This document shows, piece after piece, positions 1 through 64,000 of a DNA stretch of 64,000 nt; positions within the stretch are counted from its first letter, which is position 1; every line of letters starts with the position of its first letter. Source of the DNA: Pseudomonas sp. N040 (GTDB taxonomy: Bacteria > Pseudomonadota > Gammaproteobacteria > Pseudomonadales > Pseudomonadaceae); contig NZ_JADOBE010000004.1 in the NCBI RefSeq assembly GCF_015637705.1, forward strand, positions 62,001 to 126,000. Direction: 5' to 3'. The translations under genes were made by a program, and so were the position numbers. Below the pieces are notes generated by a model that was not told the DNA's origin, ran no database searches, and saw only the letters and a program-made list of their open reading frames with translations.

Positions 1-1205
<1,205 letters not shown>

Positions 1206-1291
1206 TTTGGCGACACCATTCTTTATGCGCATGGGTAAAGCGGGCAGGCGAGAATAACCAATACACCCTGACCTAACAAGCGAGGGCTGGC

Positions 1292-2734
1292 CTAGCGAGC
1301 CAGCTTGAGCATACTTCCGGGCGCAACTTCTCCGCTCGGATAAAGGCCATTCAGCAGGCGAATGCGAGCCACCTTGTCGCCCGGAAGGTCGGCTGACCCG
1401 GCCAGGCTTTCCAGCGTTTCTCCCGGCTTGACCTGCACCACATGGATCCGCACCGGCTGAGCCAGGGCTTTCTCCTTCGCGGTCAACGCCCGGAAACTGT
1501 TGATCACCGCCATAAACTGATTGTCCTCGCTTTCCAGCGAGCCTGGTGCCTTGACCACGCCAATGAACATGTAGACCTGCTGGCCTTTCACAATCAGCGC
1601 CACCCGTCGCGCCGGCTGGCCGGGGATAACCGCCGTGACCCCGGAAAGCCCGTCACGCTGAAAACTCTCCTGCATGGCCAGACGTTGATCGCCGACCTGC
1701 TTCCTGAGCATTTCTTCGGGCGTCAGGCGCGCGTCGAACTCACCCATCTTCAGGGCAACGAAGGCTTGCTGATCCGCGGTGTGGATAACCACCGCATCAG
1801 GGCGATTGAGCAGCTCCCAGCCTTGCGGGATACCCAGGGTGAAGTCGAGCCCGGCATGGAAAAACTGCTGTCCCCGACGCACGCCCTGCTCGGCCGAGTC
1901 GCCCAACGGCAGGCCTTCGAGATGCTTGAGGAAGGCCTGGCGGTTTTCCAGCTGCTGGCCACTGGCCAGCGCCCGGGCCGGACCGATTACCTGCTTGAGC
2001 CGGGTATCGTTATCCGGATGGGTATCGAACAGGCCGTGATAACCGGACGCTTTAACCGGCTGGCCGTTCTTCTGCGCCTGGTCGCGGGCAAAGTCATCCT
2101 GTGTCTTGAGCACTTCGACAACCTCGATCATCGCCTCGGGGTTGTAATCACTGCGTGCCAGATACTGGGCACCCAGCCCGTCAGCCTCCAGTTCCATGTC
2201 GCGGCCGTAGCCAGTGACAATGGCATTGCCCAGCACATTGGTCAGGTCGCCGGCCGCCCCGACTCCGGTGCCGATGGCAACCGCCTGACCGAGAATATTC
2301 CAGGCCTGTGCCTGGCTTTGCTGGCGCACGCCGTGACGGGCGGTGACGTGGCCGATCTCGTGGCCGAGCACCGCGGCCATCTCCGCCTCTGAATTAAGGT
2401 AGGCAAGCAGCCCGCGATTGATGAACACGTAGCCGCCCGGCAGGGCAAAGGCATTGATGTCAGCACTGTCGACGACGAAGAACTGGTATTGGAGATTGCT
2501 GCGATGACTATTGCTGGCGAGCTTTTCACCGACCTGCTGGACATACGCACGCAGCTTCTCGTCCTGGTAAATCGGGTACTGCTTGAGCACCTGCTGGTAC
2601 GATTGCCGACCCAGGCTGAGCTCCTGCTGCTCGGTCATCATCACAAAATCGCTGTTGCCGGTCACCGGATTGACCGCGCAGCCCGATATCCCGGCCACGG
2701 CGCACAACAAAGCCAGAACAACACGTATGTTCAT
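1292..2734 (-). CDS. M48-family metalloprotease lipoprotein (BepA/LoiP-like)
   Basis: A periplasmic zinc protease probably acting in envelope quality control. The protein (480 aa) starts with a lipoprotein signal ending ISG-C19. The zinc-binding HEIGH motif is at about residues 125-129 and the third ligand region LEADGLGAQYL follows near 180. Region 90-115 (FALPGGYVFINRGLL) is typical of M48. The C-terminal 50 residues resemble a LysM-like or NlpD-type peptidoglycan-binding module (HVVQVKPGETLESLA). Its ATG overlaps the stop of the upstream thermonuclease gene by 4 bp (ATGA), so the two are probably translationally coupled. The outer-membrane assembly role is inferred from BepA homology, not shown here. 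Confidence 0.9.
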   Translation of the reverse strand: MNIRVVLALLCAVAGISGCAVNPVTGNSDFVMMTEQQELSLGRQSYQQVLKQYPIYQDEKLRAYVQQVGEKLASNSHRSNLQYQFFVVDSADINAFALPGGYVFINRGLLAYLNSEAEMAAVLGHEIGHVTARHGVRQQSQAQAWNILGQAVAIGTGVGAAGDLTNVLGNAIVTGYGRDMELEADGLGAQYLARSDYNPEAMIEVVEVLKTQDDFARDQAQKNGQPVKASGYHGLFDTHPDNDTRLKQVIGPARALASGQQLENRQAFLKHLEGLPLGDSAEQGVRRGQQFFHAGLDFTLGIPQGWELLNRPDAVVIHTADQQAFVALKMGEFDARLTPEEMLRKQVGDQRLAMQESFQRDGLSGVTAVIPGQPARRVALIVKGQQVYMFIGVVKAPGSLESEDNQFMAVINSFRALTAKEKALAQPVRIHVVQVKPGETLESLAGSADLPGDKVARIRLLNGLYPSGEVAPGSMLKLAR

Positions 2735-3549
2735 TGCAAAACCTCGAGCATGACCGGAGATGTTAGCGACAATAACCAGCGCGCCTGACCCGGCCTTGTC
2801 TGGCCACGACGCGCGCGATCGACCACCCAGCCACGCACCTCCACTTCGCGGCCGGACAGCTTCTGCAAGGCTTGGATATCGAACTGCGAAAAGAGTTTCG
2901 GCTTCACCTGCAAAACCAGCGAACTGCCCAGATCAAGCCAGAGTCCGCCACGATTGCGCTCGATCTTCAGCACCTGGCCATGAATCAGGGCAAAGCCGCC
3001 TGCGCGCACCTGGCCCGGCGCCAGGATATCCGGCCGACGCCACAGACCGCGCGCGGACTGGCGCGCCTGGCGCTCGGCCGCGCGCTGACAATCCACCAGG
3101 GCGGTTTCCGGAGCAAACGCCACCTGATATCCAAGCCCCTCCGCCAGCAGTTGCTGCTCCAGGTTGCGGCCCTGGCGATCATAGACATGCGCCAGCGTGC
3201 GGCCATAGTGATCCTTCGCCGGCACACCGACTTGCAGGGCCACCTGGCTGTCGTTGGCCACCACCAATTGCTGCAAGCGCTGCTGCGCCTGATGCGCAAA
3301 TGGCTGCACAGGTCGCCCCTGGTGCGCGAGTTCAGGCGTGTTCAGCCCGACCAGCCGGACACTGCGCCCATCCATCAGCCGCAGCGTGTCGCCGTCGACC
3401 ACCCGCTCGACGCGATAAGTCGGCAGCTTGCCGGGCAACGGGCAGGACGCCTGAGCGGCGATGCAGCCCAGCAAACCAATAAAAAAGGCGCCCATCACGG
3501 ACGCCTTTTTTATCAGCTGCGAAAAAACCCGTAAGTCTTTCCTGCTCAT
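2731..3549 (-). CDS. Secreted thermonuclease (SNase-like, OB-fold nuclease)
   Basis: A predicted exported phosphodiesterase of the staphylococcal nuclease fold. The N terminus has positive charges (IKKAS) followed by a hydrophobic stretch ending AAQA, a cleavable signal peptide at about residues 15-34. SNase motifs are VVDGDTLRL (about 51-58), VRLVGLNTPEL (64-74) and KDHYGRTLAHVY (about 112-123). The downstream ~100 residues are a second domain of unknown role. The chosen ATG lies 8 nt after the rpmE stop; a later ATG at residue 19 would remove the positive N-region. An intrinsic terminator hairpin lies inside the signal-peptide codons (see separate entry), so read-through from rpmE must pass it. 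It overlaps the M48 gene by 4 bp. Confidence 0.87.
   Translation of the reverse strand: MSRKDLRVFSQLIKKASVMGAFFIGLLGCIAAQASCPLPGKLPTYRVERVVDGDTLRLMDGRSVRLVGLNTPELAHQGRPVQPFAHQAQQRLQQLVVANDSQVALQVGVPAKDHYGRTLAHVYDRQGRNLEQQLLAEGLGYQVAFAPETALVDCQRAAERQARQSARGLWRRPDILAPGQVRAGGFALIHGQVLKIERNRGGLWLDLGSSLVLQVKPKLFSQFDIQALQKLSGREVEVRGWVVDRARRGQTRPGQARWLLSLTSPVMLEVLQ
3481..3511 (-). terminator. Intrinsic terminator hairpin overlapping thermonuclease coding sequence
   Basis: On the minus strand the RNA reads A6-GGCGUCC, a 5-nt GUGAU loop, then GGGCGCC-U6: a 13-bp stem with one G-U pair and flanking A/U tracts. It sits 47-77 nt downstream of the rpmE stop, which is right for an rpmE terminator, yet lies entirely within the thermonuclease open reading frame (signal-peptide codons). 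Confidence 0.8.
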
Positions 3550-3557
3550 TCGGCCAG

Positions 3558-3770
3558 TTACTTGGTGCCGAACACGCCGAAACGCTGCTTGAAGCGATCA
3601 ATACGGCCGCCGGTGTCGAGCACCTTCTGCTTGCCGGTGTAGAACGGGTGGCACTCGTTGCATACGTCGATGCTGAGGCTCTTGCCCAGGGTGGAGCGGG
3701 TCTTGATCACGTTACCGCAGCTGCAGGTAGCATCGATTTCGACGTAATTCGGATGGATATCGGCTTTCAT
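3558..3770 (-). CDS. rpmE: 50S ribosomal protein L31
   Basis: Small ribosomal protein of the large subunit (bridges to the 30S in bacteria). I place the start at [13 protein letters not shown] (ATG at 3770, preceded by GAGGAA), giving 70 aa, the usual size; the reading frame stays open further upstream but that part is not L31. Four cysteines at C16, C18, C37 and C40 form the zinc site, so this is the zinc-containing (C+) form rather than the zinc-free paralogue used under zinc limitation. It is divergent from priA; the 293-bp intergenic region must hold both promoters, but I see no clear consensus in it. Confidence 0.98.
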
Positions 3771-4063
3771 GTGCAATTCCTCGAGTCTGGCGTGCCGCCA
3801 TCCGACCCTATGTCGAACACCGCACGTAAACAGGCGGCGGATCATACCAGAGCGCATTGCCGATGCAAGCCGCCCGCGCGGCGGGGCGATATACGGCGAA
3901 AAATCCGGCAGAATCCGCTGCATCCACAATCAGCCTCCCCCGCCCGGCCTTATCCGGCGAGAATAGGCCAAGCCGACCCGGGACGTACAATGCTGCGCAG
4001 GGTCACGCTCAACCTGAACGCCGCGGATAATCGCCAACCGCCACTGCCACTACGGAGCCCGTA

Positions 4064-6283
<2,220 letters not shown>

Positions 6284-6383
6284 AGCCTGACACGGCGGTT
6301 GGCAAGCCCGAAGCCGCCACGGATAATGCACGGCTATTCCACCGCATCACGCCCGCCTGTTCTGCCGGCCTCAAGAGCACACC

Positions 6384-8123
6384 ATGAAAGACAGCATTCG
6401 CCACCTGATCCAGCAAGCCCTGACCCGCCTGACTGCCGAGGGCGTGCTGCCCGCAGGGCTGAGCCCGGTGATCCAGGTGGAGAACACCAAGGACAAGAGC
6501 AACGGCGACTTCGCCAGCAACATCGCCCTGATGCTGGCCAAGCCGGCCGGGCTGAAGCCGCGCGAACTGGCCGAGAAACTGGTCGCCGCGCTGCCGGCCG
6601 ACAGCCAGGTCAGCAAGGTGGAAATCGCCGGCCCGGGCTTTCTCAATTTCTTCCAGAACAGCGACGCCCTGGCCCAGCGCCTGGAAGCCGCACTGGCCGA
6701 CCCCCGCCTCGGCGTGCGCAAGAACGGTGTGGCACAGCGCGTGGTGGTCGACTTGTCCTCGCCGAACCTGGCCAAGGAAATGCACGTCGGCCACCTGCGT
6801 TCGACCATCATCGGTGACGGCGTGGCCCGCGTGCTGGAGTTCCTTGGCGACAGCGTGATCCGGCAGAACCATGTCGGCGACTGGGGCACCCAGTTCGGCA
6901 TGCTGCTGGCCTACCTGGAAGAGAACCCGGCTGCCGCCGAGAGCGGGCTGGCCGATCTCGAGCAGTTCTACCGCGCCGCCAAGCAGCGCTTCGACGAGTC
7001 GGAAAACTTTGCCGTGCGCGCCCGCGAACTGGTGGTCCAGCTGCAGGCCGGCGATGCCAACTGCCTGCGGCTGTGGCAGCGCTTCAACGACATTTCCCTG
7101 TCCCACTGCCAGAAGGTCTACGACCGCCTCGGCGTGAAACTGTCGATGGCCGACGTCAAGGGTGAAAGTGCCTACAACGACCAACTGGCTGACATCGTCG
7201 AAGCCCTGCGCGACAAGGGCCTGCTCAGCGAGAGCGACGGCGCCCAGTGCGTGTTCATGGACGAATTCAAGAACGCCGAAGGCAACCCGCTGCCGGTGAT
7301 CGTGCAGAAAGCCGGCGGCGGCTACCTGTACGCCACCACCGACCTGGCCGCGATGCGCTACCGCAGCCAGGTACTGCACGCCGACCGCGCGCTGTACTTC
7401 GTCGACCAGCGCCAGGCCCTGCACTTCCAGATGGTCTTCGAGGTGGCGCGCCGCGCCGGCTTCGTGCATGCCGGCATGCAGCTCGAACACATGGGCTTCG
7501 GCACCATGAACGGCGCCGACGGCCGCCCGTTCAAGACCCGCGACGGCGGCACGGTAAAACTGGTCGACCTGCTCGACGAGGCCGAAGAACGCGCCTACGC
7601 GCTGGTCAAGAGCAAGAATCCGCAACTCGACGACAGCGAACTGCGCCAGATCGGCCACGCCGTCGGCATCGGCGCGGTGAAGTACGCCGACCTGTCGAAG
7701 CACCGCAGCAGCGACTACAGCTTCAACTTCGAGCAGATGCTCAGCTTCGAGGGCAACACCGCGCCCTACCTGCTCTACGCCTACACCCGCGTGGCCAGCG
7801 TGTTCCGCAAGCTGGGCAAGGACTTCGCCGAGGTCGGCGGCCAGATCCAGCTCGGGGCCGCCCAGGAAATCGACCTGGCCACCAGGCTCGCGCAGTTCGG
7901 CGAGGTGCTCAACAACGTCGCCGACAAGGGCACCCCGCACACCCTGTGCAGCTACCTCTACGACCTGGCCGGGCTGTTTTCCAGCTTCTATGAGCACTGC
8001 CCGATCCTCGCTGCCGAGGACGAAAGCGTGCGCAACAGCCGCCTGCGCCTGGCCGCGCTGACCGGCCGCACCCTCAAGCAGGGTCTGGAACTCCTCGGCC
8101 TGCAGCCGCTGGAGCGCATGTAA
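6384..8123 (+). CDS. argS: Arginyl-tRNA synthetase
   Basis: Class I synthetase charging tRNA-Arg. It is 579 aa with the N-terminal Add-1 domain, the HIGH-equivalent HVGH within [15 protein letters not shown] near residue 134, and the [17 protein letters not shown] loop that replaces a canonical KMSKS, as in many proteobacterial ArgRS. The C-terminal DALR anticodon-binding domain ends in GLQPLERM. Next to priA with a 100-bp gap; its TAA stop abuts the GTG start of the following gene with no spacing, implying coupling. Confidence 0.98.
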
Positions 8124-8801
8124 GTGGCAACCCGAAAAAAAACCGCCACGCCCAGGCGCGGCGCCAGCCGCTACCAGCCGCCACCCCGCAAACCGGTACC
8201 CGGCTGGGTGTGGATGGCCTGCGGATTACTGGTAGGCGGCTTCATCGTATTTCTCATGCAGCTGCAGCCCGGCCGCGAAGAGATCAAGCGCGACAAGGCC
8301 GAACAAGCCGTCAGCCGCCAGCCGAAAACCGAAGTGTCTGCGGCGAAAAAGTCCGAGCCGCAGAAACCGAAGTACGACTTCTACACCCTGCTGCCGGAGT
8401 CGGAAGTCATAGTCCCGCCCGACGCTCTGACCGCGGAGAAGCCGGCGAGCAAGCCGCTGACGCCTGCCGAAGCCGCCAAGCTTGACGCCGCCCGCGCGGA
8501 AGCCCTGCTCAACGGGCAGACTCCGCCAGCCCCGCCCACGGTGGCCAAGGCGCCGGTGACCACCGAGTTCTTCCTGCAGGCCGGCTCGTTCCGCAAGCGC
8601 GAAGACGCCGACAAGGTCAGGGCCCAGATCATCATGCTCGGACAGAACGTCCAGGTTGAGTCCGGCACCGTGCGCGAGGAAGTCTGGCATCGTGTGCTGG
8701 TGGGTCCGTTCGCCAATCGCGAACAGCTCGCCCAGGCGCAGAAATCCCTGGCCGCCAGCGGTTTCGGCAACCTGCTGTTACAGCAGCGCCAGTCGCGCTA
8801 G
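8124..8801 (+). CDS. FtsN-like SPOR-domain membrane protein
   Basis: A bitopic inner-membrane protein likely recruited to the septum by denuded peptidoglycan. It has a short basic cytoplasmic tail (MATRKKTATPRRG), one membrane segment at about residues 28-46 (VWMACGLLVGGFIVFLM), an Ala/Pro/Lys-rich linker, and a C-terminal SPOR domain from about 148 (FFLQAGSFRKREDADKVRAQ) to the end. At 225 aa it is shorter than enteric FtsN. Its GTG start follows the argS stop directly. Whether it is the essential FtsN orthologue or an accessory SPOR protein cannot be decided from sequence alone. Confidence 0.88.
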   Translation: MATRKKTATPRRGASRYQPPPRKPVPGWVWMACGLLVGGFIVFLMQLQPGREEIKRDKAEQAVSRQPKTEVSAAKKSEPQKPKYDFYTLLPESEVIVPPDALTAEKPASKPLTPAEAAKLDAARAEALLNGQTPPAPPTVAKAPVTTEFFLQAGSFRKREDADKVRAQIIMLGQNVQVESGTVREEVWHRVLVGPFANREQLAQAQKSLAASGFGNLLLQQRQSR

Positions 8802-8822
8802 CAGGGTTTTTCCGCGTCACGG

Positions 8823-8848
8823 TTGAAAAGCCGCCGGCATCGCCCCAT
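8823..8848 (+). promoter_or_regulatory. Sigma-32 (RpoH) heat-shock promoter of hslVU
   Basis: TTGAAA at 8823-8828, a 14-bp spacer, and CCCCATCT from 8843 match the sigma-32 consensus (CTTGAAA, 11-16 bp, CCCCATNT) at nearly every position. Expected transcription start is around 8855, leaving a leader of roughly 40 nt before the hslV start. Confidence 0.85.
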
Positions 8849-8897
8849 CTCTTCCTGCACAAGGGCCACCCGGCCCCGCAGCGCGGAGCAGCTTCTC

Positions 8898-9428
8898 TTG
8901 ACCACCATTGTTTCAGTTCGCCGCAACGGCAAAGTCGTCATGGGCGGGGACGGCCAGGTTTCCCTTGGCAACACCATCATGAAAGGCAACGCGAAGAAAG
9001 TCCGCCGCCTTTACCACGGCGAAGTGCTGGCCGGCTTTGCCGGTGCCACCGCCGATGCCTTCACGCTGTTCGAACGCTTCGAGGGGCAACTGGAAAAGCA
9101 TCAGGGCCATCTGGTGCGCGCGGCGGTCGAACTGGCCAAGGACTGGCGTACCGATCGCTCGCTGAGCCGCCTGGAAGCCATGCTGGCGGTAGCCAACAAG
9201 GATGCCTCGCTGATCATCACCGGCAACGGCGACGTCGTCGAACCCGAGCTGGGCCTGATCGCCATGGGCTCCGGCGGCGGCTTCGCCCAGGCCGCAGCCA
9301 TGGCCCTGCTGCAGAAGACCGACCTGTCGGCCCGCGAAATCACCGAAACCGCGCTGAATATCGCCGGCTCCATCTGTGTCTTCACCAACCAGAACCTGAC
9401 CATTGAAGAGCAGGACTGCGCCGAGTAA
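8898..9428 (+). CDS. hslV: HslV, ATP-dependent protease proteolytic subunit
   Basis: Threonine protease of the HslVU (ClpQY) complex degrading misfolded and regulatory proteins in the cytosol. I choose the TTG at 8898, not the longer upstream frame from 8823, because the mature enzyme must begin with [10 protein letters not shown]: Thr after the initiator Met is the nucleophile. This gives 176 aa, the family norm. [12 protein letters not shown] and the [13 protein letters not shown] segment are characteristic. A GCGGAG sequence precedes the start. It is followed by hslU with a 27-bp gap and preceded by a sigma-32 promoter. Confidence 0.97.
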
Positions 9429-9455
9429 GCGCAGCCTGCCCTGGAGACCCAGCAC

Positions 9456-10796
9456 ATGCCCATGACCCCCCGCGAGATCGTGCACGAACTCAGCCGCCAC
9501 ATCATCGGCCAGGATGACGCCAAGCGCGCCGTGGCCATTGCCCTGCGCAACCGCTGGCGGCGCATGCAGCTGCCGGCCGAACTGCGCCAGGAAGTCACGC
9601 CGAAGAACATCCTGATGATCGGCCCGACCGGCGTCGGCAAGACCGAAATTGCCCGCCGCCTGGCCAAACTGGCGGGTGCCCCGTTCATCAAGGTGGAAGC
9701 CACCAAGTTCACCGAGGTCGGCTATGTCGGCCGCGATGTCGAGTCGATCATCCGTGACCTTGCCGATGCCGCGATCAAGCTGCTGCGCGAGGAAGAGATG
9801 CAGCGCGTGCGCTTTCGCGCCGAAGATGCCGCCGAAGAGCGCATCCTCGACGCCCTGCTGCCGCCCGCTCGCCAGGGCTTTGCCGATGAGCCGGCGCGCC
9901 ATGAGGACAGCAATACCCGCCAGCTGTTCCGCAAGCGCCTGCGCGAAGGCCAGCTGAATGACAAGGAAATCGACATCGAAGTCGCTGACAGTCCGGTCGG
10001 GGTGGAAATCATGACGCCGCCGGGCATGGAAGAAATGACCAGCCAGCTGCAGAACCTGTTCTCCAGCATGGGCAAGGGCAAGAAGAAATCGCGCAAGCTC
10101 AAGGTGCAGGACGCGCTGAAGCTGGTGCGCGATGAAGAGGCCCTGCGCCTGGTCAATGAGGACGAGCTCAAGGCCAGGGCCCTCGAAGCCGTGGAGCAGA
10201 ACGGCATCGTGTTCATCGACGAAATCGACAAGGTCGCCAAGCGCGGCAACGTCGGCGGCGCCGATGTCTCCCGCGAGGGCGTGCAACGCGACCTGCTGCC
10301 ACTGATCGAAGGCTGCACGGTGAACACCAAGCTGGGCATGGTCAAGACCGACCACATCCTGTTCATCGCCTCCGGGGCCTTCCACCTGAGCAAGCCCAGC
10401 GACCTGGTGCCGGAACTGCAGGGCCGCCTGCCGATCCGGGTCGAGCTCAAGGCGCTCACCCCCAATGACTTCAAGCGCATCCTCAGCGAGCCGCACGCCT
10501 CGCTCACCGAGCAATACAGCGCGCTGCTGGCCACCGAGGGCATGCTGATCGAGTTCGCCGAAAGCGGCATCCAGCGCATTGCCGAGATTGCCTGGCAGGT
10601 CAACGAGAAGACCGAGAACATCGGGGCGCGACGCCTGCACACCCTGCTGGAGCGCTTGCTCGAAGAAGTCTCCTTCAGTGCTGGCGACCTGGCGAGCCAG
10701 CAGAATGGCATCCCGCTGCTGATCGATGCCAGCTACGTCAACAGTCATCTGGGCGAACTCGCCATGGATGAAGATCTCTCGCGCTACATCCTCTAG
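9456..10796 (+). CDS. hslU: HslU, ATPase/unfoldase subunit of HslVU
   Basis: AAA+ unfoldase that feeds substrates to HslV. It is 446 aa, with [17 protein letters not shown] at the N terminus, Walker [10 protein letters not shown] near residue 57, the pore motif GYVGRDVES, a variable I-domain (about 110-240), Walker [10 protein letters not shown] near 252, and the C-terminal sensor-2 region [18 protein letters not shown]. The C-terminal end DEDLSRYIL is the conserved tail that inserts into HslV. Co-transcribed with hslV. Confidence 0.98.
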
Positions 10797-10852
10797 GCAG
10801 ATCGGCACAGGGTGGGCAACCGCTCTGCGCCTGCGAAAGACAGGCTCCAGCC

Positions 10853-11224
10853 ATGCAGATCCCCAGTCAGATCAAGCTGCACAAGGCTTCCAGAACCCTG
10901 GAGTTGCGCTATGGCGACACCCGCTACAGTCTGAGCGCCGAATTCCTCCGCGTGCATTCGCCCTCCGCCGAAGTGCAGGGCCACGGCCAGCCGATCCTGC
11001 AGTACGGCAAACAGGAGGTGGCGCTGCTGAAGCTGGAGCCGGCGGGTAACTATGCGTTGAAACTGATCTTCGACGATGGCCATGACAGCGGCCTGTTCAC
11101 CTGGGACTACCTGTACCAACTGGCCACCCGCCAGGAACAGCTGTGGCGCGATTACCTGCAGGCGCTGCACGATGCCGGACGTACCCGCGACCCGGCGGCC
11201 AGCGTTGTCCGCCTGCTGCTCTAG
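10853..11224 (+). CDS. DUF971 (GBBH-like N-terminal domain) protein
   Basis: A 123-aa protein of the DUF971 family, which resembles the N-terminal domain of gamma-butyrobetaine hydroxylase. Diagnostic stretches are LRYGDTRYSLSAEFLRVHSPSAEV and LIFDDGHDSGLFTWDYLYQL. Function is unknown; stand-alone members have been linked to iron-sulfur or quinone biology only by context. In Pseudomonas this gene normally stands between hslU and phaC1; here it is followed after 100 bp by phaD. Confidence 0.88.
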   Translation: MQIPSQIKLHKASRTLELRYGDTRYSLSAEFLRVHSPSAEVQGHGQPILQYGKQEVALLKLEPAGNYALKLIFDDGHDSGLFTWDYLYQLATRQEQLWRDYLQALHDAGRTRDPAASVVRLLL

Positions 11225-11324
11225 GATCAGCTGCAAGCGCAATGCCCGCGCATGCGTTTGCTGCTGGCTGTAAGCCGCTGCCCACGCTATTGTCTGAACT
11301 CATTTTTTCAGCTCAGAGCAGGCC

Positions 11325-11939
11325 ATGAAGACCCGCGATCGCATTCTTGAATGCGCCCTTGAACTGTTCAACCGGCAGGGCGAGTCGAACGTAACGACAC
11401 TGGAAATTGCCAACGAACTCGAAATCAGCCCGGGCAACCTCTACTACCACTTCCACGGCAAAGAACCGCTGATCATGGAGTTGCTTGGCCGCTTCCAGGG
11501 CGAGATGGCCGCGCTGCTCGACCCGCCGGAAGACATCACGCTGGATGCCGAAGACTACTGGCTGTTCATCTCGCTGATCGTCGAGCATCTGGCCCACTAC
11601 CGCTTCCTGTTCCACGACCTGTCCAATCTGGCCAGCCGCCTGCCAAAGCTGGGCAAGGCCATTCGTGACTGGCTGAATGTACTCAAGCGCACCGAAGCCT
11701 CCATGCTGGCGCGACTGAAGGCCGAGGGCCGCCTGGAAAGTGACACCCCCGCGCTGGGCCAACTGGTCGAGCAGATCACCCTGACCCTGCTGTTCTCGCT
11801 GGATTACCAGCGCATCCTCGGCCGCCCCGGAGAGACCCGCCTGGTGGTGTTCCAGGTGATGATGCTGGTGATTCCGCACCTCACCCCGAACTCGCGCGCG
11901 GGGGCGGAAAAGCTGGCGCGGCACTTCCTGGAAAACTGA
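11325..11939 (+). CDS. phaD: PhaD, TetR-family regulator of PHA granule genes
   Basis: A TetR-type DNA-binding protein of 204 aa. The N-terminal HTH is about residues 5-50 (RDRILECALELFNRQG ... ISPGNLYYHFHGKEPLIMELL); the rest is a helical ligand-binding domain. The N terminus is close to my recollection of Pseudomonas PhaD. In other Pseudomonas it activates phaC1 and phaI promoters in response to a PHA-pathway metabolite. Here the phaC1-phaZ-phaC2 genes it should follow are missing, so its remaining nearby target would be phaI-phaF. It faces phaF across a shared terminator. Confidence 0.9.
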   Translation: MKTRDRILECALELFNRQGESNVTTLEIANELEISPGNLYYHFHGKEPLIMELLGRFQGEMAALLDPPEDITLDAEDYWLFISLIVEHLAHYRFLFHDLSNLASRLPKLGKAIRDWLNVLKRTEASMLARLKAEGRLESDTPALGQLVEQITLTLLFSLDYQRILGRPGETRLVVFQVMMLVIPHLTPNSRAGAEKLARHFLEN

Positions 11940-11945
11940 ACCGCG

Positions 11946-11988
11946 CGCAATAAAAAACGCCCGGCAATGCCGGGCGTTTTTTATTGCG
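11946..11988. terminator. Bidirectional terminator between phaD and phaF
   Basis: Perfect 20-bp stem with a 3-nt AAT loop; the core CGCCCGGC/GCCGGGCG is flanked by A6 on one side and T6 on the other, so it can terminate both phaD (plus) and phaF (minus) transcripts. Confidence 0.93.
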
Positions 11989-11994
11989 ACAGAC

Positions 11995-12699
11995 TCAGGA
12001 AGCTGCCGTTGGCGTCACTGCCGGAGCAACTGCCGGGGCCGCAGCAACTGGCTTGGCTGCGGCTTTCACCGGTGTCTTGGCCACTGGCTTGGCTGCCGGC
12101 TTGGCTGCTGGTTTCGCTGCCGGTTTCGCTGCGGGCTTGACCACCGGTTTGGCTGCAGGCTTGGCTACCGGTTTGGCTGGCGCCTTGGCCGCCGGTTTGG
12201 CGGCGGGCTTGGCCGCAGCTCTTGCTGGAGCCTTGGCCGCTGGCTTGGCTGCCGCCGCCTTGACCGGTTTGACCGCAACACCCGTCAGTTTCTCTATCTG
12301 CCTGGCCAGACTTTCCACCTTGGCGTGCAGTTCCTTGACTTCGTTGCGGCTCGGTACGCCCATGCGGGAAATGGCGCTGTTCAGACGCTTGTCGAAGGCC
12401 TCTTCCAGCTCGTTCCACTTGCCAACCGCCTTGTCCTTGACCTCTTCAACCCTGGACTTGGCGCTGTCGACCGAAGTCTTGACCGCGTCAACCTGCTTGG
12501 TCACGCCGCTCTTGGCTTGCTTCTCGGCTTTCTCGCCGTCTTTTACCAGGCCGTCGAACAAGCTGTTGCCATCCTTGCTGACCTTGGAAAAGGCACCCAG
12601 GCCCGCCAGCCAGATTTGCCGCGAGTATTTCTCGATCTCGCTGATCCAGGAGTTCGCTTCTTTGCCAACTTTCTTCGCAACAGTTTTCTTGGTAACCAT
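11995..12699 (-). CDS. phaF: PhaF, PHA granule phasin with histone-like tail
   Basis: A bifunctional phasin of 234 aa. The N-terminal ~140 residues are the granule-binding phasin domain (SRQIWLAGLGAFSKV ... helical, heptad-rich to about 140). The C-terminal ~95 residues are AAKP/PAAK repeats, like histone H1, known in Pseudomonas PhaF to bind DNA non-specifically and help segregate granules. It lies 10 bp after phaI on the same strand. With no PHA synthase gene nearby, its substrate granule is uncertain; it may act on PHA made from an unlinked synthase, or on another inclusion. Confidence 0.95.
   Translation of the reverse strand: MVTKKTVAKKVGKEANSWISEIEKYSRQIWLAGLGAFSKVSKDGNSLFDGLVKDGEKAEKQAKSGVTKQVDAVKTSVDSAKSRVEEVKDKAVGKWNELEEAFDKRLNSAISRMGVPSRNEVKELHAKVESLARQIEKLTGVAVKPVKAAAAKPAAKAPARAAAKPAAKPAAKAPAKPVAKPAAKPVVKPAAKPAAKPAAKPAAKPVAKTPVKAAAKPVAAAPAVAPAVTPTAAS
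12045..12260 (-). repeat. Tandem codon repeats encoding the PhaF AAKP tail
   Basis: Imperfect tandem units of roughly 12-15 bp (GGCTTGGCTGCCGGTTT-like on the plus strand) recur across this interval and encode the AAKPAAKPxAKP array. Copy number of such arrays commonly varies between strains. Confidence 0.75.
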
Positions 12700-12709
12700 G
12701 TGGTTCTCC

Positions 12710-13132
12710 TTACTTATTACGCGAAACTTGCTCGAGCACGGCGCTCAGCTGATCGAGTTTAGCAGAGAGTGCCGCAACGTCCTGATGGGACGGAATGCCC
12801 AGGCGATTCAGCGCGCTGGCAACCCGGTTGTCGAAGCTCTGCTCGATCTTGTCCAACTGAACTTCGACTTTCTCTTTCACACCGGAAACGCTGCTCTTGA
12901 CCGAGTCGATCTGCGAGTTGGCCGCATCGACCTGCTGATGGACCAGCTTCTTGCCTTTCTTCTCGATGCCCTCGCCAGCCTTGACCAGATCCTTGAAGAT
13001 CTCGGCGCTGTCCTGGCCCGCCTTGCTGTATGCGCCGAGACCGGCCAGCCAGATTTTACGCGCGTAAGCCTTGACGTCGTCGAGGACCACACTCTGCGAT
13101 TCGGCTTGTTTCTTGACGGTTGCTTTGGCCAT
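12710..13132 (-). CDS. phaI: PhaI, small phasin
   Basis: A 140-aa phasin family protein homologous to the N-terminal domain of PhaF (shared KIWLAGLGAYSKAG and NRVASALNRLGIPSHQDV segments) but lacking the basic tail. It coats storage granules and influences their size. The ATG is preceded by GAGGTG. First gene of the phaI-phaF pair; a tandem 7-bp repeat lies just upstream (see findings). Confidence 0.95.
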   Translation of the reverse strand: MAKATVKKQAESQSVVLDDVKAYARKIWLAGLGAYSKAGQDSAEIFKDLVKAGEGIEKKGKKLVHQQVDAANSQIDSVKSSVSGVKEKVEVQLDKIEQSFDNRVASALNRLGIPSHQDVAALSAKLDQLSAVLEQVSRNK

Positions 13133-13234
13133 GGTACACCTCGGTTTTCAAGTGAACAGTGAACGCCATTTCAGGCTTTCGGCCAAGGTATAGAAGCGGT
13201 TTAGAAAAGACACACTAGAGGCCACGCGCCCGCC

Positions 13235-13513
13235 TCAGGCGCTCAGCGTTTCATCCAGGGTATTTTCGATTTCCTGCCTGATCGTGCGCTCGAACGCCAT
13301 CAGCAGAAAGCCCAGATCGAGCTCAACCCGCACCCGTTGCGGGTCGACGATGACGCGGCCGTGGGCGCCAACGCGCTTGAAGACCAGTACATCGTCATGC
13401 CAGCGATAGCGAATGTCGTACTTGTTGGAAAGGTGTTCCGCCAGCTCTTCGGCCATATTGCGGACGGCTTCGCGCCCCAGGCTGTGCTGACGTTCGACAA
13501 CAATATGCGACAT
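13235..13513 (-). CDS. PHA system family protein (PHA_gran_rgn)
   Basis: A 92-aa protein of the polyhydroxyalkanoic acid system family found beside pha genes. I start at MSHIVVERQHSLGREA because CGGAG lies 8 nt upstream; a longer frame would add seven residues. The body (KYDIRYRWHDDVLVFKRVGAHGRVIVDPQRVRVELDLGFLL) is the conserved core, possibly a START/Bet v1-like half-fold. Function unknown. It is transcribed in the same direction as phaI, about 100 bp upstream of it. Confidence 0.85.
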   Translation of the reverse strand: MSHIVVERQHSLGREAVRNMAEELAEHLSNKYDIRYRWHDDVLVFKRVGAHGRVIVDPQRVRVELDLGFLLMAFERTIRQEIENTLDETLSA

Positions 13514-13675
13514 GCAGAACTCCGACTGCGGCATTCAAGTGGCGTGACTATATCAGTTAAGTCCGGCAGCGGAATGCAGGAAGCGGCGAGACGCCGCGCG
13601 CGCCGTACAAAACTCCGAATCAACCAGCGCATAACCGGTTAGAATGACGCGCGAAATCAACCCGGTGAAATCAAC

Positions 13676-14446
13676 ATGAACGATCCGCGCAAAGCCCCCG
13701 AGCAGGAACCCACCACGCACTTCGGTTACCAGAACGTGCCGGAGAGCCAGAAGGCCGGCAAGGTGGCTGAAGTATTCCACTCGGTAGCGGCCAAGTACGA
13801 CCTGATGAACGACCTGATGTCTGCTGGCGTTCACCGCCTGTGGAAGCGCTTTACCATCGAGCTTTCCGGCGTCCGCCCGGGTAACCGGGTGCTCGACATC
13901 GCCGGCGGCACCGGCGACCTGACCCGCCAGTTCTCGCGCCTGGTGGGCGCCAGCGGCGAAGTGGTACTGGCCGACATCAATGCCTCGATGCTCAAGGTCG
14001 GGCGTGATCGCCTGCTGGACCTGGGCGTGGCCGGCAACGTGCGCTTTGTCCAGGCCGATGCGGAAAAGCTGCCGTTCCCCGACAACCACTTCGACGTGGT
14101 CACCATCGCCTTCGGGCTGCGCAACGTGACGCACAAGGAGGACGCCCTGCGCTCCATGCTGCGCGTGCTCAAACCGGGCGGACGCCTGCTGGTGCTGGAG
14201 TTTTCCAAGCCCGGCAACAGTCTGCTGTCCAAGGCCTATGACACCTACTCGTTCAGCCTGCTGCCGATGATGGGCAAGCTGATCACCAACGATGCCGACA
14301 GCTATCGCTACCTGGCCGAGTCGATCCGCATGCATCCGGACCAGGAAACGCTCAAGGGCATGATGGCTGACGCCGGCTTTGAACGCGTCACCTACCACAA
14401 CATGACTGGCGGCATTGTCGCCCTGCATCGCGGCATCAAGCCCTAG
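13676..14446 (+). CDS. ubiE: UbiE, demethylmenaquinone/2-polyprenyl-methoxybenzoquinol methyltransferase
   Basis: C-methylation step of ubiquinone (and menaquinone) synthesis using SAM. It is 256 aa: [32 protein letters not shown] is the family signature region, SAM motif I is [12 protein letters not shown] near residue 72, and motif II/III includes [12 protein letters not shown] and [14 protein letters not shown]. It starts the ubiE-ubiJ-ubiB run. Its TAG stop coincides with the left end of a 268-bp MITE that separates it from ubiJ. Confidence 0.97.
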
Positions 14447-14711
14447 GGTCTGTTGACGTTTGGTCACGGCCGCGACGGCGACCCGCTTGACGCAGGACTA
14501 GGCGCGAGGAGAGAGATTTGCTTATTGCCAATGAACGACGAGTAACAACGGCCTGCGCCAAGCGGGTCCCGTCCCTTCGGGTTGCGCGGCAAATCGCGCC
14601 AAGCGTTGTTGCGGGACTTGACAAGGGAATAACCATTGCCGGCGTCCCACGCCTAGCCTGGCGCGATTTGCCGCAGCAACGCGGTTCGCGACCAAACGTC
14701 AACAGACCCTA
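14444..14711. mobile_element. MITE-like element with 22-bp terminal inverted repeats
   Basis: The two ends are perfect 22-bp inverted repeats (14444-14465 and 14690-14711) whose core is GGGTCTGTTGACGTTTGGTC. TA flanks both sides of the GGGTCTG ends, suggesting a TA target duplication. No transposase is encoded; a 64-codon frame inside is best explained as a by-product. Inside are two further inverted-repeat pairs (14480-14496 with 14552-14568; 14586-14601 with 14659-14674), so the RNA can fold into a long outer stem carrying two hairpins. It fills nearly the whole ubiE-ubiJ gap. Confidence 0.88.
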
Positions 14712-14721
14712 AGGTATTCGC

Positions 14722-15339
14722 ATGCTAATCCAGGCATTGCTCGCCGCCGCCGAACAGGGACTGGCGCAGGTACTCAGCCTCGACAGCAGCGCACTCGAGC
14801 GGCTGGCCGGGCTGCAGGGCAAGGTCATCGAGATCGACTGCCAGAACCCGCCTGCACGCCTCTTCCTGCTGCCCGACAGCACCGGCCTGCGGCTGGCGGC
14901 GCAGTGGCAGGCCCCTGCCGACTGCAGCCTCAGGGCTCCCGCCGCGCGGCTGCTGCAACTGGTCGTGAGCAAGGACAAGAGCGCGGTGCTGCATGCGGCA
15001 GATGTCGACCTGGATGGCGACAGCGCCGTGCTCCTGGAGCTGGCGGGCATACTGCAAGACCTCGAACTCGACTGGGAATACCAGTTGTCACGCTGGCTGG
15101 GCCCGGTTGCCAGCCAGGTGCTGGGCAGCACGCTGCGCAGTACCGCGCAGTGGTCCGGCAACAGCCTGGAGCGCCTGCGCCACAACCTCGCCGACTATCT
15201 CGGCGAGGAGTCCCGGGCCCTGGTTGGCCAGCGCGAGGCCGCCGCCCGCTTCAATGAACTGGACCAGCTCAAGCTCTCCCTCGATCGCCTGGACGCCCGC
15301 ATCGAGCGCCTGGCCCGCAAGGTCAACGACACCCCATGA
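14722..15339 (+). CDS. ubiJ: UbiJ, ubiquinone biosynthesis accessory factor (SCP2 domain)
   Basis: A 205-aa protein with an N-terminal SCP2 sterol-carrier-like lipid-binding domain (about 15-110) and a C-terminal helical region ([18 protein letters not shown]). UbiJ organises the cytosolic Ubi complex and holds prenylated intermediates. It lies between ubiE and ubiB as in other gammaproteobacteria and overlaps ubiB by 4 bp (ATGA). The MITE just upstream may supply or interfere with expression from ubiE. Confidence 0.93.
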
Positions 15340-16925
15340 AGCTGCTCGCCGCCCGCCGCCTGCTGCGCATCCTGCGCGTGACCATCCACTACCAGCTGGA
15401 TGACCTGCTGCTGGCCCTGCCCCTGCCCTGGTGGCTGCGCCTGTTCGGTCGCTGCCTGCCCTGGCATTGGCTGCCACGCCGGCCACTGCAACTGTCCCGC
15501 GGCGCACGAATCCGCCTGGCGCTGGAGGATCTCGGGCCGATCTTCATCAAGTTCGGCCAGCTGCTTTCCACCCGCCGCGACCTGCTGCCACCAGACATTT
15601 CCGACGAGCTGGCGCGCCTGCAGGATCAGGTTCCCCCCTTCGACTCCGGACAGGCCGTTGCGCTGATCGAAAAGCAGCTCGGCCTGCCCCTCGACCAGGC
15701 GTTCGCCCGTTTCGATCGCGAGGCGCTGGCCTCGGCCTCGATCGCCCAGGTGCATGCCGCGCAGCTGCGCAGCGGCGAAGAAGTGGTGGTCAAGGTGATT
15801 CGTCCGGGCTTGCGCCCGGTGATCCGCCAGGACATCGCCTGGCTGTTCGTGTTGGCCCGGCTCGCGGAAAAAGTCTCCGCGGATGCGCGACGCCTGCGCC
15901 CGATCGAAGTGGTGGCCGACTACGAGCGGACCATCTACGACGAGCTCGACCTGCTGCGCGAAGCGGCCAACACCAGCCAGCTGCGGCGCAACTTCGAGCA
16001 TTCGCCGATGCTCTACGTGCCGCAGGTCTACTGGGACTGGTGCCGGCCCCAGGTGCTGGTACTGGAGCGCATCTACGGCGTCGCGGTAACCGACATGGCC
16101 GGTCTGGCCAGGCAGGGCACCAACATGAAGCTGCTCGCCGAGCGGGGCGTGGAAATCTTCTTCACCCAGGTATTCCGCGACAGCTTTTTCCATGCCGACA
16201 TGCACCCGGGCAATATCTTTGTCAGCAACCGGAACCCCGCCGATCCACAGTACATCGCGATTGATTGCGGCATCATCGGCACCCTCACACCGGAGGACCA
16301 GGACTACCTGGCGCGCAACCTGTTCGCCTTCTTCAAGCGCGACTACCGCAAGGTCGCCCAGTTGCATATCGACTCCGGCTGGGTTCCGGCCAATACCCGG
16401 GTCAACGACTTCGAAGCCGCCATCCGCACCGTCTGCGAGCCGATCTTCGAGAAACCGCTGAAGGACATTTCCTTCGGCCAGGTACTGCTGCGCCTGTTCC
16501 AGACCGCCCGCCGCTTCAACATGGAAGTGCAGCCGCAGCTGGTCCTGCTGCAGAAAACCCTGCTCAACATCGAAGGCCTTGGCCGTCAGCTATACCCGGA
16601 GCTCGACCTGTGGAGCACCGCGCAACCGTTCCTGGAGCGCTGGATGCGCGAGCGGGTCAATCCGTTGCAACTGCTGCGCAACCTGCAATTGCAGGCCGAA
16701 CAGGTGCCGCACCTGTCGCAGATCGCCCGCGAGACACTCGAGCGCTTCACCTTGCCGGCCGCCAGCGCACCGCCCCCCGCGCCACAGGCTGGCAACTGGC
16801 CCGAGCGCCTGCTCGGCGTGACCCTGCTCGGCGGCGGGGTACTGCAGCAACCGCTGCTCCAGCTCAGTAGCTGGCCGGCCGCACTGCTGATCGTCGGCGG
16901 GCTGTATCTGGTCCTGCGCCGATAG
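15336..16925 (+). CDS. ubiB: UbiB, atypical ABC1/ADCK-family kinase-like protein
   Basis: Membrane-associated atypical kinase/ATPase required for ubiquinone production, thought to help extract lipid intermediates from the membrane. It is 529 aa with the signature [15 protein letters not shown] (KxGQ motif, about 70-83), ASIAQVHAA (A-rich nucleotide loop), and catalytic HADMHPGN near residue 285. Two hydrophobic segments at the C terminus (about 495-528) anchor it in the inner membrane. The N-terminal start overlaps ubiJ. Confidence 0.97.
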
Positions 16926-16999
16926 CCACTGCACGTAGCGGCTGGCAAACTAGTCGTAATTTTTCCGGCAGCCGGGTCTGCCCCGTTCTGGAACGCGCA

Positions 17000-17401
17000 A
17001 TGAGCAACTGGCTGGATGAAATCAAGTGGGACAGCAACGGCCTGGTGCCGGCGATTGCCCAGGACTACAAGACTGGCCGTGTGCTGATGATGGCCTGGAT
17101 GAACCGCGAGGCCCTGCAGTTGACGGCGACCGAAGGCCGGGCGATTTACTGGTCGCGCTCGCGCAACAAGCTGTGGCGCAAGGGGGAGGAATCCGGCCAC
17201 GTGCAAAAACTGCACGAACTGCGCCTGGACTGTGATGCCGACGTGATCATCCTGATGGTTGAACAACTGGGCGGTATCGCCTGTCATACTGGACGCGAGA
17301 GCTGCTTTTATCGCGTCTACGACAACCACGGCTGGCAGACCGTCGACCCGGTACTGAAAGACCCGCAGGCCATCTACCAGGCAGGACACGCCCATGACTG
17401 A
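17000..17401 (+). CDS. hisI: HisI, phosphoribosyl-AMP cyclohydrolase
   Basis: Third step of histidine biosynthesis, opening the adenine ring of phosphoribosyl-AMP. It is 133 aa: [22 protein letters not shown] is the N-terminal signature, [18 protein letters not shown] carries substrate contacts, and the Zn/Mg ligands are in [10 protein letters not shown] and [15 protein letters not shown]. It is a separate gene from hisE (not the fused enteric HisIE), overlapping it by 8 bp. Confidence 0.97.
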
Positions 17402-17744
17402 GCACAGCATGACTGACACCCTGAGCCGGCTGGCCGCGGTAATCGAATCGCGCAAGGGCGCCGCCGCCGATAGCTCCTACGTGGCCAGCCTGTATCACAA
17501 GGGCCTGAACAAGATCCTCGAGAAGGTCGGCGAAGAGTCGATCGAAACCATCCTGGCGGCCAAGGATGCCGCCATCAGCGGCGACACCAGCGAACTGGTG
17601 TACGAAACAGCTGACCTGTGGTTTCACACCCTAGTCATGCTGGCAGAGCTCGGACAGCACCCGCAGTCCGTGATCAACGAACTCGAAAGGCGCTTCGGCC
17701 TCTCCGGCCACGCCGAGAAAGCCGCACGCTCGGCAACCGACTAA
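17394..17744 (+). CDS. hisE: HisE, phosphoribosyl-ATP pyrophosphohydrolase
   Basis: Second step of histidine synthesis, an all-alpha MazG-like NTP pyrophosphatase. It is 116 aa with [19 protein letters not shown] and [17 protein letters not shown], which carry the metal-binding Glu/Asp residues. The ATG at 17394 overlaps hisI and has AGGA about 7 nt upstream; the ATG at 17409 would give the 111-aa form seen in some relatives but has no ribosome-binding sequence. Confidence 0.96.
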
Positions 17745-17768
17745 CTTTCAGCTACAGGGATTCATCAA

Positions 17769-18014
17769 ATGGGCATTTTCGATATCAAGCACTGGCTGGT
17801 CATCCTGATCGTGGTGATCCTGGTGTTCGGCACCAAACGCCTGAAGAACCTTGGTTCCGACCTGGGCGAAACCATCAAGGGTTTCCGCAAGGCCATGAAC
17901 ACTGAGGACGACGCCAGCAAGCCGGAGCCACCGGCGAGCAGCGAGGCACGTCAGCCGCCGCAAACGATCGACGCACAGGCACAGAAAATTGAAGACCCTG
18001 TCCGCAAGGACTGA
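17769..18014 (+). CDS. tatA: TatA, twin-arginine translocase pore subunit
   Basis: Forms the size-adjustable translocation pore for folded proteins. It has 81 aa: one membrane helix (about 6-22, [17 protein letters not shown]), the FGTKRL hinge, an amphipathic helix ([18 protein letters not shown]) and a disordered acidic tail. First gene of tatABC, 24 bp after hisE. Confidence 0.96.
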
Positions 18015-18031
18015 GCAGGCGTATTACCTCA

Positions 18032-18379
18032 ATGTTCGAGATCGGCTTCTCCGAATTGCTTCTGGTGGGCTTGGTGGCACTCCTGGTCTTCGGCCCCGAG
18101 CGCCTGCCGGGGGCTGCGCGCCTGGCGGGCCTGTGGATTGGCCGCCTGAAGCGCAGCTTCCAGAGCGTCAAGCAGGAAGTGGAGCGCGAGCTGGGTGCCG
18201 ACGAGGTGCGCCGCCAGCTGCATAACGAGCAGATATTGCAGATGGAACGCGAACTCCAGCAGTCGCAGCAGCTGCCCCCCGCGCTAGCGGCAGAGCCGCC
18301 TGCCGGTGCAGCGGACGCGACGGCGGACAGCGCCAGTCCTGCGGCCACAAGCGAAGTGCCGCCGGTGCGCCCGGCATGA
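18032..18379 (+). CDS. tatB: TatB, twin-arginine translocase receptor subunit
   Basis: Part of the TatBC receptor that binds twin-arginine signal peptides. It is 115 aa with the TatB-type N terminus [26 protein letters not shown], an amphipathic helix (about 30-55), and an Ala/Pro/Gln-rich tail. It overlaps tatC by 4 bp (ATGA). Confidence 0.95.
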
Positions 18380-19158
18380 ACCAGCCCCCCGAACACGACG
18401 CAGAGATGCCGCTGGTGGCCCATCTCACCGAGCTGCGTTCGCGCCTGCTGCACTGCGTGATCGCCATCTTCCTGGTGTTCGCCGGGCTGTTCTACTTTGC
18501 CCAGGATATCTACACGATTGTCTCGGCGCCGTTGCGCGCCTACCTGCCGCAAGGCGCGACCATGATTGCCACCGGCGTCGCCTCGCCCTTCCTGACGCCG
18601 TTCAAGCTCACCGCCTGGTGCGCCCTGTTCCTCAGCATTCCGATCATCCTGCAACAGCTCTGGGGCTTCATGGCCCCGGGGTTGTACAGCCACGAAAAGC
18701 GCATTGCCGTGCCGCTGCTGGCTTCGAGCATTCTGCTGTTCTATGCCGGCATGGCCTTCGCCTACTTCCTGGTGTTCCCGCTGATGTTTCATTTCTTTGC
18801 CAGCGTGACCCCGGAAGGGGTCTCGATGATGACCGACATCAACGAATACCTCGACTTCGTGCTCACCCTGTTCTTCGCCTTTGGCGTGGCCTTCGAGATT
18901 CCGGTGGCAACCTTCCTGGTGATCTGGATCGGCGTGGTCGACGTCACCACCCTGAGCAAGAGCCGCCCTTACGTGATCGTTGGCTGCTTCGTGGTCGGCA
19001 TGATCCTGACGCCACCGGACATCTTCTCGCAGACACTGCTGGCCGTCCCCATGTGGCTGCTGTTCGAGATCGGCCTGTTGTTCGGCCGGCTGGTGCGCCG
19101 GGATCCGCCCGCTACCGGGGACGCGCGTGAAAATCAGCCGCCCGCAGCGTTACCGTGA
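18376..19158 (+). CDS. tatC: TatC, twin-arginine translocase core subunit
   Basis: Polytopic inner-membrane protein (260 aa, six helices) that recognises the RR motif. Family signatures are [15 protein letters not shown] at the N terminus and FGVAFEIPV in the fourth helix region. It overlaps tatB at its start and rsmE at its end (GTGA), so tatABC-rsmE is one tightly packed unit. Confidence 0.97.
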
Positions 19159-19862
19159 ACCTGCTGCTGCTGGAGGAGGCTGACTTCCTCGGCCCCGGAC
19201 GGGTACTCCTGCAGGGGCGCCGGCTGCAGCACCTGCACGCCGTGCAACGGGTTGCACTGGGCGACCGGCTGCGTGTCGGCCGGCTTGGCGGCCTGATGGG
19301 CGAGGGGCAGATCACCGCCCTGGATGCCGAGAACGCCGAACTGCTGGTCCAGCTGGACCAGCCGGCACCGGAAAAACTGCCGATCACCCTGCTGCTGGCC
19401 CTGCCGCGGCCGAAGATGCTCAAGCGCGTGTTGCAGACCGTCAGCGCCATGGGCGTGCCCCGGCTGATCCTGCTGAACAGCTACCGGGTGGAAAAAAGCT
19501 TCTGGCAGACGCCGTTCCTGCAGCCGGAGGCGATCCGCGAGCAACTGCTGCTCGGCCTAGAACAGGCGCGGGACACCGTGCTGCCGGAAGTGAGCATCGA
19601 GAAACGCTTCAAGCCGTTCGTCGAGGATCGTTTGCCGGCGCTGGCCGCCGGCAGCCTCGGCCTGACCGGTCACCCCGGCGACTTCCCGCCCTGCCCGCGC
19701 GCCCTGACCCAGGCTGTCACGCTGGCCATCGGCCCCGAAGGCGGCTGGATTCCCTACGAGGTGGAACTGTTGCGCCAGGCCGGCCTGCAACCGGTGCAAC
19801 TGGGCGCGCGCATCCTGCGCGTGGAGAACGCGGTTGCCGCGCTGCTGGCCCGCCTGTTTTAG
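19155..19862 (+). CDS. rsmE: RsmE, 16S rRNA m3U1498 methyltransferase
   Basis: SPOUT-fold methyltransferase modifying U1498 of 16S rRNA. It is 235 aa with an N-terminal PUA-like domain (about 1-70) and the SPOUT knot at the C terminus ([16 protein letters not shown] ... [12 protein letters not shown]). It starts with GTG within the tatC stop codon (GTGA), indicating coupling. Confidence 0.95.
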
Positions 19863-19929
19863 CGCATTGCCACAGACAGCCCGGAGCGCAGCCAAGTAAA
19901 CTGGCGCCCGGCCTTCCACGGTTATTCCC

Positions 19930-20817
19930 ATGCAACCCACCAATCCGCCGCGCGGTTATCTGCTCGGCATCAGCGCCTACCTGATCTGGGGCTTGTTTCC
20001 CCTCTACTTCAAAGCCATCGAGCAGATTCCGGCATTCGAGATCATTGTCCACCGGATCATCTGGTCGGCCCTGTTCGGCGCGCTCCTGCTGCTGGTGTGG
20101 AAACATCCCGGATGGTGGTCGGAACTGCGCGGCAACCCCCGGCGGCTGGCGGTGCTGACGCTGTCGGGCGCGCTGATCGCGACCAACTGGCTGGTGTATG
20201 TCTGGTCGGTGAACAACGGGCGCATGCTCGAGGCCAGCCTCGGCTACTACATCAACCCGCTGGTCAATGTGCTGCTCGGCCTGTTGCTGCTCGGCGAACG
20301 CCTGCGCCGCCTGCAATGGCTGGCCGTCGGCCTCGCCGCACTGGGCGTGGCGCAACAGCTGTGGCAACTGGGCAGCCTGCCGTGGGTATCGCTGGTGCTG
20401 GCCCTTTCGTTTGGCGGCTACGGCCTGATTCGCAAACAGGCCCCGGTGCAGGCACTGCCAGGGCTGGTGGTGGAAACCTGGCTGCTGCTGCCACTGGCGC
20501 TGCTCTGGTTACTGCTCAGCCCGCAAGCACCGACCCTGCAGCCCGCATTCTGGAACAGCAGCACTGCGCTCTGGCTGATTGCCGCCGGGCCAGTCACGCT
20601 GCTGCCGCTGTTGTGCTTCAACGCTGCCGCGCGGCATCTGCCCTACGCTGCCCTTGGCTTTCTGCAATATGTGGCGCCGACCCTGGTGCTGCTGCAAGCG
20701 GTCTGGCTGTTTGGCGAGCATCTGGGGACAAGCCAGCTGCTGTCCTTCATCTGCATCTGGGCGGGACTGGGCGTGTACAGCCTGGATGTCTGGCTGAGCC
20801 TGCGCAGGCGCCGCTGA
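19930..20817 (+). CDS. rarD: RarD-type EamA family transporter
   Basis: A ten-helix drug/metabolite-superfamily permease (295 aa). The N terminus GYLLGISAYLIWGLFPLYFKAI and WLVYVWSVNNGRMLEASLGYYINPLV are diagnostic of RarD; RarD proteins have been connected with chloramphenicol tolerance and, in some bacteria, amino acid export. Substrate here unknown. It is convergent with the gcvR-like gene; the 272-bp gap holds DnaA-box-like sites and a long inverted repeat. Confidence 0.88.
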   Translation: MQPTNPPRGYLLGISAYLIWGLFPLYFKAIEQIPAFEIIVHRIIWSALFGALLLLVWKHPGWWSELRGNPRRLAVLTLSGALIATNWLVYVWSVNNGRMLEASLGYYINPLVNVLLGLLLLGERLRRLQWLAVGLAALGVAQQLWQLGSLPWVSLVLALSFGGYGLIRKQAPVQALPGLVVETWLLLPLALLWLLLSPQAPTLQPAFWNSSTALWLIAAGPVTLLPLLCFNAAARHLPYAALGFLQYVAPTLVLLQAVWLFGEHLGTSQLLSFICIWAGLGVYSLDVWLSLRRRR

Positions 20818-20880
20818 GCAGAAAATGCACAGCCCGCTGCAGCCCTCCGTGGCTGTGGGCTGGCGCGAGTCATCCCGAGC

Positions 20881-21027
20881 TTATCCACAGAAGCATCCCC
20901 GGCATTTGTGCGAAACCCGTTGTTCTTGCTGCTTTTTTAGCCAGGTTGCGGAGAGGCCTGCGGCACTAGCGCAGGCTCCGAGGCTCCCCAGCTTATCCAC
21001 AGAGACGTCCACCCCGGCTGGGGATAA
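20881..21027. promoter_or_regulatory. Cluster of DnaA-box-like sequences
   Basis: TTATCCACA occurs perfectly at 20881-20889 and 20993-21001 on the plus strand, and TTATCCCCA (one mismatch from consensus) on the minus strand at 21019-21027, all in the rarD/gcvR intergenic region. A 7-bp hairpin (GCCTGCG/CGCAGGC, 20956-20976) lies between. Possible titration or regulatory site for DnaA; chance occurrence not excluded. Confidence 0.5.
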
Positions 21028-21033
21028 GCGGCC

Positions 21034-21091
21034 AGGAGCCTGGCGGACTTAACGCTGCCCTGCTGCGGGCGGTCAAGTCCGACAGGCTCCT
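21034..21091. terminator. Long inverted repeat at the convergent rarD/gcvR end
   Basis: Arms 21034-21050 (AGGAGCCTGGCGGACTT) and 21075-21091 (AAGTCCGACAGGCTCCT) are complementary at 16 of 17 positions and enclose a 24-nt loop with partial further pairing. The right arm overlaps the gcvR stop codon. No U-tract, so a role as terminator or mRNA 3'-end stabiliser is inferred. Confidence 0.5.
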
Positions 21092-21608
21092 AGTCCTCGG
21101 GGCGCAGGTTGAGCTCGACCATCAGGTCGTCGGCCAGGGCCTCCAGCCGCGCCTGCAGGGCATCCAGGGTCAGCCCCAGCGGCACTGCCAGCAGGGCCTC
21201 GGCGTGAAACAGCGGTTCGCTGCTCATCGGCGCCGGCACCACTTCGGTGGTGAAACGCTCCAGATTGACCCCCTGCTCGGCCAGCGCACGGGTGATGTCA
21301 CGCACGATGCCGGGGCGATCATTGCCGACCAGATCCAGGTGGATCGGTTTCCAGGTACAGGATGGCTCGATGCCGCTCTGCGCCACCAGCACGCGGATGC
21401 CCTGGCTGGCCAGGCCCTGCAGCGCCTGCACCAGCTCGTCATAGGCCTCGGCCGGCACCGCCACCCGCAGAATGCCGGCAAACTGTCCGGCCATCCGCGA
21501 CATGCGGCTCTCCAGCCAGTTACCGCCGTGTCCGGCCACGCATTGGGCCACCTTCTCCACCAGCCCCGGCTGATCCGGGGCAATTACCGTCAGAACCAGA
21601 TGATCCAC
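21090..21608 (-). CDS. gcvR: Glycine cleavage regulator-like double ACT-domain protein
   Basis: A 172-aa protein with two ACT domains: residues 1-75 (LVLTVIAPDQPGLVEKVAQCVAGHGGNW) and about 90-165 (IHLDLVGNDRPGIVRDITRALAEQGVNLERF). This is the GcvR layout; in E. coli GcvR antagonises GcvA according to glycine level. No gcvA is in the window, so the regulatory partner is unknown. It follows the GNAT gene on the same strand with a 33-bp gap. Confidence 0.82.
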   Translation of the reverse strand: MDHLVLTVIAPDQPGLVEKVAQCVAGHGGNWLESRMSRMAGQFAGILRVAVPAEAYDELVQALQGLASQGIRVLVAQSGIEPSCTWKPIHLDLVGNDRPGIVRDITRALAEQGVNLERFTTEVVPAPMSSEPLFHAEALLAVPLGLTLDALQARLEALADDLMVELNLRPED

Positions 21609-21641
21609 GCTCGACTCCTTGCCATAAAAATCGCCCGGCCC

Positions 21642-22085
21642 TCAGAGGCCCAGCCAGTAAGTGTAATAAACCGCGTCGCGCACATAGCCGAGCCGCTCAT
21701 ACAGCGCCTGGGCGGCGTGATTGTCACGCGCAGTTTCCAGTTGCAGACCACAGGCGCCACTGGCTTCAGCCATGCTGCGGGCCGCATTCAGCAATGCCTC
21801 GGCCAGTCCCTGGCGGCGCGCCGCCGGCGCCACGTACAAGTCACTGAGCAACCACGAGGGACGCAGGGCCAGGGATGCAAACAGCGGGTAAAGCTGCACA
21901 AAACCCTGTGCGCGCGCCTGTGGGTCCCGCGCAATCAGCAGCCGGGAGTCACCCCGGGCCAGGCGCTCGCCAAGAAAGCTGCGGATCTCCTCCGCCGGGC
22001 GCGGCACTTGGTAAAACTCCAGATAACCGCCGAACAGCCGGGTCAGGTCATCCAAGTCATGGGCAGTTGCGGCTAACACCGGCAT
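21642..22085 (-). CDS. GNAT family N-acetyltransferase
   Basis: A 147-aa GCN5-related acetyltransferase. The acetyl-CoA pyrophosphate loop is LYVAPAARRQGLAEALL (about 82-98) and the C-terminal ARDNHAAQALYERLGY segment is typical. Substrate unknown. It diverges from glcB and precedes the gcvR-like gene. Confidence 0.88.
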   Translation of the reverse strand: MPVLAATAHDLDDLTRLFGGYLEFYQVPRPAEEIRSFLGERLARGDSRLLIARDPQARAQGFVQLYPLFASLALRPSWLLSDLYVAPAARRQGLAEALLNAARSMAEASGACGLQLETARDNHAAQALYERLGYVRDAVYYTYWLGL

Positions 22086-22269
22086 TCCAGGTACTCCAGC
22101 GGGAATGCTCGCAGTATAGACAGGCGCGACTGACCGGCGGGACAGCCGTAGCGCCTGATTTTTGCCCGCAGTTCATGTAGTATGCGCCGGCTCGCACTAC
22201 ATGGCCGCCGTGCCGGGTGCTGGAGCCCTCCAGGCCGAGAGCCGTTCTGAGAAAGAGTTGAGGCAAGCA

Positions 22270-24450
22270 ATGACTGATCGCGTACAAGTCGGTGGCCTGC
22301 AGGTCGCCAAAGTTCTGTTCGACTTCGTCAACCACGAAGCCATTCCCGGAACCGGCGTGAGCGCCGAGCAGTTCTGGAGCGGTGCCGAAGCGGTCATCAA
22401 TGACCTGGCGCCGAAAAACCGCGCCCTGCTGGCCAAGCGTGACGCCATTCAGGTGCAGATCGACGGCTGGCACCAGGCCCGTGCCGGCCAGGCGCATGAC
22501 GCCGCCGCATACAAAGCCTTCCTGCAGGAGATCGGCTACCTGTTGCCGGAACCGGCTGACTTCAAGATCACCACGGAAAACGTCGACGCCGAAATCGCCA
22601 GCATGGCCGGCCCGCAGCTGGTGGTACCGGTGATGAACGCGCGCTTCGCCCTCAATGCTTCCAACGCCCGCTGGGGCTCGCTGTACGATGCCCTGTACGG
22701 CACCGACGTGATCAGCGAAGAAGGCGGCGCCGAAAAAGGCCGCGGCTACAACAAGGTCCGTGGTGACAAGGTCATCGCCTATGCCCGCGCCTTCCTCGAC
22801 CAGGCCGCGCCACTGGCTGCCGGTTCACACGTTGATTCCACCGGCTACCGCATCGAAGCCGGCAAACTGATCGTCAGCCTCAAGGGCGGCAGCAACAGCG
22901 GCCTGCAGAACGATGCCCAGCTGATCGGCTTCCAGGGTGACGCTGCAGCGCCGACCGCCATTCTGCTCAAGCACAACGGCCTGCACTTCGAAATCCAGAT
23001 CGACGCCAGCACCCCGGTCGGCCAGACCGACGCCGCCGGCGTCAAAGACGTGCTGATGGAAGCCGCGCTGACCACCATCATGGACTGCGAAGACTCGGTC
23101 GCCGCCGTTGATGCCGAAGACAAAGTGGTGATCTACAAGAACTGGCTCGGCCTGATGAAGGGCGACCTGGCGGAAGAAGTCGCCAAGGGCGGCACCACCT
23201 TCACCCGCACCATGAACCCGGACCGCGTCTACACCGCCATCAACGGTGGCAACCTGACCCTGCACGGCCGCAGCCTGCTGTTCGTGCGCAATGTGGGCCA
23301 CCTGATGACCATCGACGCCATCGTCGACAAAGACGGCTTCGAAGTGCCGGAAGGCATCATGGACGGCCTGGTTACCAGCCTGATTGCCCTGCATGACCTC
23401 AAAGGCAACAGCAGCCGCAAGAACAGCCGTACCGGTTCGATGTACATCGTCAAGCCGAAGATGCACGGTCCGGAAGAAGCTGCTTTCACCAACGAGCTGT
23501 TCGGCCGCATCGAAGACGTGCTGGGCATGCCGCGCAACACGCTCAAGGTCGGCATCATGGACGAAGAGCGGCGGACTACCGTCAACCTCAAGGCGTGCAT
23601 CAAGGCCGCCAGCGAGCGCGTGGTGTTCATCAACACCGGCTTCCTCGACCGTACCGGTGACGAGCTGCACACCTCCATGGAAGCCGGCGCCATGGTGCGC
23701 AAAGCCGCCATGAAGGCCGAGAAGTGGATCAACGCCTACGAGAACTGGAACGTCGACATCGGCCTGGCCGCCGGCCTGCAGGGGCGCGCCCAGATCGGCA
23801 AAGGCATGTGGGCCATGCCCGACCTGATGGCCGCCATGGTTGAGCAGAAGATCGCTCACCCGCTGGCTGGTGCCAACACCGCCTGGGTTCCTTCGCCGAC
23901 TGCGGCCTCCCTGCACGCCCTGCACTACCACAAGGTCGACGTATTCGCCCGTCAGGCCGAGCTGGCTACCCGTGCACGCGCCTCGCTGGACGACATCCTG
24001 ACCATCCCGTTGGCGCCCAACACCAACTGGACGGCCGAAGAAGTGCAGAACGAGCTGGACAACAACGCCCAGGGCATCCTCGGCTATGTGGTGCGCTGGA
24101 TCGACCAGGGCGTCGGCTGCTCCAAGGTGCCGGACATCAACGACGTCGGCCTGATGGAAGACCGCGCCACCCTGCGCATCTCCAGCCAGCACATTGCCAA
24201 CTGGCTGCGGCATGGCGTGGTCAGCCTTGAGCAGGTGATGGAAACCCTCAAGCGCATGGCGCCGGTGGTGGACCGGCAGAACGCCAACGACCCGCTGTAC
24301 CGCCCACTGGCGCCAAACTTCGACGACAACATCGCCTTCCAGGCGGCGGTCGAGCTGGTGGTCGAGGGCACCAAGCAGCCCAACGGCTACACCGAGCCGG
24401 TGCTGCACCGTCGCCGTCGCGAGTTCAAGGCCAGGAATGGCCTGAAGTAA
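22270..24450 (+). CDS. glcB: Malate synthase G
   Basis: Condenses glyoxylate with acetyl-CoA to malate, allowing growth on C2 compounds and fatty acids. I start at [11 protein letters not shown] (22270) giving 726 aa, the usual G-isoform length; the frame is open upstream. Mg-binding/active-site segments [31 protein letters not shown] and [15 protein letters not shown] are present. It ends with a good terminator. Neighbouring acyl-CoA synthetase supports an acetyl-CoA-using physiology. Confidence 0.97.
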
Positions 24451-24508
24451 CCCGCCCAGCAAATCCGGACGGGAGGCAGCAATTGTCCCCGCCTGGCTGC
24501 AACAGACC

Positions 24509-24533
24509 AACGCCCCGACTGGTTCGGGGCGTT
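24509..24533 (+). terminator. Intrinsic terminator after glcB
   Basis: Ten-bp stem AACGCCCCGA / TCGGGGCGTT with a 5-nt loop followed by a T-containing tail, 58 bp after the glcB stop and before the 3' end of the convergent araC-type gene. It could serve both directions. Confidence 0.8.
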
Positions 24534-24567
24534 TGCATTTAGGCCGCGGCACTGGCGCCAGCCCGGC

Positions 24568-25602
24568 TCAGGCTTTGGCCTCCCGGCGATAGGCATTCGG
24601 CGGCATGCCGAACCAGCGGCTGCAGGAGCGGTTGAACGAGCTCTGCTCGCTGTAGCCCAGGGCTGCGGAAATTTCCGCCAGCGGCAAAGCCGAGTCCAGC
24701 AGCAGGCTGCTGGCGCGCTGCCGGCGCAGGCGATCGACAATCTCTTCAAAGTAGCAACCCTGTTCGGCCAGCCGCCGCTGCAGGGTGCGCTCATGCAGGC
24801 CCAACTGCTGGGCCACGCGGACCAGGCTGCCGCCGCCGACAGCCAGCTGGCGTTCCACCAGCGATTCCACCTGATGGGTCACGTCGAGCGGAAAGCGCCG
24901 CACGATGTTCTGCACGAAGCGCTCGGCGGTCTCGCGCAGGCTGCCACCAGCGCTGGCCAGGGGAATCTCCAGCAGCCTTGCCGGGATGCTCAGGGCATCC
25001 TGCGGGCGACCGAAACCCAGGCTGCCGGCAAAGTACCGCTGATAACACTCGGCGCTGCAACCGGCCGGGTGGCGGAAGTCGACATGCCAGTCGGTGCCGC
25101 TTTCACCACTGAGCATTTGCAGGGTGCGCTGCAGGATGCCGTAGGACAGCTCGACCGGCTGCCGGCGCAGCCAGGCATCCTGCAGGGTCAGCTCGTAGCA
25201 AATGCGCATGTAACCGTGTCGCCCGCTGTCCGCGTCGAGCAGCAGTTGCGCATTCGGCGTGTGGTAGGGCAGATGCCGGGCAATGTTCGCCAGGGACTCG
25301 CCCAGGGTTGCCGAGTGCTGGGCGATCAGGGCAACGGTGCCGAGTACCGAGATATCCTGCTGCAGCGACAGGCGCAGGCCAAAGTCGGGGACCGCAAGCT
25401 GCGTCGCTGCGGCATCCAGTACCTGGGCCACCCGGTCCAGCGCGACACAGTCCTCGGGATTCTCCAGCATCCGCCGGCTCAACCCTGCGCCCTGGAGCAA
25501 GGCATCGACATCACCGCCAAGACTTTGCACCAGCGCAGGGAAACCGCTCAGGGCGCGGGCCCTGATCAGTGCGGGTGCGGTGTGCATCGGCCTGGCATTC
25601 AT
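24568..25602 (-). CDS. AraC-family transcriptional regulator (OruR-like)
   Basis: A 344-aa regulator with an N-terminal 'arabinose-binding domain' type sensor region (about 20-205) and a C-terminal AraC double HTH (about 240-335: LVRVAQQLGLHERTLQRRLAEQGCYFEEIVDRLRRQRA ... LAEISAALGYSEQSSFNRSCSRWFG). The frame extends 55 codons upstream; I prefer the ATG at 25602 (MNARPMHTAP), though 25587 is possible and neither has a strong ribosome-binding site. It is divergent from the acyl-CoA synthetase gene, which it probably controls. Confidence 0.87.
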   Translation of the reverse strand: MNARPMHTAPALIRARALSGFPALVQSLGGDVDALLQGAGLSRRMLENPEDCVALDRVAQVLDAAATQLAVPDFGLRLSLQQDISVLGTVALIAQHSATLGESLANIARHLPYHTPNAQLLLDADSGRHGYMRICYELTLQDAWLRRQPVELSYGILQRTLQMLSGESGTDWHVDFRHPAGCSAECYQRYFAGSLGFGRPQDALSIPARLLEIPLASAGGSLRETAERFVQNIVRRFPLDVTHQVESLVERQLAVGGGSLVRVAQQLGLHERTLQRRLAEQGCYFEEIVDRLRRQRASSLLLDSALPLAEISAALGYSEQSSFNRSCSRWFGMPPNAYRREAKA

Positions 25603-25634
25603 GTCATGAAGTGTAAAAACAATGTCACCAAGTG
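25601..25634. promoter_or_regulatory. Putative AraC-type operator: direct repeat with 21-bp period
   Basis: ATGTCATGAAGTG (25601-25613) and ATGTCACCAAGTG (25622-25634) match at 11 of 13 positions and are offset by exactly 21 bp, two helical turns. Direct repeats with this spacing are the usual target of AraC-family proteins. The site overlaps the araC-type start codon region, compatible with autoregulation plus control of acs. Confidence 0.55.
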
Positions 25635-25759
25635 CCAATACCCGATACAACTCCGCCAAGCAATATCGCAGACTATCCTTGGAGTGCCCGATGCCGCCCT
25701 GCCCGCTGGCATAGGCAGAGTACTCACCCTGGCGAAATCCAACCGACGAGGAACATCGA

Positions 25760-27397
25760 ATGAGCAACCCCTACAGCGGCGGACTGGACAAGAACGCCGC
25801 CAACCATGTGGCACTGTCGCCATTGAGCTTCCTCGAGCGCTCGGCCGGCATCTACCCCGAACACCTGGCGGTGGTGCATGGCGCGCGCCGCTTCAACTGG
25901 CGCGAGACCTATGCACGCTGCCGTCAGCTGGCCTCGGCACTGGCGGCAGTGGGGGTGGGCAAGGACGACACGGTGGCGGTACTGCTGGCCAACACCCCGG
26001 AAATGTATGAATGCCATTTCGGCGTGCCCATGACCGGCGCCGTGCTGAATGCCATCAATACCCGCCTGGATGCCGAAACCGTCGCCTTCATCCTCAATCA
26101 CGGCGAGGCCAGGGTCCTGATCACCGATCGCGAATTCTCGCCGGTGGTGCGTGCGGCGCTGCACGGGGTAGAGCGCCCGCTGCTGATCATCGACGTGTGC
26201 GACAGCGAATACCAGGGCGAAGGCGAGCGCGTCGGTTCACGCGAGTATGAGGAATTCATCGCTGCCGGCGATCCGCACTTTGCCTGGCAGCTGCCGGCTG
26301 ACGAGTGGGATGCGATCGCCCTGAACTACACCTCGGGCACCACCGGCAATCCCAAGGGCGTGGTGGTGCACCACCGCGGCGCCTACCTGGGCGCCCTGTC
26401 CAACCTGGTGTCCTGGGGCATGCCGCCGCAGTCGGTGTACCTCTGGACCCTGCCGATGTTCCATTGCAACGGCTGGTGTTTCCCCTGGGCCATGGCGGCC
26501 AACTCGGGAACCAACGTATGCCTGCGCAGGGTCGACCCGCAGCTGATCTTCCAGGCCATCCGCGAACACAAGGTCAGCCACTACTGCGGCGCGCCGATCG
26601 TCCAGGCCATGCTGATCAATGCCCCGGCAGCCCTGCGCGACGGCATCGAACAGCAGGTCGCGACGTTGGTGGCCGGCGCCGCCCCACCCGTGGCGGTGAT
26701 CGAGGGCATGAGCCAGCTCGGCTTCGACCTCACCCACGTCTACGGCCTGACCGAAACCTACGGACCGTCGTCAGTCTGCGCCAAGCACGCAGACTGGCAG
26801 GACCTCGGGCTGGAAGAGCAGGCACGCCTGAATTCCCGCCAGGGCGTGCCCTACCACTGCCAGGACGGCATCAGCGTGCGCGATCCGGAAACCCTGCTGG
26901 AAGTCCCGCGCGACGGCGAAACCATGGGCGAGATCATGTTCCGCGGCAACATGGTGATGAAGGGCTACCTGAAGAACCCGACCGCCACCGAAGAGTCCTT
27001 CGCCGGCGGCTGGTACCACACGGGTGATCTGGCGGTCATGCATCCTGATGGCTACGTGAAGATCAAGGACCGCAGCAAGGACATCATCATCTCCGGTGGT
27101 GAAAACATCAGCTCGATCGAGGTCGAGGATGTGCTCTACCGCCATCCGGCGGTAATGGCGGCAGCCGTGGTGGCGGCTCCCGACGAGAAATGGGGCGAGG
27201 TGCCCTGCGCCTTCCTCGAACTGCGCGATGGCCATGCGCCGACCGTGGAGGAGCTGACCGCGTTCTGCCGCGAGCGCCTGGCCCGCTTCAAGGTGCCCAA
27301 GCAGTTCATCTTCGGCGTGCTGCCGAAGACCTCCACCGGCAAGATCCAGAAGTTCATCCTGCGCCAGCAGGCCCGTTCCACCGATGCACTCGAGTAA
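25760..27397 (+). CDS. Medium/long-chain acyl-CoA synthetase (AlkK-like)
   Basis: Adenylate-forming ligase activating a carboxylic acid to its CoA thioester, 545 aa. The AMP-binding P-loop is YTSGTTGNPKG near residue 190; the A5 motif is VYGLTETYGP, A7 is GWYHTGDLAVMHPDGYVKIKDR, A8 hinge KDIIISGGENIS, and the catalytic Lys is in KTSTGKIQ near the C terminus. Closest in feel to AlkK/fadD3-type and methylmercaptopropionate-CoA ligases; substrate chain length is inferred only. A GAGGAA precedes the ATG. It is followed 9 bp later by a hydrolase gene. Confidence 0.9.
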   Translation: MSNPYSGGLDKNAANHVALSPLSFLERSAGIYPEHLAVVHGARRFNWRETYARCRQLASALAAVGVGKDDTVAVLLANTPEMYECHFGVPMTGAVLNAINTRLDAETVAFILNHGEARVLITDREFSPVVRAALHGVERPLLIIDVCDSEYQGEGERVGSREYEEFIAAGDPHFAWQLPADEWDAIALNYTSGTTGNPKGVVVHHRGAYLGALSNLVSWGMPPQSVYLWTLPMFHCNGWCFPWAMAANSGTNVCLRRVDPQLIFQAIREHKVSHYCGAPIVQAMLINAPAALRDGIEQQVATLVAGAAPPVAVIEGMSQLGFDLTHVYGLTETYGPSSVCAKHADWQDLGLEEQARLNSRQGVPYHCQDGISVRDPETLLEVPRDGETMGEIMFRGNMVMKGYLKNPTATEESFAGGWYHTGDLAVMHPDGYVKIKDRSKDIIISGGENISSIEVEDVLYRHPAVMAAAVVAAPDEKWGEVPCAFLELRDGHAPTVEELTAFCRERLARFKVPKQFIFGVLPKTSTGKIQKFILRQQARSTDALE

Positions 27398-27406
27398 CCC
27401 GGAGGC

Positions 27407-28228
27407 ATGACCTTGGACTCCCCCATGCGCAAGCTGCAGATCAACGGCCTGCAGATGAACGTGCTGGTCGCCGGCGAAGGCGAGCCGGTACTGCTGCTGC
27501 ACGGCTTCCCCGACACCCACGAAGTCTGGCGCAAGCAGATCCCGGCACTGGTCGAGGCCGGCTATCAGGTGATCGCCCCGGATACCCGCGGTTGCGGCGA
27601 ATCGCAGATAGCGCCGCGGGTGGCCGACTATCATCGCGACCAGCTGGTGGACGATCTGCGCGCACTGCTCGACGCCCTGCAGATCGACAAGGTGCGCCTG
27701 GTCGCGCATGACTGGGGCGCGGTGCAGGGCTGGCTATTTACCCTCAAGCACCCCGAGCGGGTCGAGCGTTATATCCCGCTATCGGTCGGGCATCCGGCGG
27801 CTTACGGCAGCGGCGGCCTGGCACAGAAGCTCAAGGGCTGGTACGTGGTGATGTTCCAGTTGCGCGGCTTCCCCGAATGGCTGTTCAAGGCTGGCAACTG
27901 GTGGTTCTTCCGCAAGTTCACCGCTTTCCCCGAAGAGTTCGCGAGCTGGAAGGCCACCCTTGAGCGACCCGGCAGGCTCAGCCCGGGCATCAACTACTAC
28001 CGTGCCAACTTCGATCTGGTGCTGCCCAAGGCCTGGCCCAAGGCCAAGGTGCCGGTGTCCGGCATCGTCAGTACCGGCGACCGTTACCTGACCATTGGCC
28101 AGATGCGCGATTCGGCCAGGTTCGTCGACGGCCCCTTCCGGTATGCAGTGGTCGAAGGCGCCAACCACTGGCTGCAGGTGCACATGCCGGAGAAGGTCAA
28201 CCCGCTGCTGCTCGAGTTCCTCAAATAA
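27407..28228 (+). CDS. Alpha/beta hydrolase, epoxide hydrolase-like
   Basis: A 273-aa alpha/beta-fold enzyme. The oxyanion region is LLLHGFPDTHEVW, and the nucleophile elbow VAHDWGAVQG carries Asp rather than Ser, as in epoxide hydrolases and haloalkane dehalogenases; a catalytic His lies in EGANHWLQ. Substrate unknown. Start choice is odd: GGAGG at 27401-27405 is only 1 nt before the ATG at 27407 but 7 nt before a TTG at 27413, so the TTG may be the real start. Probably in one operon with the acyl-CoA synthetase. Confidence 0.85.
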   Translation: MTLDSPMRKLQINGLQMNVLVAGEGEPVLLLHGFPDTHEVWRKQIPALVEAGYQVIAPDTRGCGESQIAPRVADYHRDQLVDDLRALLDALQIDKVRLVAHDWGAVQGWLFTLKHPERVERYIPLSVGHPAAYGSGGLAQKLKGWYVVMFQLRGFPEWLFKAGNWWFFRKFTAFPEEFASWKATLERPGRLSPGINYYRANFDLVLPKAWPKAKVPVSGIVSTGDRYLTIGQMRDSARFVDGPFRYAVVEGANHWLQVHMPEKVNPLLLEFLK

Positions 28229-28293
28229 CGCGCCAACGGCCCTCCATCTGGATATGACAATGGCCGGATAGCGGTCTTGACAGGAAGAACGTC

Positions 28294-28989
28294 ATGCAAA
28301 AATTTCGCTTTGAAATCCTCTTCGCCGCGGTGTTGCTGGCGCTGTTTCTCGCCTTCGCCCATTGGCAGGCTCCGGGCAACCCGCTTAGCGCGGCAGAGAT
28401 CCGCGACTACCTGGCAAAGCTCGAGGACTCGCCAATCCCGCCGGACGAGAAAGCCGCCGCACTCGAGCATTTCAAGGCCTGGGCCGAGGCTGATGATGGT
28501 CAGCCGGTGTACATGCTCAACCTGATGCGCTACCTGCCCAGGTTGCGCACTGACGTGCCTGGCGTGGAGGGCTTCAGCGGCACTGCCGAGCAGGCCAACG
28601 CCCATTACGAGCAAGGCATCGCCCCGGTGCTGATGCGCCTGGGCGTCAGCGTGATGTTCGCCAGCGAAATGCAGGGCGTCATCGCTGGCGAGCAGCCGAG
28701 CACCAACCTGATCGCCTACGAGCCGGAGGTGGATAACTGGGACCGTGTGCTGATCGTGCGCTACCCCAGCCGCCGCGCCTTCCTCGATCTGGTCACCGAC
28801 CCACAGTACCAGCCCTATGTGCCTTACAAGCTGGCCTCGGTGATGGTTGCGCTGACCCCGATGAAAGGCGATGTAGTGCTGCCTGACAGCATCCCCGGCA
28901 TGGCCGCCATCCTGCTCATCCTGTTTTTTGCGGTGGCCTGGCTGCGGGCCTTGCGGCGAACCCGTGGGCAGCAAGCCTGGCCAAAGTAG
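28294..28989 (+). CDS. Membrane-flanked DUF1330-like protein of unknown function
   Basis: A 231-aa protein with hydrophobic segments at about 8-22 (ILFAAVLLALFLAFA) and about 199-218 (GMAAILLILFFAVAWLRAL) enclosing a soluble domain. The domain (VYMLNLMRYLP ... HYEQGIAPVLMRLGV ... WDRVLIVRYPSRRAFLDLVTDPQYQPYVPYKLASV) follows the pattern of DUF1330/dimeric alpha-beta-barrel proteins. I do not recognise a function. It lies downstream of the acyl-CoA synthetase/hydrolase pair on the same strand. Confidence 0.65.
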   Translation: MQKFRFEILFAAVLLALFLAFAHWQAPGNPLSAAEIRDYLAKLEDSPIPPDEKAAALEHFKAWAEADDGQPVYMLNLMRYLPRLRTDVPGVEGFSGTAEQANAHYEQGIAPVLMRLGVSVMFASEMQGVIAGEQPSTNLIAYEPEVDNWDRVLIVRYPSRRAFLDLVTDPQYQPYVPYKLASVMVALTPMKGDVVLPDSIPGMAAILLILFFAVAWLRALRRTRGQQAWPK

Positions 28990-29117
28990 AAAGCCCATTG
29001 GCAACCGCACAGTTGGCGCCTGCCCGGCCAGAACGGCCGGAATGCCCTGCGCGCTCGATGAATAGCACTGCCGTCGCCATTGGCGGCGATCCTGAAATGC
29101 CTACCGAGGAATAATCG

Positions 29118-30293
29118 ATGAAAGCCGTAGTCTGCCAAAACACCGAACTGAGCGTGGTCGAGCTGCCGGAGCCGGTACCCGCCAAGGGTCAGGCCCTGCT
29201 CAAGGTCCTGCGCTGTGGCATCTGCGGTTCCGACCTGCATCTGCGCCATCACTGCGATCACATGAAAACCCTGATGGGCAAGATCGGCTATGCCAAGAAT
29301 TTCCCCAGCAGCACCGATCCTGTGGTGTTCGGCCACGAGTTCTGCGCCGAGGTGCTCGACTACGGTCCCGGCTCAGAGCGCAAGCTCAAGCCCGGCACCC
29401 GGGTAGTCGCCCAACCACTGCTTCGCGTGGGCACTGACATCGACATGGCCGGTCTGTCGAAGGTCACCACCGGAGCCTATGCCGAGCGCCTGCTCCTGCA
29501 GGAGTCGACCCTGGTGCCGGTACCCAACGGTCTGTCTTCGGACCTGGCCGCCCTCACCGAGCCCATGGCGGTCGGCTGGCATGCCGTTCGCCGCAGCGAG
29601 ATCAAGAAGAAGGATCTGGCAATCGTCATCGGCTGCGGGCCAGTGGGCCTGGCGGTGATCTGCCTGCTAAAGGCCCGCGGCGTCGCCACGGTAGTCGCCA
29701 GTGACTTTTCCGCGGGCCGCCGCGCGCTGGCAAAAAGGTGTGGCGCCGATGTGGTGATCAACCCGGCCGAAACCTCGCCCTATTCCAACTGGGATGAGTA
29801 CGGCTTCATTCCCGATCTTGCCGGCCTATTGGAGCTGGGCCTGGGTACCCGCGAAAAACTGGGCAAACTGCCTCTGCCCTGGTGGCATGTCTGGCGCCTG
29901 GCCGAGCTGCTCGGTGCGGCCAATGCGCCACGCCCGGTGATTTTCGAATGCGTCGGCGTGCCCGGTCTGCTGCAACAGGTGATTGAGGGTGCGCCGCTGC
30001 AATCGCGCGTGGTGGTGGTTGGCGTCTGCATGCAGGTCGACCGGATCGAGCCGGCCCTGGCGATTCACAAGGAGATCGATCTGCGCTTCGTGCTTGGCCA
30101 TTCGCCGCTGGAGTACCGCGACACCGTGCACATGATCGCCGAGGGCAAGGTCAACTGCGCCCCGATGATCACCGGCGTGGTCGGCCTGGACGGGGTGGCC
30201 AATGCCTTCGATGCGCTGAAGGACCCGGAGAAGCACGCCAAGATCCTCATCGACCCGAGCAGCAGCGCCACCCAGCCCGTCAGCCCGGCCTGA
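29118..30293 (+). CDS. Zinc-type medium-chain alcohol dehydrogenase
   Basis: A 391-aa MDR-superfamily NAD(P)-dependent dehydrogenase. Catalytic zinc ligands are expected at C36 (CGICGSDLH), H73-E74 (FGHEF) and a later acidic residue; the four-cysteine structural-zinc lobe is absent, with HHCDHMKTLMGK instead. Rossmann motif: VIGCGPVGLAV near 171. It carries an insertion-like segment (about 215-265, SPYSNWDEYGFIPDLAG...WWHVWRLAELL). Substrate unknown; could oxidise an alcohol or threonine-like compound. Confidence 0.85.
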   Translation: MKAVVCQNTELSVVELPEPVPAKGQALLKVLRCGICGSDLHLRHHCDHMKTLMGKIGYAKNFPSSTDPVVFGHEFCAEVLDYGPGSERKLKPGTRVVAQPLLRVGTDIDMAGLSKVTTGAYAERLLLQESTLVPVPNGLSSDLAALTEPMAVGWHAVRRSEIKKKDLAIVIGCGPVGLAVICLLKARGVATVVASDFSAGRRALAKRCGADVVINPAETSPYSNWDEYGFIPDLAGLLELGLGTREKLGKLPLPWWHVWRLAELLGAANAPRPVIFECVGVPGLLQQVIEGAPLQSRVVVVGVCMQVDRIEPALAIHKEIDLRFVLGHSPLEYRDTVHMIAEGKVNCAPMITGVVGLDGVANAFDALKDPEKHAKILIDPSSSATQPVSPA

Positions 30294-30495
30294 TCCGGCC
30301 GCCATCCCAGCGCCACGGACGCCCCCGGGCGCCGGGATGGTGATTGCTGAGGGTTCAGTGCTGCGCCAGGCAATGATGGCTGGTCCCCGGCACGACAATA
30401 GCCTTTACCGATCAGGCTTATTCCATAAATCAATTTCGGCAATCAGCGCCGGTAACCTAATATCCTCCCCGTCAACCAACCACGAGGATTTACCG

Positions 30496-31059
30496 ATGTC
30501 GCTGATCAACACCCAAGTCCAGCCGTTCAAAGCCAATGCCTTCCACAACGGCAAGTTCATCTCGGTTACCGAACAGTCCCTCCAGGGCAAGTGGTCGGTA
30601 CTGATCTTCATGCCGGCCGCCTTCACCTTCAACTGCCCGACCGAGATCGAAGACGCTGCCAACAACTACGCCGAATTCCAGAAGGCCGGTGCCGAGGTTT
30701 ACATCGTCACCACCGACACCCATTTCTCGCACAAGGTCTGGCACGAAACTTCGCCAGCAGTGGGCAAGGCGCAGTTCCCGCTGATCGGCGACCCGACTCA
30801 CGCCCTGACCAACGCCTTCGGCGTGCACATTCCGGAAGAAGGCCTGGCCCTGCGTGGCACCTTCGTGATCAACCCGGAAGGCGTGATCAAGACCGTGGAA
30901 ATCCACTCCAACGAGATCGCCCGTGACGTCTCCGAAACCCTGCGCAAGCTGAAGGCTGCCCAGTACACCGCCAGCCACCCGGGTGAAGTCTGCCCGGCCA
31001 AGTGGAAGGAAGGCGAAAAGACCCTGGCGCCGTCTCTGGACCTGGTCGGAAAAATCTGA
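30496..31059 (+). CDS. ahpC: AhpC, alkyl hydroperoxide peroxidase (2-Cys peroxiredoxin)
   Basis: Reduces hydrogen peroxide and organic hydroperoxides. I start at MSLINTQVQPFKAN (187 aa, family norm; GAGGA upstream). The peroxidatic cysteine is C47 in FNCPTE and the resolving one C166 in GEVCPAKW. It is reduced by AhpF, encoded downstream after a terminator and a repeat. An OxyR site is expected in the AT-richer 200 bp upstream, but I could not align one convincingly. Confidence 0.97.
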   Translation: MSLINTQVQPFKANAFHNGKFISVTEQSLQGKWSVLIFMPAAFTFNCPTEIEDAANNYAEFQKAGAEVYIVTTDTHFSHKVWHETSPAVGKAQFPLIGDPTHALTNAFGVHIPEEGLALRGTFVINPEGVIKTVEIHSNEIARDVSETLRKLKAAQYTASHPGEVCPAKWKEGEKTLAPSLDLVGKI

Positions 31060-31075
31060 GACGCCGCGCCGGCCT

Positions 31076-31152
31076 GTAGGGTGGGAAACTCGCGAAGCGA
31101 GTTCCCACCATGGCCCCATGGTGGAAAAGGTCTTTGACCGTTTCCACCCTAC
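31076..31152. repeat. GTAGGGTGGA-type double-hairpin repeat (copy 1)
   Basis: Bounded by GTAGGGTGGG and CCACCCTAC. Contains two hairpins, one around ACTCGCGAAGCGAGT and one GGTGGAAAAGGTC/GACCGTTTCCACC (one mismatch). The same architecture occurs at 59465-59543. Lies in the ahpC-ahpF gap. Confidence 0.75.
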
Positions 31153-31217
31153 GCCCTACCGAGCCAGCTAGATCGTCACCGCCTGAAGCAGTCCCACAGG
31201 ACTCCCCAAGGTGCCCG

Positions 31218-31252
31218 AACGCCCGGGCGCGATCCGTCCGGGCGTTTGTTTG
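31218..31252 (+). terminator. Terminator between ahpC and ahpF
   Basis: Nine-bp stem AACGCCCGG / CCGGGCGTT with an 11-nt loop and a T-rich tail (TTGTTTGT). It ends 32 bp before the ahpF ATG, suggesting partial termination so that ahpC is made in excess over ahpF. Confidence 0.75.
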
Positions 31253-31284
31253 TCCGCAATTTATCGATAGAAGGAACCGCCGTC

Positions 31285-32841
31285 ATGTTGGACGCCACGC
31301 TTAAAACCCAGTTGCAGGCCTATCTCGAGAGGGTCACCCAGCCGTTCGAGATCGTCGCATCCCTCGATGACAGCGCAAAATCCGCAGAGCTGCTGGCGCT
31401 GCTCAACGATATCGTCAGCCTGAGCGACAAGATCGCCCTGCGTATCGACGGCAACGCCAGCCGCCGGCCGTCGTTCGCCCTCAATCGCGCGGACGGCAAC
31501 ATCAGCCTGGCCTTCGCCGGCATCCCCATGGGCCACGAGTTCACCTCGCTGGTACTGGCGCTGCTGCAGGTCGGCGGCCATCCGGCAAAAGTTGCCCAGG
31601 ACGTGATCGAGCAGATTCAGGCCATCGACGGTGAATTCAACTTCGAGACCTACTTCTCGCTGTCCTGCCAGAACTGCCCGGACGTGGTCCAGGCACTGAA
31701 CCTGATGGCCGTGCTCAACCCCAATATTCGCCATGTAGCGATCGACGGCGCGCTGTTCCAGGAGGAAGTCGACGCCCGCCAGGTCCTGTCGGTGCCGAGC
31801 ATCTACCTGAACGGTGAACTGTTCGGCCAGGGCCGAATGGAGGTCGAGCAGATCCTTGCCAAGATCGACACCGGCGCGGCCAGCCGCGATGCCGGGAAGA
31901 TGTCGGCCAAAGACGCCTTCGACGTGCTGGTGGTCGGCGGTGGCCCGGCTGGCGCCGCAGCAGCCATCTATGCCGCGCGCAAGGGCATCCGCACCGGCGT
32001 GGCCGCCGAGCGCTTCGGCGGCCAGGTGCTGGACACCATGGCCATCGAGAATTTCATCTCGGTACAGGAAACCGAAGGCCCGAAACTGGCCCGCGCCCTC
32101 GAAGAGCACGTGCGCCACTACGAGGTCGACATCATGAACCTGCAGCGCGCCAGCGCGCTGATTCCGGCGAAGAATGCCGGCGAACTGCACGAAGTGAAGT
32201 TCGACAGCGGTGGCAGCCTCAAGGCCAGGACCCTGATCCTCGCCACCGGCGCCCGCTGGCGTGAAATGGGTGTGCCCGGCGAGCAGCAGTACAAGGGGCG
32301 CGGGGTGTGCTTCTGCCCGCACTGCGACGGCCCGCTGTTCAAGGGCAAGCGGGTGGCGGTGATCGGTGGCGGTAACTCCGGTGTCGAGGCGGCCATCGAC
32401 CTGGCCGGCATCGTCAGCCACGTGACCCTGCTGGAGTTCGACAGCCAGCTGCGCGCCGACGCCGTGCTGCAACGCAAGCTGTTCAGCCTGCCCAACGTCG
32501 AGGTGATCACCAGCGCCCTGACCAGCGAAGTGAAGGGCGATGGGCAGAAGCTCACCGGTCTGGTCTACAAGGACCGCAACTCGGAAGAGTTCAAGTCGGT
32601 TGCGCTGGAAGGCATCTTCGTACAGATCGGCCTGCTGCCCAACAGCGACTGGCTCAAGGGCACCGTCGAGCTGTCGCCGCGCGGCGAGGTCATCGTCGAC
32701 GCGCGTGGCGAGACCTCGCTGCCGGGCATCTTCGCCGCCGGCGATGTGACCACCGTGCCTTACAAGCAGATCGTCATCGCCGTCGGTGAGGGCGCCAAGG
32801 CCTCGCTGAGCGCCTTCGACCACCTGATCCGCCACAACTGA
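31285..32841 (+). CDS. ahpF: AhpF, alkyl hydroperoxide reductase flavoprotein
   Basis: NADH-dependent disulfide reductase that recharges AhpC. I start at [14 protein letters not shown] (518 aa). The N-terminal double thioredoxin-like domain holds C128-QN-C131; the FAD-binding motif [15 protein letters not shown] is near 216; the thioredoxin-reductase-like centre is C344-PH-C347; NADH motif [12 protein letters not shown] follows; and [13 protein letters not shown] near the C terminus is conserved. Coupled in function with ahpC. Confidence 0.97.
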
Positions 32842-32935
32842 ACCCGGCCGGCGCGAACGGCCGGCCGCAGTTCTTCGCAAGCCCGCGGCAGCGGGCCTGT
32901 TACACTGCCCCTCCCTCCAGCCTGCAGGTTTTGCC

Positions 32936-34315
<1,380 letters not shown>

Positions 34316-34333
34316 TGGCCGGGCGGGGCGACG

Positions 34334-35281
34334 TCAGCGCCGCGGCACCGCATACATCGGCCGAATCGACTGCCAGAGGCCATTGATGAACTTCACCACA
34401 TCCTCACGGGCCGGGACGCTTTCCGGCAGCACATCCATCAGCGGCCACACATGCGGCATGCCTTCGGCGACCATGATTTCCACGTCGACCCCCTCTTCGC
34501 GGGCCTTCTGCGCGGCAAGCAAGGAGTCATCCAGCAGCACTTCGGTGCTGCCAACGTAGAAGCGCATCGGCGGCAACCCGGTAAAGTCGGCTTCCAGCGG
34601 ATGCATGCATTCATGACTGGGGGTCTTGCCCTCGGGCATGTAGCTCTCCTTGAAGTACATCAGCGCGCGCTCGGAGAGGATGGTCTCGAGTTGGCGGTTG
34701 GTCTGGTGCGAACCGCTGGCCGCCTCTTCGAAACGCAAGGCCGGGGACAGCATGATCATCCCGGCAGGCAACGGCAAACCCGCACTGCGCGCGGCCAGCA
34801 CGGTGGTCATGGTCAGGTTGCCGCCCGCCGAGTCGCCGGCAATGATGATCTTCGCCGGGGCATAATCATGCTCGAGCAACCAGCGGTAGGCCGCCAGGCA
34901 GTCTTCGACGCCGGCCGGAAAGGGGTGCTCGGGGGCCAGCCGATAGGACGGCATGATCACCGTGGAGTGGGTTTTCAGCGCCAGCATGCCGCAGAACGAG
35001 TAATGCGGCTTCAGGGCCGGCAGGACAAAGCCGCCGCCGTGCAGATAGAGAATGACAAAGTCGGCACTGGATTTTTCGCTGTACAGCCACTTGACCGGAA
35101 TACCGTCCAGACGGCCGTTACACATCCGCACTTCGCGCGGCATCCTGGCCAGGCCATCGCTGAGGGTCACCGCCCGACTGCGCAAAGAGGCAATATCGGT
35201 ACCCGGACGCATCAGCAAGGGCTTGACTACATGCCGCAGGAAGCGGGTAACAGCATGCGAGGTCAGACTGCGGGAAAACAT
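34334..35281 (-). CDS. HSL-family alpha/beta hydrolase (esterase/lipase)
   Basis: A 315-aa hormone-sensitive-lipase-type carboxylesterase. Oxyanion motif HGGGF near residue 80; nucleophile serine in GDSAGGN near 155; acidic residue and His expected in VGSTEVLLDD and GMPHVWPLM. I start at MFSRSLTSHAV (35281; AAGGA 8 nt upstream) rather than 14 codons earlier. No clear signal peptide. Divergent from the WS/DGAT gene, suggesting a role in releasing acyl chains from neutral lipid. Confidence 0.88.
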   Translation of the reverse strand: MFSRSLTSHAVTRFLRHVVKPLLMRPGTDIASLRSRAVTLSDGLARMPREVRMCNGRLDGIPVKWLYSEKSSADFVILYLHGGGFVLPALKPHYSFCGMLALKTHSTVIMPSYRLAPEHPFPAGVEDCLAAYRWLLEHDYAPAKIIIAGDSAGGNLTMTTVLAARSAGLPLPAGMIMLSPALRFEEAASGSHQTNRQLETILSERALMYFKESYMPEGKTPSHECMHPLEADFTGLPPMRFYVGSTEVLLDDSLLAAQKAREEGVDVEIMVAEGMPHVWPLMDVLPESVPAREDVVKFINGLWQSIRPMYAVPRR

Positions 35282-35595
35282 GTGGGGTCCTTGCAGCGAA
35301 ATCCTCCAGCAGGGCAGAAGCAAGGCCGGAAATGCGCCTTAAAGCTCACCCATACCGTTGAATTATTTGAATAATCTCTGGCGCCAGGGGCGCCTGCACA
35401 AGCGGCCACGCAGGCCATGTAGCACGCCAGTACAATAAGATCACAGAGCCCGCCTTGTCCTACAAGACAGATGTGACAATATGCGTGTCAATTATACGGT
35501 TTCATAATTGAGAAAAGCCTTCTAACTCGCAAGGTTGCATGCTTTCCAGACGCTGCACCCCCTGTTGGTGCGGCGATGCACCAGGAGCTTTAGCC
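35282..35595. promoter_or_regulatory. AT-rich divergent control region with two palindromes
   Basis: This 314-bp gap between the HSL esterase and the WS/DGAT gene is clearly more AT-rich than its surroundings. It contains ATTATT-TG-AATAAT at 35362-35375 and TCAATTAT-N8-ATAATTGA at 35488-35511, both perfect inverted repeats with operator-like geometry. No consensus promoter could be assigned with confidence. Confidence 0.5.
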
Positions 35596-37269
35596 ATGGA
35601 ACAACTTTCAGGCCTGGACAACTTCATGCTCTATGACGAGCAGGGCAATGTGTACAACCACGTCGCCGCGCTGGGCATCTACGATCCATCGACTGCGCCG
35701 AACGGCAAAACCCGTTTCAAGGACATCCTGCACCACTTCAAGAGCCGCATGGGCGAGTTCCCGATTTTCCGCCGCAAGCTGGTCACCGTGCCCTACGGCC
35801 TGGATCGCCCCTACTGGGCCGATGTCGGTGAAATCGATGTCGAATTCCATATTCGCCATATTGCCCTGCCCCATCCCGGCGACTGGCGCCAGTTGATGAT
35901 CCAGGTAGCGCGCCTGCATTCACGTCCGCTGGATCGCAGCCGGCCACTCTGGGAAATCTATGTCATCGAGGGCCTGGACAAGATCCCGGGCATGCACGCG
36001 GGCTGTTTTGCGCTGTTCCTCAAGTTCCACCACTCCGCCGTGGACGGCCAGCATGGCACGGCCCTGCTGGAAGCCGTGCATGCCATCACGGCCGAAGAGA
36101 CCCATGCCGCGCCGCGGCACTATGTGCTGCCGGAGTCGAGCACCGGCCCGACCGCCCTGGAGATGCTCGGCAACGTGGCCAAGAATGCCGTGGCGCGCAC
36201 GGTCGGCCTGTCCAGCCTCTATGTGTCAACCGCGAGCAAGGTTGGCGCGCTGCTCTGGCAGCGCCTGCCAAAGCCTTTCCTGGCGGATGACGGCATGACG
36301 CGCAAGCTGCCGATCTCGGCCGCGCCGCTGACGCGCTTCAACCACCCGTTATCCGCCAACCGGGTAGTGGATGCCGTGCAGTTCCCCCTGAGCGACATCA
36401 AGCTGATTCGCCAGGGCATTCCCGGCTGCACCATCAATGACGTCTTCCTGTCCGTGTGCGGCGGTGCATTGCGCCGCTACCTGTATGCCAAGGGCGAGCT
36501 GCCGGACGAATCCCTGCGCGCCCTGATGGCCAACAGCGCCAATGAAAAGCTGATTACCAAGCGCAAGCTGCGCAGCAACGAAATTGGCGGTACGCCGATT
36601 GCGCTGGGCACCGACATTCAGGATCCGGTCGAGCGCCTGCATGCAGTGCGCGCCGAAACCGTGAATGCCAAGCACACGGCCGAAGGACTCGGACTCAACC
36701 TGTTCCAGGACCTGCTCGACAACCTGCCGGAAGCGGCCGGCCGCGCGCTGATGCGCCACGGCCTGCTGCCCTTGCTGAATGTTTCGGCATCCAACGTGCG
36801 CGGCCCGGAAGTCCCACTGTATGTGGCGGGAGCCCGCTTGCTGAGCTTTTTCCCGGTGAGCATCGCCACCGACTTCGTCGGGCTCAACCTGACCGGTTTC
36901 AGCTACAACGGCGTGCTGTGGATCAGCCTGGTGGCGTGCCGCAACATGCTGCCTGACCCGGGCTTCTTTACCGACTGCCTGCGGCACAGCTTCAATGACC
37001 TGCTGGAAGCCGCGAAAAGTATTTCGGCGGTGCGTGCCGCGGCCGCCAGCCCGGCTTCGAACGTGTATGCCATCGGCTCGGCTGGCAAACCAAAGCCATT
37101 GCCGGCCGGCAAAACTGCGCCGGCCAAGGCGCGCGCAGCCAGCAGCAAGGCCTCGGGCAAGGCGGCCGCCAGCACCACGCCGCACAGCAAGCTGGCCGGC
37201 AAACCGGCAAGCAAGCCCGCAACGACCAAAGCGGTTACCAACGCAGCGAACAAGGAATCCGTGCCATGA
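35596..37269 (+). CDS. Wax ester synthase/diacylglycerol acyltransferase (WS/DGAT) with Lys/Ala-rich tail
   Basis: Bifunctional O-acyltransferase making wax esters or triacylglycerol from acyl-CoA, likely at the inner-membrane face or lipid droplet. I start at MEQLSGLDNFMLYDE (ATG 35596; AGGAG upstream), 557 aa. Family features: RPLWE (116-120), catalytic HHSAVDG (145-151), CTINDVFLSVCGGALRRYL and SNVRGPEVPLYVAGAR. The core ends near residue 475; an ~80-residue tail follows, poor in acidic residues and with about a dozen Lys/Arg in its last 60 residues, resembling the PhaF/histone H1 tail. Overlaps the next esterase gene by 4 bp. Confidence 0.92.
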   Translation: MEQLSGLDNFMLYDEQGNVYNHVAALGIYDPSTAPNGKTRFKDILHHFKSRMGEFPIFRRKLVTVPYGLDRPYWADVGEIDVEFHIRHIALPHPGDWRQLMIQVARLHSRPLDRSRPLWEIYVIEGLDKIPGMHAGCFALFLKFHHSAVDGQHGTALLEAVHAITAEETHAAPRHYVLPESSTGPTALEMLGNVAKNAVARTVGLSSLYVSTASKVGALLWQRLPKPFLADDGMTRKLPISAAPLTRFNHPLSANRVVDAVQFPLSDIKLIRQGIPGCTINDVFLSVCGGALRRYLYAKGELPDESLRALMANSANEKLITKRKLRSNEIGGTPIALGTDIQDPVERLHAVRAETVNAKHTAEGLGLNLFQDLLDNLPEAAGRALMRHGLLPLLNVSASNVRGPEVPLYVAGARLLSFFPVSIATDFVGLNLTGFSYNGVLWISLVACRNMLPDPGFFTDCLRHSFNDLLEAAKSISAVRAAAASPASNVYAIGSAGKPKPLPAGKTAPAKARAASSKASGKAAASTTPHSKLAGKPASKPATTKAVTNAANKESVP

Positions 37270-38234
37270 GCAGAAAAACCAGCCAGCCACTCCCCGCCTA
37301 CGTCGAGCAACTGCGGATAGCCGGTGGGTTCTGGAAACGCCTGTTCCTGCAGCTGCTGTTTCGACTGGCCGCCAAGGGCAACCTCGGCCTGGGCATGAAT
37401 ATCGGCAAAATGCGCCGCCAGCAGGAGGCTCTCGACGTCCGCCTGACCCCGGTAGATTTCAGCACCCGGCGGCGGTCAGCCGAGGCCGGCGAATTCGATG
37501 CCGAGTGGGTCGAGGCCATGGACCTGCGTCCCGAGCGGGTGATTCTGTATCTGCACGGCGGCGCCTTCATGTTCCGCTTTCCGCGCACCCATGCCCGCCT
37601 GGCGGGTGAATGGTGCAAAGCCTTCAATGCCCGCGCGCTGATGGTCGACTATCGCCTGGCCCCCGAGCACCGCTGGCCAGCCGGTCTCGACGATTGCCAT
37701 GCGGCCTATCGCTGGCTGCTGGCCAGCGGCGTTGCGGCAGGCAATATCGTGGTGGCCGGCGACTCGGCCGGCGGCAACCTTTCGCTGGCCCTGCTGCACC
37801 GGATCAAGGCCGCCGGCGAGCCGATGCCAGCCTGTGCCGTACTGCTCTCGCCGTTTGTCGATTTCACCCTGAGCAGCCCCAGCCTGTGCAACAACGAGTT
37901 CAAGGATCCGATCTTCACCGCCCGCGGCGTGGTTGCCGTCCGCAGCTACTACGCCGAGCCGGAGCAGTTCCTCGAGCCCGGCCTGTCGCCGCTGTTCGGC
38001 GACTACCGGGACTTTCCACCCTTGCTGTTCCAGGCCAGCGACACCGAAATGCTCCGCGATGAAAGCCTGCGCGCCGCCGCACGGGCCCATGCGGCCGGCG
38101 TCGAGGTGCGCGTGGAGCTCTGGCAAGGCCAACTGCCCCACGTGTTCCAGGCCTTTCCCAGGCTGCCGCAAAGCCAGGCTGCCGTGCAGCGCATCCTGGC
38201 CTTTATCCGGCAACACACCCACTGGGAAAACTGA
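37266..38234 (+). CDS. HSL-family alpha/beta hydrolase (esterase/lipase)
   Basis: A 322-aa carboxylesterase of the hormone-sensitive lipase group: oxyanion LYLHGGAF near residue 96, conserved YRLAPEHRWPAGLDDC, nucleophile GDSAGGN near 165, and QASDTEMLRDE/LPHVFQAF carrying the Asp and His. Its ATG overlaps the WS/DGAT stop (ATGA), so acyltransferase and hydrolase are almost certainly co-translated: storage lipid synthesis and turnover from one mRNA is the natural inference. Paralogue of the esterase at 34334-35281 but diverged. Confidence 0.9.
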   Translation: MSRKTSQPLPAYVEQLRIAGGFWKRLFLQLLFRLAAKGNLGLGMNIGKMRRQQEALDVRLTPVDFSTRRRSAEAGEFDAEWVEAMDLRPERVILYLHGGAFMFRFPRTHARLAGEWCKAFNARALMVDYRLAPEHRWPAGLDDCHAAYRWLLASGVAAGNIVVAGDSAGGNLSLALLHRIKAAGEPMPACAVLLSPFVDFTLSSPSLCNNEFKDPIFTARGVVAVRSYYAEPEQFLEPGLSPLFGDYRDFPPLLFQASDTEMLRDESLRAAARAHAAGVEVRVELWQGQLPHVFQAFPRLPQSQAAVQRILAFIRQHTHWEN

Positions 38235-38296
38235 GCCGTGGCGGGCAATGCCCGCCCATCCCGGTCACCCGTCAGCCCCTCATGCGGCCAGCCTCA

Positions 38297-39286
38297 ATGA
38301 AACTTCGCCTGCTGCTCCTGTGCCTGCCCATCGTGCTGATTGCAGCTTTTCTCGCCGGCCCCAGGACCAGCGTGGATTACCGGCCATACGCCGGCCAGCT
38401 GCCCAGCGACCTGACGGCCTACCTGCAACAGGCGGAAGCGGCCTACCCGGACATTACCCCGGGCGCCGAGAAAACCATCCGCTGGGCCAGCGCGGAGCAC
38501 CGGCAGACCAACCTGGCCATCGTCTACCTGCACGGCTTCTCTGCCACCCGCCAGGAAACCGCGCCACTGTGTGATGACCTGGCCCGCTCACTGGGTGCCA
38601 ACCTGTTCTACACGCGCCTGAGCGGCCACGGCCGGAGCAATGCGGCGCTCGGCGAAGCGCGTGCAGGGCAATGGCTGAACGATGCCGAGGAAGCGCTGGC
38701 CATCGGCAAGCGCCTGGGCCGCAAGGTCATCATCATTGGCACCTCCACTGGCGGCACCCTGGCCACCTGGCTGGCCGCCACGCACAACGACCCGGCGATC
38801 CTCGCCTATGTGCTGATATCGCCCAACTTCGCCCCCAGGGATCCGGCCGCGCAGCTACTCAACTGGCCCTGGGCGAAGTACTTCGTACCCTTGCTGCTGG
38901 GCGAGGAACGCCGCTGGACACCCCTGAACGCCGAGCAGGCGCGCTACTGGAATCACCGCTACCCGAGCAAAGTCCTGCTGCCGATGATGGCGCTGGTGCA
39001 GACCGTCAACGCCCAGCCGCTGGAACAGGTGCGCACGCCGCTGCTGCTGATTCACGCGGCGGACGACCAGGTCGTCAGCGCAACGGCCGCCAGCGCGGCA
39101 TTCGCGCGATTCGGCTCAGCGCACAAACGGCGCGTGGAATTGCAGCACAGCCAGGACCCCAGTCACCATGTCCTGGCGGGGCGCATCCTGGCACCCGCCG
39201 ACACTGCGCGGGTGGCCCAACTGATCAAGCAGTTCATTGTGCCGCTTGCCGGCAGCGCAGCGGATGCCCATGGATACGGCCCCTGA
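38297..39286 (+). CDS. Alpha/beta hydrolase with N-terminal signal/anchor
   Basis: Serine hydrolase with a hydrophobic N terminus (MKLRLLLLCLPIVLIAAFLAG), probably exported or membrane-anchored. I start at 38297; an ATG at 38282 adds five residues. Oxyanion region YLHGFSATRQE, nucleophile IIGTSTGGTLA, acid in LIHAADDQVV, His in DPSHHVLAG. 329 aa. Resembles monoacylglycerol lipase-type carboxylesterases; substrate unknown. It follows the HSL esterase with a 62-bp gap, continuing the lipid-metabolic run. Confidence 0.82.
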   Translation: MKLRLLLLCLPIVLIAAFLAGPRTSVDYRPYAGQLPSDLTAYLQQAEAAYPDITPGAEKTIRWASAEHRQTNLAIVYLHGFSATRQETAPLCDDLARSLGANLFYTRLSGHGRSNAALGEARAGQWLNDAEEALAIGKRLGRKVIIIGTSTGGTLATWLAATHNDPAILAYVLISPNFAPRDPAAQLLNWPWAKYFVPLLLGEERRWTPLNAEQARYWNHRYPSKVLLPMMALVQTVNAQPLEQVRTPLLLIHAADDQVVSATAASAAFARFGSAHKRRVELQHSQDPSHHVLAGRILAPADTARVAQLIKQFIVPLAGSAADAHGYGP

Positions 39287-39406
39287 TGTTCCGCCGCGAC
39301 GAGCCGACAACAGCCTGCGCCGGGACAGCGCGATTGCAGGCGGTACAACCCTCGAAGGATCCGGGCAATCACTGAACCAGCCAGCCACACCGGCTACCAG
39401 CCAGGT

Positions 39407-40273
39407 TCAGGCGCCGTGCAGGCGCTCGGCGAGCATGGTGGCGAAGGTGTGGGTATCACCCGCCCAGCGCGCAGAAATGTAATTGCCGTCACACACCACC
39501 CAGGCCGGGCGACTGTCTTTCAGGCTGTCGCGATAAAGCCCGGTGCTCTTGCGAAAATAGTCCGGGACATCGTGCGTCACGCTGAGAAAGTCGGTAGGCC
39601 GGGCCAGGGCGCGGGTGACTTCGGCTTCGACGCCGCGATAGCCCTCCGGCTCGCCGGGCAGTTCGGCATAGACGCGGTAGTAGTCCGGTTCCCAGATACG
39701 TCCGAGAAAGCGTGTCAGGTTCCATGCATCACGCTCCATGCCCCACGGCACCGCCGTGGTTTTCCGCCCGTACAGCACCGAGCGGCCGTCACTGCGCCGG
39801 CTGCGCGCGGCCAGCAGCACGCCATGCGCGATAGCCGCAACCGGTCGCTCGGTCGCAAAGAAGTCGGCAATGAAGCGCAGCAATACCGGATCTTCCAGAT
39901 AGTCCTGCATGTACCTGGAACGATGCCCGGCGGAAAGCATCAGCCCGCCGAACGCGGAAATGCTCAAGCGGGAAAATTCATGCGGCTTGAGGAATGCCTC
40001 ATCCTCGAGCAACTGCGCATAGCCCCGGCGAACCTTGCGCTCGGCCCGCAGCAGCAAGCCAAGCAGCTTGAACTGGCGCAGCAGCGGTAGCCCGCCCCAC
40101 AAGTCGAGCCCTTCCCCATCGAGCATCCGCGGATCAGCGGCCGAAGGCTGGCCATCCACAGTGGCAAACTCGACCTTCAGCCCGGCAGCACGCAACACCT
40201 GCCAGCACACCACCACATGGGTGGGATCGAAGTCCGCTTGCGGCAGGGGGATCAGGACAGTTTTTACAGACAT
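39407..40273 (-). CDS. DJ-1/PfpI superfamily protein lacking the nucleophile cysteine
   Basis: A 288-aa class I glutamine amidotransferase-like protein. I start at MSVKTVLIPLPQADFDPTH (40273). The fold is recognised from FGGLMLSAGHRSRYMQDYLEDPVLLRFIADFFATERPVAAIAHGVLLAAR; in active DJ-1/PfpI members the elbow reads (A)xCHG, but here it is IAHG, with Ala in the Cys place. The C-terminal ~120 residues (from AWNLTRFLGRIWEPDYYRVY) extend the domain. Function unknown; may be non-catalytic. Confidence 0.75.
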   Translation of the reverse strand: MSVKTVLIPLPQADFDPTHVVVCWQVLRAAGLKVEFATVDGQPSAADPRMLDGEGLDLWGGLPLLRQFKLLGLLLRAERKVRRGYAQLLEDEAFLKPHEFSRLSISAFGGLMLSAGHRSRYMQDYLEDPVLLRFIADFFATERPVAAIAHGVLLAARSRRSDGRSVLYGRKTTAVPWGMERDAWNLTRFLGRIWEPDYYRVYAELPGEPEGYRGVEAEVTRALARPTDFLSVTHDVPDYFRKSTGLYRDSLKDSRPAWVVCDGNYISARWAGDTHTFATMLAERLHGA

Positions 40274-40522
40274 CACAACTCTCGACAACATGACTGAGGC
40301 GTTTAGTACGGGCATTTGCACCAGCTCGCCACTTTACCACCTGACGCCAGCAGTTCCGCGCAGTTCGTCAGCCGAGCCGGGTTTTATCGTAGTTGCGGTG
40401 TCAGCCTCCGGACTGCCCAACGCGGGCAGCCTGACCAGGCAGTCAGTCCATACACCGGCGCGCATTGCTGCTAACGTCTCTGTTCGGCATTCCGCCAGTC
40501 AACTTTCAAGGTGCGCGCAACC

Positions 40523-41830
40523 ATGAGTGCAGAAACCAGCCCGTTATCACTCCCCCTCGAACTGCCCAATGGCAGCGTCCTGCCCAATCGTCTGGCCAAA
40601 GCCGCCATGACCGAAGGCCTGGCGGATTCGCGCGGTTATCCGTCGGCGGAACTTGAAAGGTTGTATGCGCGCTGGGGCAAAAGTGGTTGCGGCTTGCTGA
40701 TCACCGGCAATGTGCTGGTCGATCGCCATCACTTGGAACGGCCGGGCAATGTGGTGATCGACCGCGAACCGGACGCCGACATGCGCGCCGCCCTGCAACG
40801 CTGGGCAACGGCGGCCAAAGCCGGAGGGGCAAAGACCTGGATGCAGATCAGCCATGCCGGCCGCCAGACCGCGGCGATCGTCAATCCGCAGCCACTGGCG
40901 CCCTCGGCGATCGCCCTGGCCCTGCCGGGCAAACAGTTTGGCACGCCCGTGGCCATGACCGAAGCCGACATCGCCGCGACCATCGAACGCTTCGCCATGG
41001 CCGCAGAGGCGGCAAAGGCCGCCGGCTTTGATGGGGTGCAGATTCACGCCGCCCACGGCTACCTGCTGTCGGCCTTCCTCAATCCGCGCGCCAACCAGCG
41101 CAACGACCGCTGGGGCGGCTCGCTGGAGAATCGCGCACGTATGCTCCTTGAAGTGCTCAAGGCGGTGCGCGCACGCACCGGAGCCGGGTTCACCGTCGCG
41201 GTGAAGCTCAACTCGGCCGACTTCCAGAAAGGCGGCTTCAGCTTTGCCGACAGTACCCAGGTTGCCGAATGGCTGACCGCGGCGGGTATCGACCTGATCG
41301 AAATATCCGGCGGCAACTACGAGCAGCCGCGCATGATGGACATGGAAGGCGTGGAGAAGCCCGACACCTCGGCGCTGCAGGCCTCGACCGCCGCACGCGA
41401 AGCCTACTTCATCGACTTCGCCATCGAGATGCAGCGCAAAGTCAGCGTTCCGCTGATGGTTACCGGCGGCTTCCGCAGCGCAGCTGCCATGACCAGCGCG
41501 GTCAGCACCGCGGGGGTGGCCTTGATCGGCCTGGGTCGCCCGCTGTGCGTCGACACGGACTGCGCGCGCAAGCTGCTGGAAGGCGAACAGCAGACCCTCG
41601 ACCGCTGGGAACGCCAGTTGCAGCTTGGCCCCGGCTGGCTGGGGCCGCACTCGCCCTTCGGCCTGATCAGGATGCTCAACGGCTTTGGCGCCACCTACTG
41701 GTACTACCAGCAGTTTCGCCATTTTGGCCGTGGCGAAAAGGCGAGCCTGGGGCTCAGCGTCTTCAGCGCCCTGCTGCGCGAACTCCGGGAGCAGAAACGC
41801 TGGCTGGCCAGCGCGCGCTTTCCCGAGTAA
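40523..41830 (+). CDS. NADH:flavin oxidoreductase, Old Yellow Enzyme family
   Basis: FMN-dependent ene-reductase-type TIM barrel, 435 aa. Signatures: PNRLAKAAMTEGLAD (FMN-binding start), QISHAGRQ, and VQIHAAHGYLLSAFLNPRANQRNDRWGGSLENRARMLLEV, plus VTGGFRSAAAM for phosphate binding. I start at MSAETSPLSL (40523). Of the longer OYE-like class without the 4Fe-4S and NADH domains. Substrate unknown; probably reduces an activated C=C bond. Confidence 0.9.
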   Translation: MSAETSPLSLPLELPNGSVLPNRLAKAAMTEGLADSRGYPSAELERLYARWGKSGCGLLITGNVLVDRHHLERPGNVVIDREPDADMRAALQRWATAAKAGGAKTWMQISHAGRQTAAIVNPQPLAPSAIALALPGKQFGTPVAMTEADIAATIERFAMAAEAAKAAGFDGVQIHAAHGYLLSAFLNPRANQRNDRWGGSLENRARMLLEVLKAVRARTGAGFTVAVKLNSADFQKGGFSFADSTQVAEWLTAAGIDLIEISGGNYEQPRMMDMEGVEKPDTSALQASTAAREAYFIDFAIEMQRKVSVPLMVTGGFRSAAAMTSAVSTAGVALIGLGRPLCVDTDCARKLLEGEQQTLDRWERQLQLGPGWLGPHSPFGLIRMLNGFGATYWYYQQFRHFGRGEKASLGLSVFSALLRELREQKRWLASARFPE

Positions 41831-41875
41831 GTGCGCAGCGCCATGCGCCTGGCTGGCCTGCCGGCGCCAGCAGTG

Positions 41876-42637
41876 TCAGGCCTTGGGCTTGCGCGGCTTG
41901 CTCTGATTGGCGCGCTTCTCCGAGGCCATCAGTTCCAGGGTCAGATTGATCGCGCTGCCCTGATAGCCGATGAAACGGTCGAACTCGGCATCGGTCATTT
42001 CGCGTAGCACATCATGCTGGCGCACCAGGTTGACGAAGCGCCGCTCGCGCTCGTACTGCTTGGGTAACGCCGTGATCCCCCAGTAGTCGAGACGCTTTTC
42101 CAGCGCCGGATTGTAGGTGCGCAGGAAGTTGAGAATGAACGGGATCGGGTCATGCCGGGCGATCAGCGCCGCCACCCGCAGGATCATGTCGAACGGCAGG
42201 GTGGCGCGACCCTGTTCGACCTCCTCGAGAAATTCGGTATCGCTCAAACCCAGCGCGGTGGCCAGTTCCTGCAGGTTGAGCCCCGCCACCTCGCGGGCAT
42301 CGCGCAGAAAGCTGCCGGCATCCGCCATCGCCGACAAACGCTCCGGCGAGATGGCCTTGACGTACATGTCCTTCAGCCAGTTGTCACTGGCCATCATCGG
42401 AATCGCCGAACCGGCCCGCGCCACATCGAGCAGGCCGCCTGCAACCATGTCGGTATAGCCCTTGAGCTGGCCGAACAGGGCGCCTGCGGCCTTTTCCAGA
42501 GACTTCACGCCAGAAGTGGCGGCCGCCGCAGACGCGCCTGGCTTGGCTGGCCGGGGCGGCCTGGTCGCAGCCTTGCTCTTGGCGTCTATGACCTTTTGCG
42601 CCGCCGTTCTGGTGGTCTTGCCTTTTGCAGTGGCCAT
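41876..42637 (-). CDS. HTH (XRE-type) protein with basic Lys/Ala-rich N terminus
   Basis: A 253-aa protein starting MATAKGKTTRTAAQ (ATG 42637, GGAGAG upstream). The first ~40 residues are basic and Ala/Pro-rich; a helical region follows (SLEKAAGALFGQLKGYTDMVAGGLLDVARAG), then an XRE-type HTH at about 110-150 (REVAGLNLQELATALGLSDTEFLEEVEQGR), and a C-terminal domain ending KRANQSKPRKPKA. Probably a DNA-binding regulator; divergent from the aldehyde dehydrogenase gene, which it may control. Confidence 0.75.
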   Translation of the reverse strand: MATAKGKTTRTAAQKVIDAKSKAATRPPRPAKPGASAAAATSGVKSLEKAAGALFGQLKGYTDMVAGGLLDVARAGSAIPMMASDNWLKDMYVKAISPERLSAMADAGSFLRDAREVAGLNLQELATALGLSDTEFLEEVEQGRATLPFDMILRVAALIARHDPIPFILNFLRTYNPALEKRLDYWGITALPKQYERERRFVNLVRQHDVLREMTDAEFDRFIGYQGSAINLTLELMASEKRANQSKPRKPKA

Positions 42638-42810
42638 GGTTCTCTCCGGTTGAGGCATCGCGCTCAGTGTAGCGCCTGCCGCGCCGACTGGCTGGCTGCC
42701 AGCGAGATTTAGCCGCCACAACCATTTATCACTCGAACAACATGCCTGATGACGTTGGAAGCACTTCCAATTAAACTCGAAAATCACCTCCGCCAATCTG
42801 GATTCCGACC

Positions 42811-44235
42811 ATGTCTAGCGAACAGCCCAGCCCCAACGTCGAAAGCATGCGCCTTGTCTTTGCCGAGCAGCGCAAAGCCTTCGCGCTGGACAGCTACCCG
42901 TCCTACGAGACCCGGCGGGCCAACCTGCTCAAATTGAAGAGCCTGATCCTCGACAATGCCGACGCCATCGCCACGGCCATTTCCGCCGACTTCGGCTCGC
43001 GCTCCGCCTATGAAACCAAGCTGCTCGACATCTTCGGCTTCATCACCGAGATCAACCACTCGCTGAAGTACCTGAAGAAGTGGATGAAGCCGCGCCGCAA
43101 AGGCGTGAGCATCTGGTTCCAGCCCGGCAAGGCCGTCCTGCAGGCGCAACCACTGGGCGTGATCGGGATTGCCGCGCCGTGGAACTACCCGCTGTACCTG
43201 ACTCTCGGTCCGCTGGCCGGGGCCCTGACCGCCGGCAACCGCGCGATGCTCAAGATCGCCAGCGACTCGAGCAACTTCGGCAGCCTGATCAGTCAGTTGC
43301 TGGCGCGGGAATTTCCTCAGGATCTGGTCGCCGTCGTACAACCCGGTCCCGGCATCAACGACCACTTCTCGCGCATGCCCTTCGACCACTTCATCTTCAC
43401 CGGCTCGCCGAGCGTCGGCAAACAGGTGATGAAGAACTGCAGCGAGAACCTCACCCCGGTGACCCTGGAACTGGGTGGCAAGTCGCCAACCGTGATTGCC
43501 CCGGATTATTCGATCCAGAGCGCCGCCGAAACCATTGTCTGGGGCAAATGCGTCAACTCGGGTCAGACCTGCGTGGCACCGGACTACGTGTTCATCCCGG
43601 AAGGCACCAGCAAGGCGTTCGTCGAAGTCGCGCGCGCCACGGTGGCCAAGAACTATCCGGGCAAACTCAGCAGCAACGCCGACTACACCAGCATGATCAA
43701 TGACAAGCAGCTGCGCCGGGTCAACGGCCTGCTCGAGGACGCTCGCGAGAAGGGTGCGGAGATCATCGCCCTGGCGGATGCCGAGGATGCACGCAGTGCC
43801 GGCAAGCTGGCGCCGCACCTGGTGCTGAATGTCACCGAGGACATGCAGATCATGCAGGAAGAAATCTTCGGCCCGCTGCTGCCGGTCATGACCTACCGCG
43901 GCCTCGACGAAGTGCTCGGCTACATCAACTCGCACGAACGCCCGCTGGCCTTCTACTATTTCGACAACGACCGCAGCCGCGTCGACATGATGCTGAAGAA
44001 GACCATCTCCGGCGGTGTGTCGGTCAACTCGGTGATGCTTCACGTGCTGCAGGAAAACCTGCCGTTCGGCGGTGTCGGCAATTCCGGGCTGGGCCACTAC
44101 CATGCCGAGGAAGGCTTCCAGACCTTCAGCAAGATGCGCCCGATCTTCTACCAGGCGAAGATCAACGGCTCCGGCCTGCTCAAGCCACCCTACGGCAAGC
44201 TCACCAACCTGCTGCTGAAACTGACGCTGCGCTGA
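42811..44235 (+). CDS. Coniferyl-aldehyde-type aldehyde dehydrogenase
   Basis: NAD(P)-dependent aldehyde dehydrogenase of 474 aa, lacking the longer N terminus of many ALDHs. N-contact IAAPWNYPLYL near residue 125, cofactor loop FTGSPSVGKQVM, general base in LELGGKSP and catalytic Cys in NSGQTCVAPDYV. C-terminal hydrophobic end (PYGKLTNLLLKLTLR) resembles the membrane-associated fatty-aldehyde/coniferyl-aldehyde group. In context with WS/DGAT it might supply fatty acids from fatty aldehydes; this is inference. Confidence 0.88.
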   Translation: MSSEQPSPNVESMRLVFAEQRKAFALDSYPSYETRRANLLKLKSLILDNADAIATAISADFGSRSAYETKLLDIFGFITEINHSLKYLKKWMKPRRKGVSIWFQPGKAVLQAQPLGVIGIAAPWNYPLYLTLGPLAGALTAGNRAMLKIASDSSNFGSLISQLLAREFPQDLVAVVQPGPGINDHFSRMPFDHFIFTGSPSVGKQVMKNCSENLTPVTLELGGKSPTVIAPDYSIQSAAETIVWGKCVNSGQTCVAPDYVFIPEGTSKAFVEVARATVAKNYPGKLSSNADYTSMINDKQLRRVNGLLEDAREKGAEIIALADAEDARSAGKLAPHLVLNVTEDMQIMQEEIFGPLLPVMTYRGLDEVLGYINSHERPLAFYYFDNDRSRVDMMLKKTISGGVSVNSVMLHVLQENLPFGGVGNSGLGHYHAEEGFQTFSKMRPIFYQAKINGSGLLKPPYGKLTNLLLKLTLR

Positions 44236-44248
44236 TCCGGCAGCTCAA

Positions 44249-44278
44249 TGAAAAAGGGGCCTTGCGGCCCCTTTTTCA
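44249..44278. terminator. Bidirectional terminator between aldehyde dehydrogenase and TM2 gene
   Basis: Thirteen-bp stem centred on A5-GGGGCC, TTGC loop, GGCCCC-T5. A and T tracts on both sides make it work for either convergent gene. Confidence 0.92.
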
Positions 44279-44289
44279 ATTCCCCCGGC

Positions 44290-44691
44290 TCACGCCTGGC
44301 TGGCATTGCGCAGCGAAATCTGCTCATTCAGGGTCCAGAAGTCGTAGAGCACGCCGACCAGGAACAAACCGCCGGTAAACAGGTAGAGGATCCCTGTCAG
44401 CCATTTGCCCTGGTACATGCGGTGCACGCCAAACACCCCGAGAAAGGTCAGCAGCAGCCAGGCCACATTGTAATCAATGGCCCCGGCGTGAAAGCGCAGG
44501 TCGGCATCCCGGTCCATGCCCGGAATCAGGAACAGGTCGATCAGCCAGCCGATGCCGAGCAGGCCGAGGGTGAAAAACCAGATGGTTCCGGTCACCGGCT
44601 TGCCGTAATAGAAACGGTGGGCGCCGAGAAAACCGAAGATCCACAGCAGATAGCCAATAACCTTGCTGTGATTGTCCTGCTGCATAGTCAT
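44290..44691 (-). CDS. Membrane protein with two TM2 domains
   Basis: A 133-aa protein made of two related halves: residues 11-56 (LWIFGFLGAHRFYYGKPVTG ... IDLFLIPGM) and 77-122 (TFLGVFGVHRMYQGKWLTG ... LYDFWTLNEQ). Each has the G-xHRxYxGK turn between two membrane helices that defines TM2. Four membrane segments in all. Function of bacterial TM2 proteins is unknown. Lies downstream of pilU on the same strand side, 23 bp after it. Confidence 0.85.
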   Translation of the reverse strand: MTMQQDNHSKVIGYLLWIFGFLGAHRFYYGKPVTGTIWFFTLGLLGIGWLIDLFLIPGMDRDADLRFHAGAIDYNVAWLLLTFLGVFGVHRMYQGKWLTGILYLFTGGLFLVGVLYDFWTLNEQISLRNASQA

Positions 44692-44714
44692 TCCCCTTGT
44701 TCAGGTATGTCGCT

Positions 44715-45860
44715 CTAGCGAAAGCGCCGCCCGGCGTCGTCGTCACTGTTCTGCAGGCTCAAACCATGGCTCTGGGTGGCCAGATGATCGCCATCGGTTT
44801 CCGAACCGAGCTTGATCAGCAGGCGCAGGTCGTTCGCCGAATCGGCGTGGGCCAGCGCATCCTCGTAAGTGATTTCGCCCTGGGTATAGAGGTTGTAGAG
44901 CGACTGGTCGAAGGTCTGCATGCCCATTTCGGTGGAGCGCTTCATCAGCGCCTTGAGCTCATGCACCTCACCCTTGCGGATCAGGTCAGCCGCCAGCGGG
45001 GTGTTCAGCAACACCTCGATGACCGCACGGCGGCCCTTGCCGTCCGGGGTTGGCACCAGTTGCTGGGCGACGATGGCACGCAGGTTCAGTGACAGGTCCA
45101 TCCACACCTGTTGCTGGCGATCGGCGGGGAAGAAGTTGATGATCCGGTCGAGCGCCTGGTTGGCGTTGTTGGCGTGCAGGGTCGCCAGGCACAGGTGGCC
45201 GGTCTCGGCGAAGGCCACGGCATAATCCATGGTCTCGCGGGTGCGCACCTCGCCGATGAGGATCACATCCGGCGCCTGGCGCAGGGTGTTCTTCAGCGCC
45301 ACATCGAAAGACTCGGTATCGATCCCCACTTCACGCTGGGTCACGATGCATTTGTTGTGCTGGTGGATGTACTCGATCGGATCCTCGATCGAGATGATAT
45401 GGCCGGAGCTGTTGGCGTTGCGATAACCGATCATCGAAGCCAGCGAGGTCGACTTGCCGGTACCGGTCGCACCGACAAACAGCACCAGTCCGCGCTTGGT
45501 CATCGCCAGCTGCTTGAGAATCTCCGGCAGCTTGAGCTGATCGATCGTCGGAATGTTGGTCTCGATCCGCCGCAGCACCATGCCGGCCAGGTTGCGCTGG
45601 TAGAAGGCGCTGACCCGGAAGCGCCCGACGCCGCGCGCACTGATGGCGAAGTTGCACTCGTGATTCTCGGCAAAGTCGCGGCGCTGCTGCTCGTTCATCA
45701 CCGAGTACACCACTTCGCGCGCCTGCTCCGGCGACAGCGGCGTCTTGGTCACCGGCATGATGGTGCCGTTTACTTTCATCGAGGGCGCGACGCCTGCCGT
45801 AATGAACAGGTCGGAACCGCCTTTCTCCACCATCAGTCGCAACAGCTTTTCAAATTCCAT
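44715..45860 (-). CDS. pilU: PilU, type IV pilus retraction ATPase (accessory)
   Basis: Hexameric cytoplasmic ATPase aiding PilT-driven pilus retraction. I start at MEFEKLLRLMVEKGGSDLF (45860), 381 aa. Walker A is GATGTGKSTS near residue 130; Asp box IISIEDPIEYIH; GEVRTRETM Walker B; His box HLCLATLHANNANQAL. The C terminus extends beyond PilT, typical for PilU. It is 68 bp downstream of pilT. Confidence 0.96.
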   Translation of the reverse strand: MEFEKLLRLMVEKGGSDLFITAGVAPSMKVNGTIMPVTKTPLSPEQAREVVYSVMNEQQRRDFAENHECNFAISARGVGRFRVSAFYQRNLAGMVLRRIETNIPTIDQLKLPEILKQLAMTKRGLVLFVGATGTGKSTSLASMIGYRNANSSGHIISIEDPIEYIHQHNKCIVTQREVGIDTESFDVALKNTLRQAPDVILIGEVRTRETMDYAVAFAETGHLCLATLHANNANQALDRIINFFPADRQQQVWMDLSLNLRAIVAQQLVPTPDGKGRRAVIEVLLNTPLAADLIRKGEVHELKALMKRSTEMGMQTFDQSLYNLYTQGEITYEDALAHADSANDLRLLIKLGSETDGDHLATQSHGLSLQNSDDDAGRRFR

Positions 45861-45928
45861 CGAGGTCCACCTTTGTTCAAGCACCTATCACGGCAACCGG
45901 CCTGTAGCGGTGACCGCGCTTCCCGGAA

Positions 45929-46963
<1,035 letters not shown>

Positions 46964-47027
46964 GGGACTCCCCAATTCCTGACAAGCGGTTAGAATGCCC
47001 ACACCACAAGGCGGCCGGGCCGGGCTA

Positions 47028-47750
47028 ATGTCCACCATACGAGAAAATATTGCAAAGGTTCGCGCACGGATTCGTGGCGCAGCGCAGGCTTGCGGCCGTG
47101 ACCTGCAAGGGGTTGGCTTGCTGGCTGTCAGCAAGACCCAGGCCGCCTCGGCCATACGCGAAGCCTACGCCTGCGGCCTCACCGATTTTGGCGAGAACTA
47201 CTTGCAGGAAGCCCTGGCCAAGCAGGCCGAACTGCGCGACCTGCCCCTGACCTGGCACTTCATCGGCCCGATCCAGGCGAACAAGACCCGCAGCATTGCC
47301 GAAAGCTTTGCCTGGGTGCACTCGCTGGATCGCCTGAAAATCGCCGAGCGACTCTCTGCGCAGCGCCCGTCCGGCCTGCCGCCACTGAATATCTGCCTGC
47401 AGGTGAATGTCAGCGGCGAAACCAGCAAGTCCGGCTGCAGCCCCGCCGAGCTGCCCGCCCTGGCTCTGGCCATCAGCCAGTTGCCCGGCCTGCGCCTGCG
47501 CGGCCTGATGGCGATTCCCCAACCGACCACCGACGCTGGCGAGCAGCATGCGGCATTTGCCCGCTTGCGCGCGCTGCGCGACGGGCTTGAGCTGCCGCCG
47601 GGGACCCCGCCGCTGGACAGCCTGTCGATGGGCATGAGCGAAGACCTCGAAGCCGCCATCGCCGAAGGCGCCAGCTGGGTGCGGATCGGCAGCGCAATCT
47701 TTGGTGCGCGCGCCTACGCCGCACCAGCCACCCAAGGAAACCATCCATGA
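47028..47750 (+). CDS. YggS-family PLP homeostasis protein
   Basis: PLP-binding TIM-barrel protein (240 aa) without catalytic turnover, controlling pyridoxal phosphate and amino acid balance. I start at MSTIRENIAKV (47028). The Schiff-base Lys is in LLAVSKTQAA near residue 35; FGENYLQEA and MGMSEDLEAAIAEGASWVRIGSAIFG are family signatures. Overlaps proC by 4 bp, the usual pairing. Confidence 0.95.
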   Translation: MSTIRENIAKVRARIRGAAQACGRDLQGVGLLAVSKTQAASAIREAYACGLTDFGENYLQEALAKQAELRDLPLTWHFIGPIQANKTRSIAESFAWVHSLDRLKIAERLSAQRPSGLPPLNICLQVNVSGETSKSGCSPAELPALALAISQLPGLRLRGLMAIPQPTTDAGEQHAAFARLRALRDGLELPPGTPPLDSLSMGMSEDLEAAIAEGASWVRIGSAIFGARAYAAPATQGNHP

Positions 47751-48565
47751 ACAACCTGCGAATCGCCTTTATCGGCGCGGGCAACATGGCCGCCAGCCTG
47801 ATTGGCGGCCTGCGTGCCGAGGGCATTAGCGCCGACCTGCTCTGCGCCAGCGAACCCGGCGCCGAACAGCGCGCGCGCATTGCCGCCGAACACGGCATCC
47901 GCGTCTATGAACACAACGAGGCAGCCGTGCAAGGCGCCGACCTGATCGTGCTGGCGGTCAAGCCGCAGGTCATGCAGGCCGTCTGCCGGGCCTTGGCGCC
48001 ACACCTGCAGGCCAATCAGCTGATCGTCTCGATTGCCGCCGGGATCAGCTGCGCCAGCCTGAGCGCCTGGCTGGGTCCGTTGCCGCTGGTGCGCTGCATG
48101 CCGAATACCCCGGCACTGTTGCGCCAGGGTGTCAGCGGCCTGTTTGCCAATCACCTGGTCAACAGTACACAGCGCCAGCAGGCCGAACAGGTGCTGGCTG
48201 CCGTGGGCATGACCCTGTGGCTGGATGACGAAGCGCAGATCGATGCAGTGACTGCCGTCTCCGGCAGTGGCCCGGCCTACTTCTTCCTGCTGATCGAGGC
48301 GATGAGCGCCGCCGGCGTCAAGCTCGGACTGCCGGCCGCCACCGCCGCCCAACTGAGCATCCAGACCGCCCTCGGCGCCGCGCGCATGGCCGCCGGCAGC
48401 GACGTCGATGCCAGCGAACTGCGCCGCCGGGTCACCTCGCCCAACGGCACCACCGAAGCGGCGATCAAGACTTTCCAGGCCGGCGGTTTCGCCGAACTGG
48501 TAGAACAGGCCCTGCATGCTGCTGCCGCGCGCTCGGCCGAGCTGGCGCAAGAACTGGGCAGTTAA
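47747..48565 (+). CDS. proC: Pyrroline-5-carboxylate reductase
   Basis: Last step of proline synthesis, NAD(P)H-dependent. It is 272 aa with Rossmann motif FIGAGNMAASLIGGL at the N terminus, MPNTPALLRQGVSGL, and the C-terminal signature SGSGPAYFFLLIEAMSAAGVKLGLP. Translationally coupled to yggS (ATGA) and followed 25 bp later by yggT. Confidence 0.97.
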   Translation: MNNLRIAFIGAGNMAASLIGGLRAEGISADLLCASEPGAEQRARIAAEHGIRVYEHNEAAVQGADLIVLAVKPQVMQAVCRALAPHLQANQLIVSIAAGISCASLSAWLGPLPLVRCMPNTPALLRQGVSGLFANHLVNSTQRQQAEQVLAAVGMTLWLDDEAQIDAVTAVSGSGPAYFFLLIEAMSAAGVKLGLPAATAAQLSIQTALGAARMAAGSDVDASELRRRVTSPNGTTEAAIKTFQAGGFAELVEQALHAAAARSAELAQELGS

Positions 48566-48590
48566 GCAACACGCAACCAAGGAAACCCCC

Positions 48591-49184
48591 ATGACCGGAC
48601 TGAACACTGCTGCCATCTATATCCTGCAAACCCTGGGCAGCCTGTACCTGCTGATCGTGCTGCTGCGCTTCATCCTGCAACTGGTGCGGGCCGACTTCTA
48701 CAACCCGCTGAGCCAGTTCGTCGTGCGTGCCACCCAGCCGCTGCTGAAGCCCCTGCGCAAGCTGATCCCCAGCCTGTTCGGCCTGGATACCGCCTCGCTG
48801 GTGCTGGCCATCCTGGTGCAACTGCTGGTGATGATGCTCACCCTCGCCCTGATGGGCTATGGCCTGGGCGGCTTCCTGCTGCAGCTGCTGGTGTGGTCGC
48901 TGATTGGCGTCGCCTCGCTGTTCATCAAGGTGTTCTACTTCGCCATGATCATCAGCGTGATCCTGTCCTGGGTCGCCCCCGGCAGCTACAACCCCGGCGC
49001 GCAACTGGTCAACCAGATCTGCGAGCCCTTGCTGGCGCCGTTCCGCAAGCTCATGCCGAATCTCGGCGGGCTGGACATTTCGCCGATCTTCGCCTTCATC
49101 GCGCTGAACCTGTTCGACATGCTGGTGATCGGCAACCTGGCCGCGCTGACCGGGCTGCCGCAGCAACTCAGCCCGTTCCTCTAG
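48591..49184 (+). CDS. YggT family membrane protein
   Basis: A 197-aa inner-membrane protein containing two tandem YggT units (LRFILQLVRADFYNPLSQFVVRATQPLLKPLRKLIP and later YNPGAQLVNQICEPLLAPFRKLMP). Role unknown, linked to osmotic or division-related functions in homologues. Start at MTGLNTAAIY after AAGGAA. Part of the yggS-proC-yggT-DUF167 run. Confidence 0.93.
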   Translation: MTGLNTAAIYILQTLGSLYLLIVLLRFILQLVRADFYNPLSQFVVRATQPLLKPLRKLIPSLFGLDTASLVLAILVQLLVMMLTLALMGYGLGGFLLQLLVWSLIGVASLFIKVFYFAMIISVILSWVAPGSYNPGAQLVNQICEPLLAPFRKLMPNLGGLDISPIFAFIALNLFDMLVIGNLAALTGLPQQLSPFL

Positions 49185-49192
49185 CCCCCCCG

Positions 49193-49489
49193 GTGAGCTA
49201 CTTCCGCTGGGATGGCGACGACCTGATCCTCGATTGCCATCTGCAGCCCAAGGCCAGCAAGGACGAATTTGCCGGCCTGCATGGCGAACGCCTGAAGATT
49301 CGCCTGACCGCCCCGCCCGTGGAAGGCAAGGCCAATGCCCATCTGCTGGCCTTTCTCGGGAGCGCCTTCGGCGTGGCGAAGAGCCAGGTGCAGTTGCTCA
49401 GCGGCGAGCTGAACCGGCAGAAGCGCGTGCGTATCCAGTCGCCACAGAAGCTCCCCGCGCTTCCCGGCCTGTGCCTGCCAGTGCGCTGA
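49193..49489 (+). CDS. DUF167/YggU family protein
   Basis: A 98-aa alpha/beta protein, GTG start at 49193 directly after yggT. The conserved core is LQPKASKDEFAGLHGERLKIRLTAPPVEGKANAHLLAFL. Structure known in family, function not. The frame is open far upstream because it shadows yggT; the short form is the real gene. Confidence 0.9.
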   Translation: MSYFRWDGDDLILDCHLQPKASKDEFAGLHGERLKIRLTAPPVEGKANAHLLAFLGSAFGVAKSQVQLLSGELNRQKRVRIQSPQKLPALPGLCLPVR

Positions 49490-49639
49490 TCCGGCCCCCG
49501 CCAGCCGTCCGCCCGCCCGGCGCGGATTGACTCGGGCCGCCGGCATCGCATAATGCGCCTTTGGCGACGGGCGACGCACATCCGCCAGTCGCTGCCAGGC
49601 AGATCCAGGCGCCCCAGGCGCTGGCAGGGAGGTATCGCG

Positions 49640-51628
49640 ATGAGCATGGAGCGACTGAGTGATCAGGTTGACAGTTATGTAGCCTGGAAGCGCGAACTGG
49701 TCCGCGAGATCACCCGCTATCGCGGCTGGCTCGAGCGCAACCGGCTCAACTCGTCAACCCTGGATACCCGGCTCGAACGCTCCCTGCGCCTGCTGCGCAC
49801 CGACCACATCACCCTGGCCTTTGTCGGCGAGTTCTCGCGCGGCAAGAGCGAGCTGATCAACAGCCTGTTCTTCTCCAGCTACGGCCAGCGCCTGCTGCCG
49901 TCCACCGCCGGGCGCACCACCATGTGCCCGACCGAACTGTTCTACGATCCGGCGGCGCAAACTTCCTACATCCGCCTGCTGCCCATCGAAACGCGCATGG
50001 CCTCGACCAGCCTGGTCCAGTTCAAGCGGGTTCCACACTACTGGGTAAATATCCCGCTGCTGCCGGATGACCCCGAGAGCATGGCGCACGCCTTTGCCCA
50101 AGTCGCGCGGACCAAGCCGATGCCGCTGGAGAAGGCGATTGCCCTGGGCTTCCAGCCGGACATGCTGGAAAGTGCCGGCCAGCCCGGCATGGTCTTGGTC
50201 CCGGCCTGGCGGCATGCCCTGATCAACCTGGATCACCCCCTGCTGCGCCAGGGCCTGCGCATCCTCGACACCCCCGGGCTGAATGCACTGGGCAGCGAGC
50301 CGGAACTGACGCTGTCGATGCTGCCCAGCGCCCAGGCGATCATCTACCTGCTGGCCGCCGACAGCGGCGTGACCGCCAGCGACATGGCAATCTGGCAGCA
50401 ACACATTCGCCAGCTCGACCAGGACACCCAGCAGAACCTGTTTGCCGTGCTGAACAAGATCGATGTGCTGTGGGATGACCTGGCCGGCGAACGCTTCGTG
50501 CAGGACGCCATCCAGCGCATGCATGAGTCCACTGCCCGCCAGCTGGGCCTGGCCGTCGAGGCGGTGCTGCCGCTATCGGCCAAGCAGGGCATGCTGGCCA
50601 AGGTGCGCAATGACAGCCAGTTGCTGGCCCGCAGCCAGTTGGGCGGACTCGAGCAACTGCTCTGCGAGCGGATTGTCGCCGGCAAGGAAGAAATGCTGCA
50701 GTCGCGCGTGGTCAACCAGTTGCTGAGCATGCTGCGCAGCAGCCAGCAGCTGCTGAGCCAGCGCCTGGACAAGGTACGGGAACAGCAGCAACAGCTTGCC
50801 GCACACCAGCAGGATAACGGCCAGATGCTGCAGGAACTGACCGCCAAGACCAAGGACGACCATGGCCTGCATCACAAGCGCCTGCTCAGCCTGAAAAGCA
50901 GCCAGCGCCTGCTGGCCCGCCAGGGCGACCTGTTGCGCGCCGCAACCCGCTCACAACGCTTCGAGCTGCATGTCGAGGAGGTGCGCAACAGCCTGCGCGA
51001 CAGCTGGACCAGCATTGGCAACAAGCGCGCCATCCAGCATTTCTTCGAGGCCGTGGCGGCCGACCTCGAGAGCCTCGGCGACGAGGCCGACACTGCCAAC
51101 CAGCTGGTCGAGGCCGTGTATGCCCGGCATAACAGCGAAAACCCGCTGAACGGCATGGAGGCACCACTCTTCAACGTCAGCCACTACCAGCGCGAACTGC
51201 GCCAGCTGCAGGAACAGACCAACCAGTTTCGCCTGCAACTGAAGACCCTGCTAACCGATCAGGCCAGCCTCGGCCAGCGGTTCTTCGACACCCTGGTACA
51301 GGAGGTGATCGCCCTGCACGAGCGCGTGCGCAGCGATGCCGAACAATGGGCCAGCGACGCCCTGATGCCGCTGCTGCAGCACGCCATGGAACACAAGCAA
51401 TTGCTGGAAATCCACCTGCTGCGCCTGCGCGCCCTGGCCCAGGAAACCCAGCTGACGCAGAAGCGCTCGCAGCAGATGGAGCAGTACGCCAGCGAACTGC
51501 AACTGCAACTGACCGAAGCCAGTGACATCCTGCGCATCATGCGCCGTCCCGCCCCCATCCAGCGCAAGGCCAAAGTGGTCAGCTTGCCGGTTACCGCGCG
51601 CCAGCGTGATGCCGGCGAGTCCGCCTAG
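49640..51628 (+). CDS. Dynamin-like GTPase
   Basis: A 662-aa large GTPase of the bacterial dynamin superfamily. G1 loop FVGEFSRGKSELINSL near residue 63; G2 Thr in GRTTMCPTELFY; G3 DTPGLN near 210; G4 NKID near 272. The C-terminal ~300 residues are coiled-coil helical stalk (many Gln/Leu heptads) with no membrane helix. Strong GGGAGGT site 6 nt before the ATG. It stands alone between DUF167 and metX, while many bacterial dynamins come in pairs. Might remodel membranes or act at the envelope or nucleoid like CrfC; not resolvable here. Confidence 0.85.
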   Translation: MSMERLSDQVDSYVAWKRELVREITRYRGWLERNRLNSSTLDTRLERSLRLLRTDHITLAFVGEFSRGKSELINSLFFSSYGQRLLPSTAGRTTMCPTELFYDPAAQTSYIRLLPIETRMASTSLVQFKRVPHYWVNIPLLPDDPESMAHAFAQVARTKPMPLEKAIALGFQPDMLESAGQPGMVLVPAWRHALINLDHPLLRQGLRILDTPGLNALGSEPELTLSMLPSAQAIIYLLAADSGVTASDMAIWQQHIRQLDQDTQQNLFAVLNKIDVLWDDLAGERFVQDAIQRMHESTARQLGLAVEAVLPLSAKQGMLAKVRNDSQLLARSQLGGLEQLLCERIVAGKEEMLQSRVVNQLLSMLRSSQQLLSQRLDKVREQQQQLAAHQQDNGQMLQELTAKTKDDHGLHHKRLLSLKSSQRLLARQGDLLRAATRSQRFELHVEEVRNSLRDSWTSIGNKRAIQHFFEAVAADLESLGDEADTANQLVEAVYARHNSENPLNGMEAPLFNVSHYQRELRQLQEQTNQFRLQLKTLLTDQASLGQRFFDTLVQEVIALHERVRSDAEQWASDALMPLLQHAMEHKQLLEIHLLRLRALAQETQLTQKRSQQMEQYASELQLQLTEASDILRIMRRPAPIQRKAKVVSLPVTARQRDAGESA

Positions 51629-51732
51629 GAGCCTGATCCGCAACATCCGGCAGCAACCGGCCACCCCGCGCCCTTGCCCGGCGCGGCACGCCTATTTAGA
51701 CTGCTGCACTTCCCAAATCGAGAGCAGGGTCG

Positions 51733-52872
51733 ATGCCCACTGCATACCCCGAAGATTCCGTCGGCCTGGTGATTCCACAGCAACTGCATTTCAGCGAACC
51801 GCTGGAACTGGCCTGCGGGCGCAGCCTGGCCGACTACACGCTGGTTTATGAAACCTATGGCGAGCTGAATGCCGCCCGCAGCAACGCCGTGCTGATCTGT
51901 CATGCCCTGTCCGGCCACCATCACGCCGCCGGCTATCACAGTCCGGACGAGCGCAAGCCGGGCTGGTGGGACAGCTGCATCGGCCCGGGCAAGGCCGTGG
52001 ATACGCGCAAGTTCTTCGTCGTCAGCCTGAACAACCTGGGCGGCTGCAATGGCTCGACCGGCCCGGCCAGCCACAATCCGCAGACCGGCCAGCCGTTTGG
52101 CGCCGACTTCCCGGTGGTCACCGTGGAGGACTGGGTCAACAGCCAGGCGCGCTTGGCCGATGCGCTGGGCATTGCGCAGTGGGCCGCGGTAATCGGCGGC
52201 AGTCTCGGCGGCATGCAGGCCCTGCAGTGGACCATCAGCTATCCCGAGCGGGTGCGCCATTGCCTGGCGATTGCCTCGGCGCCGGCGCTCTCGGCACAGA
52301 ACATTGCCTTCAATGAAGTGGCGCGCCAGGCGATCCTGACCGATCCGCAATATCATGGCGGTCACTTCAAGGCCCAGGGCGTGTTCCCCAAGCGCGGGCT
52401 GATGCTGGCGCGCATGGTTGGCCACATCACCTACCTGTCGGATGACGCCATGGGCGAGAAGTTCGGCCACCGGATGAAGAACGAGCGGCTGAATTTCGAC
52501 GTGCACAGCGTCGAATTCCAGGTCGAGAGCTACCTGCGCTACCAGGGCGAGGAGTTTTCCGAACGCTTTGACGCCAATACCTACCTGCTGATGACCAAGG
52601 CCCTCGACTACTTCGACCCGGCGGGCAAGCATGGCGGTGACCTGACCCGCACCCTGGCAGGGGTGCAGGCCGACTTCTGCGTGATTTCCTTCACCACCGA
52701 CTGGCGCTTCTCGCCGGCGCGCTCGCGCGAGATCGCCGACGCCCTGATCGCCGCGAAAAAGAACGTCTGCTACCTGGAAATCGATGCGCCGCAGGGGCAT
52801 GACGCCTTCCTCATGCCGATCCCCCGCTACATCCAGGCCTTCAGCAGCTACATGAACCGCATAACCCTTTGA
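51733..52872 (+). CDS. metX: Homoserine O-acyltransferase MetX (probably O-succinyltransferase in this group)
   Basis: Activates homoserine in methionine synthesis. It is 379 aa, alpha/beta-hydrolase fold: nucleophile in [12 protein letters not shown] near residue 157, Asp in FTTDWRFSP, His in [10 protein letters not shown]. Pseudomonas MetX enzymes have been reported to use succinyl-CoA (metXS) despite the acetyltransferase fold; sequence alone here leaves acyl donor as inference. Followed 7 bp later by metW. Confidence 0.95.
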
Positions 52873-52879
52873 GACAGCC

Positions 52880-53485
52880 ATGAGAGCCGACCTCGACATC
52901 ATTCAAGAGTGGATTCCCGCCGGCAGCCGTGTGCTCGACCTCGGTTGCGGCGACGGCGATCTGCTGGACTGGCTGCGCACGCACAAGCAGGTCAGCGGTT
53001 ACGGCCTGGAGATCGACCCGGAGAACATCGCCCGCTGCGTGGAAAAAGGCATCAATGTCATCGAACAGGACCTCGACAAGGGCCTCGGCAACTTCGCCAG
53101 CAACAGCTTCGATGTGGTGGTGATGACCCAGTCGCTGCAGGCACTGCGCTACCCGGACAAGGTCTTGCGCGAGATGCTGCGGGTCGGTCGGACCTGCATC
53201 ATCACCTTCCCCAACTTCGCCCACTGGCGCTGCCGCTGGTACCTGGCCAGCAAGGGCCGCATGCCGGTGTCCGAGTTCCTGCCGTACACCTGGTACAACA
53301 CGCCGAACATCCACTTCTGCACCTTCCGCGATTTCGAGGCGCTGTGCCGCGAGATGCAGGTCAGCGTGCTCGACCACCTGGCGGTCGACCACTTGCACCG
53401 CGACAGCCTGGGCAGCCGTATCTGGCCTAATCTACTGGGTGAGATCGGCATCTATCGGGTCAGTGGCCCGGCGCGCGCGGAATAA
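52880..53485 (+). CDS. metW: MetW, methionine biosynthesis partner of MetX
   Basis: A SAM-methyltransferase-like protein (201 aa) required with MetX for full homoserine acylation. Motif I is VLDLGCGDGDLLDWL; other segments are YGLEIDPENIARCVEKGINVIEQDLDKGL and FPNFAHWRCRWYLASKGRMPVSEFLPY. The metX-metW pair with a few bases between is the conserved arrangement. Confidence 0.96.
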   Translation: MRADLDIIQEWIPAGSRVLDLGCGDGDLLDWLRTHKQVSGYGLEIDPENIARCVEKGINVIEQDLDKGLGNFASNSFDVVVMTQSLQALRYPDKVLREMLRVGRTCIITFPNFAHWRCRWYLASKGRMPVSEFLPYTWYNTPNIHFCTFRDFEALCREMQVSVLDHLAVDHLHRDSLGSRIWPNLLGEIGIYRVSGPARAE

Positions 53486-53522
53486 CCCGCAGCCCGCCCC
53501 AACCGGTCCCAAGGAGTTCGCC

Positions 53523-53942
53523 ATGCGTCAGCTCATGATCTGCCTGCTCACCCTCTGCCTGAGCCTGCCGGCGTTCGCCGAGCGCAAGCAGACCTTTGGT
53601 GAAATCGATGTGCACTACAGCGTATTCAATTCCAGCTTCCTGCAGCCCAACACTGCCGCCGCCAGCGGACTGGTACGCAGCAAAACCCTCGGCGTTGTCA
53701 GTGTTTCGGTGCTCAAGGACGGCAAGCCGCTGGCCGCCAAAGTCGAAGGCTCGGTGCAAAACCTGCTCGGCCAGCAGACGGTGCTGACCTTCAAGCAGGT
53801 CGATGAGCCGGGGGCCAGCTACCACCTGGCGCAGTTTGCCCTGGAGGATCGCGAGGTACTCACCTTCAGCCTCAACGTCAACAGCAGCGACGGCGGCAGC
53901 AACAACTTCACCTTCAGCCAGGAAGTGTTCCCCGACGAATGA
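53523..53942 (+). CDS. DUF4426 periplasmic protein
   Basis: A 139-aa secreted protein: signal peptide [19 protein letters not shown] followed by [21 protein letters not shown], a DUF4426 hallmark. A beta-rich small domain of unknown function. AGGAG precedes the ATG. Its stop overlaps the rdgB start by 4 bp (ATGA). Confidence 0.88.
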
Positions 53943-54538
53943 GTACCCTCATCACGGAACTGGTCCTGGCCAGCCATAACGCCGGCAAGCTGAAGGAACT
54001 GCAGGCGCTGCTCGGCGAGCAGATCAAGGTTCGCTCGGTCGCCGAATTCAGTGCGCTGCAACCGGTAGAGGACGGCCTGTCCTTTGTCGAGAACGCGCTG
54101 CTCAAGGCCCGGCATGCCGCGCGCGTATCCGGGCTGCCGGCGCTGGCCGATGATTCCGGGCTGGCGGTGGATGCCCTCGGCGGCGCGCCCGGCATCCATT
54201 CGGCACGCTATGCCGATGGCCAGGGGGACGCGGCCAACAACGCCAAGCTGCTGCAGGCGCTCAAGGATGTGCCGGAGGGCGAGCGCGGCGCGCAGTTCGT
54301 CTGCGCTCTGGCGCTGCTGCGGCATGCCACTGACCCGCTGCCGATCATCTGCGAGGGGCTCTGGCGCGGGCGCATCCTGCACCAGCCGCAGGGTCGCAAC
54401 GGATTCGGCTATGACCCGCTGTTCTGGGTCAGCGAGCACGACTGTTCGAGCGCCGAACTCAGCGCGCAGGAGAAAAATCGCCTGAGCCACCGCGGGCGTG
54501 CCATGGCCCTGCTCAGGCAACGCCTGGGGCTGACATGA
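53939..54538 (+). CDS. rdgB: RdgB, dITP/XTP pyrophosphatase
   Basis: Hydrolyses non-canonical purine triphosphates (XTP, dITP, ITP) to keep them out of DNA. It is 199 aa with [39 protein letters not shown] and [12 protein letters not shown], the HAM1 family motifs. Coupled at both ends by ATGA overlaps to DUF4426 and hemW. Confidence 0.97.
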
Positions 54539-55698
54539 GCCACACCCCTTCGGCCCCGGGCTTCGAGCTGCCGCCGCTGGCACTGTACATCCACATCCCC
54601 TGGTGCGTGCGCAAATGCCCGTACTGCGATTTCAACTCGCATGCGGCCGGCCCCGAACTGCCGGAAGAGGCCTACGTCGACGCACTCCTCGCCGACCTGC
54701 AGCAGGACCTCGCGCAGGTACACGGCCGCCCGCTGAGCTCGATCTTCTTCGGCGGCGGCACCCCCAGCCTGTTCTCCGCCAATGCGCTGGGCCGCCTGCT
54801 GGATGGCGTGGAGCAGCAGATTCGCTTCCAGGCGGATATCGAGATCACTCTGGAAGCCAACCCCGGCACCTTCGAGCAAGCCAAGTTCCGCGATTACCGC
54901 AGCCTCGGCATCAATCGCCTGTCGATCGGCGTGCAGAGCTTCCAGGCGGCCAAGCTCAAGGCGCTGGGCCGTATCCATGACGGCGCCGAGGCGATCCGCG
55001 CCGCCGACATGGCGCGCGCCGCCGGTTTCGACAACTTCAACCTCGACCTGATGCACGGGCTGCCCGAGCAGAGCATTGAAGATGCCCTGCAGGACCTGCG
55101 CACGGCGATCGCGCAGGGGCCGACCCATCTGTCCTGGTACCAGCTGACCATGGAACCCAACACCGTTTTCTGGAACCAGCCGCCCGTGCTGCCCGCGGAA
55201 GACACCCTGTGGGACATCCAGGAAGCCGGCCAGGCCCTGCTCGCCGACGCGGGTTACGCGCAATATGAAGTCTCGGCCTACGCCCAGGCCGGGCGCCAGG
55301 CCCGGCACAACCTCAACTACTGGCGCTTCGGCGACTTTCTCGGCATCGGCGCCGGCGCCCACGCCAAGCTGAGCACCCCGCAGGGCCAGATCCGGCGCAG
55401 CTGGAAAACCCGCCTGCCCAAGGACTACCTGGCCGCGGGGCAAACCTTTCGCGCCGGCGAGCGCCTGCTGAGCCACGCCGAGCTGCCCTTCGAGTTCCTG
55501 ATGAATGCCCTGCGCCTGAATGACGGGGTCCCGGCCGCGCTGTTCAGCCAGCGCACCGGCATCCCGCTCGAGGAGCTCGCCGCGGCGCGGCAGAAAGCCG
55601 TGGCGCTGGGCCTGTTGCAGGCCGAGCCACAGCGCCTGTGCGCCACGCGGCACGGCCAGCTGTTTCTCAACGACCTGCTGCAGCATTTTTTACCCTGA
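54535..55698 (+). CDS. hemW: HemW, radical SAM heme chaperone
   Basis: Heme-binding radical SAM protein (formerly called HemN-like) that delivers heme rather than oxidising coproporphyrinogen. It is 387 aa; the 4Fe-4S motif is CVRKCPYC near residues 22-29, followed by [11 protein letters not shown]. It is shorter than true HemN. Translationally coupled to rdgB. Confidence 0.95.
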
Positions 55699-55762
55699 AC
55701 CAAACCCGCCCCCTGACGGCTGCCGCCGAAGCAGCAGAGGCATCAACCCGCAAGGAAATCGC

Positions 55763-56086
55763 ATGGATCTGCTGCTGGACCTGCTCGCCACCCTCTCGCG
55801 CTGGAGCCGCGGGCATCTGTACGACATCGCGCTGGCGATCATGGCCACCCTGCTGGTGCTGTTCGGCCCGGGGATCAATGCCTGGGTGAAGCGCTCGACC
55901 GGCGGCTTCAACTTCTTCCTGCGCACCCTGCTGTTCGTGCTGGTGTGCGTGTTCGGTTACGGGCTGGCGCTGATCTTCCTCACGCCCTGGCTGGCCAGCG
56001 GGCTGGGCTACTTCAACAATTACACGCTGGCGCCGGTGCTGCTGCTGATCTTCCTGCTGATCGGCGTGCTGGCCGACCGCAGCTAG
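55763..56086 (+). CDS. DUF3392 membrane protein
   Basis: A 107-aa inner-membrane protein with about three hydrophobic helices (LYDIALAIMATLLVLFGPGI, FFLRTLLFVLVCVFGYGLAL, APVLLLIFLLIGVLA). AAGGAA precedes the ATG at 55763. Function unknown. It closes the metX-hemW run and is convergent with trmB; the 45-bp gap has a GC-only 7-bp inverted repeat but no U-tract. Confidence 0.87.
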   Translation: MDLLLDLLATLSRWSRGHLYDIALAIMATLLVLFGPGINAWVKRSTGGFNFFLRTLLFVLVCVFGYGLALIFLTPWLASGLGYFNNYTLAPVLLLIFLLIGVLADRS

Positions 56087-56131
56087 ACCGCGACCGCGCG
56101 CCGCGAATGCGCCGCGCGGGTTGCACCCGCC

Positions 56132-56854
56132 CTACTCGACCCGCTGGAATTTCAGGTCCCAGACGCCGTGGCCGAGGCGCTCGCCGCGGCGCTCGAACTT
56201 GGTCACCGGGCGTTCGGCCGGGCGCGGCACATAGCGCCCGTCTGCCGCCAGGTTGCGATAGCCGGGCGCCGCATTCATGACTTCCAGCATGTGCTCGGCA
56301 TAGGCCTGCCAGTCGGTGGCCATGTGCAACACCCCGCCGACCTTGAGTTTCTGCCGCACCAGCTGCGCCCACTGCGGCTGAACGATGCGCCGCTTGTGGT
56401 GCCGCGACTTGTGCCAGGGATCGGGAAAGAACAGCAGCAGGCGATCCAGGCTGGCATCGGCCACACAGTCGCGCAGCACTTCGATGGCATCCCAGCTGTA
56501 CACCCGAATGTTGCTCAAGTGCTGGGTAAGCATGCCGTTGAGCAGGGCGCCAACGCCCGGCCGGTGTACTTCAACCCCGATGAAGTCTTCCTCCGGCGCG
56601 GCCGCGGCCATTTCCAGGGTGGCCTGGCCCATGCCGAAGCCGATCTCGAAAGTGCGCGGGGCGCTGCGCCCGAACACCTGGTCGAAATCCTGCAGGCCGG
56701 CGGCCGGCTCCAGGCCGAACTGCGGCCAGCCCTGATCGAGGCCGCGCTGCTGGCCCTCGGTCATGCGCCCCGAGCGCATGACGAAACTCTTGATCGCCCG
56801 GTGCGGACGCGCGGCACTGGCCGCCGGATGCAGCTCGTCGTCGGGCAGGTTCAC
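56132..56854 (-). CDS. trmB: TrmB, tRNA (guanine-N7)-methyltransferase
   Basis: Makes m7G46 in tRNA. It is 240 aa; SAM-binding [14 protein letters not shown] near residue 70, catalytic segment [18 protein letters not shown], and [14 protein letters not shown] near the C terminus. Its ATG overlaps the thiG stop (ATGA), so it is the distal gene of a thiS-thiG-trmB unit. Confidence 0.95.
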
Positions 56855-57645
56855 TTCAGGGTGCCTTCTAGGGGAGAGGAAGCGCTGGCATACAGCTTCT
56901 TCGGCATGCGCCCGGCCAGCCAGGCCATGCGCCCGGCGAGAATCGCGTGCTGCATGGCGCTGGCCATCAGCACCGGGTCGCCGGCATGGGCAATCGCGCT
57001 GTTCATCAGCACCGCATCACAACCCAGCTCCATGGCGATGGTGGCGTCCGAGGCGGTACCGACACCGGCATCGACCAGCACCGGCACCTGTGCCTCCTCC
57101 AGGATGATGCGCAGGTTGTACGGGTTGCAGATGCCCAGGCCGGTGCCGATCAGCCCGGCCAGCGGCATCACCGCGATGCAGCCCAGCTCGGCCAGCTGGC
57201 GGGCAATGATCGGATCATCGCTGGTGTAGACCATCACGTCGAAACCGTCCTTGACCAGCACCTCGGCGGCCTTGAGGGTTTCGATCACGTTGGGAAACAG
57301 GGTCTTCTGGTCCGCCAGCACTTCCAGCTTGACCAGCTGGCGCCCGTCCAGCAGCTCGCGCGCCAGCCGGCAGGTGCGCACGGCCTCGGCGGCGTCGTAG
57401 CAGCCGGCAGTGTTCGGCAGGATGGTGTAGCGCTCGGGACTGAGCACATCGAGCAGATTCGGCTCGCCGGGATTCTGGCCGATATTGGTCCGGCGCACGG
57501 CCACGGTGACGATTTCCGCGCCGCTGGCCTCGATGGCCAGGCGGGTCTGTTCGAGGTCACGGTACTTGCCGGTACCGACCAGCAGGCGCGACGCATAGCT
57601 GCGACCGGCGAGTACAAAGGGTTTGTCGGGGCGAACCTGGCTCAT
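56851..57645 (-). CDS. thiG: ThiG, thiazole synthase
   Basis: Forms the thiazole phosphate of thiamine from deoxyxylulose phosphate, dehydroglycine and ThiS thiocarboxylate. I start at [17 protein letters not shown] (57645), 264 aa. Signatures: [53 protein letters not shown] segment with the Schiff-base Lys, and [28 protein letters not shown]. Downstream of thiS by 79 bp. Confidence 0.96.
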
Positions 57646-57724
57646 TGATCGGGACTCCATGCTAAGGATGCGGGCACCTGCCCGCGGGCGGATCGGCTGG
57701 CGGTGAAACGGCTGGGTACGGCGC

Positions 57725-57925
57725 TCAGCCACCGCCGATGGCGTGCACCACTTCGACCCGGTCACCCGCGTGCAGCACCGTACCGGCATGCTGGCTGCGC
57801 GGCACGATCTCGAGGTTGACCTCGACCGCGATGCGCTTGCCCTGCAGCGCAAGCTGCGCGAGCAGGTCGGCGATGCTTGCACCGTCGGGCAACTCGTGGG
57901 CTGCGCCGTTCAACTGGATCTGCAT
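57725..57925 (-). CDS. thiS: ThiS, sulfur-carrier protein for thiazole synthesis
   Basis: Ubiquitin-like sulfur carrier, 66 aa from [12 protein letters not shown]; the frame could start three codons earlier with GTG. The C-terminal Gly-Gly end (VVHAIGGG) is where the thiocarboxylate forms. It is next to thiG. No TPP riboswitch is apparent upstream. Confidence 0.94.
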
Positions 57926-57994
57926 GAGGGCCACTTCAGCAGCGGGAAAGGGTCGGCATTCTAGCCTGATCAGCCGCGATGACCAAGGCGCCGA

Positions 57995-58369
57995 TCAGCG
58001 CGGCAGGCGCCAGGCCGCCAGCCCCAGGCACAGCCAGCCGCCGAGAAAGGCCAGCCCGCCCAGCGGCGTGAGCATGCCCAGCTGGCCGATCCCGGTCAGC
58101 GTCAGCAGGTACAGGCTGCCGGAAAACAGCAGGATACCCAGCGCAAACAGCCACCCGCTGACGCGCAACAGCGGCTGCGCGCCAAGCATCAGCAACAGGG
58201 CCACCGCCAGCAGGGCCAGGCTGTGGACCAGCTGATAGTGGGTGCCGGTCTGGAACACCGCCAGATACTCGGGACTCAGGCGGGCCTTCAGGCCATGCGC
58301 GGCAAAGGCCCCGAGGGCCACACCGGTAAAACCGCCAAGGGCGGCCAGCAACAGGAACACACGAGCCAT
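57995..58369 (-). CDS. DUF423 membrane protein
   Basis: A 124-aa inner-membrane protein with four hydrophobic helices; start at MARVFLLLAALGGFTGVALGAFAAHGL (ATG 58369), which is the DUF423 signature with AAHGLK and Y-FQTG-THYQ (FQTGTHYQLVHSLALL). Function unknown. Same direction as thiS; divergent from mtgA with a 69-bp gap that overlaps promoter elements. Confidence 0.92.
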   Translation of the reverse strand: MARVFLLLAALGGFTGVALGAFAAHGLKARLSPEYLAVFQTGTHYQLVHSLALLAVALLLMLGAQPLLRVSGWLFALGILLFSGSLYLLTLTGIGQLGMLTPLGGLAFLGGWLCLGLAAWRLPR

Positions 58370-58402
58370 GCAACTCTCCACAAGATTGGCCGGGACGCTG
58401 GC

Positions 58403-58408
58403 TATAAT
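58403..58408 (+). promoter_or_regulatory. Probable -10 box of mtgA
   Basis: A perfect TATAAT 30 bp before the mtgA ATG in the narrow DUF423/mtgA divergent gap. No good -35 at 16-18 bp was found, so confidence is limited. Confidence 0.45.
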
Positions 58409-58438
58409 GGCCGCCCCGTCTCCTCCGGCCAAGCTGCA

Positions 58439-59146
58439 ATGCTGCGATCACTGCTCCGGCGCCTGTTGCGCTACACCTTTTACTGCGCGGCCGTCTCGGT
58501 GCTGCTGGTGCTGTCGATGCGCTGGGTGCCGCCGGTTGGCAGCGGAGTGATGATCGAGCGCAAGCTGGAATCCTGGGTCTACGGCCAGCCGATCGACCTG
58601 CAGCGCAGCTGGCGGCCCTGGGCAGAGCTGCCGGACAACCTGAAAGTGGCGGTGATCGCCGCCGAAGACCAGAAATTTGCCGAACACTGGGGCTTCGATC
58701 TCGCGGCCATCCGCGCCGCCATGACGCACAACGAAAGTGGCGGCCACGTGCGCGGGGCCAGCACCATCAGCCAGCAGGTCGCCAAGAACATCTTTCTCTG
58801 GTCCGGGCGCAGTTGGCTGCGCAAGGGGCTGGAAACCTGGTTCACCGTGCTGATCGAGCTGCTCTGGCCCAAGCAGCGCATCCTCGAGGTCTACCTGAAC
58901 AGTGCGGAATGGGGCGATGGCGTATTCGGCGCCGAGGCGGCCGCGCGCTATCACTTTGGAGTCGGTGCACCGTATCTGTCGAACCAGCAGGCCAGCCTGC
59001 TGGCCGCCGTTTTGCCCAACCCGCGCGCCTGGAGTGCCCGCAAACCAGGGCCGCATGTGAGTCGCCGGGCTAACTGGATTCGCCAGCAAAGCTATCAGCT
59101 GGGCGGCAGCCACTACCTCGACCAACTGCGCCCTGAGTCTGAATAG
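58439..59146 (+). CDS. mtgA: Monofunctional biosynthetic peptidoglycan transglycosylase
   Basis: Polymerises glycan strands from lipid II at the inner membrane. I start at MLRSLLRRLLRYTFYCAAV (58439), 235 aa, with a single N-terminal membrane helix. The GT51 domain has the catalytic Glu in AAEDQKFAEHWGFD, and GASTISQQVAKNIFLW and RSWLRKGLETWFTVLIELLWPKQRILEVYLNSAEWG. No transpeptidase domain. Followed by a large repeat region. Confidence 0.96.
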   Translation: MLRSLLRRLLRYTFYCAAVSVLLVLSMRWVPPVGSGVMIERKLESWVYGQPIDLQRSWRPWAELPDNLKVAVIAAEDQKFAEHWGFDLAAIRAAMTHNESGGHVRGASTISQQVAKNIFLWSGRSWLRKGLETWFTVLIELLWPKQRILEVYLNSAEWGDGVFGAEAAARYHFGVGAPYLSNQQASLLAAVLPNPRAWSARKPGPHVSRRANWIRQQSYQLGGSHYLDQLRPESE

Positions 59147-59149
59147 GCC

Positions 59150-59896
59150 GGGGATTGGCAATCCGCTGCTTTTTCTGCTCTGTGCCGGGCTGATTATCGA
59201 GGTTACTTGATGGCTTCGGTTTCGCCCCGCCGGGCGCCTCACTTTTCTTTGCTTGTGCAAAGAAAAGTAAGCAAAAGAAACACCCCCCGGCATCCAGGTC
59301 TCGCTGCGCTCGACTCCCCTCGCTCCGGTGCAGTTCCGAGGGTCGTCTCGAAGGGCCATCCATGGCCCATCGTTCCTCATTTGGCATCCATGCCAAATGC
59401 CCCTCTGCACAGCACCTGCACTCGGCCTCCTGACGGGGACTTGGGTGCCCACCGTATCGCTTGCGTAGGGTGGAAAACGCCGCCTGCGGCTTTTCCACCG
59501 GAAGGGTCTATGGTGGATAACGCTGCGCGGTTATCCACCCTACGAATATCGTTCAATCCTGCACGGACTAACCGTCCCGTCAGTAGGGTGAGCGGAATCG
59601 GTGTGGAAGGGGTTGAGCGGCATGGATGCCGCGAAAGCTGCGCTGGGCCAAGGAAGGCCCATCGCAGCGGGCCCCTGCAGCGCCGATGGAGCGAACGAAC
59701 CCAGTTCGCAGCGCAGCGAAGAGCCGGGCCGTATGCCGGGGGCGCTTTCTCTTTGCTTACTTTCTCTTTGCGCAAACAAAGAGAAAGTAAGGCGCCGCGC
59801 AAGGCGCAACCTGTAGCCCTGTGCCGAGGAAAGTGCTGCGGTCTGACTCGGAACCCACGCCAGTCAAAAAATGCTGCACAAGGATTGCCAATCCCC
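59150..59896. repeat. Composite inverted repeat region between mtgA and rpoH
   Basis: This accounts for most of the 826-bp gap. Ends are perfect 15-bp inverted repeats GGGGATTGGCAATCC (59150-59164) and its complement (59882-59896). Inside, two homologous arms lie in opposite orientation: 59233-59293 and 59733-59796, each running from GGCGCC through a perfect 11-bp hairpin (59242-59267; 59760-59787) to CCGGCAT. A GTAGGGTGGA double-hairpin repeat sits between the arms. Short frames here look like translated repeats, not genes. Confidence 0.8.
59465..59543. repeat. GTAGGGTGGA-type double-hairpin repeat (copy 2)
   Basis: Bounded by GTAGGGTGGA and CCACCCTAC. Two hairpins: GGTGGAAAA...TTTTCCACC around CGCCTGCGG, and GGTGGATAACGC.../GGTTATCCACC. 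Same design as the copy between ahpC and ahpF (31076-31152). Confidence 0.78.
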
Positions 59897-59922
59897 TGCT
59901 GCGCCGGACGCCCCAGACCGGC

Positions 59923-59953
59923 AAACAAAAACCCCGTCACGTAGACGGGGTTT
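59923..59953 (-). terminator. Intrinsic terminator of rpoH
   Basis: On the minus strand AAACCCCGTC, loop TACGT, GACGGGGTTT then a T-rich run, 20 nt after the rpoH stop. Ten-bp stem. Confidence 0.9.
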
Positions 59954-59972
59954 CAGGTTCACTGCTGAAGCC

Positions 59973-60827
<855 letters not shown>

Positions 60828-60874
60828 GCGAATCCTCCGACTCAGCAAACGGGCTGCAGTTTAGCACTGCGCAA

Positions 60875-60901
60875 TGGGACATGGAACCGCCCGAAAAGTT
60901 C
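60875..60901 (-). promoter_or_regulatory. Putative AlgU/sigma-E-type promoter of rpoH
   Basis: On the minus strand GAACTT (60896-60901), a 16-bp spacer, and TCCCA (60875-60879). GAACTT with 16 bp spacing is the AlgU consensus; the -10 matches in TC only partly (consensus TCTGA). It lies about 50 bp before the rpoH ATG. In P. aeruginosa an AlgU-dependent rpoH promoter is established. Confidence 0.6.
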
Positions 60902-60939
60902 CCTTACAGATAACATAATCGATATAAATCAACAGGTTA

Positions 60940-61947
60940 CTATCTTGGCGAAAGTTCGTTCAGGTGTCGCGCCACGGCCAGCCAGGCGCCAATGTAGCCC
61001 AGCAGCAGCGCTGCCAGCAGCAGCGACAGGCCGTCCGCCAGCGGTACGCCAAGCAGCGCGAAGTCGCTGCCATACAACCCGGCCAGGCGCACCACCGCCC
61101 CGTTCAGCCAGTCCAGCCCGTAGGCCAGCAGCCCCCAGGCCAGCAGCCCGGCACCGGCACCGTAGAGTGCGCCCATGTAGAGGAATGGCCGGCGCACATA
61201 GCTGTCGGTACCGCCGACCAGCTTGATCACCTCGATCTCGTTGCGGCGATTCTCGATGTGCAGGCGAATGGTGTTGCCGATCACCAGCAGCAACGCCGCG
61301 ATCAGCAACAGGCTCAGGCCGAACACGAAATGGTCGCCCAGGCGCAGGATCGCAGTCAGGCGCTCCACCCAGACCATGTCCAGCTGCGCCTGCTCCACCG
61401 CGGGCAGCTCGGCCAACTGCTGGCGCAAGGCCTCCAGGGTCGGCTTGTCGACTTCGTGCGGGGTCACCAGAATCACCCCGGGCAACGGATTGTCCGGCAA
61501 CTCCTTGAGCGCCTCGCCCAGCCCGGAACCCTGCTGGAATTCCTCCAGCGCCTGCTCGCGACTGATCCATTCGGCCTGCGCCACCCCGGGCAGGGCCGCC
61601 ACCTGCTCGCGCAGCTTGACCCCCTGGGCATCGCCGATATCCATTTTCAGGAATACCGAGATCTGCGCGGCTTTCTGCCAGGAGCCGCCGAGGCGCTCCA
61701 GATTGCCCAGCAACAGCGACAGGCCCATGGGCAGGCTGAGGGCCACGGCCATCACCAGGCAGGTGAAGAAACTGCCGATCGGCTGCTTGCCCAGACGGCG
61801 CAGGCTGTCGAGCAGGCTGGCGCGATGGCTTTCCAGCCAGGCGCGCAGGTGGCGGCGGAAATCCGACTCGACGTGCTTGCCGGCGGCCGGGACCGCTGGT
61901 GCCGCACCGACCCGTTCGGCGGCTTTGGGATTGCGTTTGGCGCTCAT
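60940..61947 (-). CDS. ftsX: FtsX, divisome ABC-transporter-like membrane protein
   Basis: Partner of FtsE; transmits ATP-driven signal to periplasmic peptidoglycan hydrolase activation at the septum. It is 335 aa: a basic cytoplasmic N terminus, first membrane helix at about 60-80 (SFFTCLVMAVALSLPMGLSLLL), a periplasmic loop (about 85-205), and three C-terminal helices. Its ATG shares one base with the ftsE stop (TGATG). Confidence 0.96.
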   Translation of the reverse strand: MSAKRNPKAAERVGAAPAVPAAGKHVESDFRRHLRAWLESHRASLLDSLRRLGKQPIGSFFTCLVMAVALSLPMGLSLLLGNLERLGGSWQKAAQISVFLKMDIGDAQGVKLREQVAALPGVAQAEWISREQALEEFQQGSGLGEALKELPDNPLPGVILVTPHEVDKPTLEALRQQLAELPAVEQAQLDMVWVERLTAILRLGDHFVFGLSLLLIAALLLVIGNTIRLHIENRRNEIEVIKLVGGTDSYVRRPFLYMGALYGAGAGLLAWGLLAYGLDWLNGAVVRLAGLYGSDFALLGVPLADGLSLLLAALLLGYIGAWLAVARHLNELSPR

Positions 61948-62615
61948 CAGTTGGCCTCCCCGTCACCGATCAGGCGACCGCGTTGCAGCGTCAGCATGCG
62001 ATGGCGCATGCGCGCGATCAGGCCCAGGTCGTGACTGGCAATCAGCACTGTGGTGCCGAGGCGGTTGATGTCCTCGAACACGCCCATGATTTCTGCCGCC
62101 AGCCGCGGATCGAGGTTGCCGGTCGGTTCATCCGCCAGCAGCAGGGCCGGCCGGTGCACCACGGCGCGGGCGATGCCGACGCGCTGCTGCTGGCCGGTGG
62201 ACAGGTCCGCCGGGAACTGCGTGGCCTTGTCGCCGAGGCTGACGCGCTCGAGGGCAATGCCGACCCGCTCGGCAATTTCCTGCTGGTCGAGGCCGAGAAT
62301 CTGCAGCGGCAGCGCCACATTGGCGAACACGCTGCGGTCGAACAGCAGCTGATGATTCTGGAACACCACGCCAATCTGCCGGCGCAGATAAGGAATCTGC
62401 GCATTGGTGATGGTCGACAGGTCCTGCCCGGCCAGCAGCAGCTTGCCGCTGGAGGGGCGCTCCATGGCCAGCAGCAGGCGCAGCAGGGTGCTCTTGCCGG
62501 CGCCGGAATGACCGGTGACGAACAGGAACTCGCCGCGGCGGACCTTGAAGCTCAGCTCGTGCAGGCCGACGTGGCCGTTCGGGTAGCGTTTGGCAACCTG
62601 ATCGAATCGAATCAT
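61947..62615 (-). CDS. ftsE: FtsE, divisome ABC ATPase
   Basis: Cytoplasmic ATPase of the FtsEX complex, 222 aa. Walker [10 protein letters not shown] near residue 37; signature [16 protein letters not shown] (LSGGE variant); Walker [13 protein letters not shown]; His switch in LIASHD. Overlaps ftsY at its start (ATGA) and ftsX at its end; ftsY-ftsE-ftsX is one operon. Confidence 0.97.
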
Positions 62616-64000
62616 GGGCGCTCTCTTTCGGCAAACAGGGCTTTGACGAAGTCATCCGCGGCAAAGGTGCGCAGATCATCGATCCCCTCACCCACGCCAA
62701 TGTAGCGAATGGGCAGGCTGAACTGCTTGGCCAGGGCAAAGATCACCCCGCCCTTGGCCGTGCCATCCAGCTTGGTCAGCGCCAGGCCGGTCAGTTCTAC
62801 GGCCTGGTTGAACTGGCGGGTCTGGTTGATGGCGTTCTGCCCGGTACCGGCATCCAGCACCAGCAGCACCTCGTGCGGCGCCGCCTGATCGAGCTTGCCG
62901 ATCACCCGGCGCACCTTCTTCAGCTCTTCCATCAGGTTGTCTTTGGTGTGCAGGCGCCCGGCGGTATCGGCGATCAGCACATCGATGCCACGGGCCTTGG
63001 CCGCCTGCACCGCATCGAAGATCACCGACGCCGAGTCGGCGCCGGTGTGCTGGGCGATCACCGGGATCTGGTTACGTTCGCCCCACACCTGCAGCTGCTC
63101 GACGGCCGCGGCGCGGAAGGTATCGCCGGCCGCCAGCATGACCTTCTTGCCCTCCAGCTGCAGCTTCTTCGCCAGCTTGCCGATGGTGGTGGTCTTGCCC
63201 GCGCCGTTCACGCCGACCACCAGGATCACATAGGGCTGAATGGCCTTGTCGATCTGCAGCGGCTTTTCCACCGGCTTGAGCAGCAACTGCAGCTCTTCCT
63301 GCAGCGCCTTGTACAACGCCCCGCTGTCGGCCAGCTCCTTGCGCGCCACGCGGCGGGTCAGGCTCTGCACGATCTGGCTGGTGGCCTCGACGCCGACATC
63401 GGCGGTCAGCAGGCGGGTCTCCAGCTCATCGAGCAGCTCATCGTCGATGGCCTTCTTGCCCAGGAACAGGCTGGCCATGCCTTCGCCAAGGCTGGCGCTG
63501 GTTTTCGACAGGCCCTGCTTGAGGCGCAGGAAAATGCCCTCCTTGCTGCCTTCGCCCGGCTTCGGCTCGACGGTCGGCGCCAGCGGCGCGACGACCACGG
63601 GCGGCTCGGCAGGGCTGGCCAGCGGCGCATGGCTGACTTCGGCGCCAGCATTGATGCGAAAGCGCGAGAAACCTGGCGCCGGCGGCGCGGCGGGATTCGG
63701 CGCAAGGGGCGTGGTGGCCACCGGCATGCCCGCCGCAGGCAGCACCGGCACAGCTGCCGGCGGCTCGCTGGCAGCTGCGGCAACGGCAGTGGCAGTGGCA
63801 ACCGGGGTCTCAGCGACAGGCGCCGGCGCCAGCGGCGCCGCTGGCGGAACCATTGGACTCGGGACAATCTGGGGTTCGGCCCTGGGAGCCACCACCGCAG
63901 GCGGCTCGACCAGCGCAGCCGGGACAACTGGCGCAACCGGCGGCGCTGCAGGCTCCGTGGTCACTGTCGGCACGGGGGGAGCGGCGGTAGCGGCCTCAGG
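62612..64000 (-). CDS. ftsY: FtsY, signal recognition particle receptor (5' end outside window)
   Basis: SRP receptor GTPase that docks ribosome-nascent chains at the inner membrane. The frame remains open to the window edge, so the N terminus is missing. The visible N part is an extremely Pro/Ala/Val-rich A-domain linker (about 140 residues), then the NG domain: helical N (LKQGLSKTSASLGEGMASLFLGKKAID), G1 VNGAGKTTTIGKLA, G3 DTAGRLHTKDNLMEELKKV, and TKLDGTAKGGVIF. Overlaps ftsE by 4 bp. Confidence 0.96.
   Translation of the reverse strand, partial: PEAATAAPPVPTVTTEPAAPPVAPVVPAALVEPPAVVAPRAEPQIVPSPMVPPAAPLAPAPVAETPVATATAVAAAASEPPAAVPVLPAAGMPVATTPLAPNPAAPPAPGFSRFRINAGAEVSHAPLASPAEPPVVVAPLAPTVEPKPGEGSKEGIFLRLKQGLSKTSASLGEGMASLFLGKKAIDDELLDELETRLLTADVGVEATSQIVQSLTRRVARKELADSGALYKALQEELQLLLKPVEKPLQIDKAIQPYVILVVGVNGAGKTTTIGKLAKKLQLEGKKVMLAAGDTFRAAAVEQLQVWGERNQIPVIAQHTGADSASVIFDAVQAAKARGIDVLIADTAGRLHTKDNLMEELKKVRRVIGKLDQAAPHEVLLVLDAGTGQNAINQTRQFNQAVELTGLALTKLDGTAKGGVIFALAKQFSLPIRYIGVGEGIDDLRTFAADDFVKALFAERERP

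What the first reader, a model, noticed from the sequence alone, without database searches (positions are those of the whole stretch)
10797..13234. phaC1-phaZ-phaC2 missing between DUF971 and phaD, while regulator and phasins remain
In the Pseudomonas order I recall, hslU-DUF971 is followed by phaC1, phaZ, phaC2, phaD, phaF, phaI. Here DUF971 (stop at 11224) and phaD (start 11325) are separated by only 100 bp with no recognisable synthase or depolymerase remnant, but phaD, phaF, phaI and the PHA_gran_rgn gene are intact. Phasins kept without their synthase imply either a synthase elsewhere, a different granule client, or a second role such as nucleoid binding by PhaF.
Basis: partly seen in the sequence, partly recalled or inferred. 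Interest (0 to 1): 0.7.

Follow-up and report, generated by a model that had tools for sequence, protein, structure and literature searches.

The report
PHA coat genes with swapped synthases
This Pseudomonas-like genome lacks the bioplastic-making genes phaC1-phaZ-phaC2 at the place where 79 of 79 compared relatives carry at least one such synthase, but keeps the regulator and coat proteins of the granule and holds three synthases of a different branch elsewhere, which likely make the polymer now, so that the regulator would be left controlling the coat alone.

Summary
DUF971 (stop 11224) and phaD (start 11325) are 100 bp apart, whereas 79 of 79 named relatives with both genes in view carry PhaC between them. 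The genome is not synthase-free: it holds three intact PhaC genes on other contigs. They are not relocated phaC1/phaC2: they fall in a separate clade with accessory Pseudomonas and Burkholderiales synthases, are 44-47% identical to the canonical PhaC1/PhaC2 compared, and have Val or Ile where 43 of 43 canonical rows have Leu484. Each sits beside its own depolymerase.

New here: a palindromic box, found before phaC1 (79 of 79) and phaI (72 of 76) in phaD-bearing relatives and absent from the matching loci of two phaD-less genomes, occurs twice in this genome as an exact pattern: before phaI-phaF and before a third phasin. None lies near the three synthases. So the likely picture is a swap of synthases, with PhaD left to run the coat only. 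A genuine orphan PhaF does exist in another genome of the genus (G001). Polymer type, PhaD binding and granules are untested.

The parts
9456..10796 (+). hslU, left flank gene
   Evidence: TIGR00390, 697.9 bits against a cut-off of 362
10853..11224 (+). DUF971 / GBBH-like_N protein, left border of the empty site
   Evidence: PF06155, 92.9 bits
11225..11324 (+). 100-bp spacer where relatives carry phaC1 (with its promoter), phaZ and phaC2; no PhaD-type box and no readable scar
11325..11939 (+). phaD, TetR-type regulator; the stretch ISPGNLYYHFHGKEPLI of its DNA-binding domain equals the consensus of 80 relatives
   Evidence: PF13972 and PF00440; 78% to the best named relative
11948..11986. perfect 18-bp inverted repeat with A- and T-runs, read by eye as a two-way terminator between phaD and phaF (the scan did not report it)
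   Evidence: sequence itself
11995..12699 (-). phaF, phasin with an Ala-Lys-Pro-rich tail
   Evidence: PF05597 143.7 bits, TIGR01837 147 bits
12710..13132 (-). phaI, phasin
   Evidence: PF05597 142.8 bits, TIGR01837 132.9 bits
13201..13218 (-). PhaD-type box upstream of phaI, 68 bp from its start codon; one of two exact pattern matches in the genome
   Evidence: 25.6 bits against a matrix from 151 boxes of relatives, next best in the 64-kb window 4.5
13235..13534 (-). PHA_gran_rgn protein
   Evidence: PF09650 99.8 bits, TIGR02610 91.3 bits
13676..14446 (+). ubiE, right flank gene
   Evidence: ORF list; name assigned by me from the sequence; conserved next to the locus in relatives

Best explanation
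This genome lacks phaC1-phaZ-phaC2 and the phaC1 control region between DUF971 and phaD while keeping phaD, phaF and phaI, and any polymer is likely made instead by three synthases of a separate branch encoded elsewhere, so that PhaD would now control only the granule coat. Shown: the empty junction; three intact PhaC genes and their separate clade; a depolymerase gene beside each; two exact PhaD-type boxes in the genome, both directly upstream of phasin genes, none near a synthase. Inferred: that the block was deleted; that the box is the PhaD operator; that the three enzymes are active and lean towards short-chain monomers; that PhaI, PhaF and the third phasin coat their granules, and that the basic tails of PhaF and the third phasin tie granules to DNA. 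Proposed working: signals from fatty-acid use act through PhaD to set the supply of coat and tether, while each synthase is switched on with its own catabolic cluster.
For: Empty junction against 79 of 79 relatives and none other spanning it among printed matches from 398 genus genomes. Three PhaC_N matches over cut-off in the own genome, catalytic Cys, Asp and His present in 3 of 3. Own clade SH-aLRT 100, canonical PhaC1/PhaC2 side 93, in a tree of 89 rows. Depolymerases: TIGR01849 at 453 and 467 bits (cut-off 301) directly after the C30 and C2 synthases; TIGR02240 at 304 bits (cut-off 251) plus a MaoC protein before the C12 synthase. The three PF05597 phasins are the only phasin matches, with no Phasin_2 and no PhaR-type PHB_acc_N match. 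Box before phaC1 in 79 of 79 and before phaI in 72 of 76 relatives, absent from the corresponding loci of two phaD-less genomes, G003 and G001. In the own genome two exact matches, before phaI and 73 bp before the third phasin's start; best score near the three synthases 7.3 bits, weakest training box 21.3. [quoted passage not shown] A class-II-like synthase with Ile484, PhaC2 of Cupriavidus pinatubonensis JMP134, makes short-chain polymer only (PMC4636328, abstract, section 14 and passages); own enzymes have Val, Val and Ile there, 43 of 43 canonical rows Leu.
Against: No expression, binding or polymer data. The count of two pattern matches is about what chance gives (my estimate about 1; the reversed control pattern gave 1); only their places are telling, and weaker boxes genome-wide were not scored. 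The matrix was trained on the same loci in which it then scores well. PhaF and PhaI of Pseudomonas sp. 61-3 bind only granules with more than 13 mol% C6-C12 monomers (PMC5658603, passage), which speaks against coating a pure short-chain polymer. The C12 depolymerase is of the TIGR02240 kind found in canonical loci, 4 of 34 rows of the wider clade do have Leu484, and no PhaB passes its cut-off (best 268.5 against 302.1), which weaken the short-chain reading. PhaD is more diverged from its relatives than any of them is (median 74% against a lowest relative median of 79%). No promoter was found for phaD in the spacer.
Confidence: 0.6

Rival explanations
1. PhaD still controls the synthases, through weaker or different sites or through another regulator, so nothing is uncoupled and only the gene positions changed.
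For: Only exact pattern matches were sought genome-wide; a matrix scan was limited to the 64-kb window, 19 kb around each synthase and 18 kb around the third phasin. PhaF is reported to affect phaC1 expression (PMC9049629, passage).
Against: Nothing above 7.3 bits in the three 19-kb stretches, while both phasin boxes score 25.6 and 28.2.
Confidence: 0.2
2. The three synthases serve their own catabolic clusters and the old phasins do not coat their product; the phasins are kept for another client or for DNA binding.
For: G001, of the same genus, keeps PhaF beside DUF971 with no PhaC match. The 61-3 report of monomer-dependent binding.
Against: No other phasin family member was found in the genome. 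The own genome even has one phasin more than the 30 same-genus genomes with two, and phaI and phaF are not unusually diverged (ranks 5 from lowest among 75 and 29 relatives).
Confidence: 0.14
3. Assembly or binning error: the 5-kb block exists but was lost from the assembly, or the synthases come from another organism.
Against: Completeness 99.85%, contamination 0.42%. The synthases lie on contigs of 207, 239 and 558 kb; the 558-kb contig also carries the third phasin with its box.
Confidence: 0.04
4. The ancestor of this lineage never had phaC1ZC2 at this place.
For: The lineage is isolated (best named PhaD relative 78%), and no scar is readable.
Against: 79 of 79 named relatives and 30 of 30 same-genus genomes with a PhaD orthologue have PhaC beside phaD.
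Confidence: 0.02

Closest known systems
Pseudomonas medium-chain PHA locus phaC1ZC2D-phaIF (P. putida KT2440/KT2442; PMC9049629 and PMC5658603, passages)
   Same: Same flanks, phaD, phaF, phaI and PHA_gran_rgn, and a PhaD-type box before phaI.
   Different: No phaC1, phaZ, phaC2 and no phaC1 promoter box; a third phasin with its own box on another contig.
PhaC2 cluster of Cupriavidus pinatubonensis JMP134 (PMC4636328: abstract, section 14 and passages)
   Same: Class-II-like synthase without a second synthase beside it, Ile or Val at site 484, PhaJ-like and PhaZ genes beside the synthase (C12 cluster).
   Different: There it accompanies a class I system in a Burkholderiales genome and has its own phaP; here three such synthases are the only PhaC found, in a pseudomonad with PhaD and PF05597 phasins. 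The JMP134 protein itself was not in my tree.
Pseudomonads with an added PHB system: P. extremaustralis (PMC4041789, abstract and passages), P. pseudoalcaligenes CECT5344 (PMC4460949, passages)
   Same: A second PHA system besides the core one.
   Different: Those keep phaC1ZC2 and add a class I synthase with its own accessory genes; here the core block is absent and no Phasin_2 or PHB_acc_N match was found.
P. stutzeri A1501 (PMC4460949, passage)
   Same: A Pseudomonas reported to have only a synthase other than phaC1/phaC2.
   Different: Its synthase is class I. I did not examine whether it keeps phaD, phaF or phaI.

Membership tests
Canonical Pseudomonas mcl-PHA locus | phaC1-phaZ-phaC2 between DUF971 and phaD | tested here: not met
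   100-bp gap, no PhaC
Canonical Pseudomonas mcl-PHA locus | phaD followed by convergent phaF and phaI | tested here: met
Canonical Pseudomonas mcl-PHA locus | PhaD-type box before phaI | tested here: met
   window 13201-13218
Canonical Pseudomonas mcl-PHA locus | PhaD-type box before the synthase operon | tested here: not met
   none in the spacer nor in 19 kb around each of three phaC
Class II PHA synthase (TIGR01839) | score over the curated cut-off of 855.4 bits | tested here: not met
   679.6, 700.0 and 695.4 bits
Class II PHA synthase (TIGR01839) | catalytic Cys296, Asp451, His479 | tested here: met
   3 of 3
Class II PHA synthase (TIGR01839) | placement within the PhaC1/PhaC2 clade | tested here: not met
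   sister clade
Class I PHA synthase (TIGR01838) | score over the curated cut-off of 622.65 bits | tested here: not met
   490.6, 498.2 and 477.6 bits
Class-II-like short-chain synthase of the JMP134 PhaC2 kind | Ile or Val instead of Leu at site 484 | tested here: met
   Val, Val, Ile in the three; 43 of 43 canonical rows Leu
Class-II-like short-chain synthase of the JMP134 PhaC2 kind | same clade as JMP134 PhaC2 | not tested
Class-II-like short-chain synthase of the JMP134 PhaC2 kind | activity on 3-hydroxybutyryl-CoA and not on 3-hydroxyoctanoyl-CoA | not testable with these tools
   needs enzyme assays
PF05597 phasin (third phasin, L150:8705-9280) | score over the Pfam cut-off of 28.8 bits | tested here: met
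   43.1 bits; below the TIGR01837 cut-off (41 against 94.7)

The most novel reading that the evidence does not exclude
A pseudomonad lineage exchanged its whole polymerising module for three catabolism-linked synthases of a distinct, probably short-chain-leaning branch, yet kept the old regulator and brought a third phasin under it: PhaD has become a coat-only regulator, so granule surface and nucleoid tether are controlled apart from polymer synthesis. It is a natural uncoupling of the two halves of the carbonosome.
Probability: 0.45. Interest if true: 0.65.

Novelty: new variant of a known kind. Interest (0 to 1): 0.5.

Why it matters
PhaD is described as activating synthase and phasin operons together (PMC9049629, passages). 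A genome that keeps only the phasin half tests which half of the regulon matters, whether PhaI and PhaF can coat polymer from a distantly related synthase, and whether the class II label predicts monomer choice. The 18-bp box, strong in phaD-bearing loci and missing from the two phaD-less loci checked, gives a simple handle for mapping PhaD regulons across the genus. It also warns that an empty phaC1ZC2 site does not mean that a strain cannot make PHA.

Tried and rejected
Relocation of phaC1ZC2: rejected by the tree and by the median 50% identity of the C12 PhaZ to the relatives' PhaZ.

Class I system taken up whole, as in P. extremaustralis: rejected; the synthases score higher on the class II than on the class I model, and there is no Phasin_2 or PHB_acc_N match.

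A deletion scar: sought in the 100 bp by comparison with 79 relatives' phaC2-phaD and DUF971-phaC1 spacers. Best score 28 on both sides against 25.6 and 25.1 (sd 3.2 and 2.8) for shuffled sequence; the mean score was reached by 7 of 60 shuffles on the phaD side and 2 of 60 on the DUF971 side. No breakpoint can be named.

A sigma-70 promoter for phaD in the gap: none reported by the scan, so how phaD is now transcribed is open.

Decay of the orphaned genes: no clear sign. The lineage is diverged at hslU and DUF971 as well (lowest of 79 at both); phaI and phaF rank fifth from lowest (phaF compared in only 29 loci under the length filter), but phaD stands somewhat further out than hslU and DUF971 do. 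The relatives were chosen by PhaD similarity, which biases this comparison.

Sister species with the same junction: none among the printed matches of 398 genus genomes; PhaD relatives at 82-89% are known only as proteins on contigs that I could not open. How many genus members carry the alternative synthase clade: not obtained.

Novelty in print: the listings of searches of the held library showed no paper on phaD or phasins kept without phaC1ZC2; I read passages of five of the listed papers only, and subscription papers, including the one mapping PhaD binding, are not held, so this is weak.
Full report
What is there. The locus reads hslU (9456-10796), DUF971 (10853-11224), 100 bp, phaD (11325-11939), a perfect 18-bp inverted repeat (11948-11986, read by eye), then phaF and phaI on the other strand (11995-12699, 12710-13132), PHA_gran_rgn (13235-13534) and ubiE (13676-14446). 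The finding's coordinates and gene calls hold.

How unusual it is. A scan of species genomes with PhaD kept the best 80 of 511 stretches that encode a relative, all Pseudomonas or unclassified close kin by record title, so this is a sample of the nearest. Of the 79 that show both DUF971 and phaD, all 79 have PhaC between them: 78 with two PhaC matches and a gap of 4736-5500 bp, one (L075) with a single PhaC and 2074 bp. Of 35 other genomes of the same genus, 30 have a PhaD orthologue (E 1.8e-80 or better) and all 30 have a PhaC_N match on the same contig within 3 kb of it. Over 398 genomes of the genus, only the window's own printed match runs across DUF971 into phaD; weaker matches were not printed, but a junction-spanning match should score high.

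Synthases elsewhere. The own genome (3.67 Mb, 33 contigs, 99.85% complete, 0.42% contamination) has three PhaC_N matches over cut-off, on contigs C30, C12 and C2. All three have the Cys-Asp-His triad. NCBIfam places them nearer class II (680-700 bits) than class I (478-498), below both cut-offs. They are 44-47% identical to PhaC1 and PhaC2 of the two loci compared, L056 and L105, and 65-72% to each other. In a tree of 89 synthases they fall in a clade of 37 rows with accessory synthases of other pseudomonads and of Burkholderiales (SH-aLRT 100); the canonical PhaC1/PhaC2 side has 93 (quick method; the six outgroup rows have long branches and are unreliable in place). The C30 and C2 synthases are each other's nearest neighbours in that tree. 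Other pseudomonads carry this clade in addition to the core operon: Pseudomonas sp. 8AS has P0045 and locus L052 on a contig of the same length, 4261228 bases, and genome G027 has both kinds, its alternative synthase lying in a cluster largely collinear with the C12 cluster here at 78-88% nucleotide identity. So the alternative kind is an existing accessory of the genus, and the lineage need not have gained it after the loss.

Neighbours and likely substrate. On C30 and C2 a PHB-type depolymerase (TIGR01849, 453 and 467 bits against 301) follows the synthase; on C2 an acyl-CoA ligase and a thiolase precede it; on C12 a TIGR02240 depolymerase and a MaoC protein precede it, absent at that place from G027. 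The C12 cluster also has a BKACE beta-keto acid cleavage enzyme and CoA-transferase ORFs, an arrangement that would yield acetoacetyl-CoA (pathway knowledge, inferred). At site 484, reported to affect monomer choice, own enzymes have Val, Val and Ile and canonical rows Leu in 43 of 43; in the wider clade it is Val 16, Ile 14 and Leu 4 of 34. JMP134 PhaC2, class-II-like with Ile at 484, makes only short-chain polymer (PMC4636328: abstract, section 14 and passages). I therefore predict a lean to short-chain monomers. Against it: the TIGR02240 depolymerase on C12, no PhaB over cut-off (best 268.5 against 302.1), and the report that in Pseudomonas sp. 61-3 PhaF and PhaI bind only granules with more than 13 mol% C6-C12 units (PMC5658603, passage).

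The box. Comparing spacers showed an 18-bp palindrome, YTAG-N10-CTAR, before phaC1 in 79 of 79 loci and within 220 bp before phaI in 72 of 76; the four misses are L080, L091, L094 and L099. With a matrix from these 151 boxes, 80 of 80 phaD-bearing loci have a match over 20 bits (71 have two, 9 one), which is partly by construction; the independent part is that the corresponding loci of two same-genus genomes without phaD, G003 and G001, reach only -0.9 and 0.2 bits. That fits the described binding of PhaD to both promoter regions (PMC9049629, passages); I did not see the mapped operator. In the own genome the pattern YTAGNNNGNNNNTTCTAA occurs twice, with one match for the reversed control: at window 13201-13218 before phaI, and on C12 73 bp before the start of a 191-residue phasin with an Ala-Lys-Pro-rich tail. 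By my estimate about one match is expected by chance, so the count means little; that both lie directly upstream of the only two phasin transcription units found in a 3.67-Mb genome is the evidence. In 19 kb around each synthase nothing exceeds 7.3 bits, the weakest training box having 21.3. The PhaD stretch ISPGNLYYHFHGKEPLI equals the relatives' consensus.

The third phasin. Among 35 other genomes of the genus none has three PF05597 matches: 30 have two, G001 one, and G003, G020, G023 and G026 none.

Reading. The best account is a swap: the core polymerase-depolymerase block is gone, synthases of another branch remain, and PhaD with its phasins stays as the coat module. Expected working, inferred: PhaD responds to fatty-acid use and sets the amount of coat and of the DNA-binding phasins, while polymerisation follows the regulation of each catabolic cluster. 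A partial parallel in print: in JMP134 the class-II-like phaC was about 240-fold more transcribed than the class I gene on octanoate and was co-transcribed with its neighbours.

How such blocks can go. In L075 (Pseudomonas sp. ML96) the single synthase is a chimera: residues 1-336 are 80-100% identical to PhaC1 of eight relatives (26-69% to their PhaC2), residues 393-559 are 78-100% identical to their PhaC2 (40-76% to PhaC1), and phaZ between is gone. Recombination between the two tandem synthases is thus a visible route of loss at this locus; whether it was the first step in the window lineage is not known.

Limits. No wet data; a single genome, possibly from a metagenome; how phaD is transcribed without the phaC1 promoter is unknown; the deletion itself left no readable scar.

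Noticed in passing
L151 (genome G001): DUF971 6786-7157 (+), phaF 7257-8048 (-): A real orphan phasin: PhaF with a basic tail beside DUF971, one PF05597 match in the genome, no PhaC match, no PhaD orthologue and no PhaD-type box; the best case in hand for a second role of PhaF.
   Followed up: partly
L075:7243-8922 (Pseudomonas sp. ML96): A natural PhaC1/PhaC2 chimera of 559 residues, joined somewhere in residues 337-392, with phaZ lost; a ready-made domain swap.
   Followed up: partly
L132 (genome G003): DUF971 5505-5882, PhaC 5923-7680, PhaZ 7742-8590, PHA_gran_rgn 8603-8878 (-): The opposite loss: phaC1 and phaZ kept, while phaC2, phaD and both phasins are not found.
   Followed up: partly
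L150:8705-9280 (-), box 9354-9371 (-): A third phasin, not seen in 35 other genomes of the genus, with a PhaD-type box and phaI-like promoter sequence.
   Followed up: yes
L004:13301-16743: Two neighbouring, similar ORFs downstream of the C30 synthase; the first matches the homogentisate 1,2-dioxygenase N-terminal family, the second was not scanned.
   Followed up: no
Upstream of phaC1 in relatives, e.g. L049 and L070 after DUF971: Besides the box, a conserved stretch resembling a sigma-54 promoter (TGGCA...TGCA; the consensus is recalled, not from a call) precedes phaC1 in relatives and is absent from the window's 100-bp spacer.
   Followed up: no
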